Assembly (NCBI RefSeq): GCF_014205255.1
Contig: NZ_JACHNE010000001.1
Coordinates: 310,001-374,000, forward strand
Length of the DNA stretch: 64,000 nucleotides
Source: Streptomyces caelestis
GTDB taxonomy: Bacteria > Actinomycetota > Actinomycetes > Streptomycetales > Streptomycetaceae
Reading direction: 5' to 3'
Position numbers and translations under genes: made by a program. A model generated the notes under the pieces. That model saw only the letters and a list, made by a program, of their open reading frames with translations, was not told where the DNA came from and ran no database searches. The first letter of the stretch is position 1; every line of letters starts with the position of its first letter. Positions 1-64,000 of this stretch are shown in pieces.

Positions 1-864
1 TTCCTCGGCTACTCCGTCGGCCGGCACGCCCCGGGCGCCCGCGAGGGCCGGGGCGCGCTGGCCGCCGCCCATCACCTGCTGGTCGGGCACGGCCTGGCCG
101 TGCGGGCGTTGCGGGCGGCCGGCGTACGCGAGGTGGGCATCACCCTCAACCTCGACCACAACCTCCCCGCCACCGACTCCCCCGCCGACCGGGCGGCCGT
201 CCCCCGTGCCGACACGCAGCACAACCTGGTGTGGACCGAGCCGATCCTGGCGGGCCGCTACCCGGCCACCGAGGAGGACACCTGGGGCGAGCTGATCACC
301 GGCCAGGACTTCCGGCGGGACGGCGACCTGGAGCTGATCTCCCAGCCGCTGGACTTCCTCGGCATCAACTACTACCGGCCGACCGTCGTGGCCGACGCCC
401 CGTACCGCGAGAGCGACCCGGCGAAGCGGGTGGCAACCGACAACCGGTACGCGGAGGTGCCCATGCCCGGCGTGCGGCGCACCGCCATGGGCTGGGCCGT
501 GGCACCCCACACCTTCACCGATCTGCTCGTGGGGCTCAAGGAGCGGTACGGCGCCGCCCTGCCGCCCCTCCACATCACCGAGAACGGCTCAGCGGAGGAC
601 GACGAGGTGAGCCCCGACGGCGCCGTCCACGACAGCTACCGGGTCGCCTACCTGCGCGACCATCTCACCGCGCTGCGAGCCGCCATGGACGCCGGCGTGG
701 ACGTCCGCGGCTACTACGTGTGGTCCCTCCTCGACAACTTCGAGTGGGCCTTCGGCTACGACAAGCGCTTCGGGATCGTCCGCGTCGACTACGCCACGCA
801 GCAGCGGACTCCGAAGGACAGCTACCACTGGTACCGGGCCCTGATCGCCTCACAGCCGCGCTGA
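1..864 (+). CDS. GH1 family beta-glucosidase, 3' part
   Basis: This is the last 287 residues of a glycoside hydrolase family 1 enzyme; the reading frame is open from base 1, so the start lies upstream. The catalytic nucleophile motif ITENG is present, with its Glu codon at 580-582. It is followed by the typical end of the barrel, YYVWSLLDNFEWAFGYDKRF, and the closing RTPKDSYHWY. GH1 enzymes of this type hydrolyse beta-glucosides such as cellobiose, usually in the cytoplasm. The N-terminal acid/base motif (NEP) is outside the window. The gene converges on a degraded minus-strand fragment that overlaps its last 15 bases. Confidence 0.95.
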   Translation, partial: FLGYSVGRHAPGAREGRGALAAAHHLLVGHGLAVRALRAAGVREVGITLNLDHNLPATDSPADRAAVPRADTQHNLVWTEPILAGRYPATEEDTWGELITGQDFRRDGDLELISQPLDFLGINYYRPTVVADAPYRESDPAKRVATDNRYAEVPMPGVRRTAMGWAVAPHTFTDLLVGLKERYGAALPPLHITENGSAEDDEVSPDGAVHDSYRVAYLRDHLTALRAAMDAGVDVRGYYVWSLLDNFEWAFGYDKRFGIVRVDYATQQRTPKDSYHWYRALIASQPR

Positions 865-1330
865 CGGCCCGGTCAGGAGCTGCGGTGCCAGGGCCCTGAT
901 CATGGTGTTGGACCAGCGGAGCTGCCGGAGCGTCTGCGGGTGGCAGTCGGTGACCAGCGCCAGGAGCCGCTCGTCCAGGGTGGCCTGCGCCGCCTGGGCG
1001 AGCATCTCCCCAGTCGACGCGCCCGGCGCGGATGATCTCGTGCAGCAGCGCGTTGAGCCGCCGGGCTGCCCGTCGCAGCCGAAGGTCTCCTTGAGCGCCT
1101 CGGCGGCGGTCGCCGTTCACAGGGCGGGTGTTGCCGTCCAGGTGGTTGGTGCCGATGCCGGCGCGCGCCAGGACGGCCGGCGTGTCCGGTCCATGGCGGT
1201 GTGCCAGTCGGACTCCACCAGCCGGCCGTTCTCACGGACCAGGGGCTTGGTGAGCCGCTCCGCAGAGGCGTTGGCCTGCCGGCCGTCCATCGCGTCGCCG
1301 TTGGAGTGCGGCAGCGAGGCGGACTGCCGG
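850..1330 (-). pseudogene. Remnant of a molybdopterin (assimilatory nitrate) reductase gene with shifted frames
   Basis: Three minus-strand frames have to be joined to read this region. The first piece reads ERLTKPLVRENGRLVESD, the second GIGTNHLDGNT, and the third ALKETFGCDGQPG. All three match, in order, the N-terminal part of NasA-type nitrate reductases. The next piece, LNALLHEIIRAGRVDW, resembles a later part of the same family, implying an internal deletion of roughly a hundred residues. A further frame change leads to ERLLALVTDCHPQTLRQLRW and a stop at 850, which may be the end of an unrelated gene. No part is likely to be functional. The homology calls rest on recognised motifs, not on a search. 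Confidence 0.6.
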
Positions 1331-1535
1331 CGAGTACCGCACCGTGACCACCGAAGCCTGCGGTGACACCGAGTACACGAGAGTGGCACAGGGCGCACAC
1401 CGCGTCGCGGGACGATCATCCGGTCGTTCGATCGCGGGCACCTTCGCCACTGGACTGGCAGCCCCCAACTCCCGCTCCCTAAGATGTACTTCCCGTCCAG
1501 CCCGTCCATTGGCGCGGCACCACGCAGGGGGAACG

Positions 1536-2363
1536 ATGAACTCCGAGAAGCAGTTGTCCACCGAGATCGACGCGAACGTGCCGACGGCGGCGCGCATGTA
1601 CGACTACTACCTGGGCGGCAAGGACAACTACGCGGCCGACCGTGCCGCGTGCGAGGAACTCGACAAGGTCGTGCCCAGCACGCGCCGCCTCGCGCTGAAC
1701 AACCGGCGCTTCCTCCAGCGGGTCGTGCGGACCCTCTCCGAGGAGTACGGCATCCGGCAGTACGTCGACCACGGATCAGGCCTGCCGACGCAGGACAACG
1801 TGCACCAGGTCGCCCAGCGCATCGACCCCACGACCCACGTGGTGTACGTCGACAACGACCCGATGGTGCTGGTCCACGGCCGTGCGCTGCTGGAGCAGGA
1901 CGAGCGCACGAGCGTCATCCACGCGGACATGCGCGAGACCGACCTGATCTTCGACCACCCCGACACCAAGCGGCTGATCGACTTCTCCGAGCCGGTGTGC
2001 GTCCTCTTCAACTCGGTGTTCCACTGCATCCCGGACAGCGACACCGACGGGCCGCTCGCGGTGGCCCGCCGGGTGCGGGAGCGGCTCGCGCCCGGCAGTT
2101 TCATGGTGATGTGCCAGCTGGTCAGCGAGGACCCCGAGGTCCGTGACTTCGTGACGAACTTCATGGACCAGGCGACCCAGGGGCACTGGGGCCGCGTGCG
2201 CGAGGAGAAGGACGTCGCCGCCTACTTCGAGGGTCTGGAGATCCTGGAGCCGGGGCTGGTGGAGGTCTCCACGTGGCGTCCGGACACCGAGGTGGCGCCC
2301 CGCCAGCTCAGCCACGAGTGGATCGAGTTCGGCGGCGTGGGGCGGCTTCCCCTGGAGCAGTGA
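1536..2363 (+). CDS. SAM-dependent methyltransferase, DUF574/Methyltransf_19 family
   Basis: The 275-residue protein begins MNSEKQLSTEIDANVPTAAR and carries MYDYYLGGKDNYAADR, the hallmark N-terminus of the actinobacterial S-adenosylmethionine methyltransferase family formerly called DUF574. The glycine-rich SAM-binding stretch is replaced by QYVDHGSGLPTQDNVH followed by VVYVDNDPMVLVHGRALL, typical of this family. An upstream in-frame start at 1344 exists, but the ATG at 1536 is preceded by a purine-rich GGGGGAA and gives the family's usual length of about 270 residues. The substrate is unknown. It converges with the XRE regulator, with a shared hairpin between them. Confidence 0.9.
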   Translation: MNSEKQLSTEIDANVPTAARMYDYYLGGKDNYAADRAACEELDKVVPSTRRLALNNRRFLQRVVRTLSEEYGIRQYVDHGSGLPTQDNVHQVAQRIDPTTHVVYVDNDPMVLVHGRALLEQDERTSVIHADMRETDLIFDHPDTKRLIDFSEPVCVLFNSVFHCIPDSDTDGPLAVARRVRERLAPGSFMVMCQLVSEDPEVRDFVTNFMDQATQGHWGRVREEKDVAAYFEGLEILEPGLVEVSTWRPDTEVAPRQLSHEWIEFGGVGRLPLEQ

Positions 2364-2387
2364 CCCGGGTACGCAGAGGTGACTCAG

Positions 2388-2426
2388 GTGCCTCGCGCAG
2401 GACGCAGGTCGTCCCGCGCGAGGCAC
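2388..2426. terminator. Bidirectional terminator hairpin
   Basis: Perfect 11-bp arms GTGCCTCGCGC and GCGCGAGGCAC enclose a 17-base loop, between two convergent stop codons at 2363 and 2434. Confidence 0.6.
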
Positions 2427-2433
2427 TCGCACG

Positions 2434-3348
2434 TCACGAGTAGCGCTGCTCCATCGTCGTACGCAGCAGCTCCAGGGAGTCACGGGGCCTGAGCGCCTCG
2501 TCCGCGAGGCGGTCCAGCGCGATCCGGTACTCCTCCGTCTCGTCCAGGTCCTCGAGGAAGTTCGCGCTCTTGATGTGCTCCAGATAGACCACGTCGGGGA
2601 GGTCGAGACCGCCGAAGCGCAGATAGGTGACCGGGATGGCCGGAGCCGAGGCGTTCGTGACGTTCAGCGGGACGATCTGCAGCGTCACGTTGGGGCGTTC
2701 GGCCATCTCGACGAGGTGCGCGAGCTGCTCCCGCATCACCTCGGTGCTGCCCAGGACGCGCAGCAGCACGGACTCGTCGATGACCGCCCACAGCTGCGGG
2801 GCGTCCGGCCGGGACAGCAACCGCGCCCGGTGCCGGCGGAGTTCGACACGCCGCTCCACCTCACCGGCCGGCGCGTTCGGCAGACCCCGCTCCACCACGG
2901 CCCGGGTGTAGGCGGGTGTCTGCAACAGGCCGGGCACGTACTGGATCTCGAAGGTACGGATGGTGGCGGCGGCCTCCTGAAGTCCGACCAGCCGGTCGAA
3001 CCACTCGGGCATCAGCCGCTTGTCGTACCGCTGCCACCAGCCCGGCTCGCCGGCGCGCTGCAACAGTTTGAGCAGCACCGAGGCCTCGTAGTCGTCGGTG
3101 CCGTACAGCCGGAGCAGCGCGCGGACGTCGTTCTCCGTCGGCGGGCGGCGGCCCTTGCCGGACTCGATGCGGGACAGCTTCGCGGCACTGAAGCCGACAG
3201 CGCGCGCCGCCTGGTCCTGGGCGAGCTTGGCGTCCTCACGGAAGCCTGCCAGCTGCACACCGACCAGCATCTTCAGCAGCGTCGGCGCCGGCTCGGGCCT
3301 GTCCAGGTAGGGTTCCAGACGGGAGATGCGATGCGACGCGGCGGACAT
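2434..3348 (-). CDS. XRE-family transcriptional regulator with DUF5753 domain
   Basis: This 304-residue regulator has a helix-turn-helix near residues 35-85 (AQDQAARAVGFSAAKLSRIESGKGRRPP). A long DUF5753 domain follows, running from FEIQYVPGLLQTPAYTRAV to the C-terminus. Proteins of this kind (WhiJ-like) are abundant in Streptomyces and work with a small DUF397 partner. The ATG at 3348 was chosen over upstream in-frame codons because GGGAG lies a few bases ahead and MSAASHRIS is a usual family start. The partner DUF397 gene lies just upstream on the same strand and an ATPase gene diverges from it. Confidence 0.93.
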   Translation of the reverse strand: MSAASHRISRLEPYLDRPEPAPTLLKMLVGVQLAGFREDAKLAQDQAARAVGFSAAKLSRIESGKGRRPPTENDVRALLRLYGTDDYEASVLLKLLQRAGEPGWWQRYDKRLMPEWFDRLVGLQEAAATIRTFEIQYVPGLLQTPAYTRAVVERGLPNAPAGEVERRVELRRHRARLLSRPDAPQLWAVIDESVLLRVLGSTEVMREQLAHLVEMAERPNVTLQIVPLNVTNASAPAIPVTYLRFGGLDLPDVVYLEHIKSANFLEDLDETEEYRIALDRLADEALRPRDSLELLRTTMEQRYS

Positions 3349-3501
3349 CCTGACTCCCAGCAGACCGGCACAAGGGCGACTAACACTATCGCACTCCGCT
3401 GGGCGTCCCCGCATCCCTCGAAGAAGCCCCACGAAGTGGGGAGTTGGGCTCCACTTCACCATGCGGGCTTCACGGCATGCGCACTTCAGAGCATGCAGTC
3501 T

Positions 3502-3732
3502 TCACAGCAGGTGGTCGAACTCGCCGTCCTTCGCCCCGGCCAGGAACGCCGCCACCTCCGCCGCCGTGTAGACGAGGGCGGGCCCGTCGGGGTCACGGGA
3601 GTTGCGCATCGCGATCCCGCCGTCGACGAGCGGGGCGACCTCGACGCAGTTGCCCTCGGCGTTACTGTGCCGGCTCTTGATCCAGCAGGCGTCCAACGTG
3701 CTTGCCTGCACTCCGTTCTGCACTGGTGGCAC
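3502..3732 (-). CDS. DUF397 domain small protein
   Basis: This is a 76-residue DUF397 protein. It shows the family pattern WIKSRHSNAEGNCVEVA, then IAMRNSRDPDGPALVYTAAE and AFLAGAKDGEF. The start is the GTG at 3732, with AAGGAG seven bases upstream. DUF397 proteins are thought to modulate their neighbouring XRE/DUF5753 regulators, which fits its place 153 bp upstream of one. It shares a divergent promoter region with the ATP-binding protein at 3902. Confidence 0.93.
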   Translation of the reverse strand: MPPVQNGVQASTLDACWIKSRHSNAEGNCVEVAPLVDGGIAMRNSRDPDGPALVYTAAEVAAFLAGAKDGEFDHLL

Positions 3733-3806
3733 CGCGGTCTCCTTGCTGTTCTCGTTGGTGTCCCGGCTTGCGTACCCAACACGGCTTGATTTTCACGCAA
3801 TTTCTC

Positions 3807-3818
3807 GTGCAATTGCAC
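3807..3818. promoter_or_regulatory. Palindromic operator candidate in divergent promoter
   Basis: GTGCAATTGCAC is a perfect 12-bp palindrome between the divergent DUF397 and ATPase genes. A half-site-like CGCAATTT lies just to its left, near 3797-3804, in a locally AT-rich stretch. It is a plausible binding site for the XRE regulator encoded next door; this is inference from position and symmetry only. Confidence 0.45.
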
Positions 3819-3901
3819 GGGAGCACCATCAGCGTGGATAATAGCTGCGGCGTCAACCCCTGTGCTGGCGCCGTGTCCTGACCTCGCATCGGGGAGATGC
3901 C

Positions 3902-4489
3902 GTGTCATCAGCAGCTGCGCAGCACGTGCTCCGGCCGCCGAACGGGGCTGCGGCATACGCGGGCGCACCCGGCACGAGCACCGGATTCCCACCCGGCCGG
4001 CCCACGGTGACGTCGTACGAGGCGACGCCGTACGGGACTCCGCCCCCGGTGCCGGAGACGATGCCGCAGTCCTCCGCTGCCCTGTCCGCCTCGGCCGCCC
4101 TGCGCGTCGAGTGCAGCAGGGAGGGGTTCGCCCGCGCCCGGTGCTTCACCCGCGACACACTGCGTGTCTGGTCGCTCGCCCACCGCTGCGACGACACGAC
4201 CCTCGTCATCACCGAGCTCGCCGCCAACGCCGCGACGCACGCGGCGCCGGGTACGACGGCTGCGCCGGAGATCCGGCTCGGATTCCTCCTGGACCGCACC
4301 CACCTGCTGGTCACCGTCTCCGACACCGACGACCGCCCGCCCGTGCGCTCCCCCGCCGGCTCCGCCCTGGAGGAGCACGGCAGGGGCCTGTGCATCGTCG
4401 AGGCCTTGTCCGAGGAGTGGGGCTGGATCCCCTGCCCTCCGGCGGGCAAGACGGTCTGGGCCAGGTTGTCGACCAGTCCACCCATCTGA
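3902..4489 (+). CDS. RsbW-like ATP-binding (HATPase_c) regulatory protein
   Basis: This 195-residue protein has a proline-rich, low-complexity N-terminus of about 65 residues. An anti-sigma-factor-type GHKL ATPase domain follows. The N box is ITELAANAATHA, the G1 region VSDTDDRPP and the G2 region HGRGLCIVEAL. The GTG start at 3902 follows GGGGAG. Such ATPases sit beside XRE/DUF397 pairs in many Streptomyces clusters and probably act as kinase or binding partners in developmental or stress signalling. The next gene starts 28 bp downstream and is probably co-transcribed. Confidence 0.88.
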   Translation: MSSAAAQHVLRPPNGAAAYAGAPGTSTGFPPGRPTVTSYEATPYGTPPPVPETMPQSSAALSASAALRVECSREGFARARCFTRDTLRVWSLAHRCDDTTLVITELAANAATHAAPGTTAAPEIRLGFLLDRTHLLVTVSDTDDRPPVRSPAGSALEEHGRGLCIVEALSEEWGWIPCPPAGKTVWARLSTSPPI

Positions 4490-4517
4490 CACGACTGCCG
4501 CGGAAAGGCCCCACGCC

Positions 4518-5063
4518 ATGCGCAGCGCTTCGACGGAACACTCGAGCAGCGAGCGCCCACAGCGCCCCGACGCCCCGTCCGGGGTGTCCGGGAACACGCC
4601 GCTCACGGCCGTGGACCGCGTCCCCTGGGGTGACATCCAGGACTCCACCGGTTCGGCGGCGGCCATTCCCCTCCTGCTGAACGGCATCGCCTGGGGTGAC
4701 GCCGACACCGCCCGCTCCGCACTCGCCGACCTGCGGAAGCGGATTTGTCAGTTCGGCTTCGTCGTGGAGCAGGCGACGGCCGCCACGGTTCCCTTCCTCT
4801 GGGAGCTGGCCAAGCTGCCGCAGGTGACCTGCCGCGCCCAGATCATCCGGCTGCTGAAGAGCATCGCCGAGGCCCGGCAGTGGGAGAGCACCGCCGCCGT
4901 GTATCCGAAGCTTATGAACCGCCGGGAGAACCCGGTGGTGTGGGAGCGTGCGGCGCGCCAGGCCGTGCGGGCCCGGCGCGACGAGCTCGGCCGGCTGATG
5001 GCGGACGAGGACACGGAGATCGCCCGGGCCACCACCGAGCTCGCCCGCTCCCTGGCCACCTGA
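4518..5063 (+). CDS. Hypothetical helical-repeat protein
   Basis: I do not recognise this 181-residue protein by name. Residues 40-170 are rich in alternating hydrophobic helices (AIPLLLNGIAWGDADTARS, TVPFLWELAKLPQ, IIRLLKSIAEARQWE), suggesting a small HEAT/ARM-like array. The phrase VPWGDIQDSTGSA followed by NGIAWGDADTA looks like an internal repeat. The ATG at 4518 has GGAAAGG upstream and follows the ATPase gene closely. It is probably a partner in the same regulatory set. It has no signal peptide or membrane segment. Confidence 0.75.
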   Translation: MRSASTEHSSSERPQRPDAPSGVSGNTPLTAVDRVPWGDIQDSTGSAAAIPLLLNGIAWGDADTARSALADLRKRICQFGFVVEQATAATVPFLWELAKLPQVTCRAQIIRLLKSIAEARQWESTAAVYPKLMNRRENPVVWERAARQAVRARRDELGRLMADEDTEIARATTELARSLAT

Positions 5064-5226
5064 GGCCGCGGGACTTCCCGGAGGGCCCGCGGTCCGTGCG
5101 CGCCCCGGGCCGGACGCGGTGCACGCGTGTCCCGGGCGCCAGGAGACGTGACGATACGGTGAGGGCCCCCTGTCACCATGGCTGATGCCCCTCGCCTCGC
5201 GCGGCCGGGCAGTGTAGACATGGCAC

Positions 5227-7962
5227 ATGGTGCGACTCTTGGGTCGATCCGGGACTCGATCGCCCCTGCGGCCCGGCTCGACGCCGTCCGAACGGCAGCG
5301 GCGGGAGGCGGGCCCGTCGCGGTGGCATCCGGTGGCGGGATTGCGGTCGGTGCTGGGCGGACGCAGCGTCGCCGGACAGGTGTTCCTGCTCGTCGTGGTG
5401 ATCGTGCTGCTGCTGGTCGTGGCGGCCGTGGTGGCGCTGGTCCTGCAAGTGCGGCACGACACGACCCAGGAGGCCCGCAACCGTTCGCTCGCCGTCGCGG
5501 AGACCTTCGCCAACGCGCCGGGCACCATCGAGGCGCTGGGGAGCCCCGACCCCACGGCGGTGCTCCAGCCGCGTGCCGAGGCCGCCCGTGAGCAGTCGAA
5601 GGTCGACTTCATCGTCGTGATGAACACCGACGGGATCCGCTACACCCACCCCAAACCGGACCGCATCGGGAAGAAGTTCGTCGGGACGCTCGCGCCCGCG
5701 CTGGCCGGGAGGCCGGTGACCGAGGAGATCACCGGCACGATCGGCCCTCTCGTGCAGGCCGTGGTGCCGGTGAAGGCTCCGGACGGTCAGGTCGTCGGCC
5801 TGGTGTCGGCCGGAATCACCACCGCCAGTGTCGGTGGCACCGCCGACCGTCAGCTGCCGCTCGTGCTGTCCGCCGCCGCGGTGGCGCTCGTCCTGGCGAC
5901 GGCGGGCGCCGCGCTGGTGAGCAGGCGGCTGCTGCGCCAGACCCACGGGCTCGGGCCGCACGAGATGACCCGGATGTACGAACACCACGACGCCGTGCTG
6001 CACGCCGTGCGCGAGGGCGTGCTCATCGTCGACGACGGGGGCACCCTGCTGCTCGCCAACGACGAGGCACACCGTCTGCTCGGGCTGCCCGCCGACGCCG
6101 AGGGCCGGCACGTGCTCGGCCTGCGGCTCGACCCCGGCATCGCCGAGTTGCTGGCCTCGGGGCGGGTCGCCACGGACGAGGTGCATCTCGTCGGGGACCG
6201 GCTGCTGGCCGTGAACCAGCGCACCACCGACCGTGCGGGCGTCCCGCCCGGCAGTGTCGCCACGCTGCGCGACTCCACCGAGCTGCGTGCCCTCTCCGGC
6301 CGGGCCGAGACCGCGCGCGCACGGCTCAACATGATCTACGACGCCGGGGTGGGCATCGGGACGAGCCTGGACGTGACCCGCACGGCCGAGGAGCTGACCG
6401 AGCTGGCAGTGCCCCGGTTCGCCGACTTCGCCACCGTCGACCTGTTCGACGCGGTGCTGGGCGGCGGGCAGCCGGACGCGGCGGCCGCGCTCAGCCGTAC
6501 GGCGCTCAGCGGGATCCGCAAGGACGCTCCCCTCTACCCCGTCGGCGAGCGGATCCGGTTCGTCGAGTCCTCTCCGCAGGGCCGCAGTCTCGACACCGGC
6601 CGGCCCGTCCTGGAACCCCGGCTGAGCGAGGCCCCCGGCTGGCAGGCACAGGACCTGGAGCGCTCGGCGCAGATAGTGGAGTACGGCATCCACTCCCTGA
6701 TCACCGTGCCGCTGCGGGCCGGCTCCCTGGTGCTGGGCGTGGTCAGCTTCTGGCGCCACGAGAAGCCGGAGTCCTTCGACACGGACGAGCTGGCCCTGGC
6801 GGAGGAGCTGGTCGCGCGGGCCGCCGTCTCCATCGACAACGCGCGCCGCTACACCCGCGAGCACAGCATGGCGGTGACGCTCCAGCGCAGCCTGCTCCCC
6901 CGGAACCTGCCCGAGCAGGACGCCCTGGAGATCGCCTACCGTTATCTGCCCGCGCAGGCCGGGGTGGGCGGCGACTGGTTCGACGTGCTGCCGCTGTCCG
7001 GGGCCCGGGTCGCGCTCGTGGTCGGGGACGTCGTAGGCCACGGGCTGTACGCCGCGGCCACCATGGGGCGGCTGCGCACCGCGGTGCACAACTTCTCCGC
7101 CCTCGACCTCCCGCCCGACGAACTCATCGCCCTGCTGGACGAGCTGGTCGGCCGCATCGACCAGGACGAGACGGAGGAGGAGGGCAGCGCCCCGGTCACC
7201 GGCGCGACCTGTCTGTACGCCGTGTACGACCCGGTCTCCCGGCGCTGCACCGTCGCACGGGCCGGGCATCCCCCGCCGGCGCTGATCCATCCCGACGGCA
7301 GTGTCGAGTTCCCGGACGTGCCCGCCGGTCCCCCGCTCGGGCTCGGCGGTCTGCCGTTCGAGACGGCGGAGCTGGAGCTGGCCGAGGGCAGCCGGCTCGT
7401 CCTCTACACCGACGGGCTGGTCGAGGACCGGGAGCGGGACATCGACGTCGGTCTTGACATGCTGCGGGAGGCGCTGAGCCGGGCGGGCCAGTCCCCCGAG
7501 GACACCTGCCGGGTGGTGCTCGACTCGCGGCTCACGGCCCGTTCCAGCGACGACATCGCCCTGCTCGTCGCGCGCACCCGGGCGCTCGCCGCCGACCAGG
7601 TCGCCGAGTGGCCGGTGGCGGCCGACCCGGCTGCGGTGGGCGAGTTGCGGGCGGCGGTCAGCCGGCAGCTGGCCGCGTGGGGACTGGACGAGCTGACGTT
7701 CACCACGGAGCTGATTTTGAGCGAGCTGGTCACCAACGCGCTCCGGTACGCCGGCGGCCCGATCCACGTCCGGGTACTGCGCGACCGCAACCTGATCTGC
7801 GAGGTGTCCGACAGCAGCAGCACATCGCCGCATCTGCGGTACGCGACGATGACGGACGAGGGCGGGCGCGGGCTGTTCCTGGTCGCGCAGCTCGCCGAGC
7901 GCTGGGGGACGCGCTATCTGCCCGCCGGGAAGGTGATCTGGGCCGAGCAGCCGTTGCCGTGA
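5227..7962 (+). CDS. Membrane sensor: cache, PAS, GAF, SpoIIE-type PP2C phosphatase and ATPase domains
   Basis: The 911-residue protein has a transmembrane segment at about 51-75, an extracellular DcuS/CitA-like single cache domain (FIVVMNTDGIRYTHP) to about 205, and a second membrane segment at about 211-231. A PAS domain follows (LIVDDGGTLLLANDEAHRLL), then a GAF domain. A PP2C/SpoIIE phosphatase domain starts at MAVTLQRSLLPRNLPE and contains GVGGDWFDVLPL and VGDVVGHGLYAA. The C-terminal RsbW-like ATPase has SELVTNALRYA and GGRGLFLVAQLA. It probably senses an external small molecule and controls an anti-sigma/anti-anti-sigma switch through both phosphatase and kinase-like modules. Confidence 0.92.
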   Translation: MVRLLGRSGTRSPLRPGSTPSERQRREAGPSRWHPVAGLRSVLGGRSVAGQVFLLVVVIVLLLVVAAVVALVLQVRHDTTQEARNRSLAVAETFANAPGTIEALGSPDPTAVLQPRAEAAREQSKVDFIVVMNTDGIRYTHPKPDRIGKKFVGTLAPALAGRPVTEEITGTIGPLVQAVVPVKAPDGQVVGLVSAGITTASVGGTADRQLPLVLSAAAVALVLATAGAALVSRRLLRQTHGLGPHEMTRMYEHHDAVLHAVREGVLIVDDGGTLLLANDEAHRLLGLPADAEGRHVLGLRLDPGIAELLASGRVATDEVHLVGDRLLAVNQRTTDRAGVPPGSVATLRDSTELRALSGRAETARARLNMIYDAGVGIGTSLDVTRTAEELTELAVPRFADFATVDLFDAVLGGGQPDAAAALSRTALSGIRKDAPLYPVGERIRFVESSPQGRSLDTGRPVLEPRLSEAPGWQAQDLERSAQIVEYGIHSLITVPLRAGSLVLGVVSFWRHEKPESFDTDELALAEELVARAAVSIDNARRYTREHSMAVTLQRSLLPRNLPEQDALEIAYRYLPAQAGVGGDWFDVLPLSGARVALVVGDVVGHGLYAAATMGRLRTAVHNFSALDLPPDELIALLDELVGRIDQDETEEEGSAPVTGATCLYAVYDPVSRRCTVARAGHPPPALIHPDGSVEFPDVPAGPPLGLGGLPFETAELELAEGSRLVLYTDGLVEDRERDIDVGLDMLREALSRAGQSPEDTCRVVLDSRLTARSSDDIALLVARTRALAADQVAEWPVAADPAAVGELRAAVSRQLAAWGLDELTFTTELILSELVTNALRYAGGPIHVRVLRDRNLICEVSDSSSTSPHLRYATMTDEGGRGLFLVAQLAERWGTRYLPAGKVIWAEQPLP

Positions 7963-8032
7963 GCGGTCCTCGGCGCCGAGCCGCCGGGCGACGTGGCCAT
8001 AAGCCCCTCTACGGACGGTCATAAAGTCGCCT

Positions 8033-8044
8033 TATGAGCTCATA
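8033..8044. promoter_or_regulatory. Perfect 12-bp palindrome upstream of fprA
   Basis: TATGAGCTCATA is a perfect palindrome in the fprA promoter region. It overlaps a looser inverted repeat CATAA-AGTCGCC-TTATG at 8020-8036. It is a possible operator; the regulator is unknown. Confidence 0.35.
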
Positions 8045-8064
8045 GACCGGACCCGCGTACCAAC

Positions 8065-8083
8065 TTAGGCATGCCTCAGTTTA
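8065..8083. promoter_or_regulatory. Possible DmdR/DtxR-type iron box
   Basis: TTAGGCATGCCTCAGTTTA matches the DtxR/DmdR consensus TTAGGTTAGGCTAACCTAA at about 11 of 19 positions, with the left arm TTAGG intact. A second TTTAGGC follows. Its place 47 bp ahead of a ferredoxin reductase gene makes iron control plausible, but the match is weak. Confidence 0.3.
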
Positions 8084-8129
8084 GGCTTCACGGCGAGATC
8101 GCTTGTCGCCGCTCGAAGGGAACCTGACC

Positions 8130-9494
8130 ATGCCCCGCCCCCTGCGGGTAGCCATCGTCGGATCCGGCCCCGCCGGGATCTACGCCGCCGACGCCCTGCT
8201 CAAGTCCGAGGTGGCCGCCGAACCCGGCGTGTCCATCGACATCTTCGAGCGCATGCCGGCGCCGTTCGGACTGATCCGTTACGGCGTCGCCCCCGACCAC
8301 CCGCGGATCAAGGGCATCATCACCGCCCTGCACCAGGTCCTCGACAAGCCGCAGATCCGGCTCTTCGGCAACGTGGACTACGGCACCGACATCGGTCTCG
8401 ACGACCTGCGCGCGTTCTACGACGGCGTGATCTTCGCCACCGGCGCGATGGCCGACCGGGCGCTGTCCATCCCGGGCATCGAGCTCGACGGCTCGTACGG
8501 TGCCGCGGACTTCGTGTCCTGGTACGACGGTCACCCGGACGTGCCGCGCACCTGGCCACTGGAGGCGGAGAAGGTCGCCGTGCTCGGCGTCGGCAACGTC
8601 GCGCTCGACGTCGCGCGAGTCCTGGCCAAGACGGCGGACGAGCTGCTGCCGACGGAGATCCCGGCGAACGTCTACGAGGGTCTGAAGGCCAACCGGGCCA
8701 AGGAGATCCACGTGTTCGGCCGCCGCGGCCCGGCGCAGGCGAAGTTCAGCCCGATGGAGCTGCGGGAGCTGGACCACTCCCCCAACATCGAGGTCATCGT
8801 CGACCCCGAGGACATCGACTACGACGAGGGCTCGATCGCGACCCGGCGCGGCAACAAGCAGGCCGACATGGTCGCCAAGACCCTGGAGAACTGGGCGATC
8901 CGCGACGCCGGCGACCGGCCCCACAAGCTCTTCCTGCACTTCTTCGAGTCCCCGGTCGAGATACTCGGCGAGGACGGCAAGGTCGTCGGGCTGCGCACCG
9001 AGCGCACGGAACTCGACGGCACGGGCAACGTCAAGGGCACCAGCACGTTCAAGACCTGGGACGTCAGCGCGGTCTACCGCGCGGTGGGCTACCTGTCCGA
9101 CAAACTCCCCAAGCTGCCTTGGGACATCGACTCCGGCACCGTCCCCGACGAGGGCGGGCGGGTCATGCAGGAGACCGGCGAGCACCTTCAGTCCACGTAC
9201 GTCACCGGCTGGATCCGGCGCGGCCCGGTGGGCCTCATCGGCCACACCAAGGGCGACGCCAACGAGACGGTGGCCAACCTGCTGGACGACTACGGGAACG
9301 GCCGGCTGCACACACCCGCCACCCCGGCCCCCGAGGCCGTGGACGCGTTCCTCGCCGAGCGGAACGTCCGCTTCACCACCTGGGACGGCTGGTACAGGCT
9401 GGACGCCGCGGAGAAGGCGCTGGGCGAGCCCGAGGGGCGCGCGCGCGTGAAGATCGTCGAGCGTGAGGACATGCTGCGGGCGAGCGGCGCCTGA
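8130..9494 (+). CDS. fprA: NADPH-ferredoxin reductase, FprA/adrenodoxin reductase type
   Basis: This 454-residue flavoprotein passes electrons between NADPH and ferredoxin. It begins MPRPLRVAIVGSGPAGIYAA, an FAD-binding GxGxxG fold. It has ERMPAPFGLIRYGVAPDHP, diagnostic of the adrenodoxin-reductase/FprA family, and a second Rossmann motif, VLGVGNVALDVARVL, for NADPH. RGPVGLIGHTKGDANETV lies near the C-terminus. Its length equals mycobacterial FprA (about 456). The ATG at 8130 follows GAAGGG; an upstream in-frame GTG-like start at 8103 is less convincing. A strong terminator follows. Confidence 0.93.
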   Translation: MPRPLRVAIVGSGPAGIYAADALLKSEVAAEPGVSIDIFERMPAPFGLIRYGVAPDHPRIKGIITALHQVLDKPQIRLFGNVDYGTDIGLDDLRAFYDGVIFATGAMADRALSIPGIELDGSYGAADFVSWYDGHPDVPRTWPLEAEKVAVLGVGNVALDVARVLAKTADELLPTEIPANVYEGLKANRAKEIHVFGRRGPAQAKFSPMELRELDHSPNIEVIVDPEDIDYDEGSIATRRGNKQADMVAKTLENWAIRDAGDRPHKLFLHFFESPVEILGEDGKVVGLRTERTELDGTGNVKGTSTFKTWDVSAVYRAVGYLSDKLPKLPWDIDSGTVPDEGGRVMQETGEHLQSTYVTGWIRRGPVGLIGHTKGDANETVANLLDDYGNGRLHTPATPAPEAVDAFLAERNVRFTTWDGWYRLDAAEKALGEPEGRARVKIVEREDMLRASGA

Positions 9495-9512
9495 CGTCCC
9501 CTTACACCCTGC

Positions 9513-9547
9513 GGGCGGGTCCGGTGGCATTGCCACCGGACCCGCCC
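9513..9547. terminator. Strong terminator hairpin after fprA
   Basis: GGGCGGGTCCGGTGGC pairs perfectly with GCCACCGGACCCGCCC across an ATT loop, giving a 16-bp stem followed by TTAT. Confidence 0.85.
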
Positions 9548-9639
9548 TTATGTGTGCTTGAACCGTGTACGATCCGCATGTTTTACGAAACCATCACATG
9601 ACCTTCACCAGAAGGTCACGCAAGGGGGGACGAACGTCC

Positions 9640-10134
9640 ATGCGCATACGCCTTCTCGCCACCACGGCCGCCGCTGCCGGAACCCTGGCCGCCCTGACGG
9701 CGGTTCCGGCCCAGGCCGCCGAGTACAACTCCGCGCTGAAGATCCGCGGGATCCAGTACGACGCTCCCGGGAGCGACTCCAACCGCTGCTCGACGGGGAA
9801 CACCGACGAGGAGTATCTGACGATCAAGAACTACTCGCGGTCGACGACCGTGAACCTCAAGGGCTACGTGGTCAAGGACGCCGCGGGGAACAAGTTCACC
9901 TTCACCGCGAGCCACACCCTCCAGCCGGGTGACTACGTGAAGCTGCGCGGCGGCAACGGGACCGACTCCGACGCGAAGAACGTCGTCTACCGCGACAACT
10001 GCAACTTCATGTGGAACAACGACAAGGACACGATCTACGTGTACAAGCCGTCCGGCAGCGCTGCCGACGTGCACTCGTACACCAAGAGCGGATCCGACAA
10101 GGACGGCAACGGGTACATCACGTTCCACAGCTGA
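9640..10134 (+). CDS. Secreted lamin-tail-domain (LTD) protein
   Basis: This is a 164-residue exported protein. It has a classical signal peptide, MRIRLLATTAAAAGTLAALT, ending at AQA-AEYN (cleavage near residue 29). The mature part is one lamin-tail domain: LKIRGIQYDAPG, EEYLTIKNYSRSTTVNLKGY, then LQPGDYVKLRGGNG and a closing HSYTKSGSDKDGNGYITFH. LTD domains are beta-sandwich folds found on extracellular actinobacterial proteins; their role is unknown. The ATG at 9640 has AAGGGGGGA upstream. Longer in-frame starts would bury the signal peptide, so I rejected them. Confidence 0.88.
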   Translation: MRIRLLATTAAAAGTLAALTAVPAQAAEYNSALKIRGIQYDAPGSDSNRCSTGNTDEEYLTIKNYSRSTTVNLKGYVVKDAAGNKFTFTASHTLQPGDYVKLRGGNGTDSDAKNVVYRDNCNFMWNNDKDTIYVYKPSGSAADVHSYTKSGSDKDGNGYITFHS

Positions 10135-10229
10135 GCCTTTGCCGAACCGGCAACAGGCTTCGCGTGCGTCGCGGCGGACGCCGGATGATCGGTGGACCGA
10201 GCACCTTTCTCCGGACCGCAGGAGGATCC

Positions 10230-11211
10230 ATGTCGCGCACGTCCGCCGGCGACCGCACGCACCGCCTCGTGCCCTCACCGGCCGGCCGTATCCACCTCGT
10301 CGAGCAGGGTGACGGGCCGCTGGTCCTGCTGCTGCACGGGTTCCCCGAGTCCTGGTACGCGTGGCGTCATCAGCTGCCGGCCCTGGCCGACGCGGGCTAC
10401 CGCGCGGTGGCCGTCGACGTCCGCGGCTACGGGCGTTCGTCCCGGCCCGCGGCGGTGGACGCGTACCGAATGGCCGAGCTGGTGGAGGACAACGTCGCCG
10501 TGGTGGAGGCGTTGGGCGAGCGGTCCGCGGTGATCGTCGGGCACGACTGGGGTGCGACGATCGCCGCGACGTCCGCGCTGGTCCGGCCCGACGTGTTCCG
10601 CGCGGTGGGGCTGCTGAGCGTGCCGTACACGCCGCCCGGCGGCCCCAGGCCCAGTGAGGTGTTCGCGCGGATGGGCGGCGAGGAGGAGTTCTACGTCTCC
10701 TACTTCCAGCGGCCCGGCCGGGCCGAGGCGGAGATCGAGCCCGACGTGCGCGGCTGGCTCGCGGGTTTCTACGCCGCCCTCTCCGCCGGCACGATGCCAG
10801 AAAGCCGACCCGCATTTCGTCGCCCGCGGAGGGACGCTGCGCGACCGGTTCCCCGTCGGCCGTCTGCCGCGCTGGCTGTGCGAGGCCGACCTGGACGTGT
10901 TCGCCGGGGAGTTCGAACGGACGGGGATGACCGGCGCCCTGAACCGCTACCGGAACATGGACCGGGACTGGCAGGACCTGGCGGACTTCGCCGGCGCGCC
11001 CGTCACGCAGCCGTCACTGTTCATCGGCGGCGGCCTGGACGCGTCCACGACCTGGCTGGCCGACGCGATCGAGGCGCACCCGGCCACGCTGCCCGGACTG
11101 ACGGCCTCTCACATCCTCGACGGATGCGGACACTTCCTCCAGCAGGAACGCCCCGCGGAGACCAACCGGCTCCTGACCGACTGGCTCGCCGGGCTTCCGC
11201 GACACAGGTGA
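10230..11211 (+). pseudogene. Epoxide hydrolase-type alpha/beta hydrolase with a frameshift
   Basis: The first 190 or so residues, from MSRTSAGDRTHRLVPSPAGR, are in one frame and include the oxyanion motif HGFPESWYAW and the nucleophile elbow GHDWGA. Near 10795-10810 the homology continues in another frame as ADPHFVARGGTLRDRFPVGR. It runs to the catalytic His region DGCGHFLQQERP and a stop at 11211. One extra base accounts for the break, and rejoining gives about 326 residues, the usual length of soluble epoxide hydrolases. It is either a recent pseudogene or a sequencing error. The start has GGAGGA six bases upstream. Confidence 0.85.
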
Positions 11212-11259
11212 TCGCGCCCGGCGGCCAGCGGTCGAGGCAGCCACGCAGTTCGTGGCGGC

Positions 11260-11634
11260 TCAGACCTCCAGGTCGTTCTCGATCCGGCGGAGCTGGTGGC
11301 GGGCCATCGCCAGGTTCGCGCGGCTCGCGTCGAGCACGAGGTACAGGAACAGTCCGCTGCCGCCGCGCCCCCTGAGCAGGCGGATGAGGTGGTACTGGGA
11401 GTTGAGGGTGATCAGGATGTCCTCTATCTCCTCCTTCAGGCCCAGGAGTTCCATGGTGCGCAACTTGGCCCGGACGACATCGGTGTTGCCGGCGGCGGCG
11501 ACTTCCAGGTTGAAGTCCTTGCTGCCGCCGAGGGTGCCGAGCGCCATGCCGCTGGTGTAGTCGACGAGTGCTGCGGCCGTCGCTCCGTCGATGGAGCTCA
11601 GGCACTCCTTCAGCGCGGTCTCCGTGTTGGCCAT
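11260..11634 (-). CDS. Roadblock/LC7-like protein (third of three)
   Basis: This is a 124-residue protein of the Roadblock/LC7 (MglB-like) fold, which normally dimerises and regulates small Ras-like GTPases. ATAAALVDYTSGMALGTLGG and DILITLNSQYHLIRLL mark the central sheet. The C-terminal helix is ANLAMARHQLRRIENDLEV. The ATG at 11634 has AAAGGA upstream. It is the last gene of a four-gene minus-strand operon whose members are all of this or a related fold. A 9-bp tandem repeat separates it from its upstream neighbour. Confidence 0.8.
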   Translation of the reverse strand: MANTETALKECLSSIDGATAAALVDYTSGMALGTLGGSKDFNLEVAAAGNTDVVRAKLRTMELLGLKEEIEDILITLNSQYHLIRLLRGRGGSGLFLYLVLDASRANLAMARHQLRRIENDLEV

Positions 11635-11673
11635 GCGGACGGTTCCTTTCGTTCGGTGTGTCTTCGGTCGGTC

Positions 11674-11734
11674 GGGAGGTTCGGGAGGTTCGGGGGGTTC
11701 GGGAGGTTCGGGGGGTTCGGGGGGTTCGGGGGGT
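11674..11734. repeat. 9-bp tandem repeat in the roadblock operon
   Basis: About seven copies of GGG(A/G)GGTTC run without interruption from just after the stop of one roadblock gene into the gap before the next. Slippage could vary the spacer length between strains. Confidence 0.9.
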
Positions 11735-12282
11735 CAGATGCCGGTCTGCGGGCGCGGCTGGTGGGTGGGCCGCTGCGGGGTGCGTACCGGGAGGGTGCCG
11801 ATGGGGCGGGTGGGGCGGGCCGTGGCCGGGGGCGCCGCCGCGAGGTGTTCGGCGGGCGCGGGACGGTCGGCGGGCGCGGGACGGTCGGCGTGGCGGCCGG
11901 TGCCCGGTCCGACGTGCGTGGTCACCAGGTCCGCGATCCGGGCGCCGCTGCGCCGGCCCTCCAGGTGGAGGCGGCCGACATTGACGCGGTCCTCGGCCAG
12001 GAGGGTGAGGACGGCGGTCGCCCCGGCCGCGTAGGTGGCGACGTAGCCCCCGGAGCCGCGCACCAGCAGCTCGCGGAAGTCGCCGCGGGCGGCGGCGTCG
12101 GTCATGCGGTGGGCGACGCCGAGGGCGGCGGCGGTGAGCGCCGCGAGTCCCTCCGGTTCGGTGTCCGGGACGTCGTGGGCGAGGACGAGTCCGTCGACGG
12201 TGGCCGCGAGCGAACCGGTCAGCCGGGGTATGCGGGTGCGGAGCCGACGCAGTTCGTCGAGGACGTCGGTCTCGACGGCCAT
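11734..12282 (-). CDS. Roadblock/LC7 domain protein with proline-rich tail
   Basis: This 182-residue protein has an N-terminal Roadblock/LC7 domain: LRTRIPRLTGSLAATVDGLV, AAALGVAHRMTDAAARGDF and ELLVRGSGGYVATYAAG. After about residue 130 it becomes a disordered tail rich in Pro, Ala and Arg, with two copies of DRPAPA. The ATG at 12282 has AAAGGAG upstream. It follows the DUF4388 gene by 38 bp in a co-directional operon. No Ras-like GTPase is visible nearby, unlike conservon (cvn) loci where CvnB works with CvnD. Confidence 0.82.
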   Translation of the reverse strand: MAVETDVLDELRRLRTRIPRLTGSLAATVDGLVLAHDVPDTEPEGLAALTAAALGVAHRMTDAAARGDFRELLVRGSGGYVATYAAGATAVLTLLAEDRVNVGRLHLEGRRSGARIADLVTTHVGPGTGRHADRPAPADRPAPAEHLAAAPPATARPTRPIGTLPVRTPQRPTHQPRPQTGI

Positions 12283-12320
12283 GAGCAGTCTCCTTTCGGC
12301 ACGCTGTCGTCGCGCGCGGA

Positions 12321-13112
12321 TCACAGTGCCTCCAAGGCGTGCAGGAGCCGTCGCAGCAGTGCGGTGTCGGGCTCGTCCGGGACCGTGGGACGAGGGGCGG
12401 GGCCCGGCTCGGCGGACACGGGGGCGGGGGCGGGGTCCTTGGGGACGACCAGCCCGGCGGCGGCCAGGCGGCGCAGTTCGACGAGGGTGTGGAAGGTGCG
12501 GCAGGCGAGGACGGTGGCGATCTGTGCGGCGGTGCGGACGCCGTCGACCTGAGCGAGGGCGCGGCCGCGGCGGGCCGGCAGGTCCGCTGGGTCGGGGCCG
12601 GGCACACGGGCGAGCGGGGCGAGGTCGATGGCGGGTTCGGGACATATGCGGTGCAGCAGTTCACGGCGGCGTCTCGACTCGCGCAGGACGGTGTCCACCG
12701 GCACGGCACGGACGCCGCCGAGCCAGTGCGAGACTCCGGGGCGGAAGCGGAGCGCGGGTCCGTCGTGGGCGAGGACGAAGTACGCCGCGTCGAAGAGGGC
12801 GCCCAGGTGACACAGTTCCAGCGCGCCGACTGCGAGGTGGCCGCTGTCCACCAGCTGACGGCCGACGCGGCAACGGCGGCCGGCCTGGTCGATCGCCTCC
12901 CACCAGCCGTCCGGGGCGAGCGCGCCGCTGTGCGTGAGCAGATCGCCGATGTCGGGGGCGAGGGCGGACTCGACATGGACCACGTGTCCGGCGGCGAGGT
13001 AGACGATCCCCGCCTCGGTGGAAAGGGCGCCGCTCGCGCCCTGTGCGGCGAGGGTGCCGAGCAGGGCCGAGGCCGGTTCGTCCGTGCGTGCGGTGCGGGT
13101 CGGCGTGATCAT
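12321..13112 (-). CDS. DUF4388/PATAN-like domain protein
   Basis: This 263-residue protein begins MITPTRTARTDEPASALLGT. Its N-terminal half, ASGALSTEAGIVYLAAGHVVHVES followed by GDLLTHSGAL, resembles DUF4388 (PATAN) domains that occur with MglA/MglB-type regulators. The C-terminal half, AQVDGVRTAAQIATVLA then TLVELRRLAAAGLVV, looks like a small winged-helix-like region. The start overlaps the stop of the preceding gene by four bases (ATGA), so the two are translationally coupled. The family call is by eye. Confidence 0.65.
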   Translation of the reverse strand: MITPTRTARTDEPASALLGTLAAQGASGALSTEAGIVYLAAGHVVHVESALAPDIGDLLTHSGALAPDGWWEAIDQAGRRCRVGRQLVDSGHLAVGALELCHLGALFDAAYFVLAHDGPALRFRPGVSHWLGGVRAVPVDTVLRESRRRRELLHRICPEPAIDLAPLARVPGPDPADLPARRGRALAQVDGVRTAAQIATVLACRTFHTLVELRRLAAAGLVVPKDPAPAPVSAEPGPAPRPTVPDEPDTALLRRLLHALEAL

Positions 13113-13513
13113 CCGAGCACCAGTCGGTCCGCCATCTCGGCCAGCCGGATGCGGGCCAGGGCGAGGTTGCCCTCGCCGCGGTCGAGCCATAAGTGCAGGA
13201 ACACGGTGCTGTCGAAGGTCGTGGTGACGAACCTGAGCAGGTGGTACGAGTCGGTGTTCGTGATGATCAGGTCCTGCACGGGTGGTTCCTTGCTCAACGC
13301 TCCATCCGTGTCGCCACCGGCCGGGGCGAGCGCGCCGCTCTCCGCGGCGAGACGGGCGAGTTCGGCGGTCTCCGCGGCCGCCGCCTCCAGGTCGCCGCCC
13401 GGTGCGTCACCCACCGCGCCCAGGGCGAGACCGCTGATCCAGTCGACCACCGCCGCCCCTCGCGCACCGGGCAGCCGCATGGCCTCCAGCAGACTCTCGT
13501 CGATTCCGGGCAC
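13109..13513 (-). CDS. Roadblock/LC7-like protein (first of three)
   Basis: This 134-residue protein leads the operon. The GTG at 13513 has a strong GGGGAGGGG seven bases upstream, and gives MPGIDESLLEAMRLPGARGA. A more distant ATG at 13600 is less likely. The fold markers AAVVDWISGLALGAVG, LIITNTDSYHLLRFV and the C-terminal LALARIRLAEMADRLVLG parallel the protein at 11260-11634. The two are probably paralogues that pair as heterodimers. Confidence 0.78.
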   Translation of the reverse strand: MPGIDESLLEAMRLPGARGAAVVDWISGLALGAVGDAPGGDLEAAAAETAELARLAAESGALAPAGGDTDGALSKEPPVQDLIITNTDSYHLLRFVTTTFDSTVFLHLWLDRGEGNLALARIRLAEMADRLVLG

Positions 13514-14210
13514 GCCGAATCCCCTCCCCTGCACGGCTGTTCCCGCGAACGTGAGCACGACACTACGGAAAGTACTCGTCCCAGGTGAAGGCTTTGGCAT
13601 TTTCCAAAGGAATGTGCAGCGGAGCAGACAGGGGTGCGTACGGGATCGATCCGAAGCGAGCAGGACCTGTCCCGTCAGGCTTCAGGGCTTCCGGCCTACG
13701 GCCTGACCTGCGTTCAGCGAGTCGGGCCCGGCAATCCACACTCCACCGCGCGTCGCATGTTCGGGCAACCTTCGTCGAGTACCTCAGCGCTGGCGGCGCA
13801 TCGCCCTCCGTGGTTGAACGCGCGCGCTGCCCCGACTGGCAAGCTCAGCCCCAACCTTCAGTGGCATGCAGCGGTTTCCTTCGACGGAAGCGGGTCGGCC
13901 GGACTACGGCCTGCTCTACATGTCGGGCCGCCATCGCGTCTGGACACAGGCCTGCCCCAGGACACCCGGGACCTGACCGATCTCCCGCTCGCCAGAGGTC
14001 CCGTACCCTCGAACACGCTGGCCGGCATCGAACTTCCCGCCGCCGAGATACGCCTCCGCATGCCGGAGTTCAGGGAATCGTCGTGGTCCGCGTCCCCTTG
14101 GGCGCGCCCGGACACCCCCCAGGAAGTGGCCGAGAGTCGGACGCGGAGGCACCACTACCACGAGTGCACCTTCACCGGTGACCCGGTGCCGGTCGCCGCC
14201 GACGGCCGGC
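13514..14210. other. Non-coding or degenerate stretch
   Basis: I find no gene I can support in these 700 bases. Several frames are open on both strands but none begins with a ribosome-binding site or shows recognisable motifs. It must contain the promoter of the roadblock operon on its left side. Confidence 0.5.
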
Positions 14211-15380
14211 TCAGAAGGCCGGTGGGGACTGCTCGGCGGCCTGGCCCTGGCGGCGCGCCCCCAGTACCGCCTCGTGCAACCGTTCCTGAGCCATCGTCAG
14301 ACACGCGTAGACCGCCCCTTGCGCGGTCGAGATACCGATCAGATGCGGCACGGTCCTGATCTCAGGGACTGCCGGAAGGCTCCGCTCGAGTCGTCCGCGC
14401 ACCTCGGGAAGCACCTCGTCGACGAGCGGACGCAGACGGCCCACGAAGTAGACGGACTCCGGGTCCAGCGTCACGGCCACGACGCTGACGGCAGTCACGA
14501 TCGCCGTGGTGAACGCCTCCAGCACCTCGGCACGCGGCGCCTCGCCGTGCGGCTCCTCCCAGAGGCTCTCCACCCGCTCAAGGTCGAGTCCTCGCTTGCG
14601 GGCGAACCGCAGGAGGCCCCGCGTACTCAGCAGCTCGTCGAGGATCTCGTCACCGACCCCGGAGGAGAGCACACCGATGTCGCCGAAGGTGGGCGTCCTC
14701 CCCCGGGCGAGCTCGTGATCCGTGCAGCTGGCGAAGTTCAGTATCGTGCTGACGCTGAACAGCGCGGCATTGGTGACGGTGGCGTCGTTGGTGAGGATCC
14801 CGAGCAGAGACGCGTTGGCATCGCTGTCGAGAAGCACGGGCGCCTCGACCAGGTCCTCGATGGCCCGGTGGAGGTCGGACCCCGCGAAGATCTTCATCGA
14901 CTCGGCGGGGCCGAAGATCTCCGTGCCGTTACGGACCCGGCAGGGCACGGCGGCGACGATCTGGCGCAGGGGGCCCTGCGCGGACCCGGCGGCCTGCGCG
15001 ATCAGGTCGGCCAGCCACCGCGCGGCGTCCGTGACCTCCTGGTGGTCGGCGGTGGGCACCGTCATGTGCTGGATCTCGCGGCCCCGCAGGTCGGTCACCA
15101 GCACACCCGTGGTCTGTGCGCCGAAGCTGATCCCGACCACGTGCCCGGTCGTGCCGGGCAGGTCCAGATAGGTGGACCGGCGGCCGCGTCCGGTGACATC
15201 GTCGACCCCGCCGTCCACGACGAAGCCGTCGGCCCGGAGCTCCTCCACCGCTCTGGACACCGTGGCCTTGCTCAGGCCCGTCAGCTCGATGAGCCTGTTC
15301 CGTGTCAGGGGCGCGTGCGAGAGGACCACGTCGAGGACTGACGCCTTGTTGTAGTCGCGAGAGGTGGGGTTAGTGGTCAC
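14211..15380 (-). CDS. ROK-family transcriptional regulator
   Basis: This is a repressor of the NagC/XylR type, 389 residues if the GTG at 15380 is used. The winged helix-turn-helix is LTRNRLIELTGLSKATVSRAVEEL at about residues 25-50. A sugar-kinase-like ROK domain with VVGISFGAQTTGVLVTDLRG follows. The start is uncertain: in-frame codons continue to 15524, none with a good ribosome site. ROK repressors usually sense a sugar or its phosphate. It is divergent from an aminotransferase and kinase pair, which it probably controls. Confidence 0.88.
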   Translation of the reverse strand: MTTNPTSRDYNKASVLDVVLSHAPLTRNRLIELTGLSKATVSRAVEELRADGFVVDGGVDDVTGRGRRSTYLDLPGTTGHVVGISFGAQTTGVLVTDLRGREIQHMTVPTADHQEVTDAARWLADLIAQAAGSAQGPLRQIVAAVPCRVRNGTEIFGPAESMKIFAGSDLHRAIEDLVEAPVLLDSDANASLLGILTNDATVTNAALFSVSTILNFASCTDHELARGRTPTFGDIGVLSSGVGDEILDELLSTRGLLRFARKRGLDLERVESLWEEPHGEAPRAEVLEAFTTAIVTAVSVVAVTLDPESVYFVGRLRPLVDEVLPEVRGRLERSLPAVPEIRTVPHLIGISTAQGAVYACLTMAQERLHEAVLGARRQGQAAEQSPPAF

Positions 15381-15678
15381 GTGATGACCATAGCGAGCCC
15401 GGTACACCGGTCGGGCCGTGACCGGTTCGGGCCTGATCATCGCGGGTTGCGACGCGGTGACCGGCGGCTGCTCCCGTGCGTCCATCGCTCTCGCCCGGGT
15501 GGGCGGGAGGGGGTCTTCGCCCACGTCTTCCGCCTTGCCTGACGGTTCCTACCCGCTCGGGATTTGAATTCAGGCGTTACAGGCAGAAATCCGAGGGACC
15601 GCGGACCGCCGCCGTAGGCTCGCCCCCCGAAGGCGCCCCTGCCCACCTGACCGGTCAACGGAACCTTAAAAGAATTTT

Positions 15679-15699
15679 GTTTCAGGTTGGAACTGGAAC
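15679..15699. promoter_or_regulatory. Imperfect inverted repeat upstream of the aminotransferase
   Basis: GTTTCAG and CTGGAAC flank a 7-base spacer (one mismatch between arms), in an AT-rich stretch between the divergent ROK regulator and the aminotransferase. It is a candidate ROK operator by position. Confidence 0.35.
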
Positions 15700-15769
15700 G
15701 AGCGATGGTATGGTCTCAGCCACAACAGCGAGCAACCTCGAAGAAACAAGACGAAAGGTGTGCCTGCAG

Positions 15770-17119
15770 ATGACTTCCACGCTGAGTCGGGCGATCGCCC
15801 ACTACCCCAACCGGTTCGACCCCGGGGTGTTGAGCGAACTCCCCCGACACCTCCAGGAGACCATCCGGCGCCGTCACAAGGCGCTGGGTCCTGGCTACAC
15901 ACTCATCTACAAGGAGCCGGTCGAGTTCGTCTCCGGTCACGGAGCCCACTTGATCGACCGGGACGGCAACGACTATCTCGACGCCTACAACAACGTTCCG
16001 TGCGTCGGGCACGCCCACCCGCACGTGGCCGAGGCTGTCTCCCGCCAGATGGCGGCCGTCAACACCAACACGCGCTACGTCCAGGAAGCCCTGGTCGACT
16101 ACGCGGAGCGGCTTCTCGCGACCTTCCCCGAGGAACTGTCCAAGCTGAGCATCGCGTGCAGCGGCTCGGAGGCGAACGACCTCGCAATGCGTGTGGCGAG
16201 GTTCCACACGGGCGGCGAGGGCATCATCGTGACCCGCTGGGCCTACCACGGCATCACCCGTGAGGTGGCGAGCTTCTCGCCGACCCTGGGTGCGGGCTCC
16301 CCGCTGGGCCCGAACGTCCGGCTCATCGACGCCCCTGACCCTCGCCTCGTCGCGCCCGGATCCACGCTGGACGAGCACATGCGGCAGCAGGTACGCGGTG
16401 CGATCGCCGACCTCGAACGCCACGGCCACCGGCTCGCGGCGCTGATCACCGACTGCGCCTACAGCAGCGACGGCATCTTCACCGACCCTCCCGGCTACAT
16501 GCAGGCCATGGTGGAAGAGGTGCACGCGGCCGGCGGTGTCTACATCGCGGACGAGGTCCAGTCGGGATTCGCCCGCCTCGGGGAGTCGATGTGGGGCTTC
16601 AGCCGCCACGGTGTGCTGCCGGACATCGTCACCATGGGCAAGCCGATGGGCAACGGCCTGCCGATCTCGGGTGTGGTGTTCCGCCCCGAGGTGTGCGAGG
16701 AGTTCGGACAGAACGTCCGCTACTTCAACACCTTCGGCGGCAGCTCCATCCCCGTGGCCGCCGGCGCCGCGGTGCTGGACGTCTTCGAGAAGGAGAACGT
16801 GCGGCAGCGCGTCCTGGAAAGCGGCAACGCTCTGCGCGCGGGGCTGCGGGAGATCACCAAGGACTCCCCCTACGTCGCAGAAGTCCGCGGCGCCGGTCTC
16901 TTCGTCGGCGTGGAGATCGTCAAGGACCGGGAGACCCTGGAGCCCGACCGTGCACTGACCGAGGATGTCATCAACGACATGCGCGATCGTCGCATCCTCA
17001 TCAACGGCACGGGCGAGTCGGCGAACACGCTGAAGATCCGTCCGCCGCTGGCCTTCGACTCCGCCGATGTGAGCCGATTCCTGGAGACCTTCGCCGAGGT
17101 CGCGAAAAACCGTCTGTAA
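15770..17119 (+). CDS. Class III aminotransferase-fold enzyme, phospholyase-like (AGXT2L type)
   Basis: This 449-residue PLP enzyme has YNNVPCVGHAHPHVAEAV and VNTNTRYVQEALVDYAERL near the N-terminus, CSGSEANDLAMR and YIADEVQSGF centrally, and the PLP lysine in MGKPMGNGLPISGV. These segments are closest in my reading to AGXT2L/ETNPPL/PHYKPL enzymes. Those use a transaminase fold to eliminate phosphate from phosphoethanolamine or phosphohydroxylysine instead of transferring an amino group. The neighbouring kinase, 23 bp downstream, would supply a phosphorylated amino alcohol. The ATG at 15770 has AAAGG eleven bases upstream; an earlier in-frame ATG near 15711 is possible. Confidence 0.82.
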   Translation: MTSTLSRAIAHYPNRFDPGVLSELPRHLQETIRRRHKALGPGYTLIYKEPVEFVSGHGAHLIDRDGNDYLDAYNNVPCVGHAHPHVAEAVSRQMAAVNTNTRYVQEALVDYAERLLATFPEELSKLSIACSGSEANDLAMRVARFHTGGEGIIVTRWAYHGITREVASFSPTLGAGSPLGPNVRLIDAPDPRLVAPGSTLDEHMRQQVRGAIADLERHGHRLAALITDCAYSSDGIFTDPPGYMQAMVEEVHAAGGVYIADEVQSGFARLGESMWGFSRHGVLPDIVTMGKPMGNGLPISGVVFRPEVCEEFGQNVRYFNTFGGSSIPVAAGAAVLDVFEKENVRQRVLESGNALRAGLREITKDSPYVAEVRGAGLFVGVEIVKDRETLEPDRALTEDVINDMRDRRILINGTGESANTLKIRPPLAFDSADVSRFLETFAEVAKNRL

Positions 17120-17142
17120 CAGGCCGGCCGAAGGGACTCACC

Positions 17143-18222
17143 GTGAACACCTCACCGGCTCCGAACTATGTTCAGCGACTCCTCGAGGAGAGCGGCCTGA
17201 CGTCGTCCCACGAGCCCATCGACGTGATGCTGGTGAGCATCCTCCTTGAGGACCACTACCACCTCAGCGGGCGCTTGGAGCGAGTAGCGACCGAGAAGGA
17301 CGACACGTTCAGACTCAGCACCGACTCGAGCAACTACCTCGTGAAGGTCTCACCACCCGACGAGGCGGGGGCGGTCGTCGATCTCCAAACCGCCGCGATG
17401 CGCTACCTGGAGACCACCGCTTCGCACTTGCCCGTCCAGCGGGTGAAGCTGACCGCCGACGGAGACGACAATGTCACGATCACGCTGAAGGACGGCAGGA
17501 CTCGGGTCCTGAGGGCGTTCGACTTCGTCGAAGGCCAGGTCCTGGCCCAGACGAACCCGGATGCGGAGCGGCTCGCCGAGGTGGGCGAGATGCTGGGCCT
17601 GATCGACGTGGCGCTCAGGCCGTTCACGCATCCGGCAGACCGGCGAGGTCTGGCATGGGACATCCAGCACTTCCACCAGCTGACCGAACTGGTCGAGCAC
17701 ACGCCGGTTCCCGAGCACCGCCGGTTGGCGCGAGCGGTCTTCCAGCTCTTCGAGGAAACCGTCGTCCCGCAACTGAGCGCTCTCGAAACTCAAGTGATCC
17801 ACGGCGACTTCAGTCCCTACAACGTGGTGGTGGACCCGAAGAGCGATCACTTCGTCACCGGTGTCATCGACTTCGGCGACACCGTACGCAGTGCGGTGAT
17901 CTTCGACCCCGCCGTCCCCATGGCGAACCTGCTCGGCAGGACGCCGGGGCAGCCCTGGCAGGAAGCCTGTGCCTTCGCCGCCGGTTACCAGAGGGAACGG
18001 CCGATCAAGGCCACGGAACTCCCCCTGCTCCCGGTCGCCGCACTGGCACGACTCACCCTGCGCGCGCTCCTCACCAACTGGCGAGCGGAACGCGCACCCG
18101 AACGGCGCGAGTACCTCCTCGATCACGCCAAGGACGACTGGACCAATGTCGAGCGTTCCTTGACGGTGCACCTGGACGACGTCATGGCGCATCTCACGGA
18201 AGCCCGTGGCGGGCATTCCTGA
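17143..18222 (+). CDS. APH-family phosphotransferase (hydroxylysine kinase-like)
   Basis: This 359-residue small-molecule kinase has the aminoglycoside phosphotransferase fold. The catalytic loop is VIHGDFSPYNVVV and the metal-binding motif GVIDFGDTVRSAVIFD. LVKVSPPDEAGAVVDLQTAAM is the ATP-lobe region. The GTG start at 17143 follows AAGGGA. Pairing with the phospholyase-like aminotransferase mirrors the human HYKK/PHYKPL pathway for hydroxylysine, and bacterial proteins that fuse the two activities. The likely role is phosphorylation of a hydroxylated amino compound; the substrate is an inference. Confidence 0.8.
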   Translation: MNTSPAPNYVQRLLEESGLTSSHEPIDVMLVSILLEDHYHLSGRLERVATEKDDTFRLSTDSSNYLVKVSPPDEAGAVVDLQTAAMRYLETTASHLPVQRVKLTADGDDNVTITLKDGRTRVLRAFDFVEGQVLAQTNPDAERLAEVGEMLGLIDVALRPFTHPADRRGLAWDIQHFHQLTELVEHTPVPEHRRLARAVFQLFEETVVPQLSALETQVIHGDFSPYNVVVDPKSDHFVTGVIDFGDTVRSAVIFDPAVPMANLLGRTPGQPWQEACAFAAGYQRERPIKATELPLLPVAALARLTLRALLTNWRAERAPERREYLLDHAKDDWTNVERSLTVHLDDVMAHLTEARGGHS

Positions 18223-18334
18223 GAAGGCGGTTCCGCCCGGCCTTAATTCGCTTGCCCTGGCCACGGGTCAACGCTGCACTGTGGCCAGACACCACGAGTC
18301 GTGGTGCCGGTATCCCCAGGAGGCAGCGGCGGCA

Positions 18335-19564
18335 ATGGAGATTCGTTCCACGACCGATGAGGATCTCGACGTCTTCGTCGACACAGTCCATGCCGCGTTC
18401 GGGCACTTCCCGGAAACCCCGATCGAGGGCGGCGGGCTCTGGTGGTCGGCGCTCGAAATGGACCGCTGCATGCTCGCCCTGACGGCGGACGGGCGGCCCG
18501 TCGGCACCGCCGCCACGCACTCCTTCGAGCTCACCCTGCCCGGTGAGACCCTCGTCCCGGCCCCCGGGGTGACCGCCGTCGGCGTCCTGCCCTCGCACCG
18601 GCGCCAGGGCGTGCTCAGCGCGATGATGCGGCATCAGCTCACCGAGCTGCGGGCCCGCGGGGAGTTCCTTTCCGTGCTGCTGGCCTCTGAGGCCACGATC
18701 TACGGCAGGTTCGGCTACGGACCGGCGACCTACACGGCGCAGCTTACGGTGCCGCGCCACAAGGCCGACCTCGCAGTTCCCCGGTCGCGCGAAGTGGCCC
18801 AGGCACCAGCAACCGGCTCGGACAACAACTCGGTCGAGGTGCTGCGTCGGGCCGAGTGCGGCGAGATCCTGGAAGAGGTCTACGACCGGTATCGCCGCGC
18901 TCAGCCCGGCGCGCTGTCCCGGCCCCACCGGTGGTGGGCCTTGCGTGCGGGGCAGCCCCCCATCTCGCCGGCGCCGCGCTACGTCGCCGTTCACCGGGAC
19001 GCCGACGGCGTCCCGGACGGGTACGCCAGCTACTCGACCGAGTCCGGCACCCTGACGGTCGACGAGACCATCGCCACCGACGACGCCGTCTTCACGGCCC
19101 TGGCCCGGTTCGTACTCGGACACGACCTGGTCTCTCAGGTCGTGTTCAAGCACGTCCCGCCCGAGCACCCGCTGCGCTGGCAGCTCGCGGACTTCCGCGC
19201 CGGCGAGGTGAGCGGCGACATGGACTGGCTCTGGGTGCGGCTGCTGGACGTCCCACGCGCGCTGACCGCGCGCGGCTGGTTCATGGACGGCGAGCTCGTC
19301 CTCGACATCGACGACCCGTTCCTCGGCGAACACGACCGCTACCTGCTGACCATCCGGGACAGCAAGGCCGACTGCGTTCCGACGGACCGGAAGCCCGACC
19401 TGTCCCTGGACATCAGCGACCTGGGCTCCGTCTACCTCGGCGGCACTGCCCCGAGCACGCTCGTGCGTGCCGGACACATCCGGGCCCACCGTCCGGGCGC
19501 GTCCACCCTCGCTGACGCTCTCTTCCGCGCCGACCGCTCCCCGCACTGCCTGCACTGGTTCTGA
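18335..19564 (+). CDS. Eis-like GNAT N-acetyltransferase
   Basis: This 409-residue protein has the three-part architecture of Eis enzymes. A GNAT domain comes first, with the acetyl-CoA loop VTAVGVLPSHRRQGVLSAMM. A second degenerate GNAT region and an SCP2-like C-terminal domain follow, ending in LFRADRSPHCLHWF. The terminal LHWF carboxylate and a Tyr in ATIYGRFGYGPAT fit the Eis active site. Eis proteins acetylate amines, including aminoglycosides, at several positions. AGGAGG lies 13 bases before the ATG at 18335. It stands alone between the kinase operon and a regulatory pair. Confidence 0.9.
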   Translation: MEIRSTTDEDLDVFVDTVHAAFGHFPETPIEGGGLWWSALEMDRCMLALTADGRPVGTAATHSFELTLPGETLVPAPGVTAVGVLPSHRRQGVLSAMMRHQLTELRARGEFLSVLLASEATIYGRFGYGPATYTAQLTVPRHKADLAVPRSREVAQAPATGSDNNSVEVLRRAECGEILEEVYDRYRRAQPGALSRPHRWWALRAGQPPISPAPRYVAVHRDADGVPDGYASYSTESGTLTVDETIATDDAVFTALARFVLGHDLVSQVVFKHVPPEHPLRWQLADFRAGEVSGDMDWLWVRLLDVPRALTARGWFMDGELVLDIDDPFLGEHDRYLLTIRDSKADCVPTDRKPDLSLDISDLGSVYLGGTAPSTLVRAGHIRAHRPGASTLADALFRADRSPHCLHWF

Positions 19565-19661
19565 CCGCGCTCGCAGACGGTCTCCAAGGTCGCCAGGGCC
19601 TGTTCCCGGCCCTCCGTGCAGGAAGACGGCGCGGGAAAGGGGTCAGGCGCGGCGAAAGCCG

Positions 19662-20135
19662 TTACAGCCGACGGCCGGTGACGTCCCCGCCGGGATCGTC
19701 GGCCAGCACGATCGCTGTGGTGATCCGCTTGCCCACGGGTTCGCGGTGGACCGTGAAGCTCTGGCAGGCCGCCATGACGATCTCCAGCCCGTGCTGGCCG
19801 ATCCGCAACGGGTCGGGCCCAAGAATCGCCGGTGGCGTCGGGTTGCTGTCCCACACGGTCACCTTCACCGAGCCGCCGGTGACTTCCAGCGTCAGCAGGC
19901 AGGGGCCGGGTGCGTACTTGCGGGCGTTCGTCACCAGCTCGCTGACCACGAGCTGAACCATGCCCATCGCGCGCCCGGACACCGGCAGCCCGTGCACCGC
20001 CTGGACATCGCTGAGGAAGCTGCGGGCCAGATCGCGGGCGACGGCGATGTCCTCGCTTCCCTCGAACGCCCCCGACACCGATACGAGGTTCTCCACCAGA
20101 GACTGCCCGCCCTCACCGCCCGCCGTCTGCTCCAT
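19662..20135 (-). CDS. RsbW-like ATP-binding protein
   Basis: This 157-residue GHKL ATPase is of the anti-sigma-factor kind. The N box is LVVSELVTNARKYA, the G1 box VWDSNPTPPAIL, and the G2 box reads GQHGLEIVMAAC instead of the usual GRGL. The ATG at 20135 follows GGGGAGGGG. It diverges from a GAF/SpoIIE phosphatase, and such pairs usually regulate an anti-sigma-antagonist switch. No STAS antagonist or sigma factor is visible nearby. Confidence 0.88.
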   Translation of the reverse strand: MEQTAGGEGGQSLVENLVSVSGAFEGSEDIAVARDLARSFLSDVQAVHGLPVSGRAMGMVQLVVSELVTNARKYAPGPCLLTLEVTGGSVKVTVWDSNPTPPAILGPDPLRIGQHGLEIVMAACQSFTVHREPVGKRITTAIVLADDPGGDVTGRRL

Positions 20136-20341
20136 GCCGACCCATCCCCTCCCCTGTACTCAAACGTGCTGCGACCCGTTTACCCCCGAGCCTTCCCATC
20201 ATGCGTGCGGTGCGGTCAGGAGAGTGACGTCTCCGGAGGTCCTTCCTGTTCCGGCGTCGTACAGACTGAGGCATGCGTCACAGCCGTGCTGTGCCTGTCG
20301 CGTCGGCGGGAAAGCGAGTTGGCAACCTGAAGGAGGCTGAC

Positions 20342-21544
20342 GTGGTACGCGATCGGATCGGACTGGCTGAGGTGCTGACAGCGGCGGAGGAAGCCGCACC
20401 GGTGGCCTCTCTCGATGTCGTGGCGCGCAACCTGCGCGAGCGGTTCGGGGCGCGGCACGTGTCGTTCCTGTGCGTCGACGTCGTCGGCCAGCGCCTGCTG
20501 CGGGTCAGCGAGGAGGCTGCTACGCGACAGGAGCGCCGCGCCGAACAGGTGCCCTTCGACGACAGCATCTACGACGAGGTCCTGCGCGCCCAGGCGCTGG
20601 TGCAGGTGCCGGAGGGCGAGCGCGGGCAGCGGGTGCTCGCCCCCGTCACCAACCGCGGCGACGCCGTCGGTGTCCTGGAGCTGTTCCTTCCCCAGGTCAC
20701 ACAGGATGTGCTGGAGCAGGTGGAAAAGGCCGCGCACGCGCTGGCGTACATCATCGTCACCGACCGCCGGTTCACCGACCTCTACCACTGGAGCAACCGC
20801 ACCACCTCGGTCAGCCTGGCCGCGGAGATCCAGCGCCAGCTGCTGCCGTCGGCCCCTTCCTGCGAGGCCGCCGAGTTCACCCTCGCCGGCGCCCTGGTCC
20901 CGGCGGCCGACATCGCCGGTGACACCTACGACTACTCCCTCGACCACGACACCCTGCACCTGTCCATCACCGACGCCATGGGCCACGACGTCGACGCCGC
21001 CCTCATGGCCACCCTCCTGGTCAACGCCTCCCGTGGCGCCCGCCGCGCCGGAATGGACCTGGCCGAACAGGCCCGCCAGACCCACCAGGCCCTCCTCGAC
21101 CACGGCAGACGCACTTTCGCCACCGGCCAATTGCTGCGCATCGCTCTGGACGGGACCAGCGCCCACCTCGTCAACGCAGGCCACCCCTGGCCCCTACGGC
21201 TGCGCGACGGCAGGGTCGACGAACTGCGCCTCGCCGTGAACCTGCCCTTCGGCGTCCCCGCGCACAAGGGTCCCTACCAGGTGCAGGACCTCGACCTGCG
21301 CCCCGGTGACCGCCTCCTGCTCTACACCGACGGCATGCAGGAACGCCAAGCGGAAAAAGTCGACCTCCCCGGCATCATCCGTGACACCGCCGCCGAACAC
21401 CCGCGCGAGGTCGCGCGTAATCTGGCCACCACAGTCACCGACGCCTGCAACGGCCATCCGGAAGACGACGCCACCGTCCTGTGTTTGGACTGGTACGGTC
21501 CCCATTCCGCTGGCCGCCGCGCGAATGCCGAGATCGACACCTGA
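20342..21544 (+). CDS. GAF-SpoIIE type PP2C phosphatase
   Basis: This 400-residue protein has an N-terminal GAF-like sensor (about 1-150: [41 protein letters not shown]). A PP2C/SpoIIE phosphatase follows: [46 protein letters not shown] and [12 protein letters not shown], ending [12 protein letters not shown]. The GTG at 20342 has AAGGAGG five bases upstream, much better than an in-frame start at 20273. It probably dephosphorylates an anti-sigma antagonist. It is divergent from, and probably functionally linked to, the ATPase at 19662-20135. Confidence 0.92.
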
Positions 21545-21868
21545 CCTGGTCCGCGAGGACGTCGCGGGTCCTGGTGCCGAAGGCTGTCACCCCGGTCCGG
21601 CCGGAGGGACCCGGAAGCATCGCAAGCGGCGCCACAGCCTGCCGCCGTGCTCCGAGCAGCAGGACCACGGTTCCGTTGGCGTACCACTCCTTCAACGGCA
21701 AGGCTGGTTGGTCGTCACTGTCGCCACCCTGATGCCCCTGGCAGATCGCCCAGGCCCTCACCGGGCAGGCCGTACACCGTCTGCTGCCGAAGGTGCCCGC
21801 GGTCGACGCCGACGCCATCCCGGAGGAGTTCGTAGACACCACGACCAGCGTGTGCACCGCTCGGCTGC
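21545..21868. other. Convergent intergenic region
   Basis: There is no supported gene here. A plus-strand stretch near 21740-21860 reads QALTGQAVHRLLPKVP followed by PEEFVDTTTSV, which looks like coding sequence but has no start or recognised family. It may be a gene fragment. Confidence 0.4.
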
Positions 21869-23374
21869 TCAGCGCTGCCAGGTGTTCGCCGTGGCGTTCT
21901 CGGCGGATGTGGCCTTCACCGGCTCGGTGACCTTCACCGGTTCCGTGCCCGTCGCGCTGTGGCGTTCGGCCCAGCTCTCCAGGGCCGTGCGGCAGGCGTG
22001 GTCGAGGTGGTGCAGACCCGAGAGGTCCAGCTCGACCGGGCGGTCCTGCGGCAGGGCCTCCAGGCTGTCGAGGATCTTCGGCAGCCGCAGGAAGGTGGCG
22101 TTGCCCGACAGGTAGACCTGGATGGGACCGGCGCCCTTGTCTATGACCTCGAGCCTGACGTGCGAGGCCTCCCAGGCGGTCTTGACGACCGACAGGGCCA
22201 GACCGATCAGGACGCCCTCGAACATGTTCACGGCGACGATCGACACCGCGGTGACCACGAGGATCAGCGCCTCGCCCTTGTGAGCCCGCCACAGCGCCGC
22301 GACCTGGCGGAACGGGATCAGCTTCCAGCCCGCGTGCACCAGGATGCCGGCGAGGGCGGGAAGCGGGATCAGGGCCAGGGCCCACGGCATCGCGGCGGCG
22401 AACAGCAGCAGCCACACCCCGTGCAGCACACGGGACGCCTTGGTCTTCGCACCCGCGTTGACATTGGCGGAGCTGCGTACGATCACCGCGGTCATGGGCA
22501 GCGCGCCGAGCAGACCGCACACGGTGTTGCCCGCGCCCTGGGCGATCATCTCCTTGTTGTACTGGGTGCGCGGACCGTCGTGCAGCCGGTCCACGGCCGC
22601 CGCGCTGAACAGGCTCTCCGCCGAGGCGATCAGCGCGAACGCGATGATCGTGCCCCAGATGGCCGGGCCGGCCAGCTGGCCGAGGGCGTCGGTCCCGGGC
22701 GGCTGGATGACGCCGAGCAGGCCCTCCACCTCGACGGTGGCGACCGGCAGGCTGAGGGTGAGCGTGGCGACCGTGGCCAGGACCACCGCCGCCAGGGCGC
22801 CCGGCACGGACTGCACGGCCTTCGGCAGCTTCTTCCACAGCACGATGACGGCGATGGTGCCCGCGCCGATCGCGAGCGAGATCAGAGCCTCGGTGCTGCC
22901 CAGGGCGTCGGCGAACGCCCCCGGCAGACCGGCGATCTTGCCGATGCCGGTCCCCGGGGCCTTCAGGCCCGCCGCCGCGTAGATCTGCCCGGCGATGATC
23001 ACCAGACCGATACCGCAGAGCATGCCCTCGACGACTGCGACGGAAATCGCCCGGAACCAGCGGCCGATCTTCAGAAAGCCCATGGCGAGCTGAAGCAGAC
23101 CGGCCATCAGCACGATCACACCGAGCGCGGCCACGCCGAACTCGCTGACCGCCTCGAAGACGATCACGGTCATGCCGGCGGCGGGCCCGGACACCTGGAG
23201 GCTGCTGCCGGGCAGGAGACCGGTGACGAGACCGCCCACGATGCCGGTGATCAGGCCGAGTTCGGCCGGGACACCGGAGGCGACCGCGACACCGACACAC
23301 AGCGGCACGGCGACCAGGAAGACGACGACGGAGGCGAGGAAGTCCCGCCGAAGGTAAGGAAACTTCGACAGCAT
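21869..23374 (-). CDS. SulP-family anion (possibly bicarbonate) transporter
   Basis: This 501-residue membrane protein has ten or more hydrophobic segments. It carries the SulP signatures FLVAVPLCVGVAVASGVP and TGLLPGSSLQVSGPAAG, and a cytoplasmic STAS domain near the C-terminus (VYLSGNATFLRLPKILDSL, VELDLSGLHHLDH). The ATG at 23374 has GGGGGAG upstream; an in-frame GTG at 23392 overlaps the previous gene. SulP proteins carry sulfate, bicarbonate or dicarboxylates. Carbonic anhydrase neighbours point to bicarbonate, and here a crippled carbonic anhydrase gene ends 2 bp upstream. Confidence 0.92.
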   Translation of the reverse strand: MLSKFPYLRRDFLASVVVFLVAVPLCVGVAVASGVPAELGLITGIVGGLVTGLLPGSSLQVSGPAAGMTVIVFEAVSEFGVAALGVIVLMAGLLQLAMGFLKIGRWFRAISVAVVEGMLCGIGLVIIAGQIYAAAGLKAPGTGIGKIAGLPGAFADALGSTEALISLAIGAGTIAVIVLWKKLPKAVQSVPGALAAVVLATVATLTLSLPVATVEVEGLLGVIQPPGTDALGQLAGPAIWGTIIAFALIASAESLFSAAAVDRLHDGPRTQYNKEMIAQGAGNTVCGLLGALPMTAVIVRSSANVNAGAKTKASRVLHGVWLLLFAAAMPWALALIPLPALAGILVHAGWKLIPFRQVAALWRAHKGEALILVVTAVSIVAVNMFEGVLIGLALSVVKTAWEASHVRLEVIDKGAGPIQVYLSGNATFLRLPKILDSLEALPQDRPVELDLSGLHHLDHACRTALESWAERHSATGTEPVKVTEPVKATSAENATANTWQR

Positions 23375-23376
23375 GG

Positions 23377-23589
23377 TCACCAACTCCCCCACAGCATCTC
23401 GAAGGTGCCGGACTCTGCGTGGCGCTCCCGCACCACGCCGGTGTGCACCAGCGCGGCGTACTCGATCGTGGCCTTCTCGCCAGTGGGGATGGCGGTGGCA
23501 TACGGCGGAACGATGTGGCCCGCGGCGAGGCCGGCGAGCTCCTTAGGGCGCTGTCCGAATAAGCGGGCGTTGTCGACGAGGGGCTGCAT
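23377..23589 (-). pseudogene. Beta-carbonic anhydrase with two in-frame internal deletions
   Basis: The 70-residue frame keeps three parts of a beta-carbonic anhydrase: the N-terminus MQPLVDNARLFGQRPKELAG, the middle IVPPYATAIPTGEKATIEYA, and the C-terminus VHTGVVRERHAESGTFEML. The two missing pieces would have held the zinc ligands (the CxDSR segment and the HSHCGA segment), so it cannot be an active enzyme. The frame is nonetheless intact, with a strong AGGAGGTCACC ahead of the ATG, and it ends 2 bp before the SulP start. It may now serve only to couple SulP translation. Confidence 0.75.
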
Positions 23590-23795
23590 GGTGGGGTGAC
23601 CTCCTGGCGCGCCGTGGGGTACGCGTCGGACTTACCGGGCACGGGGGCTGTGGGGTACGTGCTCTACGGCTCAGCAGCGGAAGACCTGCAGTGCGGCCGG
23701 CGAGCGGGCTGCCGTCCCATCTCGACGTGCCGTGACTTCGCACCTCGGAACATGAACCCCCCTCAAGGCAGCCCATTACCTTTTGTGTGTACCAA

Positions 23796-23817
23796 TGATC
23801 GGTCAATGGTCGGTCAA
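23796..23817 (-). promoter_or_regulatory. Direct repeat upstream of the carbonic anhydrase/SulP operon
   Basis: On the minus strand two adjacent 11-mers read TTGACCGACCA and TTGACCGATCA, in a locally AT-rich promoter region. TTGACC may serve as a -35 element or the repeat may bind a regulator. Paired GTTAAC hexamers lie just upstream in the same spacer. Confidence 0.35.
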
Positions 23818-24030
23818 GAACACGTTAACTCGGCAAAGTCGATTGCGGGGTTAACCGGGCGTTTGCAGGTCAAGAGAGCCTGAAAACAGAAGTGGAGTTG
23901 GCGAGAAGCTGTCACTGCCTCAAACAAGGGCACATTTGTGTGGTCACGCGACCTTCACACCCTGCCCTCCATCGGTCACGTCGCGACGGGGCACTCGTGC
24001 AGTGACGCACACGCGGAGGGGTGATCGGAT

Positions 24031-24234
24031 GTGATCGTCGCTGTGGCCGTTCTCTTACTGCCCGTGCTTGGAGGGCTGCTTGCCGGTATGGCCTGGTGGG
24101 AGGAGCGGGTGTTCCGCCCGTCTGACGCGCCACGTCACGCCGGCACCCGTCGTCACCTGCGGCTGATCCGCGGAGAGCGCGATGCTCCGGCGCATGAACC
24201 ACACACCGGGGCACGGCGGCGCCACGCCGCTTGA
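24031..24234 (+). CDS. Small membrane protein
   Basis: This 67-residue protein has one N-terminal hydrophobic helix, MIVAVAVLLLPVLGGLLAGM, followed by a short basic tail with RHLRLIRGERDAP. Many Streptomyces genomes have short proteins of this kind with no assigned role. The GTG at 24031 has GGAGGGG roughly ten bases upstream. No partner gene is evident. Confidence 0.55.
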   Translation: MIVAVAVLLLPVLGGLLAGMAWWEERVFRPSDAPRHAGTRRHLRLIRGERDAPAHEPHTGARRRHAA

Positions 24235-24412
24235 CGAGACGGCGTAGCGTCCGGTGTCGCGGGCGCATCCTTGTCGTGGCCGAGCATCTTCCACGCCGGT
24301 TCGAGGCTTTCCCCTGCTCACCCCTTTTCCGCGACGGCACACCGGCCGTACGAGCGCGGCGCCCACGGCCACCGCCAGCAGCACGGTTCTTGTGGGCGCT
24401 GTTCGAGCGGCG

Positions 24413-24460
24413 CTCAGCCTGATGCGACGCCACTCAGCCTGATGCGACGCCACTCAGACT
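24413..24460. repeat. 20-bp tandem repeat
   Basis: Two perfect copies of CTCAGCCTGATGCGACGCCA and a partial third lie at the 3' end of the minus-strand PAP2 gene. Confidence 0.9.
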
Positions 24461-25824
24461 GGTTCGGGTTGCGGTTCCGGTTGCCGCGCGGCTGCAGCCG
24501 CCGGTTCCCACAGTCTGGCGGCCCGTACGTAGCCGTAGACGACTGAGGTCATCGCCAGAATGAGAAGTGATCCGGACACCCCCTGATGTCTGGCCATCTC
24601 CATCGGAACATAGCGGTACGACACCAAAAGCGCGGCGAAGACCGTAGCGCCGTAGACGACCAGCTGGATCCCCCGCCGGTCCCAGCCACGGTCGAGCGAA
24701 CGCAGCGCTGCCTCGACAGTGAGCGCGAACACCACACCGGCGATGAGATCCACGCCGTAGTGGTAACCGAAACCCAGCGTCGCGGCGAGCGTGGCGATCA
24801 GCCAGAACGCACCGGCGAACCGCAGGATTCGTGGGCCCTTGCGGGTGTGAATGAAGATCGCGGTGGCCCACGCCGTGTGCAGGCTGGGCATGCAGTTTCG
24901 GGGGGTGATCTGGTCGTACGGCATCACCTGCGGCGTGGTGATCGGCAGCGGCGTGTGCGGCCAGAGATTGGCTGCCGCCCATTGCACGCCGCCGGTGCCG
25001 GAGGCGCCCGGCCCGTAGGCGAAGACCGGTCCGACCACCGGAAAAATCATGTAGATGCCCGGCCCGAGGAGGCCGATCACCAGGAACGTGCGCACCACAT
25101 GATGGCGCGGGAAGCGGCGCTCGACCACTACGTGACGCAGCTGGTACAGCGCGACGACAATCGCGGCCACCGCGAGCTTTGCGTAGACCAAGTCGAGGAT
25201 ATGGATGCCGATCGGGCCGGTGGCCTGGAGAAGGCGGCCTGCCGTCCACGAAGGGTTGCCCAGCGCGTGATCGGCGGTTGCCACGTACTGGTCGAGCACC
25301 GCCGGGCGGGTCTTCGAGGTGATCAGGAGCCAAGTGTCGCCGGTTTTGCGGCCGGCCACCAGCAGCAGACCCAGCCCCACGCCCTTCAGCAGGAGGACGC
25401 GTTCCCGGCCGGTGCGGCGCGTAACTGCGATGACCGCACAGCCCAGCATCACCCACAACGCGCCGCTGCCGAAGAAGTCGAAGAAATGGCCGTCGGTCAC
25501 TTTGGCGCCGGCCGCCCACCGCACCAGCGCGAAGACGACGTCGATACCGATCGCGACACCAGCCGCGATGATCCGTTGCGGCCAGGTGAGCACCACCGAC
25601 ATCAACGCCAAACCACCGTAGAGCGGCCCCGGCTTCGGGGCGAGTATCAGCCCTTTCAGCTGGTTGGTGATCGGCCCCGGCTGACCGTAGCGGCGTGCGG
25701 CGATCTCCAGTGCGACAAGGAGTGCAAGAGCCGCCACACCCGCTGTGGCCCACAGCATCACTCGCCACTGACGCTCAGCAGCCAACCCACTTCTGCTGTT
25801 TATTCGCGAAAACACCTGCGGCAT
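24454..25824 (-). CDS. PAP2-superfamily membrane phosphatase/phosphotransferase
   Basis: This protein of about 456 residues has many transmembrane helices. Its C-terminal half carries a PAP2 active site, NCMPSLHTAWATAIF and GFGYHYGVDLIAGVV, as in inositol-phosphorylceramide synthase-like enzymes. It probably acts on a lipid phosphate at the outer face of the membrane. The ATG at 25824 has no separate ribosome site; instead TATATC lies about seven bases upstream, compatible with a leaderless transcript. The upstream 60 bases are unusually AT-rich for this genome. Confidence 0.82.
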   Translation of the reverse strand: MPQVFSRINSRSGLAAERQWRVMLWATAGVAALALLVALEIAARRYGQPGPITNQLKGLILAPKPGPLYGGLALMSVVLTWPQRIIAAGVAIGIDVVFALVRWAAGAKVTDGHFFDFFGSGALWVMLGCAVIAVTRRTGRERVLLLKGVGLGLLLVAGRKTGDTWLLITSKTRPAVLDQYVATADHALGNPSWTAGRLLQATGPIGIHILDLVYAKLAVAAIVVALYQLRHVVVERRFPRHHVVRTFLVIGLLGPGIYMIFPVVGPVFAYGPGASGTGGVQWAAANLWPHTPLPITTPQVMPYDQITPRNCMPSLHTAWATAIFIHTRKGPRILRFAGAFWLIATLAATLGFGYHYGVDLIAGVVFALTVEAALRSLDRGWDRRGIQLVVYGATVFAALLVSYRYVPMEMARHQGVSGSLLILAMTSVVYGYVRAARLWEPAAAAARQPEPQPEPV

Positions 25825-25891
25825 CCTAGATATAAATTTTTCGACCGATTTGCCTGATATGGGTTCAATGGATAAACAACAATGGGACCAA

Positions 25892-26473
25892 TCATCGCGA
25901 GTCCGAGTCGCGGTCGACGCATTCGCCGGCTGTGACGAGTCCTGTCTCGTAGGCCAGGACGACGGCTTGGGCACGTTCGCGCAGGGGCAGCTTGGCGAAG
26001 ATGCGGGCCACATGGGTCTTTACTGTCGCTTCGCTCAGCGTCAGTTCCCGCGCGAGTTCGGTGTTGGACAGGCCTCTGCCCATGAGCGTCAGCACCTCGC
26101 GTTCGCGTGGCGTCAGTACGGCAAGGTCGCGGTGGACAGCGGGGGTTGCCGAACCGGGAGCGGTCCGTGCGGCGCCGGCGGCGTAGACGTAGGAGTCGAG
26201 GTCGAAGGTGGTCAGCATGATCACTCGGCAGCCCGGGGCTTGTGCGAGGACGTGGCGGGCGGCTTCCAGGCCGTCCATGTTCGGCATGCGGATGTCCATG
26301 AGGACGACGTCGGGCCGCAGCCGGCGCACCGCTGTGACTGCTTCGGCTCCGTCCGCTGCTTCACCGGCCACGTCGATGCCACGTGCGGTGAGGATCAGGC
26401 GGAATCCGGTGCGGACCAGTTCCTGGTCGTCGGCGATCACGACGCGGGGTGAGGGCTCGGTGGGTGTGGTCAT
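25892..26473 (-). CDS. NarL-family response regulator with a shortened receiver domain
   Basis: This 193-residue protein has a receiver domain with the acidic pair ADD (residues 14-16) and phospho-acceptor Asp60 in VVLMDIRMPNMDG. A LuxR-type helix-turn-helix follows (LTPREREVLTLMGRGLSN, EATVKTHVARIFAKL). After FDLDSYVYAAG the sequence jumps to an Ala/Pro linker. The usual GASGFLLKD segment with the conserved Lys and the last receiver helix, some 35-40 residues, is missing in frame. The start codon overlaps the kinase stop (ATGA). Phospho-signalling is probably impaired. Confidence 0.9.
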   Translation of the reverse strand: MTTPTEPSPRVVIADDQELVRTGFRLILTARGIDVAGEAADGAEAVTAVRRLRPDVVLMDIRMPNMDGLEAARHVLAQAPGCRVIMLTTFDLDSYVYAAGAARTAPGSATPAVHRDLAVLTPREREVLTLMGRGLSNTELARELTLSEATVKTHVARIFAKLPLRERAQAVVLAYETGLVTAGECVDRDSDSR

Positions 26474-27312
26474 GGCCGGTCCAGCGGGATCCGGGCCCGG
26501 ACCCGGTAGCCGCCGCCCAGGCGGCGCCGGGCGTCCAGGTCGCCGCCGTAGACGGCGACCCGCTCTCGCAGGCCGAGCAGTCCGCGTCCCGCTCCGCCGG
26601 CCCGGTCCGCGACCGGGCGGCTCCGGGGCCCGCAGGCCTCGCCTGACAGGACGCTCGGGCCGCTGTTGAGGACTTCGACGCGCAGGTAGTGCTCCGCATA
26701 CCGCACGGTCACCTCGGCTTTCGCTCCGTCGCCGTGCTTGAGAGCGTTGGTCAGTGCTTCCTGGATGATCCGGTAGGCGGTGACATCGATCCCCGTCGGC
26801 AGCGGGCGGGGCTCCCCCGAGATCCGCACCTCCACGGGCAGGCCGGCGAAGGCGATCCTGTCGATCAGCGGGCTGAGCCGGCTCAGGCTGGGCTGCGGTG
26901 CCAGGTTCTGGGCACAGGGTTCGTCGTCGCCGCTCTGCTCGGGGGCGAGCAGGCCGAGCAGGTGCCGTAGTTCGGTCATGGCGGTCCGCCCGGCGCTCTC
27001 GACAGCGCTCAGCGCGGCCTCGGCCTCGTCGGGCATGGTGGCCAGCACCTCGCGGGCGGCTCCGGCCTGGACCACCATGAGGCTCACGTTGTGGCTGACG
27101 ATGTCGTGGAGTTCGGCCGCGATTCTGGCCCGCTCTGCTTCAACCGCTGTCTGCGCCGCGCTCTCGCGTTCTCGCTCCAGCAGCCAGCCGCGCTCTTCGA
27201 CGGCTGCTCGGTGCCGCCGCCGTGCCCGGATGTGCGCCACGCTCAGGACGGCAACCGCGGCGCACGCCGCCGCCAATGCCGTGGCCAGCCAGATCCCCCC
27301 TGAACTCCCCAT
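26470..27312 (-). CDS. Short NarX-type sensor histidine kinase
   Basis: This 280-residue kinase has a HisKA_3 motif, AELHDIVSHNVSLMVVQAGA, carrying the phospho-accepting His. The ATPase domain has IIQEALTNALKHG and GRGLLGLRERVAVYGG. Only one membrane helix is present (about residues 8-28), whereas relatives usually have four to six N-terminal helices, so the sensor part looks truncated. It is translationally coupled to the response regulator and divergent from an ABC exporter gene, the standard arrangement for a kinase that controls an efflux pump. Confidence 0.9.
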   Translation of the reverse strand: MGSSGGIWLATALAAACAAVAVLSVAHIRARRRHRAAVEERGWLLERERESAAQTAVEAERARIAAELHDIVSHNVSLMVVQAGAAREVLATMPDEAEAALSAVESAGRTAMTELRHLLGLLAPEQSGDDEPCAQNLAPQPSLSRLSPLIDRIAFAGLPVEVRISGEPRPLPTGIDVTAYRIIQEALTNALKHGDGAKAEVTVRYAEHYLRVEVLNSGPSVLSGEACGPRSRPVADRAGGAGRGLLGLRERVAVYGGDLDARRRLGGGYRVRARIPLDRP

Positions 27313-27451
27313 CCGCGCAATTCTCGCAGCTCGGCACGCCCTGCCGCCTCATGCTCCGGATGCAGTTTCCTACATCCCCAGGATGACGTGCGGGGCCGGT
27401 TACATCCGAGGAAGGACGCTGTATCTGTCCCGCCGCTTCTAGGTTCGTGCC

Positions 27452-28133
27452 ATGACTACTGATCTGGACAGCTCCCAACAGCCCGTCGGAGTACGGCGAC
27501 GTGTGGACGGCGTCAGCTTGGAGATCCGTGCCGGGAAAGCGGTCGCGGTGATGGGGCCCTCCGGGTGCGGCAAGTCCACGCTGCTGAACATGGTTGCCGG
27601 TCTGGACCGCCCGACGTCGGGAACGGTGCAGGTGCACGGTCAGGACCTGGGGAAGTTGAACGAGACCGGGCCGGCACTCTTCCGGCGGTGGTATATCGGC
27701 ATGACCTTCCAGTTTTTCAACCTCATCGACGACCTGCCCGCATGGGGACAACGTCGCGCTGGCCGCCCAGCTGACCGGCGCGTCCGCCCGGCAGGCCCGC
27801 CGCCGCGCGCTGGAACTCCTGGACGAACTGGGCATCGCCGGTCGCAAGGACACCTACCCGGCCGCATTGAGCGGTGGTGAGCGCCAACGAGTGGCGGTGG
27901 CCCGTGCCCTGACGAACCGCCCTGCCCTGCTCCTGGCCGACGAGCCGACAGGCGCGCTGGACAACCGCTCGGGAGAGCAGGTCATGGACCTGCTGATCGA
28001 CCTCAACCAGATCGGGCAGACCCTGCTGATCGTCACGCACGACCCGCACCTGGCCACCCGGTGCGCCGGCCGCCTGATCGAGGTCGCCGATGGCCGAGTG
28101 GCCAGGGAAAGCACGCTGGAGCCGACCGCATGA
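27452..28133 (+). pseudogene. ABC exporter ATPase, frameshifted
   Basis: The first frame has Walker A (GPSGCGKSTLLN) and runs to FQFFNLIDDLPAW. An extra base near 27744 then shifts the homology to another frame: NVALAAQLTGASARQ, signature LSGGERQRVAVARAL, Walker B LLLADEPTGALDN and the switch His in IVTHDPHLATRC. The N-terminus is also short, lacking the usual TKSYG segment. The protein belonged to the MacB/LolD-like family paired with FtsX-type permeases. Its stop overlaps the ATG of the permease remnant. Confidence 0.87.
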
Positions 28134-28225
28134 GCGCCGTGTGGAGGGCCTCGCGGGCGGCCTTCGAACGCCGCAGGCTCCAGACATTCGTCATCGACTC
28201 GTCGTCCTGCTGCACAACGAGTAGC
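28130..28225 (+). pseudogene. 5' fragment of the ABC exporter permease gene
   Basis: The frame MSAVWRASRAAFERRRLQTF is the usual start of FtsX-like permeases, overlapping the ATPase stop by four bases. After TFVI the frame is lost; VVLLHNE and a stop appear in another frame. The rest of the gene is gone, and a truncated insertion sequence begins about 120 bp further on. Confidence 0.6.
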
Positions 28226-28348
28226 CCCTCTCTCCCGGGTGTCGGGAGGCCAGCCAGCCAGCCAGTAGGGGTCGTCGTGGCCCCGGCTGGTCGCAGCCAT
28301 GCGTCGATGGCTGCGACCATCACGGTCGCGTGGCTGAAGGCGGGCCTA

Positions 28349-28471
28349 GGCCATTTCGTTTGGATCAGACGGCCGTTGGTCCGGGTGTGCCGTTGACTGA
28401 TGCGCAGTGGGCGCGAATCGAGCCGTTACTCCCGGACCGGACGCCGAAGCGGGGTGGCCGCTGGCGGGATC
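28349..28471 (+). mobile_element. Truncated left end of an IS5/IS427-type element
   Basis: These 123 bases are nearly identical to the left end of the complete element at 35605-36503, starting GGCCATTTCGTTTGGATCAG after a TA. They include the transposase start VPLTDAQWARIEPLLPDR. Similarity stops abruptly after GGCGGGATC. Confidence 0.9.
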
Positions 28472-28785
28472 CGATCCACAGGTATTTACAACGGATGAAG
28501 GGGGCCGTCAGCCCGAAGATCGGATGCGGTTACGCCTAGCGGATCCTTACCCTGACCTGATGGATTCTGCGCAGGTCTGACCGATGCGCGAAGGCGCTCT
28601 CCCATCGGCGGAACGGGCGTCTGCGTAACGTTCTTTGCAGCGGATCGGGACACCAGACGGGTCAGCGATCCGGAGCCTGAGCCACGTTCGGCGGCCGTCT
28701 CACAGCAGTGGATCGATTGGATGCGCGAGCGTCGATCCGCAAGGGTGCTGGGCCGCGGTGGACACAGTCTGGGATCCTTCTCCTT
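28472..28785. other. Non-coding stretch between IS remnant and DUF1737 gene
   Basis: I see no gene here. Both sides are rearrangement junctions. Confidence 0.4.
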
Positions 28786-28968
28786 ATGAGCACACCACCA
28801 GACGGATTGCCTGTCTACCGGGTCTTGACCGGTCCGGACGACGCCACGTTCTGCCAGCGTGTGAGCGAAGCGATTGATATTGGCTACGAACTGCACGAAG
28901 GCCCCGCCGTCACCTTCAACGGTGAGAGCGTCATCGTCGCCCAGGCGCTGGTCTGGCCAGCACGGTAG
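28786..28968 (+). CDS. DUF1737 domain protein
   Basis: This 60-residue protein, MSTPPDGLPVYRVLTGPDDA, with RVSEAIDIGYELHEGPAVTFNG and VIVAQALVWP, is a complete DUF1737 domain. This small family is of unknown role and is often found in actinobacteria. Its last 38 bases overlap, antisense, the end of the transposase reading frame. That overlap suggests the transposon end was lost when it joined this gene. Confidence 0.82.
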   Translation: MSTPPDGLPVYRVLTGPDDATFCQRVSEAIDIGYELHEGPAVTFNGESVIVAQALVWPAR

Positions 28969-30264
28969 CAGGGACTTCGTGAGTAGCAGTCGCAGCGATC
29001 GGCCCGTGACATGAGAAGGGCCGGCGGATGACGAGGGTGATGAACAGGCGCTGGATTTCGTTGCAGGTGAGCGGTATGAGTCCATCTGGTGTGGGGTGGC
29101 GGGCGTGTTCGTCGGCGCGGACGGCGGCGAGGCGTGGGCGAGCATGGCCAGGGTGACCCAGCGGGACCAGGACGCGTAGCGGCGGACCTGGTGCTCGTCC
29201 AGTCCGGCCAGGCCCTTGCCGGACTGGAACGTCTCTTCCACTCGCCATCTTGATCCAGCTACCCGCACCAGGGTGGCCAGGGGCACGGGCCGGGGTGAGT
29301 AGCAGCGGTAGTAGGCGAATTCTCCGGTGGTGCGGTTGCGGCGGATCAGCAACTGTTGGCTGCCGGGGGCGGGGTCGGCCAGGTCGATGGCGGCCCAGTC
29401 GTAGAAGCGGTGCCCCTTGGCTCCCGCTCCGGCGGACAGCTTCTGCCAGGCCCGCTTCGGTACCTTCTTGGCCAGGGCGTCCGCGCGGAACTTCCCGGCC
29501 CGGGTGGTGACTTCGTGGGAACAGGCGACGGCGAGCACGTAGCCGGTGCCGCGCTTCTCCAGTGCGGCCCGCAGTTTCGGGTTGCCACCGTAGACCTCGT
29601 CGCCCGTGACCCACGATGCGTGGTGGCCGGCGTCCAGGAACCGGGTGATCATGCGGACGGCGAGTTCCGGCTTGGTCGCGAAGGCGGTGTCCTGGTCGAG
29701 TCCGGCATCCCGGCAGCGGTCGGGGTCGGCCGTCCAAGAGCGCGGCACGTACAGTTCCCAGTCCACTGCCGCGTGCCCGCGCCGGCCTGCGTAGACCAGG
29801 TAGACAGCGACCTGGGCATTTTCGATCCTGCCCGCGGTGCCGGTGTACTGGCGCTGGACGCCGACAGTGCCGGTGCCCTTCTTCACGTCCCCGGTCTCGT
29901 CGACCACCAGTACTGCCTGGTCGTCGTGCAGGTGGTCCACCACGTAGTCACGCACGTCGTCGCGGACCCGGTCGGCGTCCCACTTGGCCCGCCCCAGCAG
30001 GTGCTGCATGCCGTCCGAGGTCCTCTCCCCGGCCCACTCGGCGATGGTCCAGCAGTTCTTGCGCGGCAGGTCCGGCAGCAGCCCGAGCACCAACCGCCCA
30101 GCCCGGCGCCGGGGTTCGACCCGGGCAAAGCGGCCTGCGATCCGGCTCATCAGGCCATCGAACGCCTCCTGCCAGCGGGCAGGGTCTACGCTGTGACCTG
30201 CGGCCACCGCGCGATCGTTTGTCTTCACACACCGATGATCAACGGTGGCCGCACCCGTCTCCAC
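28931..30264 (-). mobile_element. IS701-type transposase, frameshifted and probably 3'-truncated
   Basis: The transposase reads from about 30264 (or the GTG at 30228): FDGLMSRIAGRFARVEPRRR, VLVVDETGDVKKGTGTVGVQ with the first catalytic Asp, WVTGDEVYGGNPKLRAAL, and RWRVEETFQSGKGLAGLDEH with the catalytic Glu. After LAMLAHA one missing base moves the homology to another frame (RADEHARHPTPDG, IQRLFITLVIR). The final dozen codons coincide with antisense DUF1737 sequence, so the genuine C-terminus and the right inverted repeat appear lost. I could not identify terminal repeats. Confidence 0.82.
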
Positions 30265-30316
30265 AGCGCGTCAGGGTCGCGCAGGGTCCGCCTGCCGTCC
30301 TGTGTCAGGAGGACAT

Positions 30317-30721
30317 GTGCAACGTGGCGAAGTCTGGTGGGTCGAGTTCGACGAGCGGCGGCCGGTCGTACTGCTGTCGGAAGGCGACGCGTCCGGGATC
30401 CGGGTGATGCAGGTCGTGGCTCCGGCGGGCGTCGACATCAGCGCTCTGGGCGTCGAAGTGGCAGTAGGCGCCATGGAAGGACTGCCCTTTGAAGGCGTGC
30501 TGCGGTTCGCCTTCCCGCGTCCAGGCTTTACCCCTTGCACGTGGCTGACCACCGTGTCCCGGGACGACCTGATCGAGCGGGCGGGCGCACTGCCCTACGC
30601 GAAACTCAGCGAGATTGAGGATGCCCTCCGACTCACTGGACAGGCGAAGGAGCGGACCCCGGCGACGACCGCGAAGCTCAGCGAGATAAGGGACGCCCTC
30701 CGTCTCGGTGGACTTGAGTAG
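30317..30721 (+). CDS. PemK/MazF-like protein (toxin family) without visible antitoxin
   Basis: This 134-residue protein begins VQRGEVWWVEFDERRPVVLL, the N-terminal strand pair of MazF/PemK ribonucleases, followed by LPFEGVLRFAFPRPGF and TWLTTVSRDDLIER. The GTG at 30317 has AGGAGG upstream. The C-terminus carries two copies of AKLSEI(E/R)DALRL, 24 residues apart, a tandem duplication visible in the DNA at 30599-30640 and 30671-30712. No antitoxin-like gene lies next to it; the IS701-like transposase occupies the upstream side. It may be a toxin relic or a stand-alone family member. Confidence 0.78.
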   Translation: MQRGEVWWVEFDERRPVVLLSEGDASGIRVMQVVAPAGVDISALGVEVAVGAMEGLPFEGVLRFAFPRPGFTPCTWLTTVSRDDLIERAGALPYAKLSEIEDALRLTGQAKERTPATTAKLSEIRDALRLGGLE

Positions 30722-30845
30722 TCGGGTAGGCGGAGAAGGAACGGACACCCCCGCTGGCGTGGTCGATCTCGTCCAGATGATCGACACTGGCCACCTGTCT
30801 CCTCGGCGCCCCTCACCATCAAGATCACGATCTACGGCTGGAGTA

Positions 30846-31617
30846 TTACCTGGGCCCGTGCGGCCTGTTCTCATCCTGCCCTGTCCGGGGTCTCCCGCGC
30901 ACACTTCGGCGAGTTGCTCGAAGAACTCGCCCCGAAGTGGCAAGCGAGCCGGGTATCGGCGATGGGTGAACGCTGCGGCGGCTGACGTACTGCAGGTGGC
31001 CCGCCGGGTCGTAGCGGCCCAGCAGCAGCGTGCGGTGCGCGGCAAGCGACCTGGTGACCGCGCCGATCACGGCCTCCGTGGTGACCCGCACCTTGTACTT
31101 CCGCCACGACCGCACGCCCCCGCGATAGGACTCCTCCAGCCGCTTGAAGCACAGTCCCTCCACCCCGGCCGCCGTCCACGTAAGCCACTCCTGTGCCAAG
31201 GCCGGGCCGGTCGTCGACGACGTCGCGCGTACGGCCAGACAGTCAGGTCGCCGCCTCGCTGGACCAGGTCGAAGGCCACGAAATGCGCCGGCCACTCCCG
31301 CGTCGCCTGAGCGGCAGCTGCCCCGCGCCGGGCGAGCCGCTGCTGCAGCCGCTCGAACGCCAGCCTGTCCCGCGCCCACACCACCAGCTCGCCATCGATC
31401 CCGGTGTCCGCCGGCAGCTGAGCCAGGGCCGCCGCCCGGATCTCGGGGAACGCGGCTGTCATGTCCGTGCCGCGCCGTGAGCGCAGCAACACCCGCCCGC
31501 CCTCGTACACGGCGAGCTGAACACGGTAGCCATCCCATTTCGGTTCACCCGCCCACCCGGCAGCAGCACAGGGTCGGACACAGGGGCGGCGAGCATCGGT
31601 TCCGGCAGTGTCCGCAT
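30846..31617 (-). pseudogene. ATP-dependent DNA ligase (LigC/LigD-ligase type), broken
   Basis: The start MRTLPEPMLAAPVSDPVLLP is in one frame. The next part, WAGEPKWDGYRVQLAVYEGG with the adenylated Lys motif KWDG, RSRRGTDMTAAFPEI and GIDGELVVWARDRLAFERLQ, is in a second frame. EEWLTW-AAGVEGLCFKRLEES, RSWRKYKVRVTTEA and TLLLGRYDPAGHLQYVSRR lie in a third. At least two frameshifts and an internal deletion are needed, and the OB-fold C-terminus is missing after about 30960. Intact relatives are about 320 residues and act in end joining. Confidence 0.82.
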
Positions 31618-31896
31618 CACAGCCCATGCCTTCCACGCAGCCCGCCCGTCGGCAAACCGAGTGCGCGTACGCACCCGACTACTGGCCCGACCACGGCAGG
31701 TCAGCGCACTACAACACCTCGCCGGGGGCTGTGTCTGAGCTCCTGGCGCACGTCCAGGCAGCGCAGCCGGACACTGAGCTGCCCCGGAACCCGTGTCGTA
31801 CGGTCCGACGTCGCGGTCGCCCACCGTCCGCAACGGATCTCACCGAACCCGGCGGTGCCGCCGGTACGGCCGAGAGATCTGAACCAATACCGGGAA

Positions 31897-33015
31897 TCAG
31901 GCGGCGACGAGCTCCTGCTCGCGGTCCGGCGTCCTGACCTTGGGCTTCTTGTTCGGCAGCGAGAGCCGGAAGACCTTGTGCCACGCGGAGAACACCTGCT
32001 TGGGCAGCGACCCGGTGACGTACTCCAGCTCGTACTTCTCGAACAGCGCGCGCACCTTCACCGCGACCTCGGCGTACCGGTTGCTCGGCAGGTCCGGGAA
32101 CAGGTGGTGCTCGATCTGGTGCGACAGGTTGCCGGTCATGAAGTGCATGGCCTTGCTGCCGCTGATGTTCGCCGAGCCCATCATCTGGCGCAGGTACCAC
32201 TGGCCGCGCGTCTCGCCCTTGATCGACCGGCGCTCGAAGACCTGTACGCCCTCGGGGAAGTGCCCGCACATGATCACCGAGTGGGTCCAGACGTTGCGGA
32301 CCAGGTTCGCGGTGAACGTGGCGGCGAGCGTGGTGAGGAACGACGGGCCCGACAACAGCGGGTGGATCACGTAGTCCTTGAGCACCTGCTTGCGGATCTT
32401 GCGGCCCACGGCCTTGGCCCGCGCGCGGAACTCCGGGTTCTTGCGGCGGCGCTTGTTCAGGTTCTTGCCGAGCTCCAGGTCGTACGCTGCGATGCCGTAC
32501 TCGAAGAAGCAGGCGTTGATGAAGTTCCACAGCGGCTGGCCGAGGTGGAACGGGTGCCACTTCTGGTCCTCGTCGACGCGCATGATGCCGTAGCCGAGGT
32601 CGTTGTCCTTGCCGATCACGTTGGTGTACGTGTGGTGCAGCTCGTTGTGCGAGTGCTTCCACTGGTCGGCCGGCGAGACGTGATCCCATTCCCAGGTGGT
32701 GGAGTGGATCTTCGGGTCCCGCATCCAGTCCCACTGGCCGTGCAGGACGTTGTGGCCGATCTCCATGTTGTCCATGATCTTCGCCACGGACAGCCCGGCG
32801 GTGCCGAGCAGCCACGCGGGCGGGAAGAACGAGAACAGCAGCACGCCCCTGCTGACCAGCTCGAGCTTGCGCTGCGCCGAGATGACCTTACGGATGTAGG
32901 CGGCGTCTTTCTCGCCGCGGTCGGCGATCACCTCGTCGCGGATCGCGTCCAGCTCGCGGCCTAGCTCCTCGATCTGCTCCGCGGTCAGGTGGGCGGTGGG
33001 GTCGATGGCGGTCAA
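31897..33015 (-). CDS. Membrane fatty acid desaturase (DesA3-like)
   Basis: This 372-residue di-iron desaturase carries the three histidine clusters of the acyl-CoA/acyl-lipid family: HNVLHG, HSHNELHH and HQIEHH. Hydrophobic stretches lie around residues 60-85 and 200-230. The best start is the TTG at 33015, which has TAGGAG four bases upstream; the first in-frame ATG/GTG lies inside the upstream gene. It introduces a double bond into fatty acyl chains using electrons from the reductase encoded just upstream (7 bp away), the Streptomyces counterpart of Rv3229c/Rv3230c. Confidence 0.92.
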   Translation of the reverse strand: MTAIDPTAHLTAEQIEELGRELDAIRDEVIADRGEKDAAYIRKVISAQRKLELVSRGVLLFSFFPPAWLLGTAGLSVAKIMDNMEIGHNVLHGQWDWMRDPKIHSTTWEWDHVSPADQWKHSHNELHHTYTNVIGKDNDLGYGIMRVDEDQKWHPFHLGQPLWNFINACFFEYGIAAYDLELGKNLNKRRRKNPEFRARAKAVGRKIRKQVLKDYVIHPLLSGPSFLTTLAATFTANLVRNVWTHSVIMCGHFPEGVQVFERRSIKGETRGQWYLRQMMGSANISGSKAMHFMTGNLSHQIEHHLFPDLPSNRYAEVAVKVRALFEKYELEYVTGSLPKQVFSAWHKVFRLSLPNKKPKVRTPDREQELVAA

Positions 33016-33022
33016 GGTGCTC

Positions 33023-34081
33023 CTACCGTTCGATGTCGCAGGGGCCCGCCGCGGCGGACACGCAGGTCTGGATGAGGACGCCCGGCTCGGCCTCGGTGAT
33101 CTCGCCGGTGCGCAGGTCGCGGACGGCGCCCGCCTTGAGCGGTGTGACGCAGCCGAAGCAGATGCCCATGCGGCACCCGGAGGGCATGAGCACGCCGGCC
33201 TCCTCGCCGACGTCCAGCAACGGCGTGGCGCCGTCCGCGTCGACACTCTTGCCGGTGGCGCTGAACGTGACCTCGCCGCCGTCGTCGCCGGCGACGACGA
33301 TGCTGGGGCGGAAGCGTTCGGTGTGCAGGCGCTCCTGTACGCCGTGCTCGCTCCAGTGCTCTTCGGCGGCGTCGAGCAGGCCCGCGGGCCCGCAGGCCCA
33401 GGTCTCGCGCTCGGCCCAGTCGGGCACGAGTTCGTCGAGACGGGCGATGTCGAGCATGCCGTCTGTGTCGGTGTGCACCTCGGTGAGCCGCAGCTTCTTG
33501 TCCGCGACCAGGCCGTGCAGTTCGTTGCGGAAGATCACGTCTTGCGGCTGTGGCGCGCAGTGGACCATGACGACGTCGTCGAACTCGGTGTCGCGCAGCA
33601 TGCCCATCACGGGCGTGATGCCGCTGCCGGCCGTCAGGTAGAGCACCTTGGCCGGCTTGGCCTGCGGCAGCACGAAGTCACCGGTCGCCTGGTCGAGCTG
33701 GATCAGCGTGCCCGGTTTCGCCCTGCGGACCAGGTGGTTGCTGACCTTGCCGTCCGGGATCGCCTTCACGGTGATCGTGACGCGGCCGTCCTGGCGGTTT
33801 GTCGGCGAGGTGAGGGAGTAGGCACGCCACAGGCGCACCCCGTCGACGTCGACCCCGATCCGCACGTACTGACCGGCTGTGTGGCCGCGCCAGCCCCGTC
33901 CCGGCCTGATCACGATGGTCGCGGCGTCACCCGTCTCGGGGTGCACGGCCTCGATGCGCCCACGCAGGTCAGCGCCCGCACGCAGCGGGCTGACCAGGTC
34001 GAGGTAGTCCGACGGCAGCAGCGGCGTCGTGACCATCTCCAGCAGTTTCCACGCCCTGCTGCGGAGGGCTGTACTCGTCAT
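33023..34081 (-). CDS. Flavin/2Fe-2S ferredoxin reductase for the desaturase
   Basis: This 352-residue protein has an FAD-binding domain (RAYSLTSPTN), an NADPH-binding domain (LYLTAGSGITPVMGML) and a C-terminal plant-type 2Fe-2S ferredoxin domain. The cluster ligands are in GCRMGICFGCVTPL with a final Cys in IQTCVSAA. This is the Rv3230c architecture, the dedicated electron donor of DesA3-type desaturases. It is the first gene of the two-gene operon. The ATG at 34081 follows TGGAG. An 87-bp gap separates it from a divergent PucR-type regulator. Confidence 0.93.
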   Translation of the reverse strand: MTSTALRSRAWKLLEMVTTPLLPSDYLDLVSPLRAGADLRGRIEAVHPETGDAATIVIRPGRGWRGHTAGQYVRIGVDVDGVRLWRAYSLTSPTNRQDGRVTITVKAIPDGKVSNHLVRRAKPGTLIQLDQATGDFVLPQAKPAKVLYLTAGSGITPVMGMLRDTEFDDVVMVHCAPQPQDVIFRNELHGLVADKKLRLTEVHTDTDGMLDIARLDELVPDWAERETWACGPAGLLDAAEEHWSEHGVQERLHTERFRPSIVVAGDDGGEVTFSATGKSVDADGATPLLDVGEEAGVLMPSGCRMGICFGCVTPLKAGAVRDLRTGEITEAEPGVLIQTCVSAAAGPCDIER

Positions 34082-34112
34082 GACTCCAGCTTGCTGCGCC
34101 TCAAGGCGTAAA

Positions 34113-34128
34113 GTCCTGACCGCAGGAC
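34113..34128. promoter_or_regulatory. Operator candidate between reductase and PucR regulator
   Basis: GTCCTG-ACCG-CAGGAC is a perfect inverted repeat in the 87-bp divergent promoter. It is the natural candidate for PucR binding; this is inference from symmetry and position. Confidence 0.45.
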
Positions 34129-34168
34129 GTAAATCTGGCTGGCTGAATTGTTCGCAGGGAATAGAAAC

Positions 34169-35308
34169 GTGAGCCATGCAATCCGGAGGGCCAGCGAACT
34201 GGCCCTGGATGAGATGACGGTCACCGCACTTCGGGCCGCGCTGAAGAGCACCGCCGACGAGGTCGTCCAGGCGATCATCGACGAGGTCCCTCCCTACGCC
34301 AACGCTCTTTCGGGCCACATGGGCGCCACCATCCGCCGAGCCGTCCGCACCGCCCTGGGGCACTACCTGGACCTCGCGAGCGGGAACGCCACAGGAGGCG
34401 ACGCCGGTGACGCAGCCTACGAGCTGGGCCGCGGCGAGGTGCGCGACGGCCGTTCGATGGACGCCCTGCTCAGCGCCTACCGCGTCGGCGCCCGCGTGGC
34501 CTGGCGATGCCTGGCAGCGGGTGCCGTACCCGCAGGTCTGCCCGCCGCCGAGGTCGCCAAGTTCGCCGAGCTGACCTTCGCCTACATCGACGAGCTCTCC
34601 GCCGCGAGCGCCGCGGGCCACGCCGACGAACTGGCCGCCCGGGGAAGGGATCAGGAGCGCCACCTGGAACACCTGGCCCGCGACCTCCTCGCCGGCGCGA
34701 GCCCGGACGTGCTGCTGGCCTCTGTTCAGCGGGCCGGGTGGCAGCCTCCGGATTCGCTGACCGCGGTCCTGCTGCCCGCCGCCCAGGCCCGGCCTGCCTA
34801 CCGCGCGCTCGACCCGAGCACCCTCGTCCTCGACGATCTGCCGGACGCCACCGGTGTGCTGCTCGTCCCCGATGCCGACCGATCACATCTCTTGCGGCAG
34901 CTGACCGACCGCACCGCCGTGGTCGGCCCGGCCCGACCATGGACTCGTGCGTCCGCCTCGTACGCACGAGCCGTACGCGCGCGCTCCCTCTCCTCTGATA
35001 TTCGCGACACCGAGGACCACCTGCCCGAGCTGGTGCTGAGCGCCGACGTGGACGCGTTCGCGGACCTGCGTGCCCGAGCCCTCGCACCGTTGCGGACCTT
35101 GCCTGTCGCGACCGCACAGCGGCTGGAGGAGACGTTGCGGGCGTGGCTGCTGCACCAGGGCAGGCGGGACGAGGTGGCGGCGGCGTTGTTCGTCCACCCC
35201 CAGACAGTCCGGTACAGGATGTCGCAGCTGCGGGAGCTGTTTCCGGATCTCGCGTCGCCACACCGGGTCCTTGAACTGACGCTGGCGGTCGGTCTTCGGG
35301 TCAGCTGA
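34169..35308 (+). CDS. PucR-family transcriptional regulator
   Basis: This 379-residue regulator has a C-terminal PucR helix-turn-helix, LEETLRAWLLHQGRRDEVAA followed by FVHPQTVRYRMSQLRELFPD, and a long helical N-terminal region (ELGRGEVRDGRSMDALLSAY). The GTG at 34169 has AGGGA upstream; a TTG at 34148 is also in frame. It is divergent from the desaturase/reductase operon and probably controls it in response to lipid or membrane state, as this gene trio recurs in Streptomyces. Confidence 0.9.
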   Translation: MSHAIRRASELALDEMTVTALRAALKSTADEVVQAIIDEVPPYANALSGHMGATIRRAVRTALGHYLDLASGNATGGDAGDAAYELGRGEVRDGRSMDALLSAYRVGARVAWRCLAAGAVPAGLPAAEVAKFAELTFAYIDELSAASAAGHADELAARGRDQERHLEHLARDLLAGASPDVLLASVQRAGWQPPDSLTAVLLPAAQARPAYRALDPSTLVLDDLPDATGVLLVPDADRSHLLRQLTDRTAVVGPARPWTRASASYARAVRARSLSSDIRDTEDHLPELVLSADVDAFADLRARALAPLRTLPVATAQRLEETLRAWLLHQGRRDEVAAALFVHPQTVRYRMSQLRELFPDLASPHRVLELTLAVGLRVS

Positions 35309-35604
35309 CGAGTACTGCCTCGTTCTCGGTGCCATCAGCTGGCATGCGGCCCGGGGAAGAGCGGTATTGGCCAGCTGAGACCAGGGGTTGATGTGAAGAC
35401 CGGACAAGGCCTCGGGAAGCCCGTTGGGGGCGCTGCCTCTGAGAAGCGCGGAGCGAGGTCGTGCCCTGCAGCACGTCCATCGCCCGCGCCCACCGCGTAC
35501 GGTGCCCTGCGACGCCTACAGGAAGGGCGCTTGCGCTCTTGGTCCGGTATGACCATTGCACCCACACGGGGAGACGCCAGCGGCCAAGGTCCCGGGTTGC
35601 GCTA

Positions 35605-36503
35605 GGCCATTTCGTTTGGATCAGACGGTCGTTGGTCCGGGTGTGCCGTTGACTGATGCGCAGTGGGCGCGGATCGAGCCGTTACTCCCGGACCGGACGC
35701 CGAAGCGGGGTGGCCGCTGGCGGGATCATCGTGAGGTGATCGACGCGATCGCCTTCAAGTTCCAGACCGGTACCCAGTGGGTGCACCCGCCGGAGAAGTA
35801 CGGCAACTGGCGAGGCGTCTACAACCGGCTGCGGATGTGGGCCGTCGACGGCACCTGGGAGCGGGTGTTCACCGCACTGGTCGCACACGCAGACGCCGAC
35901 GAAGACCTCAACTGGGCCGTCTCGGTCGACTCGACCATCGTGCGCGCACACCAGCACGCGGCCGGAGCCCGCAAAAAGGGGCCCCGGCCGGCGAGCCGGA
36001 CGATCACGCCATCGGCCGTTCCCGCAGCGGACTGACCGCGAAGATCCACCTCGCGGCCGATGGCCGGTGCCGACCACTGGCGTTCGTCCTCACCGCCGGC
36101 CAGGCCGGCGACGCACCCGCCTTCACGGACGTCATGTCCCGCCTGCGCGTTCCCCGCCCTTTTGAACGGCCCCGCACCAGGCCGGACCTGGTCCTGGGCG
36201 ACAAGGCGTACTCCTCCCGCGCGATCCGCGACCACCTGCGCAGACGCGGCATCCGCGCGGTGATTCCGGAACGCGCCGACCAGCAGGCCAACCGGCGGCA
36301 GCGCGGACAGGCGAGCGGCAGACCGCCGGCCTTCGACCGCGAGGCACACAAGCAACGCAACACCGTCGAGCGGTGCATCAACCGCCTGAAGCAGTGGCGC
36401 GGCACCGCCACCCGCTACGAGAAGACCACGACCATCTACCTCACCGGACTTCACATCGCGGGCACCTTCCTCTGGTCCACCCGCTGATCCAAACGAAACC
36501 GCC
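35605..36503 (+). mobile_element. Complete IS5-family (IS427-type) insertion sequence
   Basis: The 899-bp element has terminal inverted repeats GGCCATTTCGTTTGGATCAG and, at the right end reversed, GGCGGTTTCGTTTGGATCAG (two mismatches). It is flanked by TA at 35603-35604 and 36504-36505, the 2-bp duplication expected for the IS427 group. The target reads GCGC-TA-GCGC when the element is removed. The 295 bp to its left (35309-35604) hold no gene I can support. Confidence 0.93.
35643..36487 (+). CDS. IS5-type DDE transposase made by a -1 frameshift
   Basis: The first frame runs from the GTG at 35643 (VPLTDAQWARIEPLLPDR, ALVAHADADEDLNWAVSVDS with the first Asp) to a stop at 36035. The second frame continues homology from GRSRSGLTAKIHLAADGR through PDLVLGDKAYSSRAIR (second Asp) to RNTVERCINRLKQWRG (Glu) and a stop at 36487. 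The switch lies at CAAAAAGGGGCCCC near 35971, an A5G4 run typical of programmed frameshifting in this group. Both halves are intact, so the element may be active. Confidence 0.88.
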
Positions 36504-39500
36504 TAGCGCCGGTGGTTTCCGATGGTGACGACGCCCTTCGTCGTGGCGCCGGTCCTGTTGTCGTAGAGGACATCGCCGGTGGACTTGTTCCAGATCTTGA
36601 TGCGGAAGGTGTCCGGGCCGTCGGTGGCGGTGATTCTGAAGGCGTAGCCGCCCTTGCCGTCCATCGTGCCGGTGCCCTGGTAGACGGCCTGGGAGCCGTT
36701 GACCACGAGCCAGTCGGAGCCGGTCGAGCGGAAGGTGAGCCGGGCGGAGCCGAAGACGAACGTGGCCTTGCCGGTGGGGACGGTGGCTCCCTTCCGGTAC
36801 TGGGCGCCCAGGGTGAACGCCGCCTTTCCGGTCAGCCCCGGCCCGGCCGGGTAGGCACCGGCCGGCGAGGTGATCGTGCCGACGCCGGCAGCGGGGCCGG
36901 CGGCACGGTCGTAGACGATCAGCTCCGCGAGCGTGGTGCTGTCCGTGCCCTCGTCATCGTCGGTGACGGTGACGACCGGGCGGTGGATGCCCGCGTCGTC
37001 GTAGACGTGTGCGGCGCGGCAGCCGGAGTCGGTGACCGTGCCGGCCGTCGGCCGGCTGCCGTCCTTCCAGTCGACCTTGCAGGTGTGGCTGTCGGCCGAG
37101 CCCGGATCGTCGAAGGACGCCGTGACGACGGCGGCCTTGCCCGCCGGGACGGGCGAGCCGGGGCCCTCTGCGGAGGTGATCGACGGGGCGGCGTTGGAGA
37201 CCTTGACGGTCGCGGTGTCGGTGCCGCGTCCGCCGGTCAGGGTGACCTGGTAGGTGTCGTCGTCGGTGCAGGTGAGCGTCGTGCGGGCTGCTGCGGGGTT
37301 GGCGACGGCACACGGGGCGCCGTCCTGGACGGTCCACTTGGGGGTGCCGGCCCCGGAGACGGTGCCGGCCAGCGTGATCGTCTCGCCCTCGGTGCCGGTG
37401 ACGTCCGCACCGGCGTGGACGACGGTGACCGGGTCGATGCCGCCGAGGGTCGGGACGACCTTCTTGATCAGACCGTCGGAGTCGAACTCCAGCTTGTCGA
37501 TGGTGGTTTCGCGGTGGGTGCCGTCACCGCCGGGGATGGCGAAGCGGTGGTAGGCGATGTACCAGTCGTCGGTGTTCGGGACGTGGACGACGGAGTGGTG
37601 GCCCGGGCCCTTGATGCCCAGGGACAGGTCCTTCTCCAGGATCACGCCCTGCTTGGTCCAGGGGCCGGTGGGCGAGGGGCCGGTCGCGTAGGCGACGCGG
37701 TAGTTCTCGTCCCGGGTGTCGTTCTCCGACCACATGAAGTAGTAGGTGCCCTTGCGCTTGATGACGAAGGTGCCCTCGTTGTAGCCGCTCGGGGTGATGT
37801 CCGTGACCTTCGAGGTGTCGATGGAGGTCATGTCGTCGCCCAGCGGGACGACGTAGGCGCGGCCGTTGCCCCAGTAGAGGTACTTCGTGCCGTCGTCGTC
37901 GGTGAAGACCGCCGGGTCGATCATCTGGCCACGGAAGTCACCGGCCTTCAGCAGCGGCTTGCCCAGGGCGTCCTTGAACGGCCCGGTGGGCGAGTCGGAC
38001 ACCGCGACGCCGATGTTCGCGTCGGCGCAGAAGTAGAAGTAGTACTTCCCGTCCTTCTCGGTCATCGCCGGCGCCCAGGCCCGGCTGTCCGCCCAGCTGA
38101 CGTCCGGCCCCAGGTCGAGGATGACGCCGTGGTCCTTCCAGTGGACCAGGTCGGTGGAGGAGTAGGCCTTGAACCGCGTGCCGCTCCAGCCCTCGAAGCC
38201 GTCGGTCGTCGGGTAGATGTAGAAGGTGTCGCCGAAGCGAACGATGTCCGGGTCGGCGTTCAGCCCCGGCAGGACCGGTGTCTTCATGATCAGTGCCGTC
38301 ACGGTCCAGGTGCGCTTCGCACCGTCGGAGCCGGTCACCTCGTACGTCACGGGCTTGGTGAAGTCCTGCACGCTGCCGGAGGCGGGGCTGATCGACGCGC
38401 CATGGGCCAGACTGAACTCCGGTGCCAGCGCGGTGATGTCCGTGCCCGCCTTCAGCGGCAGGGTGACCCTGCTGCCGGCGTCGTCGACGAGTGCGTCGAC
38501 CTTCAGCGCCGGGTGCGTCACCTTGGCGATGCCCGTCGTGTTGCCGCTGAGCTCCTGGACCTCCGCGGGCGACAGGGCCCGGTCGTAGACGCGGAAGTCG
38601 TCGACCTCGCCGCCGAAGTACGGGTCCGCCCCGTACAGCGACCTGCCGATGTAGCCGCTGTAGTCCTTGTTCGCGTCGTACAGATCGGCCGGCTTGATGC
38701 CGACGCCGGTCGCGCGGGCCGCCTCGAAGCCTTCGACGTACAGGACCATCGTGCCGGTCGAGCCGTCGAGGGTCACGGTGACGTGCCGCCACTGCCCCGG
38801 CGTGAGCTGCGAGCCGGCCGTCAGCTTCGACTCCCCCGACCAACTGGCCTTGGTGATCGCGGAGTACAGCTTGGAGCTGCCGTTGGACGGTGTGGCGAAG
38901 AGGTACTTGTCGCTGTCCGGGCCGATCCCGAACAGCCACTGGAACCCGTCGCCGCCCTTCCACTTGGCGTACGTCGACACGGTCACGCTGTCGGCGTTCT
39001 TCAGCACGCCGTTCGGGATCTTCACGTACGGAGAGGCGGTGGAGCTGCCGGAACCGCCGGACATCCTGAACGAGCCGCCGTGCACGCCGCTGCCGAAGTC
39101 GGGGGTGCGGACGTACGTACCGTGGTGGCCGTGCCCACTGGAGTCACGGGCGATGCTGCCGCTCGTCTCGTCGAAGTCGTAGTGCAGGAGCAGATCGGTT
39201 GGGACGTCGGAGCCCTCCTGCGACACGGTGACCTCGGCCCGGACCGCAGTCGCGGCGCCGTTGGGCAGGCTGCCGGTCACGGTGAAAGTGCCAGGCTGTG
39301 CGTACGACGCCGCCGGTACGTCCGCCCAGTCGACGGAGACCGGCCGCTTGACGCCGTCGGCGTACTCGGCGACGACCGTGGCCGGCAGGACCGGGGCGAC
39401 GCCGACCCGCGTCTTCACCGACACGTCCTCGACGCTCTTCACGAGCTGGTCGGGTTGGTACGCGCGCAGCAGCCGGTCGTACTCGGCCTGGGTGACCGGC

Positions 39501-41734
39501 AGCACGGTGCCGTGGCGGGGCTTGGCGGGCAGGTCGTAGCCGGTGGAGGGGGTCCAGGTGCCGGAGTCGAGGTCGGTCGTCTCGAACGGGATGTAGCCGC
39601 GGCCGCCGAACTCGTCGAGGAACGCGTACCACTTCTCCTCGGTGTTGGACTTGAACACCAGCGGTCCCTCGGCGGCGTTCATCGCGCCCTTGCCGATGCC
39701 CTCGGCGACGGCGGCCCAGGACGGGTTCAGGATCGAGTCGCTCTTCTCCTGGAAGATGAACTTGCTGTTGGGGGTGGAGGAGGTGTTGTTCCGCTCGTCC
39801 TTGGACAGGCGGTAGTACGTCCCGTCGTGCCGGATCATCGTGGAGTCGATGACCGAGTAGCCGCGGTCGATCCAGACCTTGGGCTCGCTGAAGGTGTGGA
39901 AGTCGCGGGTGGTGGCGTACATCATGCGGTTGTACGTGTCGCCGGAGTGGTCGGCGTTGTCGTACAGCTTCGACGCCCAGAAGACGACGTACTCGCCGCG
40001 CTCGGCGTCGTAGAAGGCTTCCGGTGCCCAGGTGTTGCCGGCGCTGTCGGGTGAGACCTTGACCAGGCGCTGGTTCGTCCAGTGCACCAGGTCGGTGGAC
40101 TCCCAGACCATGATGGACTTGCTGCCGGTGCGCTGGGAGGCGTCCCAGTCGCCGTTGCCGTAGATCCTGAGGTCGGTGGCGATCTGGTAGAACTTGTCGC
40201 CCTCCGGGGAGCGGATGATGAACGGGTCGCGCAGGCCCTTCTCGCCGAGGGTCGAGGTGAGAACCGGCTTGCCGTCGTTCAGCTCGCGCCAGTGCAGCGG
40301 GTCGTTGCCCTTGCTGAGGGCGGCGTAGAGCTGTTCGCCGTCCGAGGTGCCCTCGCCGGTGAAGTAGCTGAACATGTAGCCCTTGAGAGCCGCCTTGACA
40401 GGCAGTTCGGGCACCTTGGCCGTCATGACGCGCGTGGCCTCGGCCTCGCCCTTGGTGACGGTGGCGGTCAGCTCGACGGTGGTGGCGCCGTCGCCGTGCG
40501 CGGGGCGGTGGACCTCGCCGTCGGCGGAGACGACGTCCGGCTTCGCGGAGGACCAGGTCACGGTCGTGCCGAAGGCGCCGCTCTTGGGCAGGGTGAGGTT
40601 GCCGCGTGCGTCGTCGAGATTGTGGACCGTGAGCGCCTCGGCGGCCTGCCGGGTGGCGGCGTCGTCGTCGAGCGCGGGCCGGACCGTGACGTCGAAGGTC
40701 TTGGTGCCGGTCACGGTGCCCTTCGTCAAGGTCGCCGTGAGCGTGGCGCGGCCGTCCGGTGAGCCTGCCTCGGGACGGGTCACCTTGCCGGTGTCCGACA
40801 CCACGGACGGATTGTCGCTGTCCCAGCTGATGGAGGAGCCGCCGGCCGTGCCGGTCTTCGGCAGATCCAGGTCGGAGGTGACGCCGCTGGTGTCACCGAG
40901 GCTGAGGGCCTCCTCGTCGTCGGCGACGCCCTGCGTGGCGACGGGGAGGGAGAGCTGCTCGACCTCCGAGCCGGCCAGTGCCCGGTCGTATACACGGAAG
41001 TCGCGTATCCGGCCCTTGAAGAGCTTGTCGCCGTCGTAGACGGACTTGCCGATGTAGTTGGCCTTGGTGGTGCCGGAGCCGATGGCACCGGGCGTGGTGG
41101 TGACCGAGGTGTTGCGGCCGACCTCGACGCCGTCCTCGTAGAGCAGACCTGTGGAGCCGGTCTGGGTGTAGGTGAGGTGCTTCCACACTCCGCGGGTCAG
41201 GTTGTGGGAGTCGGACGGCTTGGTGGTCTGCTCGGTCGACCAGTTGCCCGTCGCGACGGAGGTACGGAAGGAGTTGCCGGTGGTGAACAGGTAGCCGTTG
41301 CCGTTGCCCGCGCTGGTGTTGCCGAAGCCGTAGAGGAAGTAGGGCGTGCTCTGGGCGGAGTCGATCAGTACGTCCATGGAGACCGTGATCGAGTCCATGC
41401 CCCTCATGACGTCGTCCGGCGCCTTGATGTAGGTGTCCGACCCGTTGAAGGCGAGCCCCTGGCCGGATGCCGACCAGTCGGCGGTGCCGCTGACCGTGCC
41501 GTTCCGGCCGTTGCCGGAGGCGTCGGTGACGGTGCCGCCGGAGCCTGCGTCGAGCTTGTACCACAGGGCCAGGCCGTCGGTGATGTCCGCGGCTCCGGCC
41601 GCCGGTGCCGCCTGTGCGGGAGCGACGGGTCCGGCGAGGGTGAGCAGCACCGACGCGGCGGTCAGTCCGGCGAGATGGCCCGCCCAACGTCTCGCGCGGC
41701 AGTGGAGGCGTGCGAATCGTGCGACGTGCGTCAT
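36503..41734 (-). CDS. Giant secreted enzyme with two GH43 domains, LamG domains and Ig/PKD modules
   Basis: This 1743-residue exported protein has a signal peptide ending APAQA-APAAG near residue 42. In order come a LamG-like domain (about 50-260), two atrophied Ig-like modules, and a first GH43 five-blade propeller with LRDPFII (base Asp), VIDSTMIR and AAEGPLVF (acid Glu). A Big_4-like Ig module and a second LamG domain (about 845-1050) follow. The second GH43 domain has NADPDIVRFGDTFYIYPTTD, MIDPAVFTDDDG and YNEGTFVIKR. A PKD-like module and a post-COAP-type beta domain close it. It probably attacks arabinan- or xylan-type polysaccharides outside the cell. Its TAG stop overlaps the insertion site of the IS. 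Confidence 0.92.
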   Translation of the reverse strand: MTHVARFARLHCRARRWAGHLAGLTAASVLLTLAGPVAPAQAAPAAGAADITDGLALWYKLDAGSGGTVTDASGNGRNGTVSGTADWSASGQGLAFNGSDTYIKAPDDVMRGMDSITVSMDVLIDSAQSTPYFLYGFGNTSAGNGNGYLFTTGNSFRTSVATGNWSTEQTTKPSDSHNLTRGVWKHLTYTQTGSTGLLYEDGVEVGRNTSVTTTPGAIGSGTTKANYIGKSVYDGDKLFKGRIRDFRVYDRALAGSEVEQLSLPVATQGVADDEEALSLGDTSGVTSDLDLPKTGTAGGSSISWDSDNPSVVSDTGKVTRPEAGSPDGRATLTATLTKGTVTGTKTFDVTVRPALDDDAATRQAAEALTVHNLDDARGNLTLPKSGAFGTTVTWSSAKPDVVSADGEVHRPAHGDGATTVELTATVTKGEAEATRVMTAKVPELPVKAALKGYMFSYFTGEGTSDGEQLYAALSKGNDPLHWRELNDGKPVLTSTLGEKGLRDPFIIRSPEGDKFYQIATDLRIYGNGDWDASQRTGSKSIMVWESTDLVHWTNQRLVKVSPDSAGNTWAPEAFYDAERGEYVVFWASKLYDNADHSGDTYNRMMYATTRDFHTFSEPKVWIDRGYSVIDSTMIRHDGTYYRLSKDERNNTSSTPNSKFIFQEKSDSILNPSWAAVAEGIGKGAMNAAEGPLVFKSNTEEKWYAFLDEFGGRGYIPFETTDLDSGTWTPSTGYDLPAKPRHGTVLPVTQAEYDRLLRAYQPDQLVKSVEDVSVKTRVGVAPVLPATVVAEYADGVKRPVSVDWADVPAASYAQPGTFTVTGSLPNGAATAVRAEVTVSQEGSDVPTDLLLHYDFDETSGSIARDSSGHGHHGTYVRTPDFGSGVHGGSFRMSGGSGSSTASPYVKIPNGVLKNADSVTVSTYAKWKGGDGFQWLFGIGPDSDKYLFATPSNGSSKLYSAITKASWSGESKLTAGSQLTPGQWRHVTVTLDGSTGTMVLYVEGFEAARATGVGIKPADLYDANKDYSGYIGRSLYGADPYFGGEVDDFRVYDRALSPAEVQELSGNTTGIAKVTHPALKVDALVDDAGSRVTLPLKAGTDITALAPEFSLAHGASISPASGSVQDFTKPVTYEVTGSDGAKRTWTVTALIMKTPVLPGLNADPDIVRFGDTFYIYPTTDGFEGWSGTRFKAYSSTDLVHWKDHGVILDLGPDVSWADSRAWAPAMTEKDGKYYFYFCADANIGVAVSDSPTGPFKDALGKPLLKAGDFRGQMIDPAVFTDDDGTKYLYWGNGRAYVVPLGDDMTSIDTSKVTDITPSGYNEGTFVIKRKGTYYFMWSENDTRDENYRVAYATGPSPTGPWTKQGVILEKDLSLGIKGPGHHSVVHVPNTDDWYIAYHRFAIPGGDGTHRETTIDKLEFDSDGLIKKVVPTLGGIDPVTVVHAGADVTGTEGETITLAGTVSGAGTPKWTVQDGAPCAVANPAAARTTLTCTDDDTYQVTLTGGRGTDTATVKVSNAAPSITSAEGPGSPVPAGKAAVVTASFDDPGSADSHTCKVDWKDGSRPTAGTVTDSGCRAAHVYDDAGIHRPVVTVTDDDEGTDSTTLAELIVYDRAAGPAAGVGTITSPAGAYPAGPGLTGKAAFTLGAQYRKGATVPTGKATFVFGSARLTFRSTGSDWLVVNGSQAVYQGTGTMDGKGGYAFRITATDGPDTFRIKIWNKSTGDVLYDNRTGATTKGVVTIGNHRR

Positions 41735-41895
41735 GTCGAGGTTCCCTGCTGAGGCATGGCCATGGGCGGACAAGGCGGAACGGAAAGACGAGAGGTCGAC
41801 GAGGCGAGGGCACGTCCTTGCCGCGGGCCTGCCGTTACACGCAGGTAACGTGTGTTGCGAGAGTCTCATTCGACGTCCCGGGCAGCGTCAATAGG

Positions 41896-41925
41896 TTCCG
41901 AACAATGTCCGACAGGCCGAACAAT
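41896..41925 (-). promoter_or_regulatory. Direct repeats upstream of the GH43 gene
   Basis: ATTGTTCGG occurs twice (minus strand), 10 bp apart, about 165-190 bp ahead of the GH43 start. It is a candidate site for a carbohydrate-responsive regulator. Confidence 0.35.
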
Positions 41926-42071
41926 CCGCACGGCTCGTGGTGGTCTACGGGGGCGTCGGCGACGCGCTGATCGTCCTGCGCAGCAACGGGCCCGAGGCGG
42001 CCTTTTACGGCATCCACGGAGCCACCGCCGTGGTGGTGCCGGCGATCAGCGTGCTCCTGCTCGTCGCGTAA
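41919..42071 (+). pseudogene. C-terminal fragment of a small membrane protein
   Basis: The frame reads VVYGGVGDALIVLRSNGPEA then FYGIHGATAVVVPAISVLLL and stops at 42071. It looks like the last two hydrophobic helices of a DUF4267-type membrane protein whose 5' part is missing. No start with a ribosome site exists. Confidence 0.35.
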
Positions 42072-42231
42072 CCGCTTGGCATGCCGCACGCGCCGGACGC
42101 AGGCCGTGATCACGGCGTTCCGCTCGGGCTCGCGTTACGCCGGGCGGGCGACTTAAGCATATTTTCTCGCCTTTTGCTCCACCTATGAGCAGGGAACGCC
42201 GAATCAGCTCGACCAGCAGGAGAGCGTGCCC

Positions 42232-45231
42232 ATGACCGGGACAGCAGACCCGCACCAGAACCCCTCGCGCGCCCTGCCCGACTGCGCGGTCGAGCCGATC
42301 GCCGGCATCCTGGCCGAATTCGTGGACGAGCGCATGGGGCAGCGGATCGCCCAGGGCCAGGACCCGGTTCTGCGGCCGGTCTTCGTCAAGTACCACGGCA
42401 CCGCCCGGGGGGTGCTCACGGTCACCCCCGGCCTCCCGCAGGACCTCTGTATCGGATTCCTCAGGGCCGCCCGGGACCAGCCGGGCGGTCTGACCGCCTG
42501 GGTCCGCTTCTCCAGCGACACCCTGCCGGACCGTCCGGACTTCCGCCGGACCCTCGGTATGGGCATCAAGCTGTTCGGCGTTCCCGGCCCGAAGCTGCTG
42601 GAGGACGAGGGCCACGCGGACACACAGGATCTCGTGCTGCAGAACCACGAGGTGTTCTTCGTCGACACCGCCCGGGACATGTGCGAGTTCCAGCAGGACC
42701 CGGTCGCCTACCAGAACGCGCACCCGGTGACCCGCAGCATTCTGCAAGCCATGCGCAAGCCCGAGGAGAGCGCGCTGACGGCCGGCTACTGGGGCGTGCT
42801 GCCATACGCGTTCGGGCCCGACCGCCATGTGAAGTACGTGCTCGTGCCGGTCTCCTGCCCACCCGGTGACCCGCAGGCGGTGCCCCCGGAGGAGGACCCC
42901 TCCTTCCTGCGGGAAGACCTGCGGCACCGGCTGGCCGCGGGTGAGGCGACCTTCGACCTGATGGTGCAGTTCCGCACGGACCCGGACCGGATGCCCCTGG
43001 ACCGTGCCACCGTGCGCTGGGAGGAATCCCTGAGCCCCCCGGTCCGGGTGGCGAGACTGACCCTGCATCAGCAGGACGTCCGGGCGCGCGGCCAGGACGC
43101 CTACGGCGAGAACCTGGCCTACAACCCCTGGCACAGCCTGGCCGAGCACCAGCCGGTCGGCAGCATGGCCGAGGCCCGCAAGGTGGTGTACCGGGCGTCG
43201 GCCGCACGGCGCCGCGACGCGAACGGCGTTCCGGTGGCGGAACCGGGTCCCGCCCGGCCGCCGTCCCGTGAACCCCTCGGGCGTGACACCCGGATCGTGC
43301 GGGCCGCGATCCATCCCGCCATCGGAGTGGCGCGGGTCGGTGACAGCGCGGACGAGTTCTTCCTCGCGCCCGAGGTGGACGACCCTCCGCCGCTGCCCGC
43401 CGGCTCGTACAAGGACGCGACCGGCGCCCTGAAGCGGCAGGCGGCGCGCTTCCGTGTCTACGGCTACAACGCCGCCGGAGAGCCGGTCGCCGAGCTGACC
43501 GCGGACAACGCGGACATCCGGTGGACCGTGCAGGTGGCCAACAAGAAGGCTGCCTGGTACCAGTTCCAGCTGGCCCTGGACATCCCGGAAGCGGCCGCCG
43601 CACCCGCCAGCACGCCCCGCAACCCCAAGGTGCCCGCCGAGGAGCGTGGCCGGCTGGTCATCGACCCCGGTCCCCGTTCGATCCGCGGCCGGGAACGCGG
43701 GGGCCGGCCCGAGTACCGGTTCGACACGGGCTGCTTCCTCGGAAAGCCCGTTCCTCTCGGTGAGGTGCGCACGGACGGCGCCGGTCGGCTGCTGTTCCTC
43801 GGCGGGCACGGCGTCTCGGCCTCGGTGGATCACGCTCAGGCCATGCACTTCGCCAACAACGACGGCTGGCATGACGACGTCTCCGACGGCCCGGTGACCG
43901 CCCGCGTGCGCGTCGACGGCCGTTCCGTGCCCGTCGAACCGGCCTGGGTGGTGGTGGCGCCACCGAACTTCGCGCCGGAGCTGAAGTCCGTACGCACGAT
44001 GTACGACCTGCTGCGCGACCTCTTCGTGTCCTGCGGAACGCTGCCGCCCCCGGAGGGCGTCTCGTTCACCCGTGACGTCCTGCCGATCCTGCGGCGCATG
44101 TGCGATCTCCAGTGGGTCAATCGCGGCATCGCCGCGTTGTTCGGGCACGGCGGGCGCGAGCACTTCCTGGCGCCCGGACGGCTCGCCAGGCTGGCCGACC
44201 CCGGGCCCCGCAACGCGGAGCTGCGGCAGCAGATCTGGGCCACCATGCGGGATCTCGACCGTGACGGGCTCTCGCCCGTACCGTGGCCGCCGCTCTACGG
44301 CGACTCGATGAGCGTGCGGCCGGTCTCCGCGCGGCAGCACCTGACGCTGTCTTCGCTGCAGTACCGGTCCCTGGCCCGGTGGGCCGCAGGGGACTTCGAC
44401 GCCGACTACGACCCTTCGGCGGTACCGCCCGCGAACCTCGACGAGGTCCCACTGGCGCAACGGCCGGGCATGCTCGACCGCGCGGCCCTGTCGTTCTGTC
44501 TGGCCGACGCGTTCCACCCGGGCTGCGAACTGTCCTGGCCGATGCGCCACAGCACGCTGTACTCGGCACCCTTCCGGGTGCGCCACCGCGATCCCGGCAC
44601 CGCCGAATCCGACTACGGCCAGGTGCTGACTCCGCAGACGGCCCTCGGCGTCGACGGCCCGCTGTACGCGCAGGGACCGGGCGACCTCACGCGCTGGATG
44701 GCGGTGCCCTGGCAGACCGACACCGCCCGCTGCCGCTCCGGCTACTACCTCGGGTACGGCCCTCGCTACGACCCCTACCTGCCCACCTTCTGGCCCGCGC
44801 GCGTACCCAACCACGTGCTGACGGAGCAGGACTACAAGAAGGCGATCGACCCCGGCAGCCCCGCAGAGGAACGCCGGGCCGCCTTCGAGCGCCGAGCCGT
44901 GTGGGACAGGTGGCTGCCCCCGGACCGCATCGAGCAGATGAACGCCATGGTCAAGGACTTCGGCAAACTGGGCCTCGTCGAACGCCGCGCAGGCGCCGCC
45001 GACGACCCGGAGCTGCCCGCGACGATGTTCGTCGAGTCCACCGTGGGCTTCCACCCCGAGCAGCCTCCGCCCGCGCTGCGGAACCTGCAATGCCTGCACG
45101 TGCCGGAGGCAGCGGACCCGGCACTGGACGGCAGCGCCGTGGCCGCGGCCCTCGCCCGGACGGACGTGCCCCACGAACAGGTCATGGCGGGCTACTTCGA
45201 GAAGGTCGCACGCTTCCCGGACGAGCGGTGA
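42232..45231 (+). CDS. Catalase-like domain fused to a LodA-like quinone-dependent amine oxidase
   Basis: This 999-residue fusion has no signal peptide. Residues about 25-325 are a heme-catalase-like domain of the y4iL kind: VKYHGTARGVL places a distal His at 55, DLVLQNHEVFF the companion Asn at 138, and SMAEARKVVY a possible proximal Tyr at 320. Residues about 355-999 are LodA/GoxA-like (IVRAAIHPAIGVARVGDS, GDLTRWMAVPWQTD). LodA enzymes use cysteine tryptophylquinone to oxidise amino groups, releasing H2O2. Candidate cofactor residues are Cys756 or Cys765 and Trp822 or Trp827. The ATG at 42232 has AGGAG nine bases upstream. The next gene is its probable maturase. Confidence 0.87.
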   Translation: MTGTADPHQNPSRALPDCAVEPIAGILAEFVDERMGQRIAQGQDPVLRPVFVKYHGTARGVLTVTPGLPQDLCIGFLRAARDQPGGLTAWVRFSSDTLPDRPDFRRTLGMGIKLFGVPGPKLLEDEGHADTQDLVLQNHEVFFVDTARDMCEFQQDPVAYQNAHPVTRSILQAMRKPEESALTAGYWGVLPYAFGPDRHVKYVLVPVSCPPGDPQAVPPEEDPSFLREDLRHRLAAGEATFDLMVQFRTDPDRMPLDRATVRWEESLSPPVRVARLTLHQQDVRARGQDAYGENLAYNPWHSLAEHQPVGSMAEARKVVYRASAARRRDANGVPVAEPGPARPPSREPLGRDTRIVRAAIHPAIGVARVGDSADEFFLAPEVDDPPPLPAGSYKDATGALKRQAARFRVYGYNAAGEPVAELTADNADIRWTVQVANKKAAWYQFQLALDIPEAAAAPASTPRNPKVPAEERGRLVIDPGPRSIRGRERGGRPEYRFDTGCFLGKPVPLGEVRTDGAGRLLFLGGHGVSASVDHAQAMHFANNDGWHDDVSDGPVTARVRVDGRSVPVEPAWVVVAPPNFAPELKSVRTMYDLLRDLFVSCGTLPPPEGVSFTRDVLPILRRMCDLQWVNRGIAALFGHGGREHFLAPGRLARLADPGPRNAELRQQIWATMRDLDRDGLSPVPWPPLYGDSMSVRPVSARQHLTLSSLQYRSLARWAAGDFDADYDPSAVPPANLDEVPLAQRPGMLDRAALSFCLADAFHPGCELSWPMRHSTLYSAPFRVRHRDPGTAESDYGQVLTPQTALGVDGPLYAQGPGDLTRWMAVPWQTDTARCRSGYYLGYGPRYDPYLPTFWPARVPNHVLTEQDYKKAIDPGSPAEERRAAFERRAVWDRWLPPDRIEQMNAMVKDFGKLGLVERRAGAADDPELPATMFVESTVGFHPEQPPPALRNLQCLHVPEAADPALDGSAVAAALARTDVPHEQVMAGYFEKVARFPDER

Positions 45232-45246
45232 CCTACGAGGTGAACG

Positions 45247-46371
45247 GTGACCTACGAAGTGATCGTGGCCGGAGGCGGTCCGGCAGGCGCCGTCGCGGCC
45301 CTGGTCCTGGCGCGGGCCGGGCGTCGTGTCCTGCTCGTCGACAAGAGCACGGACGGTCCCCGGTCCTCCCCTTTCCGGATCGGGGAGACCCTGCCACCCG
45401 CAGCCAGGCCGCTGCTGCACGATCTGGGCCTGTGGCCCGAGTTCGCCGCGGCCCCTCACCTGCGGTGCGTGGGAACCTACGCCTCCTGGGGGTCGGAGAC
45501 ACTCCACGGCCACAGCCACCTCCACGACCCGCACGGACACGGCTGGCACCTGGACCGGACCCGGTTCGACGCGTTTCTGCGGAGCGCCGCCGAAAGGGCG
45601 GGGGCCGAACTGCGCCGGGCCGAAGCCGTGCCGCACCCCACCCCCGCCGGTGACCGACGCGTACTGATCCGCGAAGGCGGCCGGCTCCAAGAGGTGCGCT
45701 GCGACTGGGTCGTGGACGCCACCGGCCGCCGCGCCGTGATCGGCCGCCGGCAGGGCCGACGCCACAAGCAGGACAGGCTCGTCGCCGTGTACGCCCTGTT
45801 CGGACGACGGCTCCCCGGTCATCACACCGAGGACACCGAACTCCGCACGCTCGTCGAGGCGGTGCCCGGCGGCTGGTGGTACACGGGCCGGGTTCCGGCC
45901 GGACGACTGGTCGCACACCTCACCGACACGGACCTGACCGACTCCTCCCTGCGCACCGTCGAAGGGTTCCTCGGCGCCCTCGGGACCACCCGCCACATCC
46001 GCACCCGCCTCGACGGCTACGACCCGGCCCACGCCGCGGCACCCCGCTGGACCCCCGCCCACGGGCTGCGTCTGTCCCCCGCGGCGGGTCCCGGATGGAT
46101 CGCCACCGGAGACGCCGCCCTCGCGGTCGACCCGCTCTCCTCACAGGGCATCCTCAACGCCCTCCACACCGGAGCCCGCGCCGGCCGGACCGTCGACCGG
46201 TGCCTGTCCGGCGAGACGGCCGCCCTCGCGGAGTACTCCCTGTTCCTGGAGGGGATCACGGACATTTACGAGCGACATCACGCCGAGACCTACGGCCAGG
46301 AACAGCGCTGGCCGGGTCACACGTTCTGGGAACGCCGCCGACGGCCACGGCACAGGCGCCCCCAGCCGTGA
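45247..46371 (+). CDS. LodB-like FAD-dependent oxidoreductase
   Basis: This 374-residue flavoprotein begins MTYEVIVAGGGPAGAVAALV, a Rossmann FAD-binding fold, followed by PFRIGETLPPAARPLL as in halogenase/geranylgeranyl-reductase relatives. The second FAD motif is ATGDAALAVDPLSSQGILNA. LodB flavoproteins are required to build the cysteine tryptophylquinone of LodA enzymes, and this gene follows the LodA-like fusion by 15 bp. The GTG at 45247 sits in a short duplication: GGTGACCTACGA occurs at both the preceding stop codon and this start. Confidence 0.87.
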   Translation: MTYEVIVAGGGPAGAVAALVLARAGRRVLLVDKSTDGPRSSPFRIGETLPPAARPLLHDLGLWPEFAAAPHLRCVGTYASWGSETLHGHSHLHDPHGHGWHLDRTRFDAFLRSAAERAGAELRRAEAVPHPTPAGDRRVLIREGGRLQEVRCDWVVDATGRRAVIGRRQGRRHKQDRLVAVYALFGRRLPGHHTEDTELRTLVEAVPGGWWYTGRVPAGRLVAHLTDTDLTDSSLRTVEGFLGALGTTRHIRTRLDGYDPAHAAAPRWTPAHGLRLSPAAGPGWIATGDAALAVDPLSSQGILNALHTGARAGRTVDRCLSGETAALAEYSLFLEGITDIYERHHAETYGQEQRWPGHTFWERRRRPRHRRPQP

Positions 46372-46425
46372 CCCGCGGTCCGGCCTGCGCTTCATCCGAG
46401 GGCCCACCGCTGATAGGGGCCGCCG

Positions 46426-47034
46426 TTACAGGTCTACAGGACTACTGGGTGTGCCGTTGGCGGTTCCGGCGTTGTACGCGTCCAGGCACAGGCCGGACCG
46501 GGCGCTGATGATGGTGCCGTTCGCGTTGACGCTCCAGCGTTGGTTCGTGCCGTTGGTCTGCGATGTGTTCGGCACGTCCAGCGAGCGGTCGGAGCCGGAA
46601 CCGACGGTCGGCGCGCCGCTCGGCGGAGGGGGCGTCTGGCCAGGTGGCGCGCAGGGGCACTTGCTCCGGTACCGGGAGATGCCGCTGGAGTCCGCCCGGG
46701 ACGGGCCCAGAAGTCGGGTGTAGCGCGTGTGGTGGTCGATGAAGATCTTGAGCCAGGGGATCATGCGGCGCGTCACGGCCGAGTTCCCGCACGTGGGGAA
46801 GCCGCCGCCGCCGTTGGTGAGCTCGGCGAAGGCGCTCTGCCTGCCGGCCGGCATGGGCGCGTAGAGGCCGTCGAGGTAGGACGGAGTGACGGTGCCGGCG
46901 TCCCGCGCACTGATGATCATCGTCCGAACTCGAAGGGTGGGCAGGTCCTGTGAGGGAGAGAACGGCGCGAGCGGAACGGCGGCCTTCAGGGACGGCCGCC
47001 GTCCGGCCGCGCTGATCGCGCCGCCGCCGCCCAC
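46426..47034 (-). pseudogene. C-terminal half of a cutinase/polyester hydrolase with degenerate ricin-B lectin tail
   Basis: From GGGGAISAAGRRPSLKAAVP onward the frame follows the second half of Streptomyces cutinase-like lipases (RVRTMIISARDAGTV, MPAGRQSAFAEL, MIPWLKIFIDHHTRYTRLL, GISRYRSKCP). The serine of the nucleophile elbow would lie just before the break. The usual catalytic His region (GASHFFPTS) reads GGGGFPTCGN, so His is lost. After a proline linker comes a ricin-B piece (RSLDVPNTSQTNG, TNQRWSVNANGTIISARSGL) with an internal deletion, ending TANGTPSSPVDL. It is non-functional. Confidence 0.78.
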
Positions 47035-47417
47035 GGCCGTCCGCAGCCCGACCAGCCTGCGCCCAGGACGGGGTCTTGCCCGGCCGGGGTCGGCCTCACC
47101 GGGCACCGACTCTGGCCGCCACTTGACCACATCGCCGTGTGCAGATGAAGAAGCTGGGATGCGGGGGCTGGTTACAGGCCGTGTTCTGCCAGGCCAGGGC
47201 CGTGCGGTACGTGCGTCGGTCATGACGACCTCCGGTGTGGGGGTGGGTGAACCCAGTGCGGATACTGTCGGATCTGCTGTTGGCCATGTTCGGATTCGGC
47301 GGGAGATAGGTCGCCGAGCAGCAAAAACGGTGAGCCGACCGGTTGTTGCTTGTTAGCGTCGGTCAGGGCGGCGGCACAACGGCGCCGCCCGTCACCCCGC
47401 GTTGACCGAAGGACACC
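47035..47417. other. Intergenic region
   Basis: I see no supported gene. It should contain the promoter of the aminotransferase at 47418. Confidence 0.5.
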
Positions 47418-48695
47418 ATGACAACCATTGCTCACCGTGACGCCGACGCCCTCGCCTTACACCTGGACGAGGCGCGTCGTGACTACGCCGGCCTCAAGGA
47501 CCGCGGTCTCTCACTGGACCTGACCAGGGGCAAGCCCTCACCCGAGCAGCTCGACCTGTCCGCTGAACTGCTCACGTTGCCCGGCGGGCGCTACACGGCA
47601 CTGGACGGCACCGACTGCCGCAACTACGGCGCCCCGGGTGACGGGCTGCGGGAGCTGCGTGACATCTTCGCCCCCGCCCTCCAGGTGCCCGTCGACCAGC
47701 TGCTGGCGGTCGGCAACTCGAGCCTCGAGCTCATGCACGACTGCCTGGTGCACGCCCTCCTCGGCACTGTGCCCGGGGCCGAGGGCCGCTGGGCCGATCA
47801 ACGGGTGGCCTTTCTCTGTCCGGTGCCCGGCTACGACCGGCACTTCGCCCTGTGTGAACGCTTGGGCATCGACATGATCCCCGTCCCGATGACCGACGGC
47901 GGACCGGACATGGGTGTCGTCGAGAACCTCGTGCGCTCCGACGCGAGGATCAAGGGCATCTGGTGCGTGCCCAAGTACAGCAACCCCGACGGCACCTGCT
48001 ACAGCGACGAGACCGTGCGCCGGCTGTCCACCATGGAGACGGCCGCGCCGGACTTCAGGATCTTCTGGGACAACGCCTACGCGGTGCACCACCTCGACGG
48101 CGAGACGGGCGTCGGCGACATCCTCGCCGCATGCGCGGAGGCCGGCCACCCGGACCGGGTGTTCGTGTTCGGCTCCACCTCGAAGATCACTTTCGCCGGG
48201 GCAGGGGTCGCTTTCCTCGGCTCTTCTCCCGCGAACGTCGCCTGGTGGCGTGCCAACTCGACCAAGCGGACGATCGGCCCGGACAAGCTCAACCAGCTCC
48301 GCCACGCGCTCTTCCTCAAGGACACCGACGGGCTGCGCGCTCACATGCGCCGCCACCGACGGATCCTGGCGCCGAAGTTCGAGACGGTGGACCGCGTCTT
48401 CAGCGAGCAGCTCGGCGACACCGGGCTCGCCACGTGGACGCGGCCGAAGGGCGGTTACTTCGTCGCGCTCACGGTCCTCGACGGCTGTGCCCGTGAAGTG
48501 GTCCGCCTGGCCGCCGAGGCCGGCATCGCCGTCACCCCGGCCGGGGCCACGCACCCCCACGGCAACGATCCGGACGACCGGGTCATCCGCATCGGCCCCT
48601 CCTATCCGACACTCGAGGAGCTGGAGCAGATCGCCTACGGCATCACGGTGTGCGTGCGACTCGCCGGCTACGAGAGGCTGACCGCCCAGCGCTGA
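47418..48695 (+). CDS. Aspartate aminotransferase, subgroup Ic (PF12897 type)
   Basis: This 425-residue PLP enzyme begins MTTIAHRDADALALHLDEAR and has LDLTRGKPSPEQLDLS, YGAPGDGLRELRDIFAPALQ, KYSNPDGTCYSDETVRRL and DNAYAVHHLDGE. The PLP lysine is in FGSTSKITFAGAGVAFLG. These match actinobacterial aspartate aminotransferases of the Corynebacterium AspT type, which are longer than and distinct from AspC. It interconverts aspartate/2-oxoglutarate and oxaloacetate/glutamate. A GC-rich hairpin follows the stop. Confidence 0.9.
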   Translation: MTTIAHRDADALALHLDEARRDYAGLKDRGLSLDLTRGKPSPEQLDLSAELLTLPGGRYTALDGTDCRNYGAPGDGLRELRDIFAPALQVPVDQLLAVGNSSLELMHDCLVHALLGTVPGAEGRWADQRVAFLCPVPGYDRHFALCERLGIDMIPVPMTDGGPDMGVVENLVRSDARIKGIWCVPKYSNPDGTCYSDETVRRLSTMETAAPDFRIFWDNAYAVHHLDGETGVGDILAACAEAGHPDRVFVFGSTSKITFAGAGVAFLGSSPANVAWWRANSTKRTIGPDKLNQLRHALFLKDTDGLRAHMRRHRRILAPKFETVDRVFSEQLGDTGLATWTRPKGGYFVALTVLDGCAREVVRLAAEAGIAVTPAGATHPHGNDPDDRVIRIGPSYPTLEELEQIAYGITVCVRLAGYERLTAQR

Positions 48696-48699
48696 TCAC

Positions 48700-48719
48700 G
48701 GCCGGGGGCAGCCCCGGCC
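48700..48719. terminator. Hairpin after the aspartate aminotransferase
   Basis: GGCCGGGG-GCAG-CCCCGGCC forms an 8-bp perfect stem four bases after the stop codon. Confidence 0.55.
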
Positions 48720-49302
48720 ATGTGGTGCGGGTCGTGCAGGGACTGGGGCTGAGCGCCCACGATGTCATTGCCCGTCTGGCTGCAAGACGTGGCGGCCATC
48801 CGCGACCTGCGCAGGCGTGCGGAGGAAACGCGCGGCAGCGCACAGATCGACTTCGAAACGGACGTCGCGCCGCTGCTGCTTCGAGAGATGGGCTGCGTCT
48901 ACCGTTGCGTGCTGGAACAGCGCGACATCCCGGAACCTCAACGCCTTCACCCAGCCCCATACGTCGGAGGGGATCCAGTTCCAGCTCCTGGGGCGCGGCG
49001 CCGCGCCCCAGGAGGCCTGACGGCGAGCGAGCAGGACCCGCCCCGATGCGGATGGTGGGCGGGCCCTGCTCGTGCGGACCATTGTCGGGACCGGGCGCCG
49101 GTGAGGCCACGAGTGAGGATCCGCCGGTGTGCGCGCGGCACGCACACCCCGTGCGCGCCGCGCGCCTCCGCGCACCCGGCGCTGCCCCGTGGCGCCGCCG
49201 GGTGCCGCATGGCGCCGGCCCGTGTGTGACCCCGGGTTATGCCGGTCGGCCTGCGGCGACGATACTGGCAGGGCGCACCTGTCCCCGTTCACAGTTGGAC
49301 CC
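48720..49302. other. Intergenic region with no clear gene
   Basis: A plus-strand frame from 48762 (MSLPVWLQDVAAIRDLRRRA) has coding-like composition for about 70 codons but no family I recognise and no ribosome site. I treat it as a possible fragment. Confidence 0.35.
48985..49014. repeat. Perfect 30-bp palindrome
   Basis: CTCCTGGGGCGCGGC is followed directly by its exact reverse complement GCCGCGCCCCAGGAG. It could be a loopless hairpin, a factor-independent terminator, or a protein-binding site. Confidence 0.9.
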
Positions 49303-50424
49303 ATGCCGACCTCCTCCACCGTCCGCCCCATGACTCCCGCCACGGTGTGGCTGGCCCGCGGCCGCCATGCCGAAGGCACCGCGGAAGACGTTCTCCGGCG
49401 CTCTCTGGAGGAGCGCAAGCGAAGTCGGGCCATCGACGACTTTCTGGAGTTGCCCGAGTCCGGGACCGAGGCCGCCCCGGCGGAGCGGGTCTTCGAGGCC
49501 CGCTGGCGGGTGGAGGAGACGGTGACCGTGCGGGCCCGGATCGGCGTGACGCCCGGGCCGGACGGCGGGCAGGAGTGGATCCTGGTCGCGGAGGCCGAGC
49601 AGCCGTGGAACGACCACTGGCCGTCGCCCGCCGGGCTGTTCTGGCCGGAGGAGCCGGACGTCGCCTGGGACCGGGACGGCGTCGCGGGGCTGTCCCTGCG
49701 GAAGGTCAATCCGCTTCCCCACGACGACAAGGAGACGCGGCGCCTGTTCCGGAACGCGGTGCGCGGTGGGTGGCACATCCACGTGGTCGTCCACGAGGCG
49801 ATGACCACCGACGACCGCGGCCGGGTGCCGGTGGCGCGGTGGCTGCCGGTGGGGCTGCGGCACCGAGTGGTGGAACACCGCGCCGCGCCCCAGCAGCACC
49901 GAGGCCTCAACTGGGCCCTGCGCGATCTGGGGGTCCAGGTGCCGCGCGGCGGTGCCGTGGTGCTGCCCGGTAAGCCGGTTCCGGACGGTTACGACGCCGA
50001 GGACTTCTCCGTCCGCGCGGTCTTCCTCGACGGCTCGGAGCCCACCGACCTCGTCGACGCGGTGACGCGGTACGCCGCGCTGCCGAGACCGCTGCCCGAC
50101 GGCGCCGAGGACGCCCTCACCGCTCTGCGCGAGGACTGGCACCTGCTGACTCTCGAGGAGGAGCTGGAGCGTCAGCGCGGGCTGGTGGCCATGTACGCCG
50201 AGGCGCTGGAGGCCATGACGAAGTCACGCGACCTGTACCGGCAGGCGGCCGAACGCGCCCACGAGGCCCTGGCCGCCTACCAGGAGTCCGCCGAGGCCGC
50301 TCCCGTGCGGCAGCAGCCCTCCGACACTCCCGTGGCGTCACCGCTACAACAGCTCACGCGTACGTTCGAACGCCTCAAAGGCAGGCCCCAGCGTCCCGTG
50401 GCCCCGTCCCGGGACGAGCGGTAG
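49303..50424 (+). CDS. Hypothetical protein with C-terminal coiled coil
   Basis: I do not recognise this 373-residue protein. It starts MPTSSTVRPMTPATVWLARG. Its central part is rich in Trp and Pro (EAEQPWNDHWPSPAGLFWPE). The region from about 285 to 345 is strongly helical (LTLEEELERQRGLVAMYAEA, LYRQAAERAHEALAAYQESA) and probably forms a coiled coil. It has no signal peptide or membrane helix. The ATG at 49303 lacks a strong ribosome site, but earlier in-frame codons run into low-complexity sequence. Confidence 0.7.
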   Translation: MPTSSTVRPMTPATVWLARGRHAEGTAEDVLRRSLEERKRSRAIDDFLELPESGTEAAPAERVFEARWRVEETVTVRARIGVTPGPDGGQEWILVAEAEQPWNDHWPSPAGLFWPEEPDVAWDRDGVAGLSLRKVNPLPHDDKETRRLFRNAVRGGWHIHVVVHEAMTTDDRGRVPVARWLPVGLRHRVVEHRAAPQQHRGLNWALRDLGVQVPRGGAVVLPGKPVPDGYDAEDFSVRAVFLDGSEPTDLVDAVTRYAALPRPLPDGAEDALTALREDWHLLTLEEELERQRGLVAMYAEALEAMTKSRDLYRQAAERAHEALAAYQESAEAAPVRQQPSDTPVASPLQQLTRTFERLKGRPQRPVAPSRDER

Positions 50425-50879
50425 GGGCTCTTCCAGAGCTCTTCGCGACGGGGTGGCGAGGTCCGGGTCGGCCGGCTGCTCGGGGTGTATGCCGCGGCTG
50501 GACGAGGACGATCCCCTTCTCAACTCCATGGGCAGCAAGGGGATCGGGAAGATCGGCATCGTCGGGACGGCTCGGCGATCGGCAACGCGTTCCACCACCC
50601 CGCCGGCGTCCGCTTCCGTGAAGTCCCCCTGAGGCCCGGCCGGTACTGGCCGGGCTGCTCGACCGCCGGGTGGCGAACGGCGCCCGGACCGGACCGCTGC
50701 GGGCTGATCCGGTCCGGTACGGGGTGAGTAGGCGTCACTCCGCCGTTTGGCGTGCTTCGTCGGCGGGCTCGGCCGGCGCCTGGTCCGTACGGTCCGGGGC
50801 GGGTCGACAGGCCGTACCTCAGCCGGATCCAGCCAGTCCTGTGCGGCGGGGCAGGGCGCGCCTCTGCGGGGTCCTTCCA

Positions 50880-51060
50880 GTTCTTGCCCGGCACGGCGGA
50901 CCGCTCGGCCGCCGCCTTCGAGCCGGCGGGAGCGGACCGCGTGCCCGCGTCGCCCGGGGCGGGGATGGCGGACCGCTGGGCCGCCGTGCCCGGGGCGGGG
51001 GCCACAGACCGCTCGGCCGTCGCGTCCGAGCCGGGGGGGGCGGCAGGCCGCGCGGCCGCG
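50880..51060. repeat. Degenerate GC-rich tandem repeats
   Basis: Imperfect units containing GCGGACCGCT(C/G)GGCCGCCG and GCCCGGGGCGGGG recur three to four times. Confidence 0.6.
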
Positions 51061-51098
51061 TGTCCCGTCCGACCCACGCCAGAGCCGACGGCTCGCAC

Positions 51099-51300
51099 GT
51101 GCGCCTCGTCCGACTGATCCAAGCCACGGCCCCGCCCGTGCGCCTCGTTCGACTCATCCAAGCCACGGCCCCGCGCGTGCGCCTCGTTCGACTCATCCAA
51201 GCAATGGGCGGCAGCCCGCGCATACACCTCATCCGGCTCATCCAGGCCATGGCCGACAGCCCGCGCATACACCTCATCCGACTCATCAAGCCGGTCGCGG
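51099..51300. repeat. 39/45-bp minisatellite
   Basis: Three units start GTGCGCCTCGT, at 51099 and 51138 (39 bp each) and 51177 (45 bp). One 45-bp unit starts ATACACCTCAT at 51222, and a partial one at 51267. All units share (C)GACT(C/G)ATCCAAGC-like cores. Unit lengths keep reading frames open. Confidence 0.88.
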
Positions 51301-51731
51301 CGGGCCGGGCGAAGCTCACGTCCGCCTTGTCCGGGACCGGGACGGGCCGCGGGCCGCGTGGCGGCCTGGCTCGTCCGGTCCGGACCGGGGTGGCGGGCTG
51401 ACCGCCTCGCCCGCCACCGGGTGAGAGCCGAGGGTGCCGGGCTCGATGCCCGGCCGGTCGGAAGAACCGTACGTCTCGTACGAGCCGAAGGCGGGCTGCG
51501 GGCTCGTCTGCTCCGCCGTCATGCGACGAGCGACGTTACGCTGGCCATGACCAGGTGCCCCCGTCACGCCGTGCCACTCGGGTGAGCCGGGATGACCCGC
51601 CGCACCTGCGGCGGCACGGCAAAACCGGCCGACGCGGCGACATGTCGGGCCCCGGCCGCAATACAGACGCCGGAAACGGGAATCCAGGAAAGGACCCCCC
51701 GTGTCACGGCACGCCAGGAGGAGGGCAGCCC

Positions 51732-52055
51732 GTGGATACGACCACAACGGTGATCACTGTGGCCGCGGTTCTCGCGGCCATCGTCCTCGTCCTCGCCGTC
51801 GGCGTCCTCGTGCGGCTGGTCAGAACCCGGCGCGAACTACGGCGCGCGGGACTGCCCACGGGCCCGCGCTGGGTCTTCTGGGGCGCGGTTCTCTATTTCG
51901 TGCTGCCCGCCGACGTGCTGCCCGACCCGGTCTACCTGGACGACATCGGCGTTCTGCTGCTCGCTCTGCGCACCGTCCGCGGCTCCCTCGGCGAGCGGGA
52001 GCGCAGTACGACACGCCGACCGGAGAACCGGCCGGACCGCCAACCGGCCCGATGA
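51732..52055 (+). CDS. DUF1232 (YkvA-like) membrane protein
   Basis: This 107-residue protein has an N-terminal transmembrane helix (TVAAVLAAIVLVLAVGVLVR). A DUF1232 core follows, FWGAVLYFVLPADVLPDPVY with DDIGVLLLALRTVRGSL, then a basic disordered tail. The GTG at 51732 follows GGAGGAGGG. DUF1232 proteins are small membrane proteins of unknown role. It lies upstream of the graspetide genes, but 131 bp and a possible promoter (TATAAG near 52096) separate them. Confidence 0.88.
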   Translation: MDTTTTVITVAAVLAAIVLVLAVGVLVRLVRTRRELRRAGLPTGPRWVFWGAVLYFVLPADVLPDPVYLDDIGVLLLALRTVRGSLGERERSTTRRPENRPDRQPAR

Positions 52056-52186
52056 CTACGGAAAGTAAGGAAACCAACCACCCGTTCGATTCGTATAAGT
52101 CTCTGGGAGCCGAAACGAGTCGGCGGACCGGGTGGCCGTGCCCCTGGATCCGGCTTGGTCGGCGCAGCACCGACGAGGGAGAGACG

Positions 52187-52378
52187 ATGCAACCGTTCGC
52201 GCTCAACTACGCGCGCCCGGCAGTGGAGTTGGAAGCTGCCATTCCGTACGTGTACGACGCCGGACTCCAGTTGAACGTGCTCCACGACGGCCGGGTGGCC
52301 GCCTCCGACTTCGCCCTGCTGAGGGAGGTCGGCACCACGACGTCCACCGCCGGCTCCAAGACGCACTTCGACGACTGA
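52187..52378 (+). CDS. Graspetide (ATP-grasp target) precursor peptide
   Basis: This 63-residue peptide is MQPFALNYARPAVELEAAIP, then YVYDAGLQLNVLHDGRVAAS, DFALLREVGT and a C-terminal core TTSTAGSKTHFDD. The PFALNYARP leader and KTHFDD tail are the signature of actinobacterial ATP-grasp-modified peptides (TIGR04186 type). Likely acceptors are Thr50-52, Ser53, Thr54, Ser57 or Lys58, and donors are Asp62 and Asp63, which would form omega-ester or omega-amide rings. The ATG at 52187 follows GGGAGA. The ligase gene begins 16 bp after the stop. Confidence 0.92.
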   Translation: MQPFALNYARPAVELEAAIPYVYDAGLQLNVLHDGRVAASDFALLREVGTTTSTAGSKTHFDD

Positions 52379-52394
52379 CCACGGGCCGCCGAAG

Positions 52395-53378
52395 ATGACG
52401 GTACTGATCCTCACCTGCGAGGAGGACGTGACCGCGGACATGGTGGTCGTGCATCTCAACGCGACGGGGGTTCCCGTGGTCCGCGTCGACCCCGCCGATC
52501 TGACCGGTGGTGTCGCGCTGTCCGGGGAGTACGTCCACGGCCGTTTCCGCGGCCATCTGTCCGCCGGGGGGCGGCTGGTGAGCATCGGGGGGCTGCGGTC
52601 GGTATGGGTACGCAGGCCGGGCACCCCGGCCGGGCGGGCGGCCCAGCCGTCCGCGTGGCTGACCGAGGAGGCCGCCCAGGCGCTCTACGGCATGCTGCGG
52701 GGCTCGGACGCGCGCTGGATGAACCACCCCGACGCGGCCCGCCGGGCCCGGCACAAGCCCTGGCAGCTGCGTCTCGCCCAGCGGTGCGGACTGCCCGTGC
52801 CGGCGACGCTGATCACGACCTTCCCGCGCGCCGCCCGCGAGTTCTCGGAGCGCTACCCGGACCTGGTGGTCAAGCCGGTGTCGGGCGCGCATCCGCAGGA
52901 CCCGCCCCGGGCGGTGCCGGCCAGCCGGGTCGCACCCGACACGGACTTCTCCGCGGTCGCGTTCGGGCCAACGCTGCTTCAGCGGCGGATCTCCAAGCGG
53001 GCCGACATCCGTCTCACCGTGGTGGGCGATCGGATGCTGGCGGCCCGCAAGGCGGCCGCCGCGGACGCGGACCCCGACGACGTCGACGTGCGGTTCGCCG
53101 CGCCCGGCGCACCGTGGCGGCCCACCGACGTGCCGTCGTGCATCGCGCCGGGCGTCCGGGCCTACCTGCGGGAGGCGGAACTGGCCTACGGTGCTTTCGA
53201 CTTCGTCGAGGACGCCGACGGGACCTGGTGGTTCCTGGAGTGCAATCAGTCGGGGCAGTTCGGGTTCGTCGAGGTGGAGACGGGTCAGCCGATCGCCCGC
53301 ACCATCGCCGAGTGGCTGGCCCGCCCCGTTCCCGAGGCGCCGTCGCGCGTCAACGGCGCGAACCGGACGGCCTGTTGA
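52395..53378 (+). CDS. ATP-grasp peptide ligase for the graspetide
   Basis: This 327-residue enzyme of the MvdD/TgmB-like ATP-grasp family (SAV_5884 type) begins MTVLILTCEEDVTADMVVVH. It has VWVRRPGTPAGR, LMNHPD-like RWMNHPDAARRARHKPWQLR for substrate and ATP binding, LVVKPVSGAHPQ (ATP-grasp Lys), and DIRLTVVGDRMLAARK. The metal site is AYGAFDFVEDADGTWWFLE followed by CNQSGQFGFVE. It should activate Asp side chains of the precursor as acyl phosphates and close rings on Thr, Ser or Lys. No methyltransferase, transporter or protease gene follows it; a terminator does. Confidence 0.93.
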   Translation: MTVLILTCEEDVTADMVVVHLNATGVPVVRVDPADLTGGVALSGEYVHGRFRGHLSAGGRLVSIGGLRSVWVRRPGTPAGRAAQPSAWLTEEAAQALYGMLRGSDARWMNHPDAARRARHKPWQLRLAQRCGLPVPATLITTFPRAAREFSERYPDLVVKPVSGAHPQDPPRAVPASRVAPDTDFSAVAFGPTLLQRRISKRADIRLTVVGDRMLAARKAAAADADPDDVDVRFAAPGAPWRPTDVPSCIAPGVRAYLREAELAYGAFDFVEDADGTWWFLECNQSGQFGFVEVETGQPIARTIAEWLARPVPEAPSRVNGANRTAC

Positions 53379-53380
53379 GC

Positions 53381-53409
53381 ACCAGGACCGGCCGTCCGCC
53401 GGTCCTGGT
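53381..53409. terminator. Bidirectional terminator after the graspetide ligase
   Basis: ACCAGGACCGGC pairs perfectly with GCCGGTCCTGGT across a CGTCC loop, exactly between two convergent stop codons. Confidence 0.8.
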
Positions 53410-53613
53410 TCACTGCGCCCGCGGCCCGGGCAGCATGGCCGTGCGCTGCCACCCGGTGCCCGGGGAGTGCGGGCGGTCGTAGCCAGGGGACTGCGCGGGC
53501 CGCATGACCAGCTCCAGTTCCCTGCTCACGCGTTCGGCCTCGCGGCGAACCTGGGTGGGCACATCGCCGCACTCCGCGATGAGTCGGTCGTAGATGGGGG
53601 AATCCTGGAACAC
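53410..53613 (-). CDS. Small hypothetical protein near the graspetide locus
   Basis: This 67-residue protein, MFQDSPIYDRLIAECGDVPT then QVRREAERVSRELELVM, has a Pro-rich tail. It is soluble with a predicted amphipathic helix in its middle. The GTG at 53613 has only a weak AAAGG upstream. It converges on the graspetide ligase and is not obviously part of that system. I know of no function. Confidence 0.6.
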   Translation of the reverse strand: MFQDSPIYDRLIAECGDVPTQVRREAERVSRELELVMRPAQSPGYDRPHSPGTGWQRTAMLPGPRAQ

Positions 53614-53752
53614 CCGTCAACGCGCCTTTCTACTCGTCGGCCCCGTGCGGGGGCGAGAGAGCCGAGTGTAGGCGGACAGGTGTCCCGGAGTGTGAATTCC
53701 CCGCATGGACTTGACGCAGACCGGACATCCGTGACGGGCGGGCAGCCGGCGC

Positions 53753-54226
53753 TCAGGCTCCTGTCGTGGAGCCCGGCCGGACGATCATCAGGACGGTGAC
53801 CGTCGCCCACAGCAGGTTGAAGATGCCGGTGAACATGGCGAGTTGAACGGTACTGCGGTGTTCGACGGCCTGGTCGCCGTTCAGTTGGCCGAGGAGCTCC
53901 TCCTGGCGGGGCAGGACGAAGGCGACCAGGATGCCCGCGGCAGCGGCGGTCAGTGCGATGGACGTCACGAGCCATCCGCTGCCCAGGACGCCCATCGCGG
54001 CGCCGGTGGCGAACCCGAACAGCGGGACGGTCAGTCCGATGCCGGCGTAGACGCGGCAGATGCGGTGCAGCAGCGCGACCGTGCTCACCGCCGACGGGTC
54101 GGGGGCGTCGCCGCCCGCGGGGCCGGCGCGGCGCGCCGCGGGCGGGAACATGCTGGCCGCGACGGTCACGGGACCGATGGCGACGATGGCGGCCAGCACG
54201 TGCAGGGACAGCAGGATCTTGGTCAC
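53753..54226 (-). CDS. DUF2269-type integral membrane protein
   Basis: This 157-residue protein has four transmembrane helices: ILLSLHVLAAIVAIGPVTVA, AGIGLTVPLFGFATGAAMGV, LVTSIALTAAAAGILVAFVL and LAMFTGIFNLLWATVTVLMI. The LHVLAAIVAIGP start is characteristic of DUF2269 proteins, whose role is unknown. The GTG at 54226 has GGAAAG upstream. It is a single gene, divergent from an AraC-type regulator that may control it. Confidence 0.85.
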   Translation of the reverse strand: MTKILLSLHVLAAIVAIGPVTVAASMFPPAARRAGPAGGDAPDPSAVSTVALLHRICRVYAGIGLTVPLFGFATGAAMGVLGSGWLVTSIALTAAAAGILVAFVLPRQEELLGQLNGDQAVEHRSTVQLAMFTGIFNLLWATVTVLMIVRPGSTTGA

Positions 54227-54414
54227 CGGGGCTCTTTCCGTGATGCGGTCGACGGTGCGGGGCCCACGTTAGGGAGCCCGGGCGTGATCACCCATGGGCT
54301 GAAACGACAGCTTCCAACGGGTTCCCGCCAACTCCTGTGACCTGCCCTTGTGCGCCGCGGGCCGGCGAATCGGCGGTTCGTACGCCTGGCGGGAATGCGC
54401 CTAGGGTGGCGGCC

Positions 54415-55413
54415 ATGCACTCGGTGGCGATCCTGGTTCTCGATCAAGTGGTGCCGTTCGACATGGCGGCGCCCCAGCAGACGTTCGCCTGGACCCAGAT
54501 GCCGGACGGGCGGCCGGCCTACCGGGTCCGGTTGTGTGCCGAGACGCCTCAGGTGCGCGCGGACGGCGGTTTCACCCTGCGCGTCGACCGGGGTCTTGAG
54601 GCGCTGGCGGAGGCCGACACGATCATCGTGCCGGGGTGCTCCCCCGAGGCCGCGCCGCCGTCCGAGCCGGTGTTGGCGGCCCTGCGGCAGGCCGCCGCGG
54701 CCGGTACCCGGATCGCGTCCGTGTGCGTCGGGGCCTTCGTGCTGGCGGAGGCCGGGCTGCTGGACGGACTGCGCGCCACCACGCACTGGGTGGCCGCGGG
54801 TGAGCTGGCCCACCGGTTCCCGCGGGTCGAGGTGGAACCGGACGTGCTGTATGTCGACAACGGGCAGATCCTCACCTCGGCCGGTGCGGCGGCCGCGCTG
54901 GACCTGTGCCTGCACATGATCCGGCGGGACCTGGGGTCGGCCGTCGCGGCGAACATCGCGCGGATGTCGGTCATGCCGCTGGAACGGGAGGGCGGTCAGG
55001 CCCAGTTCATCGTGCACGAGCACCCGCCGGTGCCCCGGGGGTCGGCGCTGGAGCCGGTGCTGGAGTGGATCGAGGACAACCTCGCGCGCGAGGTGACGCT
55101 GGGCGCGCTGGCGGAGCGTGCGGGGATGAGCGAGCGGACGTTCAGCCGCCGCTTCCGTGAGCAGACCGGCACCACGCCGTTGCAGTGGCTGCTGCGGGCG
55201 CGGGTGCGGCGCGCCCAGTACCTGCTGGAGAACACCGACCACTCCGTGGAACGGATCGCCCGGCAGGCGGGATTCGGCTCGCCGACGGCGTTCCGGGAGC
55301 GGTTTCGCAAGGTGGTGGGCACGACGCCGTACGCGTATCGCACGGCGTTCCACGGGAAGGCGAACGCCCCGGCGGCCCGTGCACGGGCCGCCGGGGCGTC
55401 GCCCGGTTCATGA
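54415..55413 (+). CDS. GlxA-family AraC-type transcriptional regulator
   Basis: This 332-residue regulator has an N-terminal DJ-1/PfpI-like domain (VAILVLDQVVPFDMAAPQQT, IIVPGCSPEA, and IASVCVGAFVLAEAGLLDG with the nucleophile-elbow Cys). A C-terminal AraC helix-turn-helix pair follows (TLGALAERAGMSERTFSRRF, ERIARQAGFGSPTAFRERFR). The amidase-like domain is usually a ligand sensor in this family. A perfect hairpin overlaps its last 16 codons. Confidence 0.93.
   Translation: MHSVAILVLDQVVPFDMAAPQQTFAWTQMPDGRPAYRVRLCAETPQVRADGGFTLRVDRGLEALAEADTIIVPGCSPEAAPPSEPVLAALRQAAAAGTRIASVCVGAFVLAEAGLLDGLRATTHWVAAGELAHRFPRVEVEPDVLYVDNGQILTSAGAAAALDLCLHMIRRDLGSAVAANIARMSVMPLEREGGQAQFIVHEHPPVPRGSALEPVLEWIEDNLAREVTLGALAERAGMSERTFSRRFREQTGTTPLQWLLRARVRRAQYLLENTDHSVERIARQAGFGSPTAFRERFRKVVGTTPYAYRTAFHGKANAPAARARAAGASPGS
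55365..55398. terminator. 34-bp perfect palindrome at the end of the AraC gene
   Basis: CGCCCCGGCGGCCCGTG is followed directly by its exact reverse complement. It lies inside the coding sequence (encoding NAPAARARAAGAS) and just before a convergent gene end, so it may terminate both transcripts. Confidence 0.6.
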
Positions 55414-55430
55414 CCAGGTCCTGCGAGATG

Positions 55431-55682
55431 TCAGCCGACCAGCGTCAGACCGTTCTCCCCGTCCGTGTCCGCGGCAGCGGACCGCTCCTTGGTGAGCAGC
55501 AGCACATCCGCCTTGGCGATGGCATCGCTGATGTCGGACGTCCCCATCATCACGCACAGCGTGTAACTGACGTCGTCCAGCTCGCGTGCCGTCGCCGGCG
55601 TGCGCCTCTCCGCCTGAGCGATCCTCAGCGACGCATACCGCGTCAGCAACTCCCTGACGGCCTTCCGGTCCGGTACGAGCAC
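55431..55682 (-). CDS. DUF5133 domain protein
   Basis: This 83-residue protein reads LVPDRKAVRELLTRYASLRI, RRTPATARELDDVSYTLCVM and SDAIAKADVLLL, the DUF5133 pattern found in Streptomyces. The GTG at 55682 has AGAGGGG seven bases upstream and matches the family's usual start, so I prefer it to the ATG at 55736. Function is unknown. Confidence 0.8.
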   Translation of the reverse strand: MLVPDRKAVRELLTRYASLRIAQAERRTPATARELDDVSYTLCVMMGTSDISDAIAKADVLLLTKERSAAADTDGENGLTLVG

Positions 55683-55828
55683 GTAGCGCCCCTCTCTGTG
55701 ATTTGCGCTGCGTATGCCCGAACCACGCGGAAACATTCACACGTTTTCCTCAACAGGGGCGGATCTGACCAGAACTGATCGTCCAGACCCGGAGCGGCGC
55801 GTGGCCGGCCCCGGGTCTCGTGGTCTGT

Positions 55829-56686
55829 TCAGGCTGCGTCCAGCTCCGCCCGTTCCTCCGGCGTGAGGGTGAGGTCGGTGGCGGCGAGCGAGTCGCGGAT
55901 GGTCTCGGGGCGGCTGGCGCCCGGGATCGGGACGACCATGGGCGACTTGGCGAGCATCCACGCCAGGCACACGCGCTGCGGGCTCACGCCGTGTGCGTCG
56001 GCGATACGGGCGAAGGGGGCGTGGCCCGAGCCGAGTTCGGCGGCCTTCGAGATCCCGCCGAGGGGGCTCCAGGGCAGGAACGCGATGCCGAGTTCGTCGC
56101 ACAGGTCCAGCTCCGGCTCGCTGGAGCGGAAGGCCGGGGAGAACTGGTTCTGCACGGAGACCAGGCGGCCGCCGAGGATCTCGTTGGCCAGCCGGATCTG
56201 CTCGGGGTTCGCGTTCGAGATGCCGGCCATGCGGATCTTGCCCTCGTCCAGCAGGTCCCGGATCGCGCCGACGGACTCGGCGTAGGGGACGCGCGGGTCC
56301 GGGCGGTGGAACTGGTAGAGCCCGATGGCCTCGACGCCGAGCCGGCGCAGGGACGCCTCGCAGGCCTCCTTGAGGTGACGGGGGCTGCCGTCCAGCGTCC
56401 AGCTGCCGTCACCGGGGCGCAGATGGCCGCCCTTGGTGGCGACCAGGACGTCACCGCCGCGGTCGTGGGAGGCGAGGGCCTTGGCTATGAGGATCTCGTT
56501 GTGACCGACCTCGTCGGCGTCCCTGTGGTAGGCGTCCGCGGTGTCGATCAGTGTCACCCCGGCGTCGAGCGCGGCGTGGATGGTGGCGAGGGAGCGTTCC
56601 TCGTCGGGGCGTCCCTCGATGGACATGGGCATCGCGCCCAGGCCGATCGCGCTGACGTCGACATCACCGATGCGGCGGGTGTGCAT
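55829..56686 (-). CDS. Aldo/keto reductase
   Basis: This 285-residue NADPH-dependent oxidoreductase has the catalytic tetrad of the family: Asp and Tyr in LIDTADAYHRDAD, Lys in LVATKGGHLRPG and His in LYQFHRPDPRVPY. The cofactor end is PMVVPIPGASRPETIRDSLA. It begins MHTRRIGDVDVSAIGLGAMP at 56686, preceded by GAGG; the longer in-frame start adds only Thr/Gly repeats from a small tandem repeat near 56703-56735. It probably reduces aldehydes or ketones; the substrate is unknown. Confidence 0.92.
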   Translation of the reverse strand: MHTRRIGDVDVSAIGLGAMPMSIEGRPDEERSLATIHAALDAGVTLIDTADAYHRDADEVGHNEILIAKALASHDRGGDVLVATKGGHLRPGDGSWTLDGSPRHLKEACEASLRRLGVEAIGLYQFHRPDPRVPYAESVGAIRDLLDEGKIRMAGISNANPEQIRLANEILGGRLVSVQNQFSPAFRSSEPELDLCDELGIAFLPWSPLGGISKAAELGSGHAPFARIADAHGVSPQRVCLAWMLAKSPMVVPIPGASRPETIRDSLAATDLTLTPEERAELDAA

Positions 56687-56974
56687 GTGCTCGTGACCTC
56701 TTCCGGCTGTCGTTCCGGTTGTCGTTCCGGCTGTCGGGCGATGGTGCACTCCAGCCTGGACGCCGGGCGGCCCGAGGTCCAATAGAAGAAGGAGAACGCA
56801 TTCAGCACTCGGGCAGCTGAATCACGCCCGCCTCTCGGCTGCCGGACCCGCGCTCCCTTGTCACGCGGGGATGAAACCCCGCACCGGAGGACTCAATTCC
56901 CCCACACAGAACGGCGATCAGCACGGCACTCCCCCACCTCGCTGCCATATTCGAGAACCGTTTCGGAGGTGGTT

Positions 56975-58549
56975 GTGAGCACAGAGGTGACAGCATCCGG
57001 TCCGGGGGAAACGGCGGCGCACGTGCCCGGGAGCACCGCGGAACGCGTCGCCGGCCTGGAGCGCCGCCGGGACCAGGCGGTGGCCCCGGGCGGGCCACGC
57101 AGACGCGGGGAGTTCTCGGCCCGGGAGCGGATCGAACGGCTCCTGGACAAGGACTCCTTCACGGAGACCGGCCTGTTCGTCCGGGCCCGGCCCGCAGGGC
57201 AGGACGCCCGCCGCCCCTACGGCGACGGCGTGGTCACCGGGTACGGCACGGTCGACGGCCGCCCGGTGTGCGTGTTCGCCCAGGACTCCACGGTGTTCGG
57301 CGGCAGCATGGGCGAGGCCTTCGGCGAGAAGACCGTCGCGCTGATGGACCTGGCCCTGAAGACCGGCTGCCCGGTGATCGGCCTCAACGACTCGGGCGGG
57401 GCCCGTATCCAGGAGGGCGTCGCCTCGCTCGCCCTCTACGCCGAGCTGGTGCGCCGCAACGTCAAGGCGTCCGGGGTGATCCCGCAGATCTCGGTCGTCC
57501 TCGGGCCGTGCGCGGGCGGCGCCGCGTACTCACCGGCGATCACCGACTTCACCGTGATGGTGGACGGCGCCTCGCACATGTTCGTCACCGGCCCGGACGT
57601 CATCGAGACGGTCACCGGCGAACGCACCACGGCCGAGGAGCTGGGCGGCGCCCGCACCAGCAACACCGTCAACGGCAACGCCCACTTCCTGGCCGCCGAC
57701 GAGGAGGACGCCCTCGACACCGTGCGCGACCTGCTGTCGTACCTCCCGGCCAACAACCTGGAACGGCCCCCGGAGTACGCCCCCGGGCACCCGCCGCCCG
57801 GCACCGACCTCGACGAGGTCGTCCCGGACCGGCTGGGCGAGGCGTACGACATGCGGGCGATCCTGCACGCGGTCGTCGACGACGGTGAACTGCTCCAGGT
57901 GCAGGAGCTGTTCGCGCCGAACATCATCTGCGCCCTGGCCCGGATCGAGGGCCGCTCGGTGGGTGTCGTCGCCAACCAGCCGCTGCACGCCGCCGGGGTG
58001 CTCGACATCGACGCCTCCGAGAAGGCGGCGCGGTTCGTGCGGTTCTGCGACGCGTTCGGCATCCCGCTGCTGACCTTCGCCGACGTACCCGGTTATCTCT
58101 CCGGGGTACGCCAGGAGCAGGCCGGCATCATCCGGCGCGGAGCGAAATTGCTCTACGCCTACGCCGAGGCGACCGTCCCCAAGGTCACGGTCGTGGTGCG
58201 CAAGGCGTACGGCGGCGGATACGCGGTAATGGGCTCCAAGCATCTGGGCGCCGATGTGAACCTCGCCTGGCCCACCGCCCGTATCGCCGTCATGGGCGCC
58301 GAGGGCGCGGTGGGCGTTCTGCACCGGCGTGAACTCGCCGCGGCCGACGACCCCGAGGCACTGCGCGCCCGTCTGCTCAGCGCGTACGAGCGCACCCACG
58401 GCACGCCCTATCTCGCCGCCGAGCGCGGCTATGTCGACGCCGTCATCGCGCCGCGCGAGACCCGGGAGCAGGTCTGCCGCGCGCTGCGTGCCCTGCGCGG
58501 CAAACGCGCTCCGATGCCGGAACGCCGGCACGGCAACATCCCGCTGTGA
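56975..58549 (+). CDS. Acyl-CoA carboxylase carboxyltransferase (beta) subunit, AccD4/PccB-like
   Basis: This 524-residue biotin-dependent carboxyltransferase begins MSTEVTASGPGETAAHVPGS. It has SGGARIQEGVASLALYAEL, VLGPCAGGAAYSPAITDF and DVPGYLSGVRQEQAGIIRRG, with oxyanion-hole glycines in both crotonase folds. The selectivity position equivalent to Streptomyces PccB Asp422 is Ala417 here (GGGYAVMGSK), so the acyl pocket differs from plain propionyl-CoA enzymes. It lies just ahead of FAAL and Pks13-like genes, as AccD4 does with FadD32 and Pks13 in mycobacteria. The GTG at 56975 follows CGGAGGTGG. Confidence 0.92.
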   Translation: MSTEVTASGPGETAAHVPGSTAERVAGLERRRDQAVAPGGPRRRGEFSARERIERLLDKDSFTETGLFVRARPAGQDARRPYGDGVVTGYGTVDGRPVCVFAQDSTVFGGSMGEAFGEKTVALMDLALKTGCPVIGLNDSGGARIQEGVASLALYAELVRRNVKASGVIPQISVVLGPCAGGAAYSPAITDFTVMVDGASHMFVTGPDVIETVTGERTTAEELGGARTSNTVNGNAHFLAADEEDALDTVRDLLSYLPANNLERPPEYAPGHPPPGTDLDEVVPDRLGEAYDMRAILHAVVDDGELLQVQELFAPNIICALARIEGRSVGVVANQPLHAAGVLDIDASEKAARFVRFCDAFGIPLLTFADVPGYLSGVRQEQAGIIRRGAKLLYAYAEATVPKVTVVVRKAYGGGYAVMGSKHLGADVNLAWPTARIAVMGAEGAVGVLHRRELAAADDPEALRARLLSAYERTHGTPYLAAERGYVDAVIAPRETREQVCRALRALRGKRAPMPERRHGNIPL

Positions 58550-58570
58550 CCTACCCGTTCGCGAGACCGT

Positions 58571-58680
58571 GAGCCGGTCCGCACCGTAAGCAGATCCGCA
58601 GATCCGCACCCCAAGCCGATCCGCACCACAAGCCGATGCGCGCCGTACGCGATCCGCGCCGGACGCCGATCCGCGCCGTG
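58571..58680. repeat. 16-17-bp degenerate tandem repeat between accD-like and FAAL genes
   Basis: Units such as AGCCGATCCGCACCACA, AGCCGATGCGCGCCGTA and CGCCGATCCGCGCCGTG fill nearly the whole 145-bp gap. Confidence 0.85.
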
Positions 58681-58694
58681 AGGAGCCCCGCCTG

Positions 58695-60458
58695 ATGGAC
58701 AGCCGTCGCCCCCCGCTCGCGCCCGTGTGCCCCACGCTGCCGGAGTACGTCCGGCACTGGGCCGAAAGCACCCCGGAACGCCGGGCGTTCACCTTCGTCG
58801 AGCACCCGGCACCGCACTCGCGCGGCGTCCACCGCACCCTGACCTGGCGCCGTCTGGACGTGCGGGTGCGGGCGCTGGCCGCGCGCCTCTCCGACGAGGC
58901 CGGTCCGGGGGACCGGGTCGCGCTGCTGTGTCCGCAGGGCACGGAGTACGTGACGGCCTTCCTCGCGGCCCTGGCCGCCGGGCTGGTCGCCGTGCCGCTG
59001 TATCCGCCGGGCCTGCCCGGGCACGCGGACCGGCTCGCGGGTGTCCTGGCCGACGCGCGTCCCTCGGTCGTCGTGACCACGAGCCGCTGCGGGGGCGAAG
59101 TCCGTGACTTCCTCGGCCCCGACGGACCGCGGATCGTGGTGGCGGACCAGGTGCCCGACGACGCGGCCCGGGACTGGCGGCCCGTCCCGCCGGACGCCGA
59201 GGCGATCGCCTACCTCCAGTACACCTCCGGTTCGACCCGTGCCCCGGCGGGTGTGGAGATCAGCCACGGCAACGTCGTCGCCAACGCCGGCCAGGCGCTC
59301 AGCGCCTACGGTGCCGACGTCCGCCCGGTGACCTGCGTGGGCTGGCTGCCGCTCTACCACGACATGGGACTGGTGCTCAGCGTCGCGGCCCCGGTGGTGC
59401 GGGGCCGGCTGTCGGTGCTGATGGACCCGGCCGCCTTCCTGCACGAGCCGGTGCGCTGGCTGCGGCTGCTCGCCGCACACCCGAACGCCGTGAGCGCCGC
59501 GCCCAACTTCGCCTACGACTACTGCGCCACGAGCGTCTTGGAGGACCAGAAGGCGGGCCTGCGGCTGGACCGGGTGACGGCGCTGATCAACGGCAGTGAG
59601 CCGGTCCGCCCGGGCACGGCCGACCGTTTCCACGCCGCGTTCGCCGGGCAGGGGCTGGCACCGCGGACGCACTGCCCGTCGTACGGGCTGGCCGAGGCCA
59701 CCGTATTCGTCTGCGCGGCCCGGCCGGGTGAGCCGCTCAGCCGGTTCGCGCTCGACCGTGACGCGCTGGCCGCCGGGAAGGCCCTGCCGGCGCGGCCGGA
59801 CGATCCCCGGGCGGTGCTGCTGGCGGGCTGTGGCACGCCGGCGGGTCAGCGGGTCCGGATCGCCGACCCGGTGACGCGGGCCCTGTTGTCGGAGGGCGAG
59901 GTCGGCGAGATCTGGGTGCAGGGGCCGAATGTCGGCCGGGGCTACTGGAACCGGGGAGCGCAGGACGTCTTCGGCGCCGAGTTCGCGGACGCCGCGGCCG
60001 GTCCGGGCGGCTGGCTGCGGACGGGCGATCTGGGGACGGTGCTGGAGGGGCAGCTGGTCGTCACGGGGCGGTTGAAGGACCTGATCATCGTCGACGGCCG
60101 CAACCACTATCCGCAGGACGTCGAGGCGACGGCCCAGGACGCGGACCCGGTGGTGCGCCGGGACCGGCTCGCGGCGTTCGCCGTGCCGGGCGGCGGCGGT
60201 GAGCGGGTGGTGATCGTGGCGGAGCACGCGCGGACCGCGCGCCTCGCCGAGCTCGACGTGCCGGCCGTGGTGCGGGCGGTGCGCGGTGCCGTCTCCGCCC
60301 GGCACGGACTGCGGCTCGCCGACGTCGTCCTGGTGCCGCCGGGCACGGTGCCGCGTACCTCCAGCGGAAAGGTGTCACGGGCGCTGACCCGAGCCCGGTA
60401 TCTGGAGGGTGCGTACGGCGGGCAGGCCGGTACGGCGACGGCGGGTGCGGCGGGATGA
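58695..60458 (+). CDS. Fatty acyl-AMP ligase (FadD32-like)
   Basis: This 587-residue adenylating enzyme has the AMP motif YLQYTSGSTRAPAGVEISHG, CVGWLPLYHDMGLVLSV, and NGSEPVRPGTADRF with CPSYGLAEATVFVCA. The FAAL-type signature near the hinge is DLIIVDGRNHYPQDVEAT, as in FadD32. The C-terminal Lys is in PRTSSGKVSRAL. FAALs activate fatty acids as acyl-AMP and load them on an ACP rather than on CoA. The ATG at 58695 follows GAGGAG, and its stop overlaps the PKS start (ATGA), so acyl transfer to the PKS N-terminal ACP is likely. Confidence 0.94.
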   Translation: MDSRRPPLAPVCPTLPEYVRHWAESTPERRAFTFVEHPAPHSRGVHRTLTWRRLDVRVRALAARLSDEAGPGDRVALLCPQGTEYVTAFLAALAAGLVAVPLYPPGLPGHADRLAGVLADARPSVVVTTSRCGGEVRDFLGPDGPRIVVADQVPDDAARDWRPVPPDAEAIAYLQYTSGSTRAPAGVEISHGNVVANAGQALSAYGADVRPVTCVGWLPLYHDMGLVLSVAAPVVRGRLSVLMDPAAFLHEPVRWLRLLAAHPNAVSAAPNFAYDYCATSVLEDQKAGLRLDRVTALINGSEPVRPGTADRFHAAFAGQGLAPRTHCPSYGLAEATVFVCAARPGEPLSRFALDRDALAAGKALPARPDDPRAVLLAGCGTPAGQRVRIADPVTRALLSEGEVGEIWVQGPNVGRGYWNRGAQDVFGAEFADAAAGPGGWLRTGDLGTVLEGQLVVTGRLKDLIIVDGRNHYPQDVEATAQDADPVVRRDRLAAFAVPGGGGERVVIVAEHARTARLAELDVPAVVRAVRGAVSARHGLRLADVVLVPPGTVPRTSSGKVSRALTRARYLEGAYGGQAGTATAGAAG

Positions 60459-63400
60459 GGCCCCTCGACGAGGACACGCTGCGCCGGCTGATCGCCGAGC
60501 GGGTGGCCGCCTGGTACGGCACCTCTCCCGAGGCCGTCCCGATGGACCAGCCGCTCGCCGACCTCGGCATGTCTTCACGGGACGCGGTCGCCCTGGCCGG
60601 TGAACTGTCCCGGGCGACGGGCCGCGAGCTGCCGACGACGCTGCTGTGGGAGACACCCACCGGTCAGGCCCTGGTGGCACGACTGTGCGGCACGGAGGAC
60701 TCGGGCGGCTCGGGCGGCTCCCGGGCCGAGGCAGCGCCGGTGCCGCGAGCCGGACTGCCGGGCGGGACGGGTGAACCGGTCGCGGTCGTCGGGGTCGGCT
60801 GCCGGCTGCCCGGCGGGGTGCACGGCCCGGACGGCTACTGGCGGCTGCTGAGCGAGGGCGTCGACGCGATCCGGCGCGTCCCGGAGGACCGCTGGCGCGA
60901 CTTCACCGTCTTCCCGCCCGCCGACGCGCATCCGTACGGCGGCTATCTCGACGACATCGCCGGGTTCGACGCGGACTTCTTCCGCATCACCCCGCGCGAG
61001 GCGGCGGTGATGGATCCCCAGCAGCGGATCCTGCTGGAGGTCGTCCACGAGGCGCTCGACCACGCCGCCGTGCCGGCCGGGTCCCTGGCGGGCACCGCCA
61101 CCGGGGTGTTCGTCGGGGTGTCGGCCCCCGAGTACGGGCAGCTCACGGGCGCCGATCCGGCCGCCGTCGATCCCTGGGCGCCGGCCGGGGGCGCCCTGAG
61201 CGTGACCGCCGGCCGGCTCGCCTACGTCCTCGACACACGGGGCCCGAGCCTCGCCGTCGACACGGCCTGCTCGTCCTCGCTGGTCGCCGTGCACCACGCC
61301 TGCGTCAGCCTGCGCACGGGCGAGAGCGACACGGCGATCGCCGCCGGCGTCAACCTGCTGCTGTCGCCTGCCGTCACCGTCGCCTTCCGCAGAGCGGGCG
61401 CGCTCGCACCGGACGGGCGGTGCAAGCCGTTCTCGGCGGCGGCCGACGGCATCGGGCGCGGCGAAGGCTGCGCGGCGGTGATCCTGAAGCGGCTCTCCGA
61501 CGCCGAGCGGGACGGCGACCGCGTCCTGGCCGTCATCCGGGCCACCGCCGTCAACTCCGACGGCCGCTCGAACGGTTTGATGGCGCCCAACCCGGCCGCT
61601 CAGCAGGCGCTGCTGGAGAGCGCGTACGCGCGGGCGGGGCTCACCGCGGCGCACGTCGACTACGTGGAGGCGCACGGCACCGGCACCCCGCTGGGCGACC
61701 CGATCGAGGCGGGCGCGCTCGGCGCGGTGCTCGGCGCGGGCCGGGACCCGGACCAGCCGCTGCTGCTGGGTTCCGTCAAGGGCAATCTGGGGCACCTGGA
61801 GTCCGCCGCGGGCATCGCGGGCCTGGTGAAGACCGTGCTGGCCCTGCACCACGACAGCGTTCCGCCGTCCCTGCACTGCGCGGAGGGCACGTCCCTCGCC
61901 GATGAGCGGCTGAGAGTGGTGACCGAGCCGGAGCCCTGGCCGCGCTACGGCGGCACCGCCCTCGCGGGGGTCTCCGGGTTCGGCTTCGGCGGCACCAACG
62001 CCCATGTGGTGCTGGAGGAGGGGCCGCCCGGCCTGGTCCCCGGACGGACGGCCGAGGAGCCCGTCGCACGCCTGCACGTGCTGTCCGACCTCGACGCCGG
62101 GCGCGTCCGCGACACGGCGGGCAGGCTCGCCGACTGGCTGCGCGAAAGCACCGCGCACCCCGCCGACGTGGCCCGGACCCTGGCCGGGCGCACCGGCCGC
62201 GGCCCCGTACGCGCCGCCGTGGTCGCCCGGGATCGCGCCGAACTCTCCGAGGCGCTGGGCGCGTTGGCGGCGGGCCGCCCGGACGCGCGGGTGGTGACCG
62301 GGGAGCACGACCGGGTCGGGCGCGGCCCGGTGTGGGTCTTCTCGGGGTACGGCAGCCAGTGGCCGGGCATGGGCCGCAGGCTGCTGGCCGAGGAACCCGC
62401 GTTCGCCGCCGCCGTGGAGAAACTCGACCCGCAACTCGCCCTGGAATGCGGCCTGTCCCTGTACGACCACCTGTCCTCCGGGGCCGGTCTCGACCGCCTG
62501 GACGTCGCCCAGCCCGTGCTGTTCGGGCTTCAGCTGGCCCTCGCCGAGCTGTGGCGGTCGCACGGGGTCGAACCCGCCGCGGTGATCGGCCACTCCATGG
62601 GCGAGGTCGCGGCGGCGGTGTGCGCGGGCGCGCTGGACGTGGCGGACGGGGCGCGTGTCATCGCCGTACGGGCCCGGCTGCTGAGCGGGCTGAGCGGCGG
62701 CGCGATGGCCGTGGTGGACCTGGACGACGCCGAACTAGCGTCCCTGGAGCGGGACTTCCCGGGTGTGTACGTCGCCGTGCACTCCTCCCCCCGGCAGAAG
62801 GTCGTCACGGGCGAGGAAGCCGCGGTGGCCGGGCTCGTACGCCGGCTGGAGGGGCAGGGCCGGGCGGCCCGGGCCATGCGGGTCGTCGGCGCCGGGCACT
62901 CGCCCCAGGTGGACGCGCTGCTGCCGGAGCTCGCCGACGCGCTGTCCGGCATCCGGGGCCGGCGGCCGCGTGTCCCGGTGTACTCCACCGTCCTCGACGA
63001 CCCGCGCGGCGACTGCCTGTTCGACGCGGCCCACTGGGCGGCCAACCTCAGGCGGCCCGTCCGCCTGGACCGGGCGCTCGCGGCGGCCGCGGCCGACGGC
63101 CACACGGCGTTCGTCGAGATCTCGCCCCACCCGGTGCTGACCGGGGCCGTCGCCGACACCGTGCCCGATGCCCTCGCCCTGGCCACCCTGCGCCGGGACG
63201 CCGACGGGGCGGAGGCGTTCGCCGGGCAGCTGGGCGCCCTGTACGTGGCGGGCCAGCGGCTGCCCGCGCCGCCCGGCCGGGTCGTCGACCTGCCGGTGCC
63301 GCGGTGGCGGCACGTACGGCACTGGTGGACGGACGGACGGGCCCGCACCGAGCCGGTGCCGGAGCCGGCGCAATCTCCCGCCGACGTGGCGGAACCGACG

Positions 63401-64000
63401 TCGGTCCTGGCCCGGCTGACCCACCACATCGCCGCCGTCACCGGCCATCCGCCCACCCGTGTCACCCCGGGCACCGCGCTGGCCGATCTGGGCCTGGACT
63501 CGCTGATGGCCGTCCGGGTCCGCACGGCCGTGGAACGCGAGTTCGGCATCGAACTCCCCCTGCGCGACCTGTTCGCCGCCGCCACCGTCGAGGACGCCGC
63601 CGCCCGGATCCAGCAGGCCCTCCCCCGCGAGGACACCCCGCTGCGCCCGCTGCGCGCCACCGGTTCCCGGCCCCCGCTGTTCCTCGTCCACGCGGCCGGC
63701 GGCCCGGTCACCGTCTACCGGACGCTCGCCGAACGGCTCGGCGAGAGCCACCCGGTGTACGGGCTGGAGCGGATCGAGGAGGCCCGGACCGTGCCGGAGA
63801 AGGCGCGCCGCTACGCCGAGGCGATCGCCGTCGCCCACCCCGACGGGCCCTGCCTGGTGGGCGGCTGGTCCTTCGGCGGCTTCGTCGCCCAGGAGACCGC
63901 GCGGCAGCTGACCGCCGCCGGACGGGACGTGCCGCTGGTCGTGCTCATCGACTCCGTACGCCCCCTCCCCCGGCCCGGCCTGACGCGCGCCGACCGGATC
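60455..64000 (+). CDS. Pks13-like condensing polyketide synthase, 3' end outside window
   Basis: The frame is open for 1182 codons to the window edge. Domains in order: ACP (LGMSSRDAVALAGEL, Ser41); KS (Cys272 in DTACSSS, His407 in EAHGTGTPLGDP, His447 in GHLESAAG); AT (Ser714 in GHSMGEVAAAV); a second ACP (Ser1016 in LGLDSLMAVRV); and a thioesterase starting PPLFLVHAAGGP with Ser1139 in GGWSFGG. No reductive domains are present. ACP-KS-AT-ACP-TE is the order of mycobacterial Pks13, which joins two fatty acyl chains. The AT site usually YASH/HAFH reads GAGH (812-815), suggesting an unusual, perhaps bulky, carboxyacyl substrate. Confidence 0.95.
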   Translation, partial: MRPLDEDTLRRLIAERVAAWYGTSPEAVPMDQPLADLGMSSRDAVALAGELSRATGRELPTTLLWETPTGQALVARLCGTEDSGGSGGSRAEAAPVPRAGLPGGTGEPVAVVGVGCRLPGGVHGPDGYWRLLSEGVDAIRRVPEDRWRDFTVFPPADAHPYGGYLDDIAGFDADFFRITPREAAVMDPQQRILLEVVHEALDHAAVPAGSLAGTATGVFVGVSAPEYGQLTGADPAAVDPWAPAGGALSVTAGRLAYVLDTRGPSLAVDTACSSSLVAVHHACVSLRTGESDTAIAAGVNLLLSPAVTVAFRRAGALAPDGRCKPFSAAADGIGRGEGCAAVILKRLSDAERDGDRVLAVIRATAVNSDGRSNGLMAPNPAAQQALLESAYARAGLTAAHVDYVEAHGTGTPLGDPIEAGALGAVLGAGRDPDQPLLLGSVKGNLGHLESAAGIAGLVKTVLALHHDSVPPSLHCAEGTSLADERLRVVTEPEPWPRYGGTALAGVSGFGFGGTNAHVVLEEGPPGLVPGRTAEEPVARLHVLSDLDAGRVRDTAGRLADWLRESTAHPADVARTLAGRTGRGPVRAAVVARDRAELSEALGALAAGRPDARVVTGEHDRVGRGPVWVFSGYGSQWPGMGRRLLAEEPAFAAAVEKLDPQLALECGLSLYDHLSSGAGLDRLDVAQPVLFGLQLALAELWRSHGVEPAAVIGHSMGEVAAAVCAGALDVADGARVIAVRARLLSGLSGGAMAVVDLDDAELASLERDFPGVYVAVHSSPRQKVVTGEEAAVAGLVRRLEGQGRAARAMRVVGAGHSPQVDALLPELADALSGIRGRRPRVPVYSTVLDDPRGDCLFDAAHWAANLRRPVRLDRALAAAAADGHTAFVEISPHPVLTGAVADTVPDALALATLRRDADGAEAFAGQLGALYVAGQRLPAPPGRVVDLPVPRWRHVRHWWTDGRARTEPVPEPAQSPADVAEPTSVLARLTHHIAAVTGHPPTRVTPGTALADLGLDSLMAVRVRTAVEREFGIELPLRDLFAAATVEDAAARIQQALPREDTPLRPLRATGSRPPLFLVHAAGGPVTVYRTLAERLGESHPVYGLERIEEARTVPEKARRYAEAIAVAHPDGPCLVGGWSFGGFVAQETARQLTAAGRDVPLVVLIDSVRPLPRPGLTRADRI

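Follow-up and report, generated by a model that had tools for sequence, protein, structure and literature searches.

A predicted catalase-fold domain with phenylalanine at the distal-histidine position, fused to a predicted LodA/GoxA-type oxidase in Streptomyces caelestis

The window, the whole stretch of 64,000 nucleotides of Streptomyces caelestis DNA that was analysed, encodes a protein whose two halves may make and spend hydrogen peroxide in turn. The reading that we tentatively prefer, plausible but short of probable, is that an amine-oxidising cysteine tryptophylquinone (CTQ) enzyme is fused to a heme domain of catalase fold carrying Phe53, and that H2O2 would be used there in a peroxidase- or peroxygenase-like manner rather than being dismuted. 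Sequence comparison supports the residue assignments, the Phe53/Asp98 change and a lasting pairing with LodA, whether fused or split. An initial annotation had proposed a catalase-like domain fused to a LodA-like oxidase; Pfam matches (LodA_N, LodA_C) and fold prediction agree with this architecture. The annotation's assignments of a catalase fold, a quinone-type oxidase and an adjacent maturase-like gene are supported; that of a retained distal His is not. The features are as follows.

42232..45231, + strand: fusion gene, N-terminal catalase-fold domain and C-terminal LodA/GoxA-type oxidase, 999 aa (ORF, start region, Pfam, fold)
42232..43260, + strand: catalase-fold domain, residues ~3-345, boundary approximate (predicted fold)
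42382..42384, + strand: Phe53, in the column that holds the distal His in catalases (codon TTC, alignment, structural register)
42394..42396, + strand: His57, conserved, outside the distal-His column (alignment, conservation)
42517..42519, + strand: Asp98, in the column of the Val in catalase RFSTV, a main-channel position (alignment)
42643..42645, + strand: Asn140, a candidate for the distal Asn whose register could shift by one residue (79/80 loci)
43177..43191, + strand: Arg318-xxx-Tyr322, proximal heme-ligand motif (alignment; Arg and Tyr each in 79/80 loci)
43312..43956, + strand: LodA_N domain (Pfam)
44302..44778, + strand: LodA_C domain (Pfam)
44719..44721, + strand: Asp832, aligned with GoxA Asp678
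44731..44733, + strand: Cys836, cofactor Cys, matching Cys516 of LodA and Cys682 of GoxA in the alignment
44791..44793, + strand: Trp856, cofactor Trp, matching Trp697 of GoxA in the alignment
45247..46371, + strand: GoxB/LodB-type flavoprotein, predicted CTQ maturase (profile scores)

The C-terminal half is predicted to be a LodA/GoxA-family enzyme that produces H2O2 from amines by means of CTQ. It scores 290.8 bits against LodA_N (cut-off 26.3) and 131.8 bits against LodA_C (cut-off 25), and the alignment with LodA that had been proposed as a check finds the cofactor Cys and Trp in place as Cys836 and Trp856. Both are invariant in 46/46 rows of an alignment that includes 45 of the first 120 relatives listed, and they and Asp832 each occur in all 76 loci having a letter at the respective column. 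Phe542, His764 and Asp832 form a GoxA-like set. Scores against the equivalog models for GoxA glycine oxidase (NF038173, 437.8 bits) and LodA lysine 6-oxidase (NF038172, 204.3 bits) fall below the curated cut-offs of 750 and 600, respectively. The downstream flavoprotein is closest to the GoxB (254.6 bits) and LodB (178.1 bits) models, both scores being below cut-offs, and a homologue follows in 77/80 loci, in agreement with the LodB-like maturase originally suggested. In the full-length structure model, the pTM of 0.64 does not fix the orientation of the two halves, and pLDDT is below 50 at residues 832-859, the stretch with the cofactor residues. A scan of positions 41800-47500 found no promoter or terminator.

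Counts of conservation refer to 80 loci kept out of 129 relatives, and to database relatives comprising 120 listed of 2201 matches and 120 listed of 393 matches (P0121-P0240, where the LodA neighbour was checked for part of the set only). A sister set (P0241-P0360) holds 120 listed of 5323 matches, its named members being nearly all Acinetobacter.

Predicted structure and structural comparison place the N-terminal domain in the catalase fold, and the 999-aa protein has no match to the Pfam heme catalase model PF00199 at E up to 0.1. Precomputed PF00199 matches occur in a few of the relatives listed (P0201, P0230, P0237), and a Pfam Catalase scan of P0136, P0172, P0208 and the catalases encoded by separate genes in L071 and L025 gave none above the cut-off. 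According to the available part of PMC9687031, the distal His of catalases is essential and acts as acid-base catalyst. In our protein, alignment, counts and structural register all put Phe53 in that column instead of His; Phe is found in 230/230 covered relatives among those listed and in 80/80 loci, and Phe53 is absent from every locus retrieval pattern. His occupies the column in 120/120 of the listed matches of the Acinetobacter-dominated sister family, and Asn does so in three aligned relatives from other Streptomyces genomes (L084, L087, L088). In the structural comparisons, ranges give the first aligned residue only, with an offset to HPII of 75 in the domain search and 74 or 75 in the full-length model, and an offset to human catalase of 21 or 22 in the domain search.

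The initial annotation had listed His55 (His57 in our numbering) as a retained heme-catalase residue. Ungapped alignment and structural register rule it out as the distal His, and it is kept, outside that column, in 80/80 loci and in 229/230 covered relatives among those listed. The other heme-site residues named there, an Asn (Asn140 here) and a possible axial Tyr (Tyr322 here), are indeed kept. In the alignment, Arg318 and Tyr322 fall on the Arg and Tyr of RLFAY/RTFSY in catalases of the host itself; among covered relatives of those listed, Arg318 is absent in 1/233, Tyr322 in 1/232 and Asn140 in 5/237. Judging from this motif, the domain likely binds heme via Tyr322, and it is well supported by the residue comparisons that it is not an ordinary catalase. 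A literature search for catalase-fold proteins without the distal His returned a single, unrelated match.

The Asp98 column contains 234 Asp and 1 Glu among 235 covered relatives of those listed; since the locus retrieval patterns include SSD and QN..FFVD, finding Asp98, Gln139 and Asn140 invariant across the 80 loci is in part a circular result. The precedent at this channel position is Val-to-Ala, not the Val-to-Asp seen here, and in HPII a similar change lowered activity. Cys153 was considered as a replaced channel Phe and dropped, its register being uncertain by one residue and the residue occurring in only 64/80 loci.

The catalase-like domain is fused to LodA in 69 of the 80 loci (including L045, whose gene spans two overlapping frames), is a separate gene in 10, and in one has no LodA partner, LodA having been lost. 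In the split loci the catalase-like gene lies directly upstream of lodA, and the order catalase-lodA-lodB is constant. Trees of 75 of the 80 loci (L024, L033, L044, L045 and L070 omitted; the LodA tree bears a long-branch warning) give about four changes between the split and fused states, the genes being adjacent throughout. Such persistence argues for a joint function of the catalase-like domain and LodA. When LodA_N genes were sampled from the LodA side, 15/25 had no catalase domain within roughly 3.7 kb; minus the three genes of G246 and G247, the centre genomes of this sample, which were picked for carrying the module, the genes with the catalase domain number 8/22, with Phe53 and Asp98 in 8/8.

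In the mechanism that we tentatively prefer, the flavoprotein would finish the Cys836-Trp856 cofactor, by analogy with LodB/GoxB, and the quinone would oxidise a small primary amine or amino acid, with reoxidation by O2 yielding H2O2. The peroxide would pass to the neighbouring heme domain, where O-O cleavage may proceed without a distal His, with acid-base help from Asp98, or else from His57 or the substrate; as conserved as Asp98, His57 could be the alternative acid-base residue. The oxidant might then attack a second substrate, which, speculatively, could be the product of the same amine. Among the neighbour ORFs of the 80 loci, no conserved second-substrate gene was found. A more specific proposal, which we regard as doubtful, is that of a new heme catalyst on the catalase fold, in which a tyrosinate heme with distal Phe and the carboxylate of Asp98, replacing His and Val, would receive H2O2 from a quinone oxidase of the same chain or operon and perform a peroxygenase or peroxidase step in ten or so bacterial phyla. 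Electron transfer from quinone to heme, as in quinohemoprotein amine dehydrogenase, is unlikely given the low potential of Tyr-ligated heme.

The initial annotation offered two ideas, and use of the peroxide by the heme domain fits the data better than a self-detoxifying oxidase. In the latter, a working catalase domain would remove H2O2 adjacent to its source and shield the quinone and the cell. The catalase fold, the retained proximal Arg/Tyr and candidate distal Asn, and the lasting pairing with an H2O2-making family are all consistent with this idea; however, it is weakened because Phe replaces the presumed distal His, essential in catalases, in all LodA-linked relatives that were examined. 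Two ordinary catalases are also encoded in the host genome besides the fusion protein, and L066 has a separate mini-catalase, distal His kept, after its maturase gene. We therefore consider self-detoxification unlikely. It is somewhat unlikely that catalysis has been lost altogether and that the domain serves as a scaffold, a heme-binding sensor or a turnover-free peroxide sink that aids LodA folding, assembly or regulation. Loss of the distal His points in that direction, as does the Asn of L084, L087 and L088, which indicates that the fold tolerates such loss; a near-invariant heme-ligand motif and the clade-specific Asp98 are nonetheless unexpected in a merely structural domain.

Neither LodA nor GoxA is known to require a heme partner. 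The heme domain and peroxide might still help to oxidise Trp856 during cofactor formation, in the manner of MauG, a heme protein that matures another tryptophylquinone (PMC7876137, available part). The same source describes the substrate of LodB/GoxB as a Trp already mono-hydroxylated, and the constant gene order of the split loci would suit a maturation role. Yet that source names the flavoprotein as the modifying enzyme for LodA and GoxA, and many sampled LodA_N genes (the 15/25 above) have no catalase domain nearby; we judge such a role quite improbable.

Peroxygenases and peroxidases require measured doses of H2O2, and oxidases release it. If the preferred reading is true, the protein would be a natural one-chain maker and spender of H2O2, a biocatalyst that feeds itself, and its heme site would differ from those of catalases and fungal peroxygenases. 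If the domain is inert, a conserved group sometimes called 'catalase' in databases is misnamed in many phyla. With either outcome, what was a loosely defined 'catalase-like' assignment becomes, through the Phe53/Asp98 change, a precise question.

The best precedent for the preferred reading is the coral allene oxide synthase-lipoxygenase (1u5u, 3dy5), which, unlike the present protein, keeps Thr66-His67-Asn137, distal His included, and whose substrate is a lipid hydroperoxide and partner a lipoxygenase (PMC5617202, available part). The 33-kDa catalase-related protein of Mycobacterium avium subsp. paratuberculosis (3e4w/3e4y) is unfused and has RALHAKG with a distal His, in contrast to RxxFxKxHG here. 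Heme-thiolate peroxygenases (UPO/CPO) have a Cys ligand in a PCP motif, whereas the aligned ligand here is Tyr322; the likeness is limited to a distal carboxylate acid-base, as described in the available part of PMC6417270. The family members with solved structures, Pseudoalteromonas luteoviolacea GoxA (6byw and others) and Marinomonas mediterranea LodA (2ymw), have no N-terminal catalase domain, unlike the fusion protein.

A comparison of 793 ORFs neighbouring the 80 loci gave no family common to more than 7 loci, which indicates no wider conserved cluster; by eye, the 7-locus group looks like mixed response-regulator-type paralogues. Catalase-LodA fusions of the same architecture and length are already tabulated as LodA-like group III (PMC4417212, Table 3), where they are reported to match the y4iL-like catalase-fold model cd08152. 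What the present work adds to the available part of that paper is an examination of the catalase active site and the finding of split gene pairs. Its list includes STAFG_1983 of Streptomyces afghaniensis, also 999 aa, which is among the loci analysed here (L072).

The catalase-fold domain fused to LodA is very probably not an ordinary catalase, a conclusion much firmer than any proposal for what it does instead. The fusion lies beside a maturase-type gene:

42226/42232-45231, forward strand, fusion reading frame
45247-46371, forward strand, second (maturase-type) reading frame, 15 bp past the fusion frame

ATG 42232 is a better fusion start than GTG 42226, because GGAGAG ends 7 bases upstream of it and homologues (e.g., the database protein P0001) open at the same Met. 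Residues are counted from GTG 42226; positions in the initial annotation equal ours minus 2. The host genome (8.94 Mb, one contig, of which the window covers bases 310001-374000) has one LodA_N match, and the closest named homologues of the fusion, among the matches listed, are from Streptomyces at 92% identity, from which the window is taken to belong to this genus. An imperfect 19-bp tandem duplication (45228-45265, 17/19 identical) lies at the fusion/maturase junction, around the maturase start codon. In the full-length model (mdaf8435060ff), pLDDT falls below 50 at 832-859, the site of the cofactor Cys and Trp, and at 677-705, possibly because the crosslinked cofactor is absent from the model.

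Scanning genome contigs with catalase domains aligned from the window's protein and 22 database proteins (picked by their length and the size of their contig) gave 129 relatives; the best 80 loci were used. The catalase domain is fused to LodA in 69 (including L045, which spans two frames), stands directly before lodA as a separate gene in the same orientation in 10 (ORF gaps of at most 243 bases), and lacks LodA in one. Of the 80 loci, 77 also have a maturase homologue scoring above 60 bits; the exceptions are L024, L033 and L036, whose contigs end inside or soon after LodA. The split loci belong to Paraflavitalea, Flavobacterium (two), Flavipsychrobacter, Pedobacter, Chitinophaga, Rudanella, Herpetosiphon, Moorena and one Mycobacterium. 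In quick trees built for each domain from 75 loci, four changes between split and fused are needed, with starred branches forcing three of the four on the catalase-domain tree and all four on the LodA tree. Distances computed from one domain correlate with those from the other (Mantel r 0.73 versus a maximum of 0.12 over 1000 permutations; r 0.87 for the split loci alone, n=10). Because fission or fusion recurred while adjacency stayed, this argues for joint function of the two domains. No further gene family common to the neighbourhoods of the 80 loci was found.

Judged by alignment, the fused domain does not have the heme site of a catalase. The distal site reads R-x-x-H in 10 of 13 other catalase-fold rows, including the host's two catalases, and also in three Acinetobacter sister rows; the remaining three of the 13 (L084, L087, L088) have Asn at the distal-His position. 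The LodA-linked motif, R-x-x-F-x-[K/R]-x-H-G, aligns to R-x-x-H without a gap, and the sister rows read RDAHPKAHG, with His at both positions. For these two reasons Phe53 falls in the distal-His column, and the residue initially annotated as a kept distal His (His55, our His57) is instead the second His of the motif. The modelled structural register agrees: listed E. coli HPII chains start at model residue 42-47, and an offset of 75 places His128, which we take to be the HPII distal His, at 53. Phe53 is found in 230/230 covered relatives (240 listed) and in all 80 loci, and the column is His in 120/120 listed sisters. For ordinary catalases, sections of PMC9687031 call this His essential and name it the acid-base catalyst.

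The clade has a second change of its own in Asp98, which aligns with the final Val of the catalase motif RFSTV, presumably equivalent to human Val116. Position 98 is Asp in 234 and Glu in one of 235 covered relatives, and Ala in all 120 listed sisters. According to portions of PMC8773446, Val116 is invariant among the catalases investigated earlier and helps form the main channel's narrowest point; in yeast catalase A, Val116Ala increased peroxidatic activity, and a similar change in HPII lowered activity. Retained among the 80 loci are His57 (80) and Arg318, Tyr322 and Asn140 (79 each), the near-invariance of Asn140, like that of Asp98, being partly circular there since the retrieval patterns held SSD and QN..FFVD motifs; Phe53 was in no pattern. 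The Tyr322 exception is L070 (7716-8996, Streptomyces sp. CB02009), where LodA and the last part of the catalase domain are lost through an in-frame internal deletion and the maturase gene is still present.

From the LodA side, 22 of 246 Streptomyces genomes have LodA_N and five score above 400 bits for this catalase subfamily. Four of the five have LodA_N beside the catalase domain; the other, G161, has no LodA_N match and, from matching coordinates and frame length, looks like the genome of L070. In two other phyla (398 and 395 genomes), 22 genomes contain 25 LodA_N genes between them; 10 of these genes carry the catalase domain (nine fused, one split), all with Phe53, Asp98 and Tyr322, and leaving out two centre genomes chosen because they bear the module gives 8 of 22 genes and 8/8. 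In another Streptomyces genome (G009), a close fusion copy (L097) has LodA_N broken over two reading frames.

We tentatively read the protein as an oxidase coupled to a heme domain that would use the peroxide, by a chemistry that we infer. Asp98 might substitute for the distal His in acid-base catalysis; this can be compared with UPO and CPO, whose distal Glu acts with Arg or His (parts of PMC6417270). The proposed coupling can be compared with coral AOS-LOX, in which a catalase-fold domain consumes the peroxide of its fused partner (parts of PMC5617202). Alternatively, the domain could be a residual catalase; it is not the host's sole possible H2O2 scavenger, since the genome also encodes two ordinary catalases (627 and 555 bits to PF00199). 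The domain could also be inert, or a maturation helper. The relevant sections of PMC4417212 note that y4iL-like proteins have the catalase fold and bind heme but are not necessarily active as catalases; catalase-domain fusions are already tabulated there in LodA group III, of which its authors knew no characterised protein. Among the open-access papers listed by literature searches, there was no later one on the catalase-LodA architecture, an absence that is not proven given that subscription papers lay outside the scope.

L084, L087 and L088 represent another Streptomyces catalase-fold family, with RAGNTKT and Asn for the distal His in the three aligned members; L085, L086 and L089 are further matches in their score class, outside the alignment. 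At L064 (4815-7790, 992 aa) and L080 (3314-6238, 975 aa), a second protein directly upstream of the fusion combines a catalase-like domain keeping the distal His with an animal-type heme peroxidase (PF03098, E ~1e-97), and catalase-like frames about as long occur in several Streptomyces genomes. In Acinetobacter higginsii (L066, 12212-13381), the catalase-LodA operon has, after its maturase gene, a separate mini-catalase with the distal His (RDAHPKAHG) and, by eye, a lipoprotein-like N-terminus. In the window, the reverse-strand frame 46429-47223 matches a PETase-like hydrolase over its C-terminal half alone (profile 126-263 of 263), then part of a ricin-type lectin, and may be a gene remnant. 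On the same strand, 36503-41869 encodes a 1788-aa multidomain protein that has two stretches of GH43 type and two of laminin-G-like type, along with Big/aBig domains and one PKD domain.
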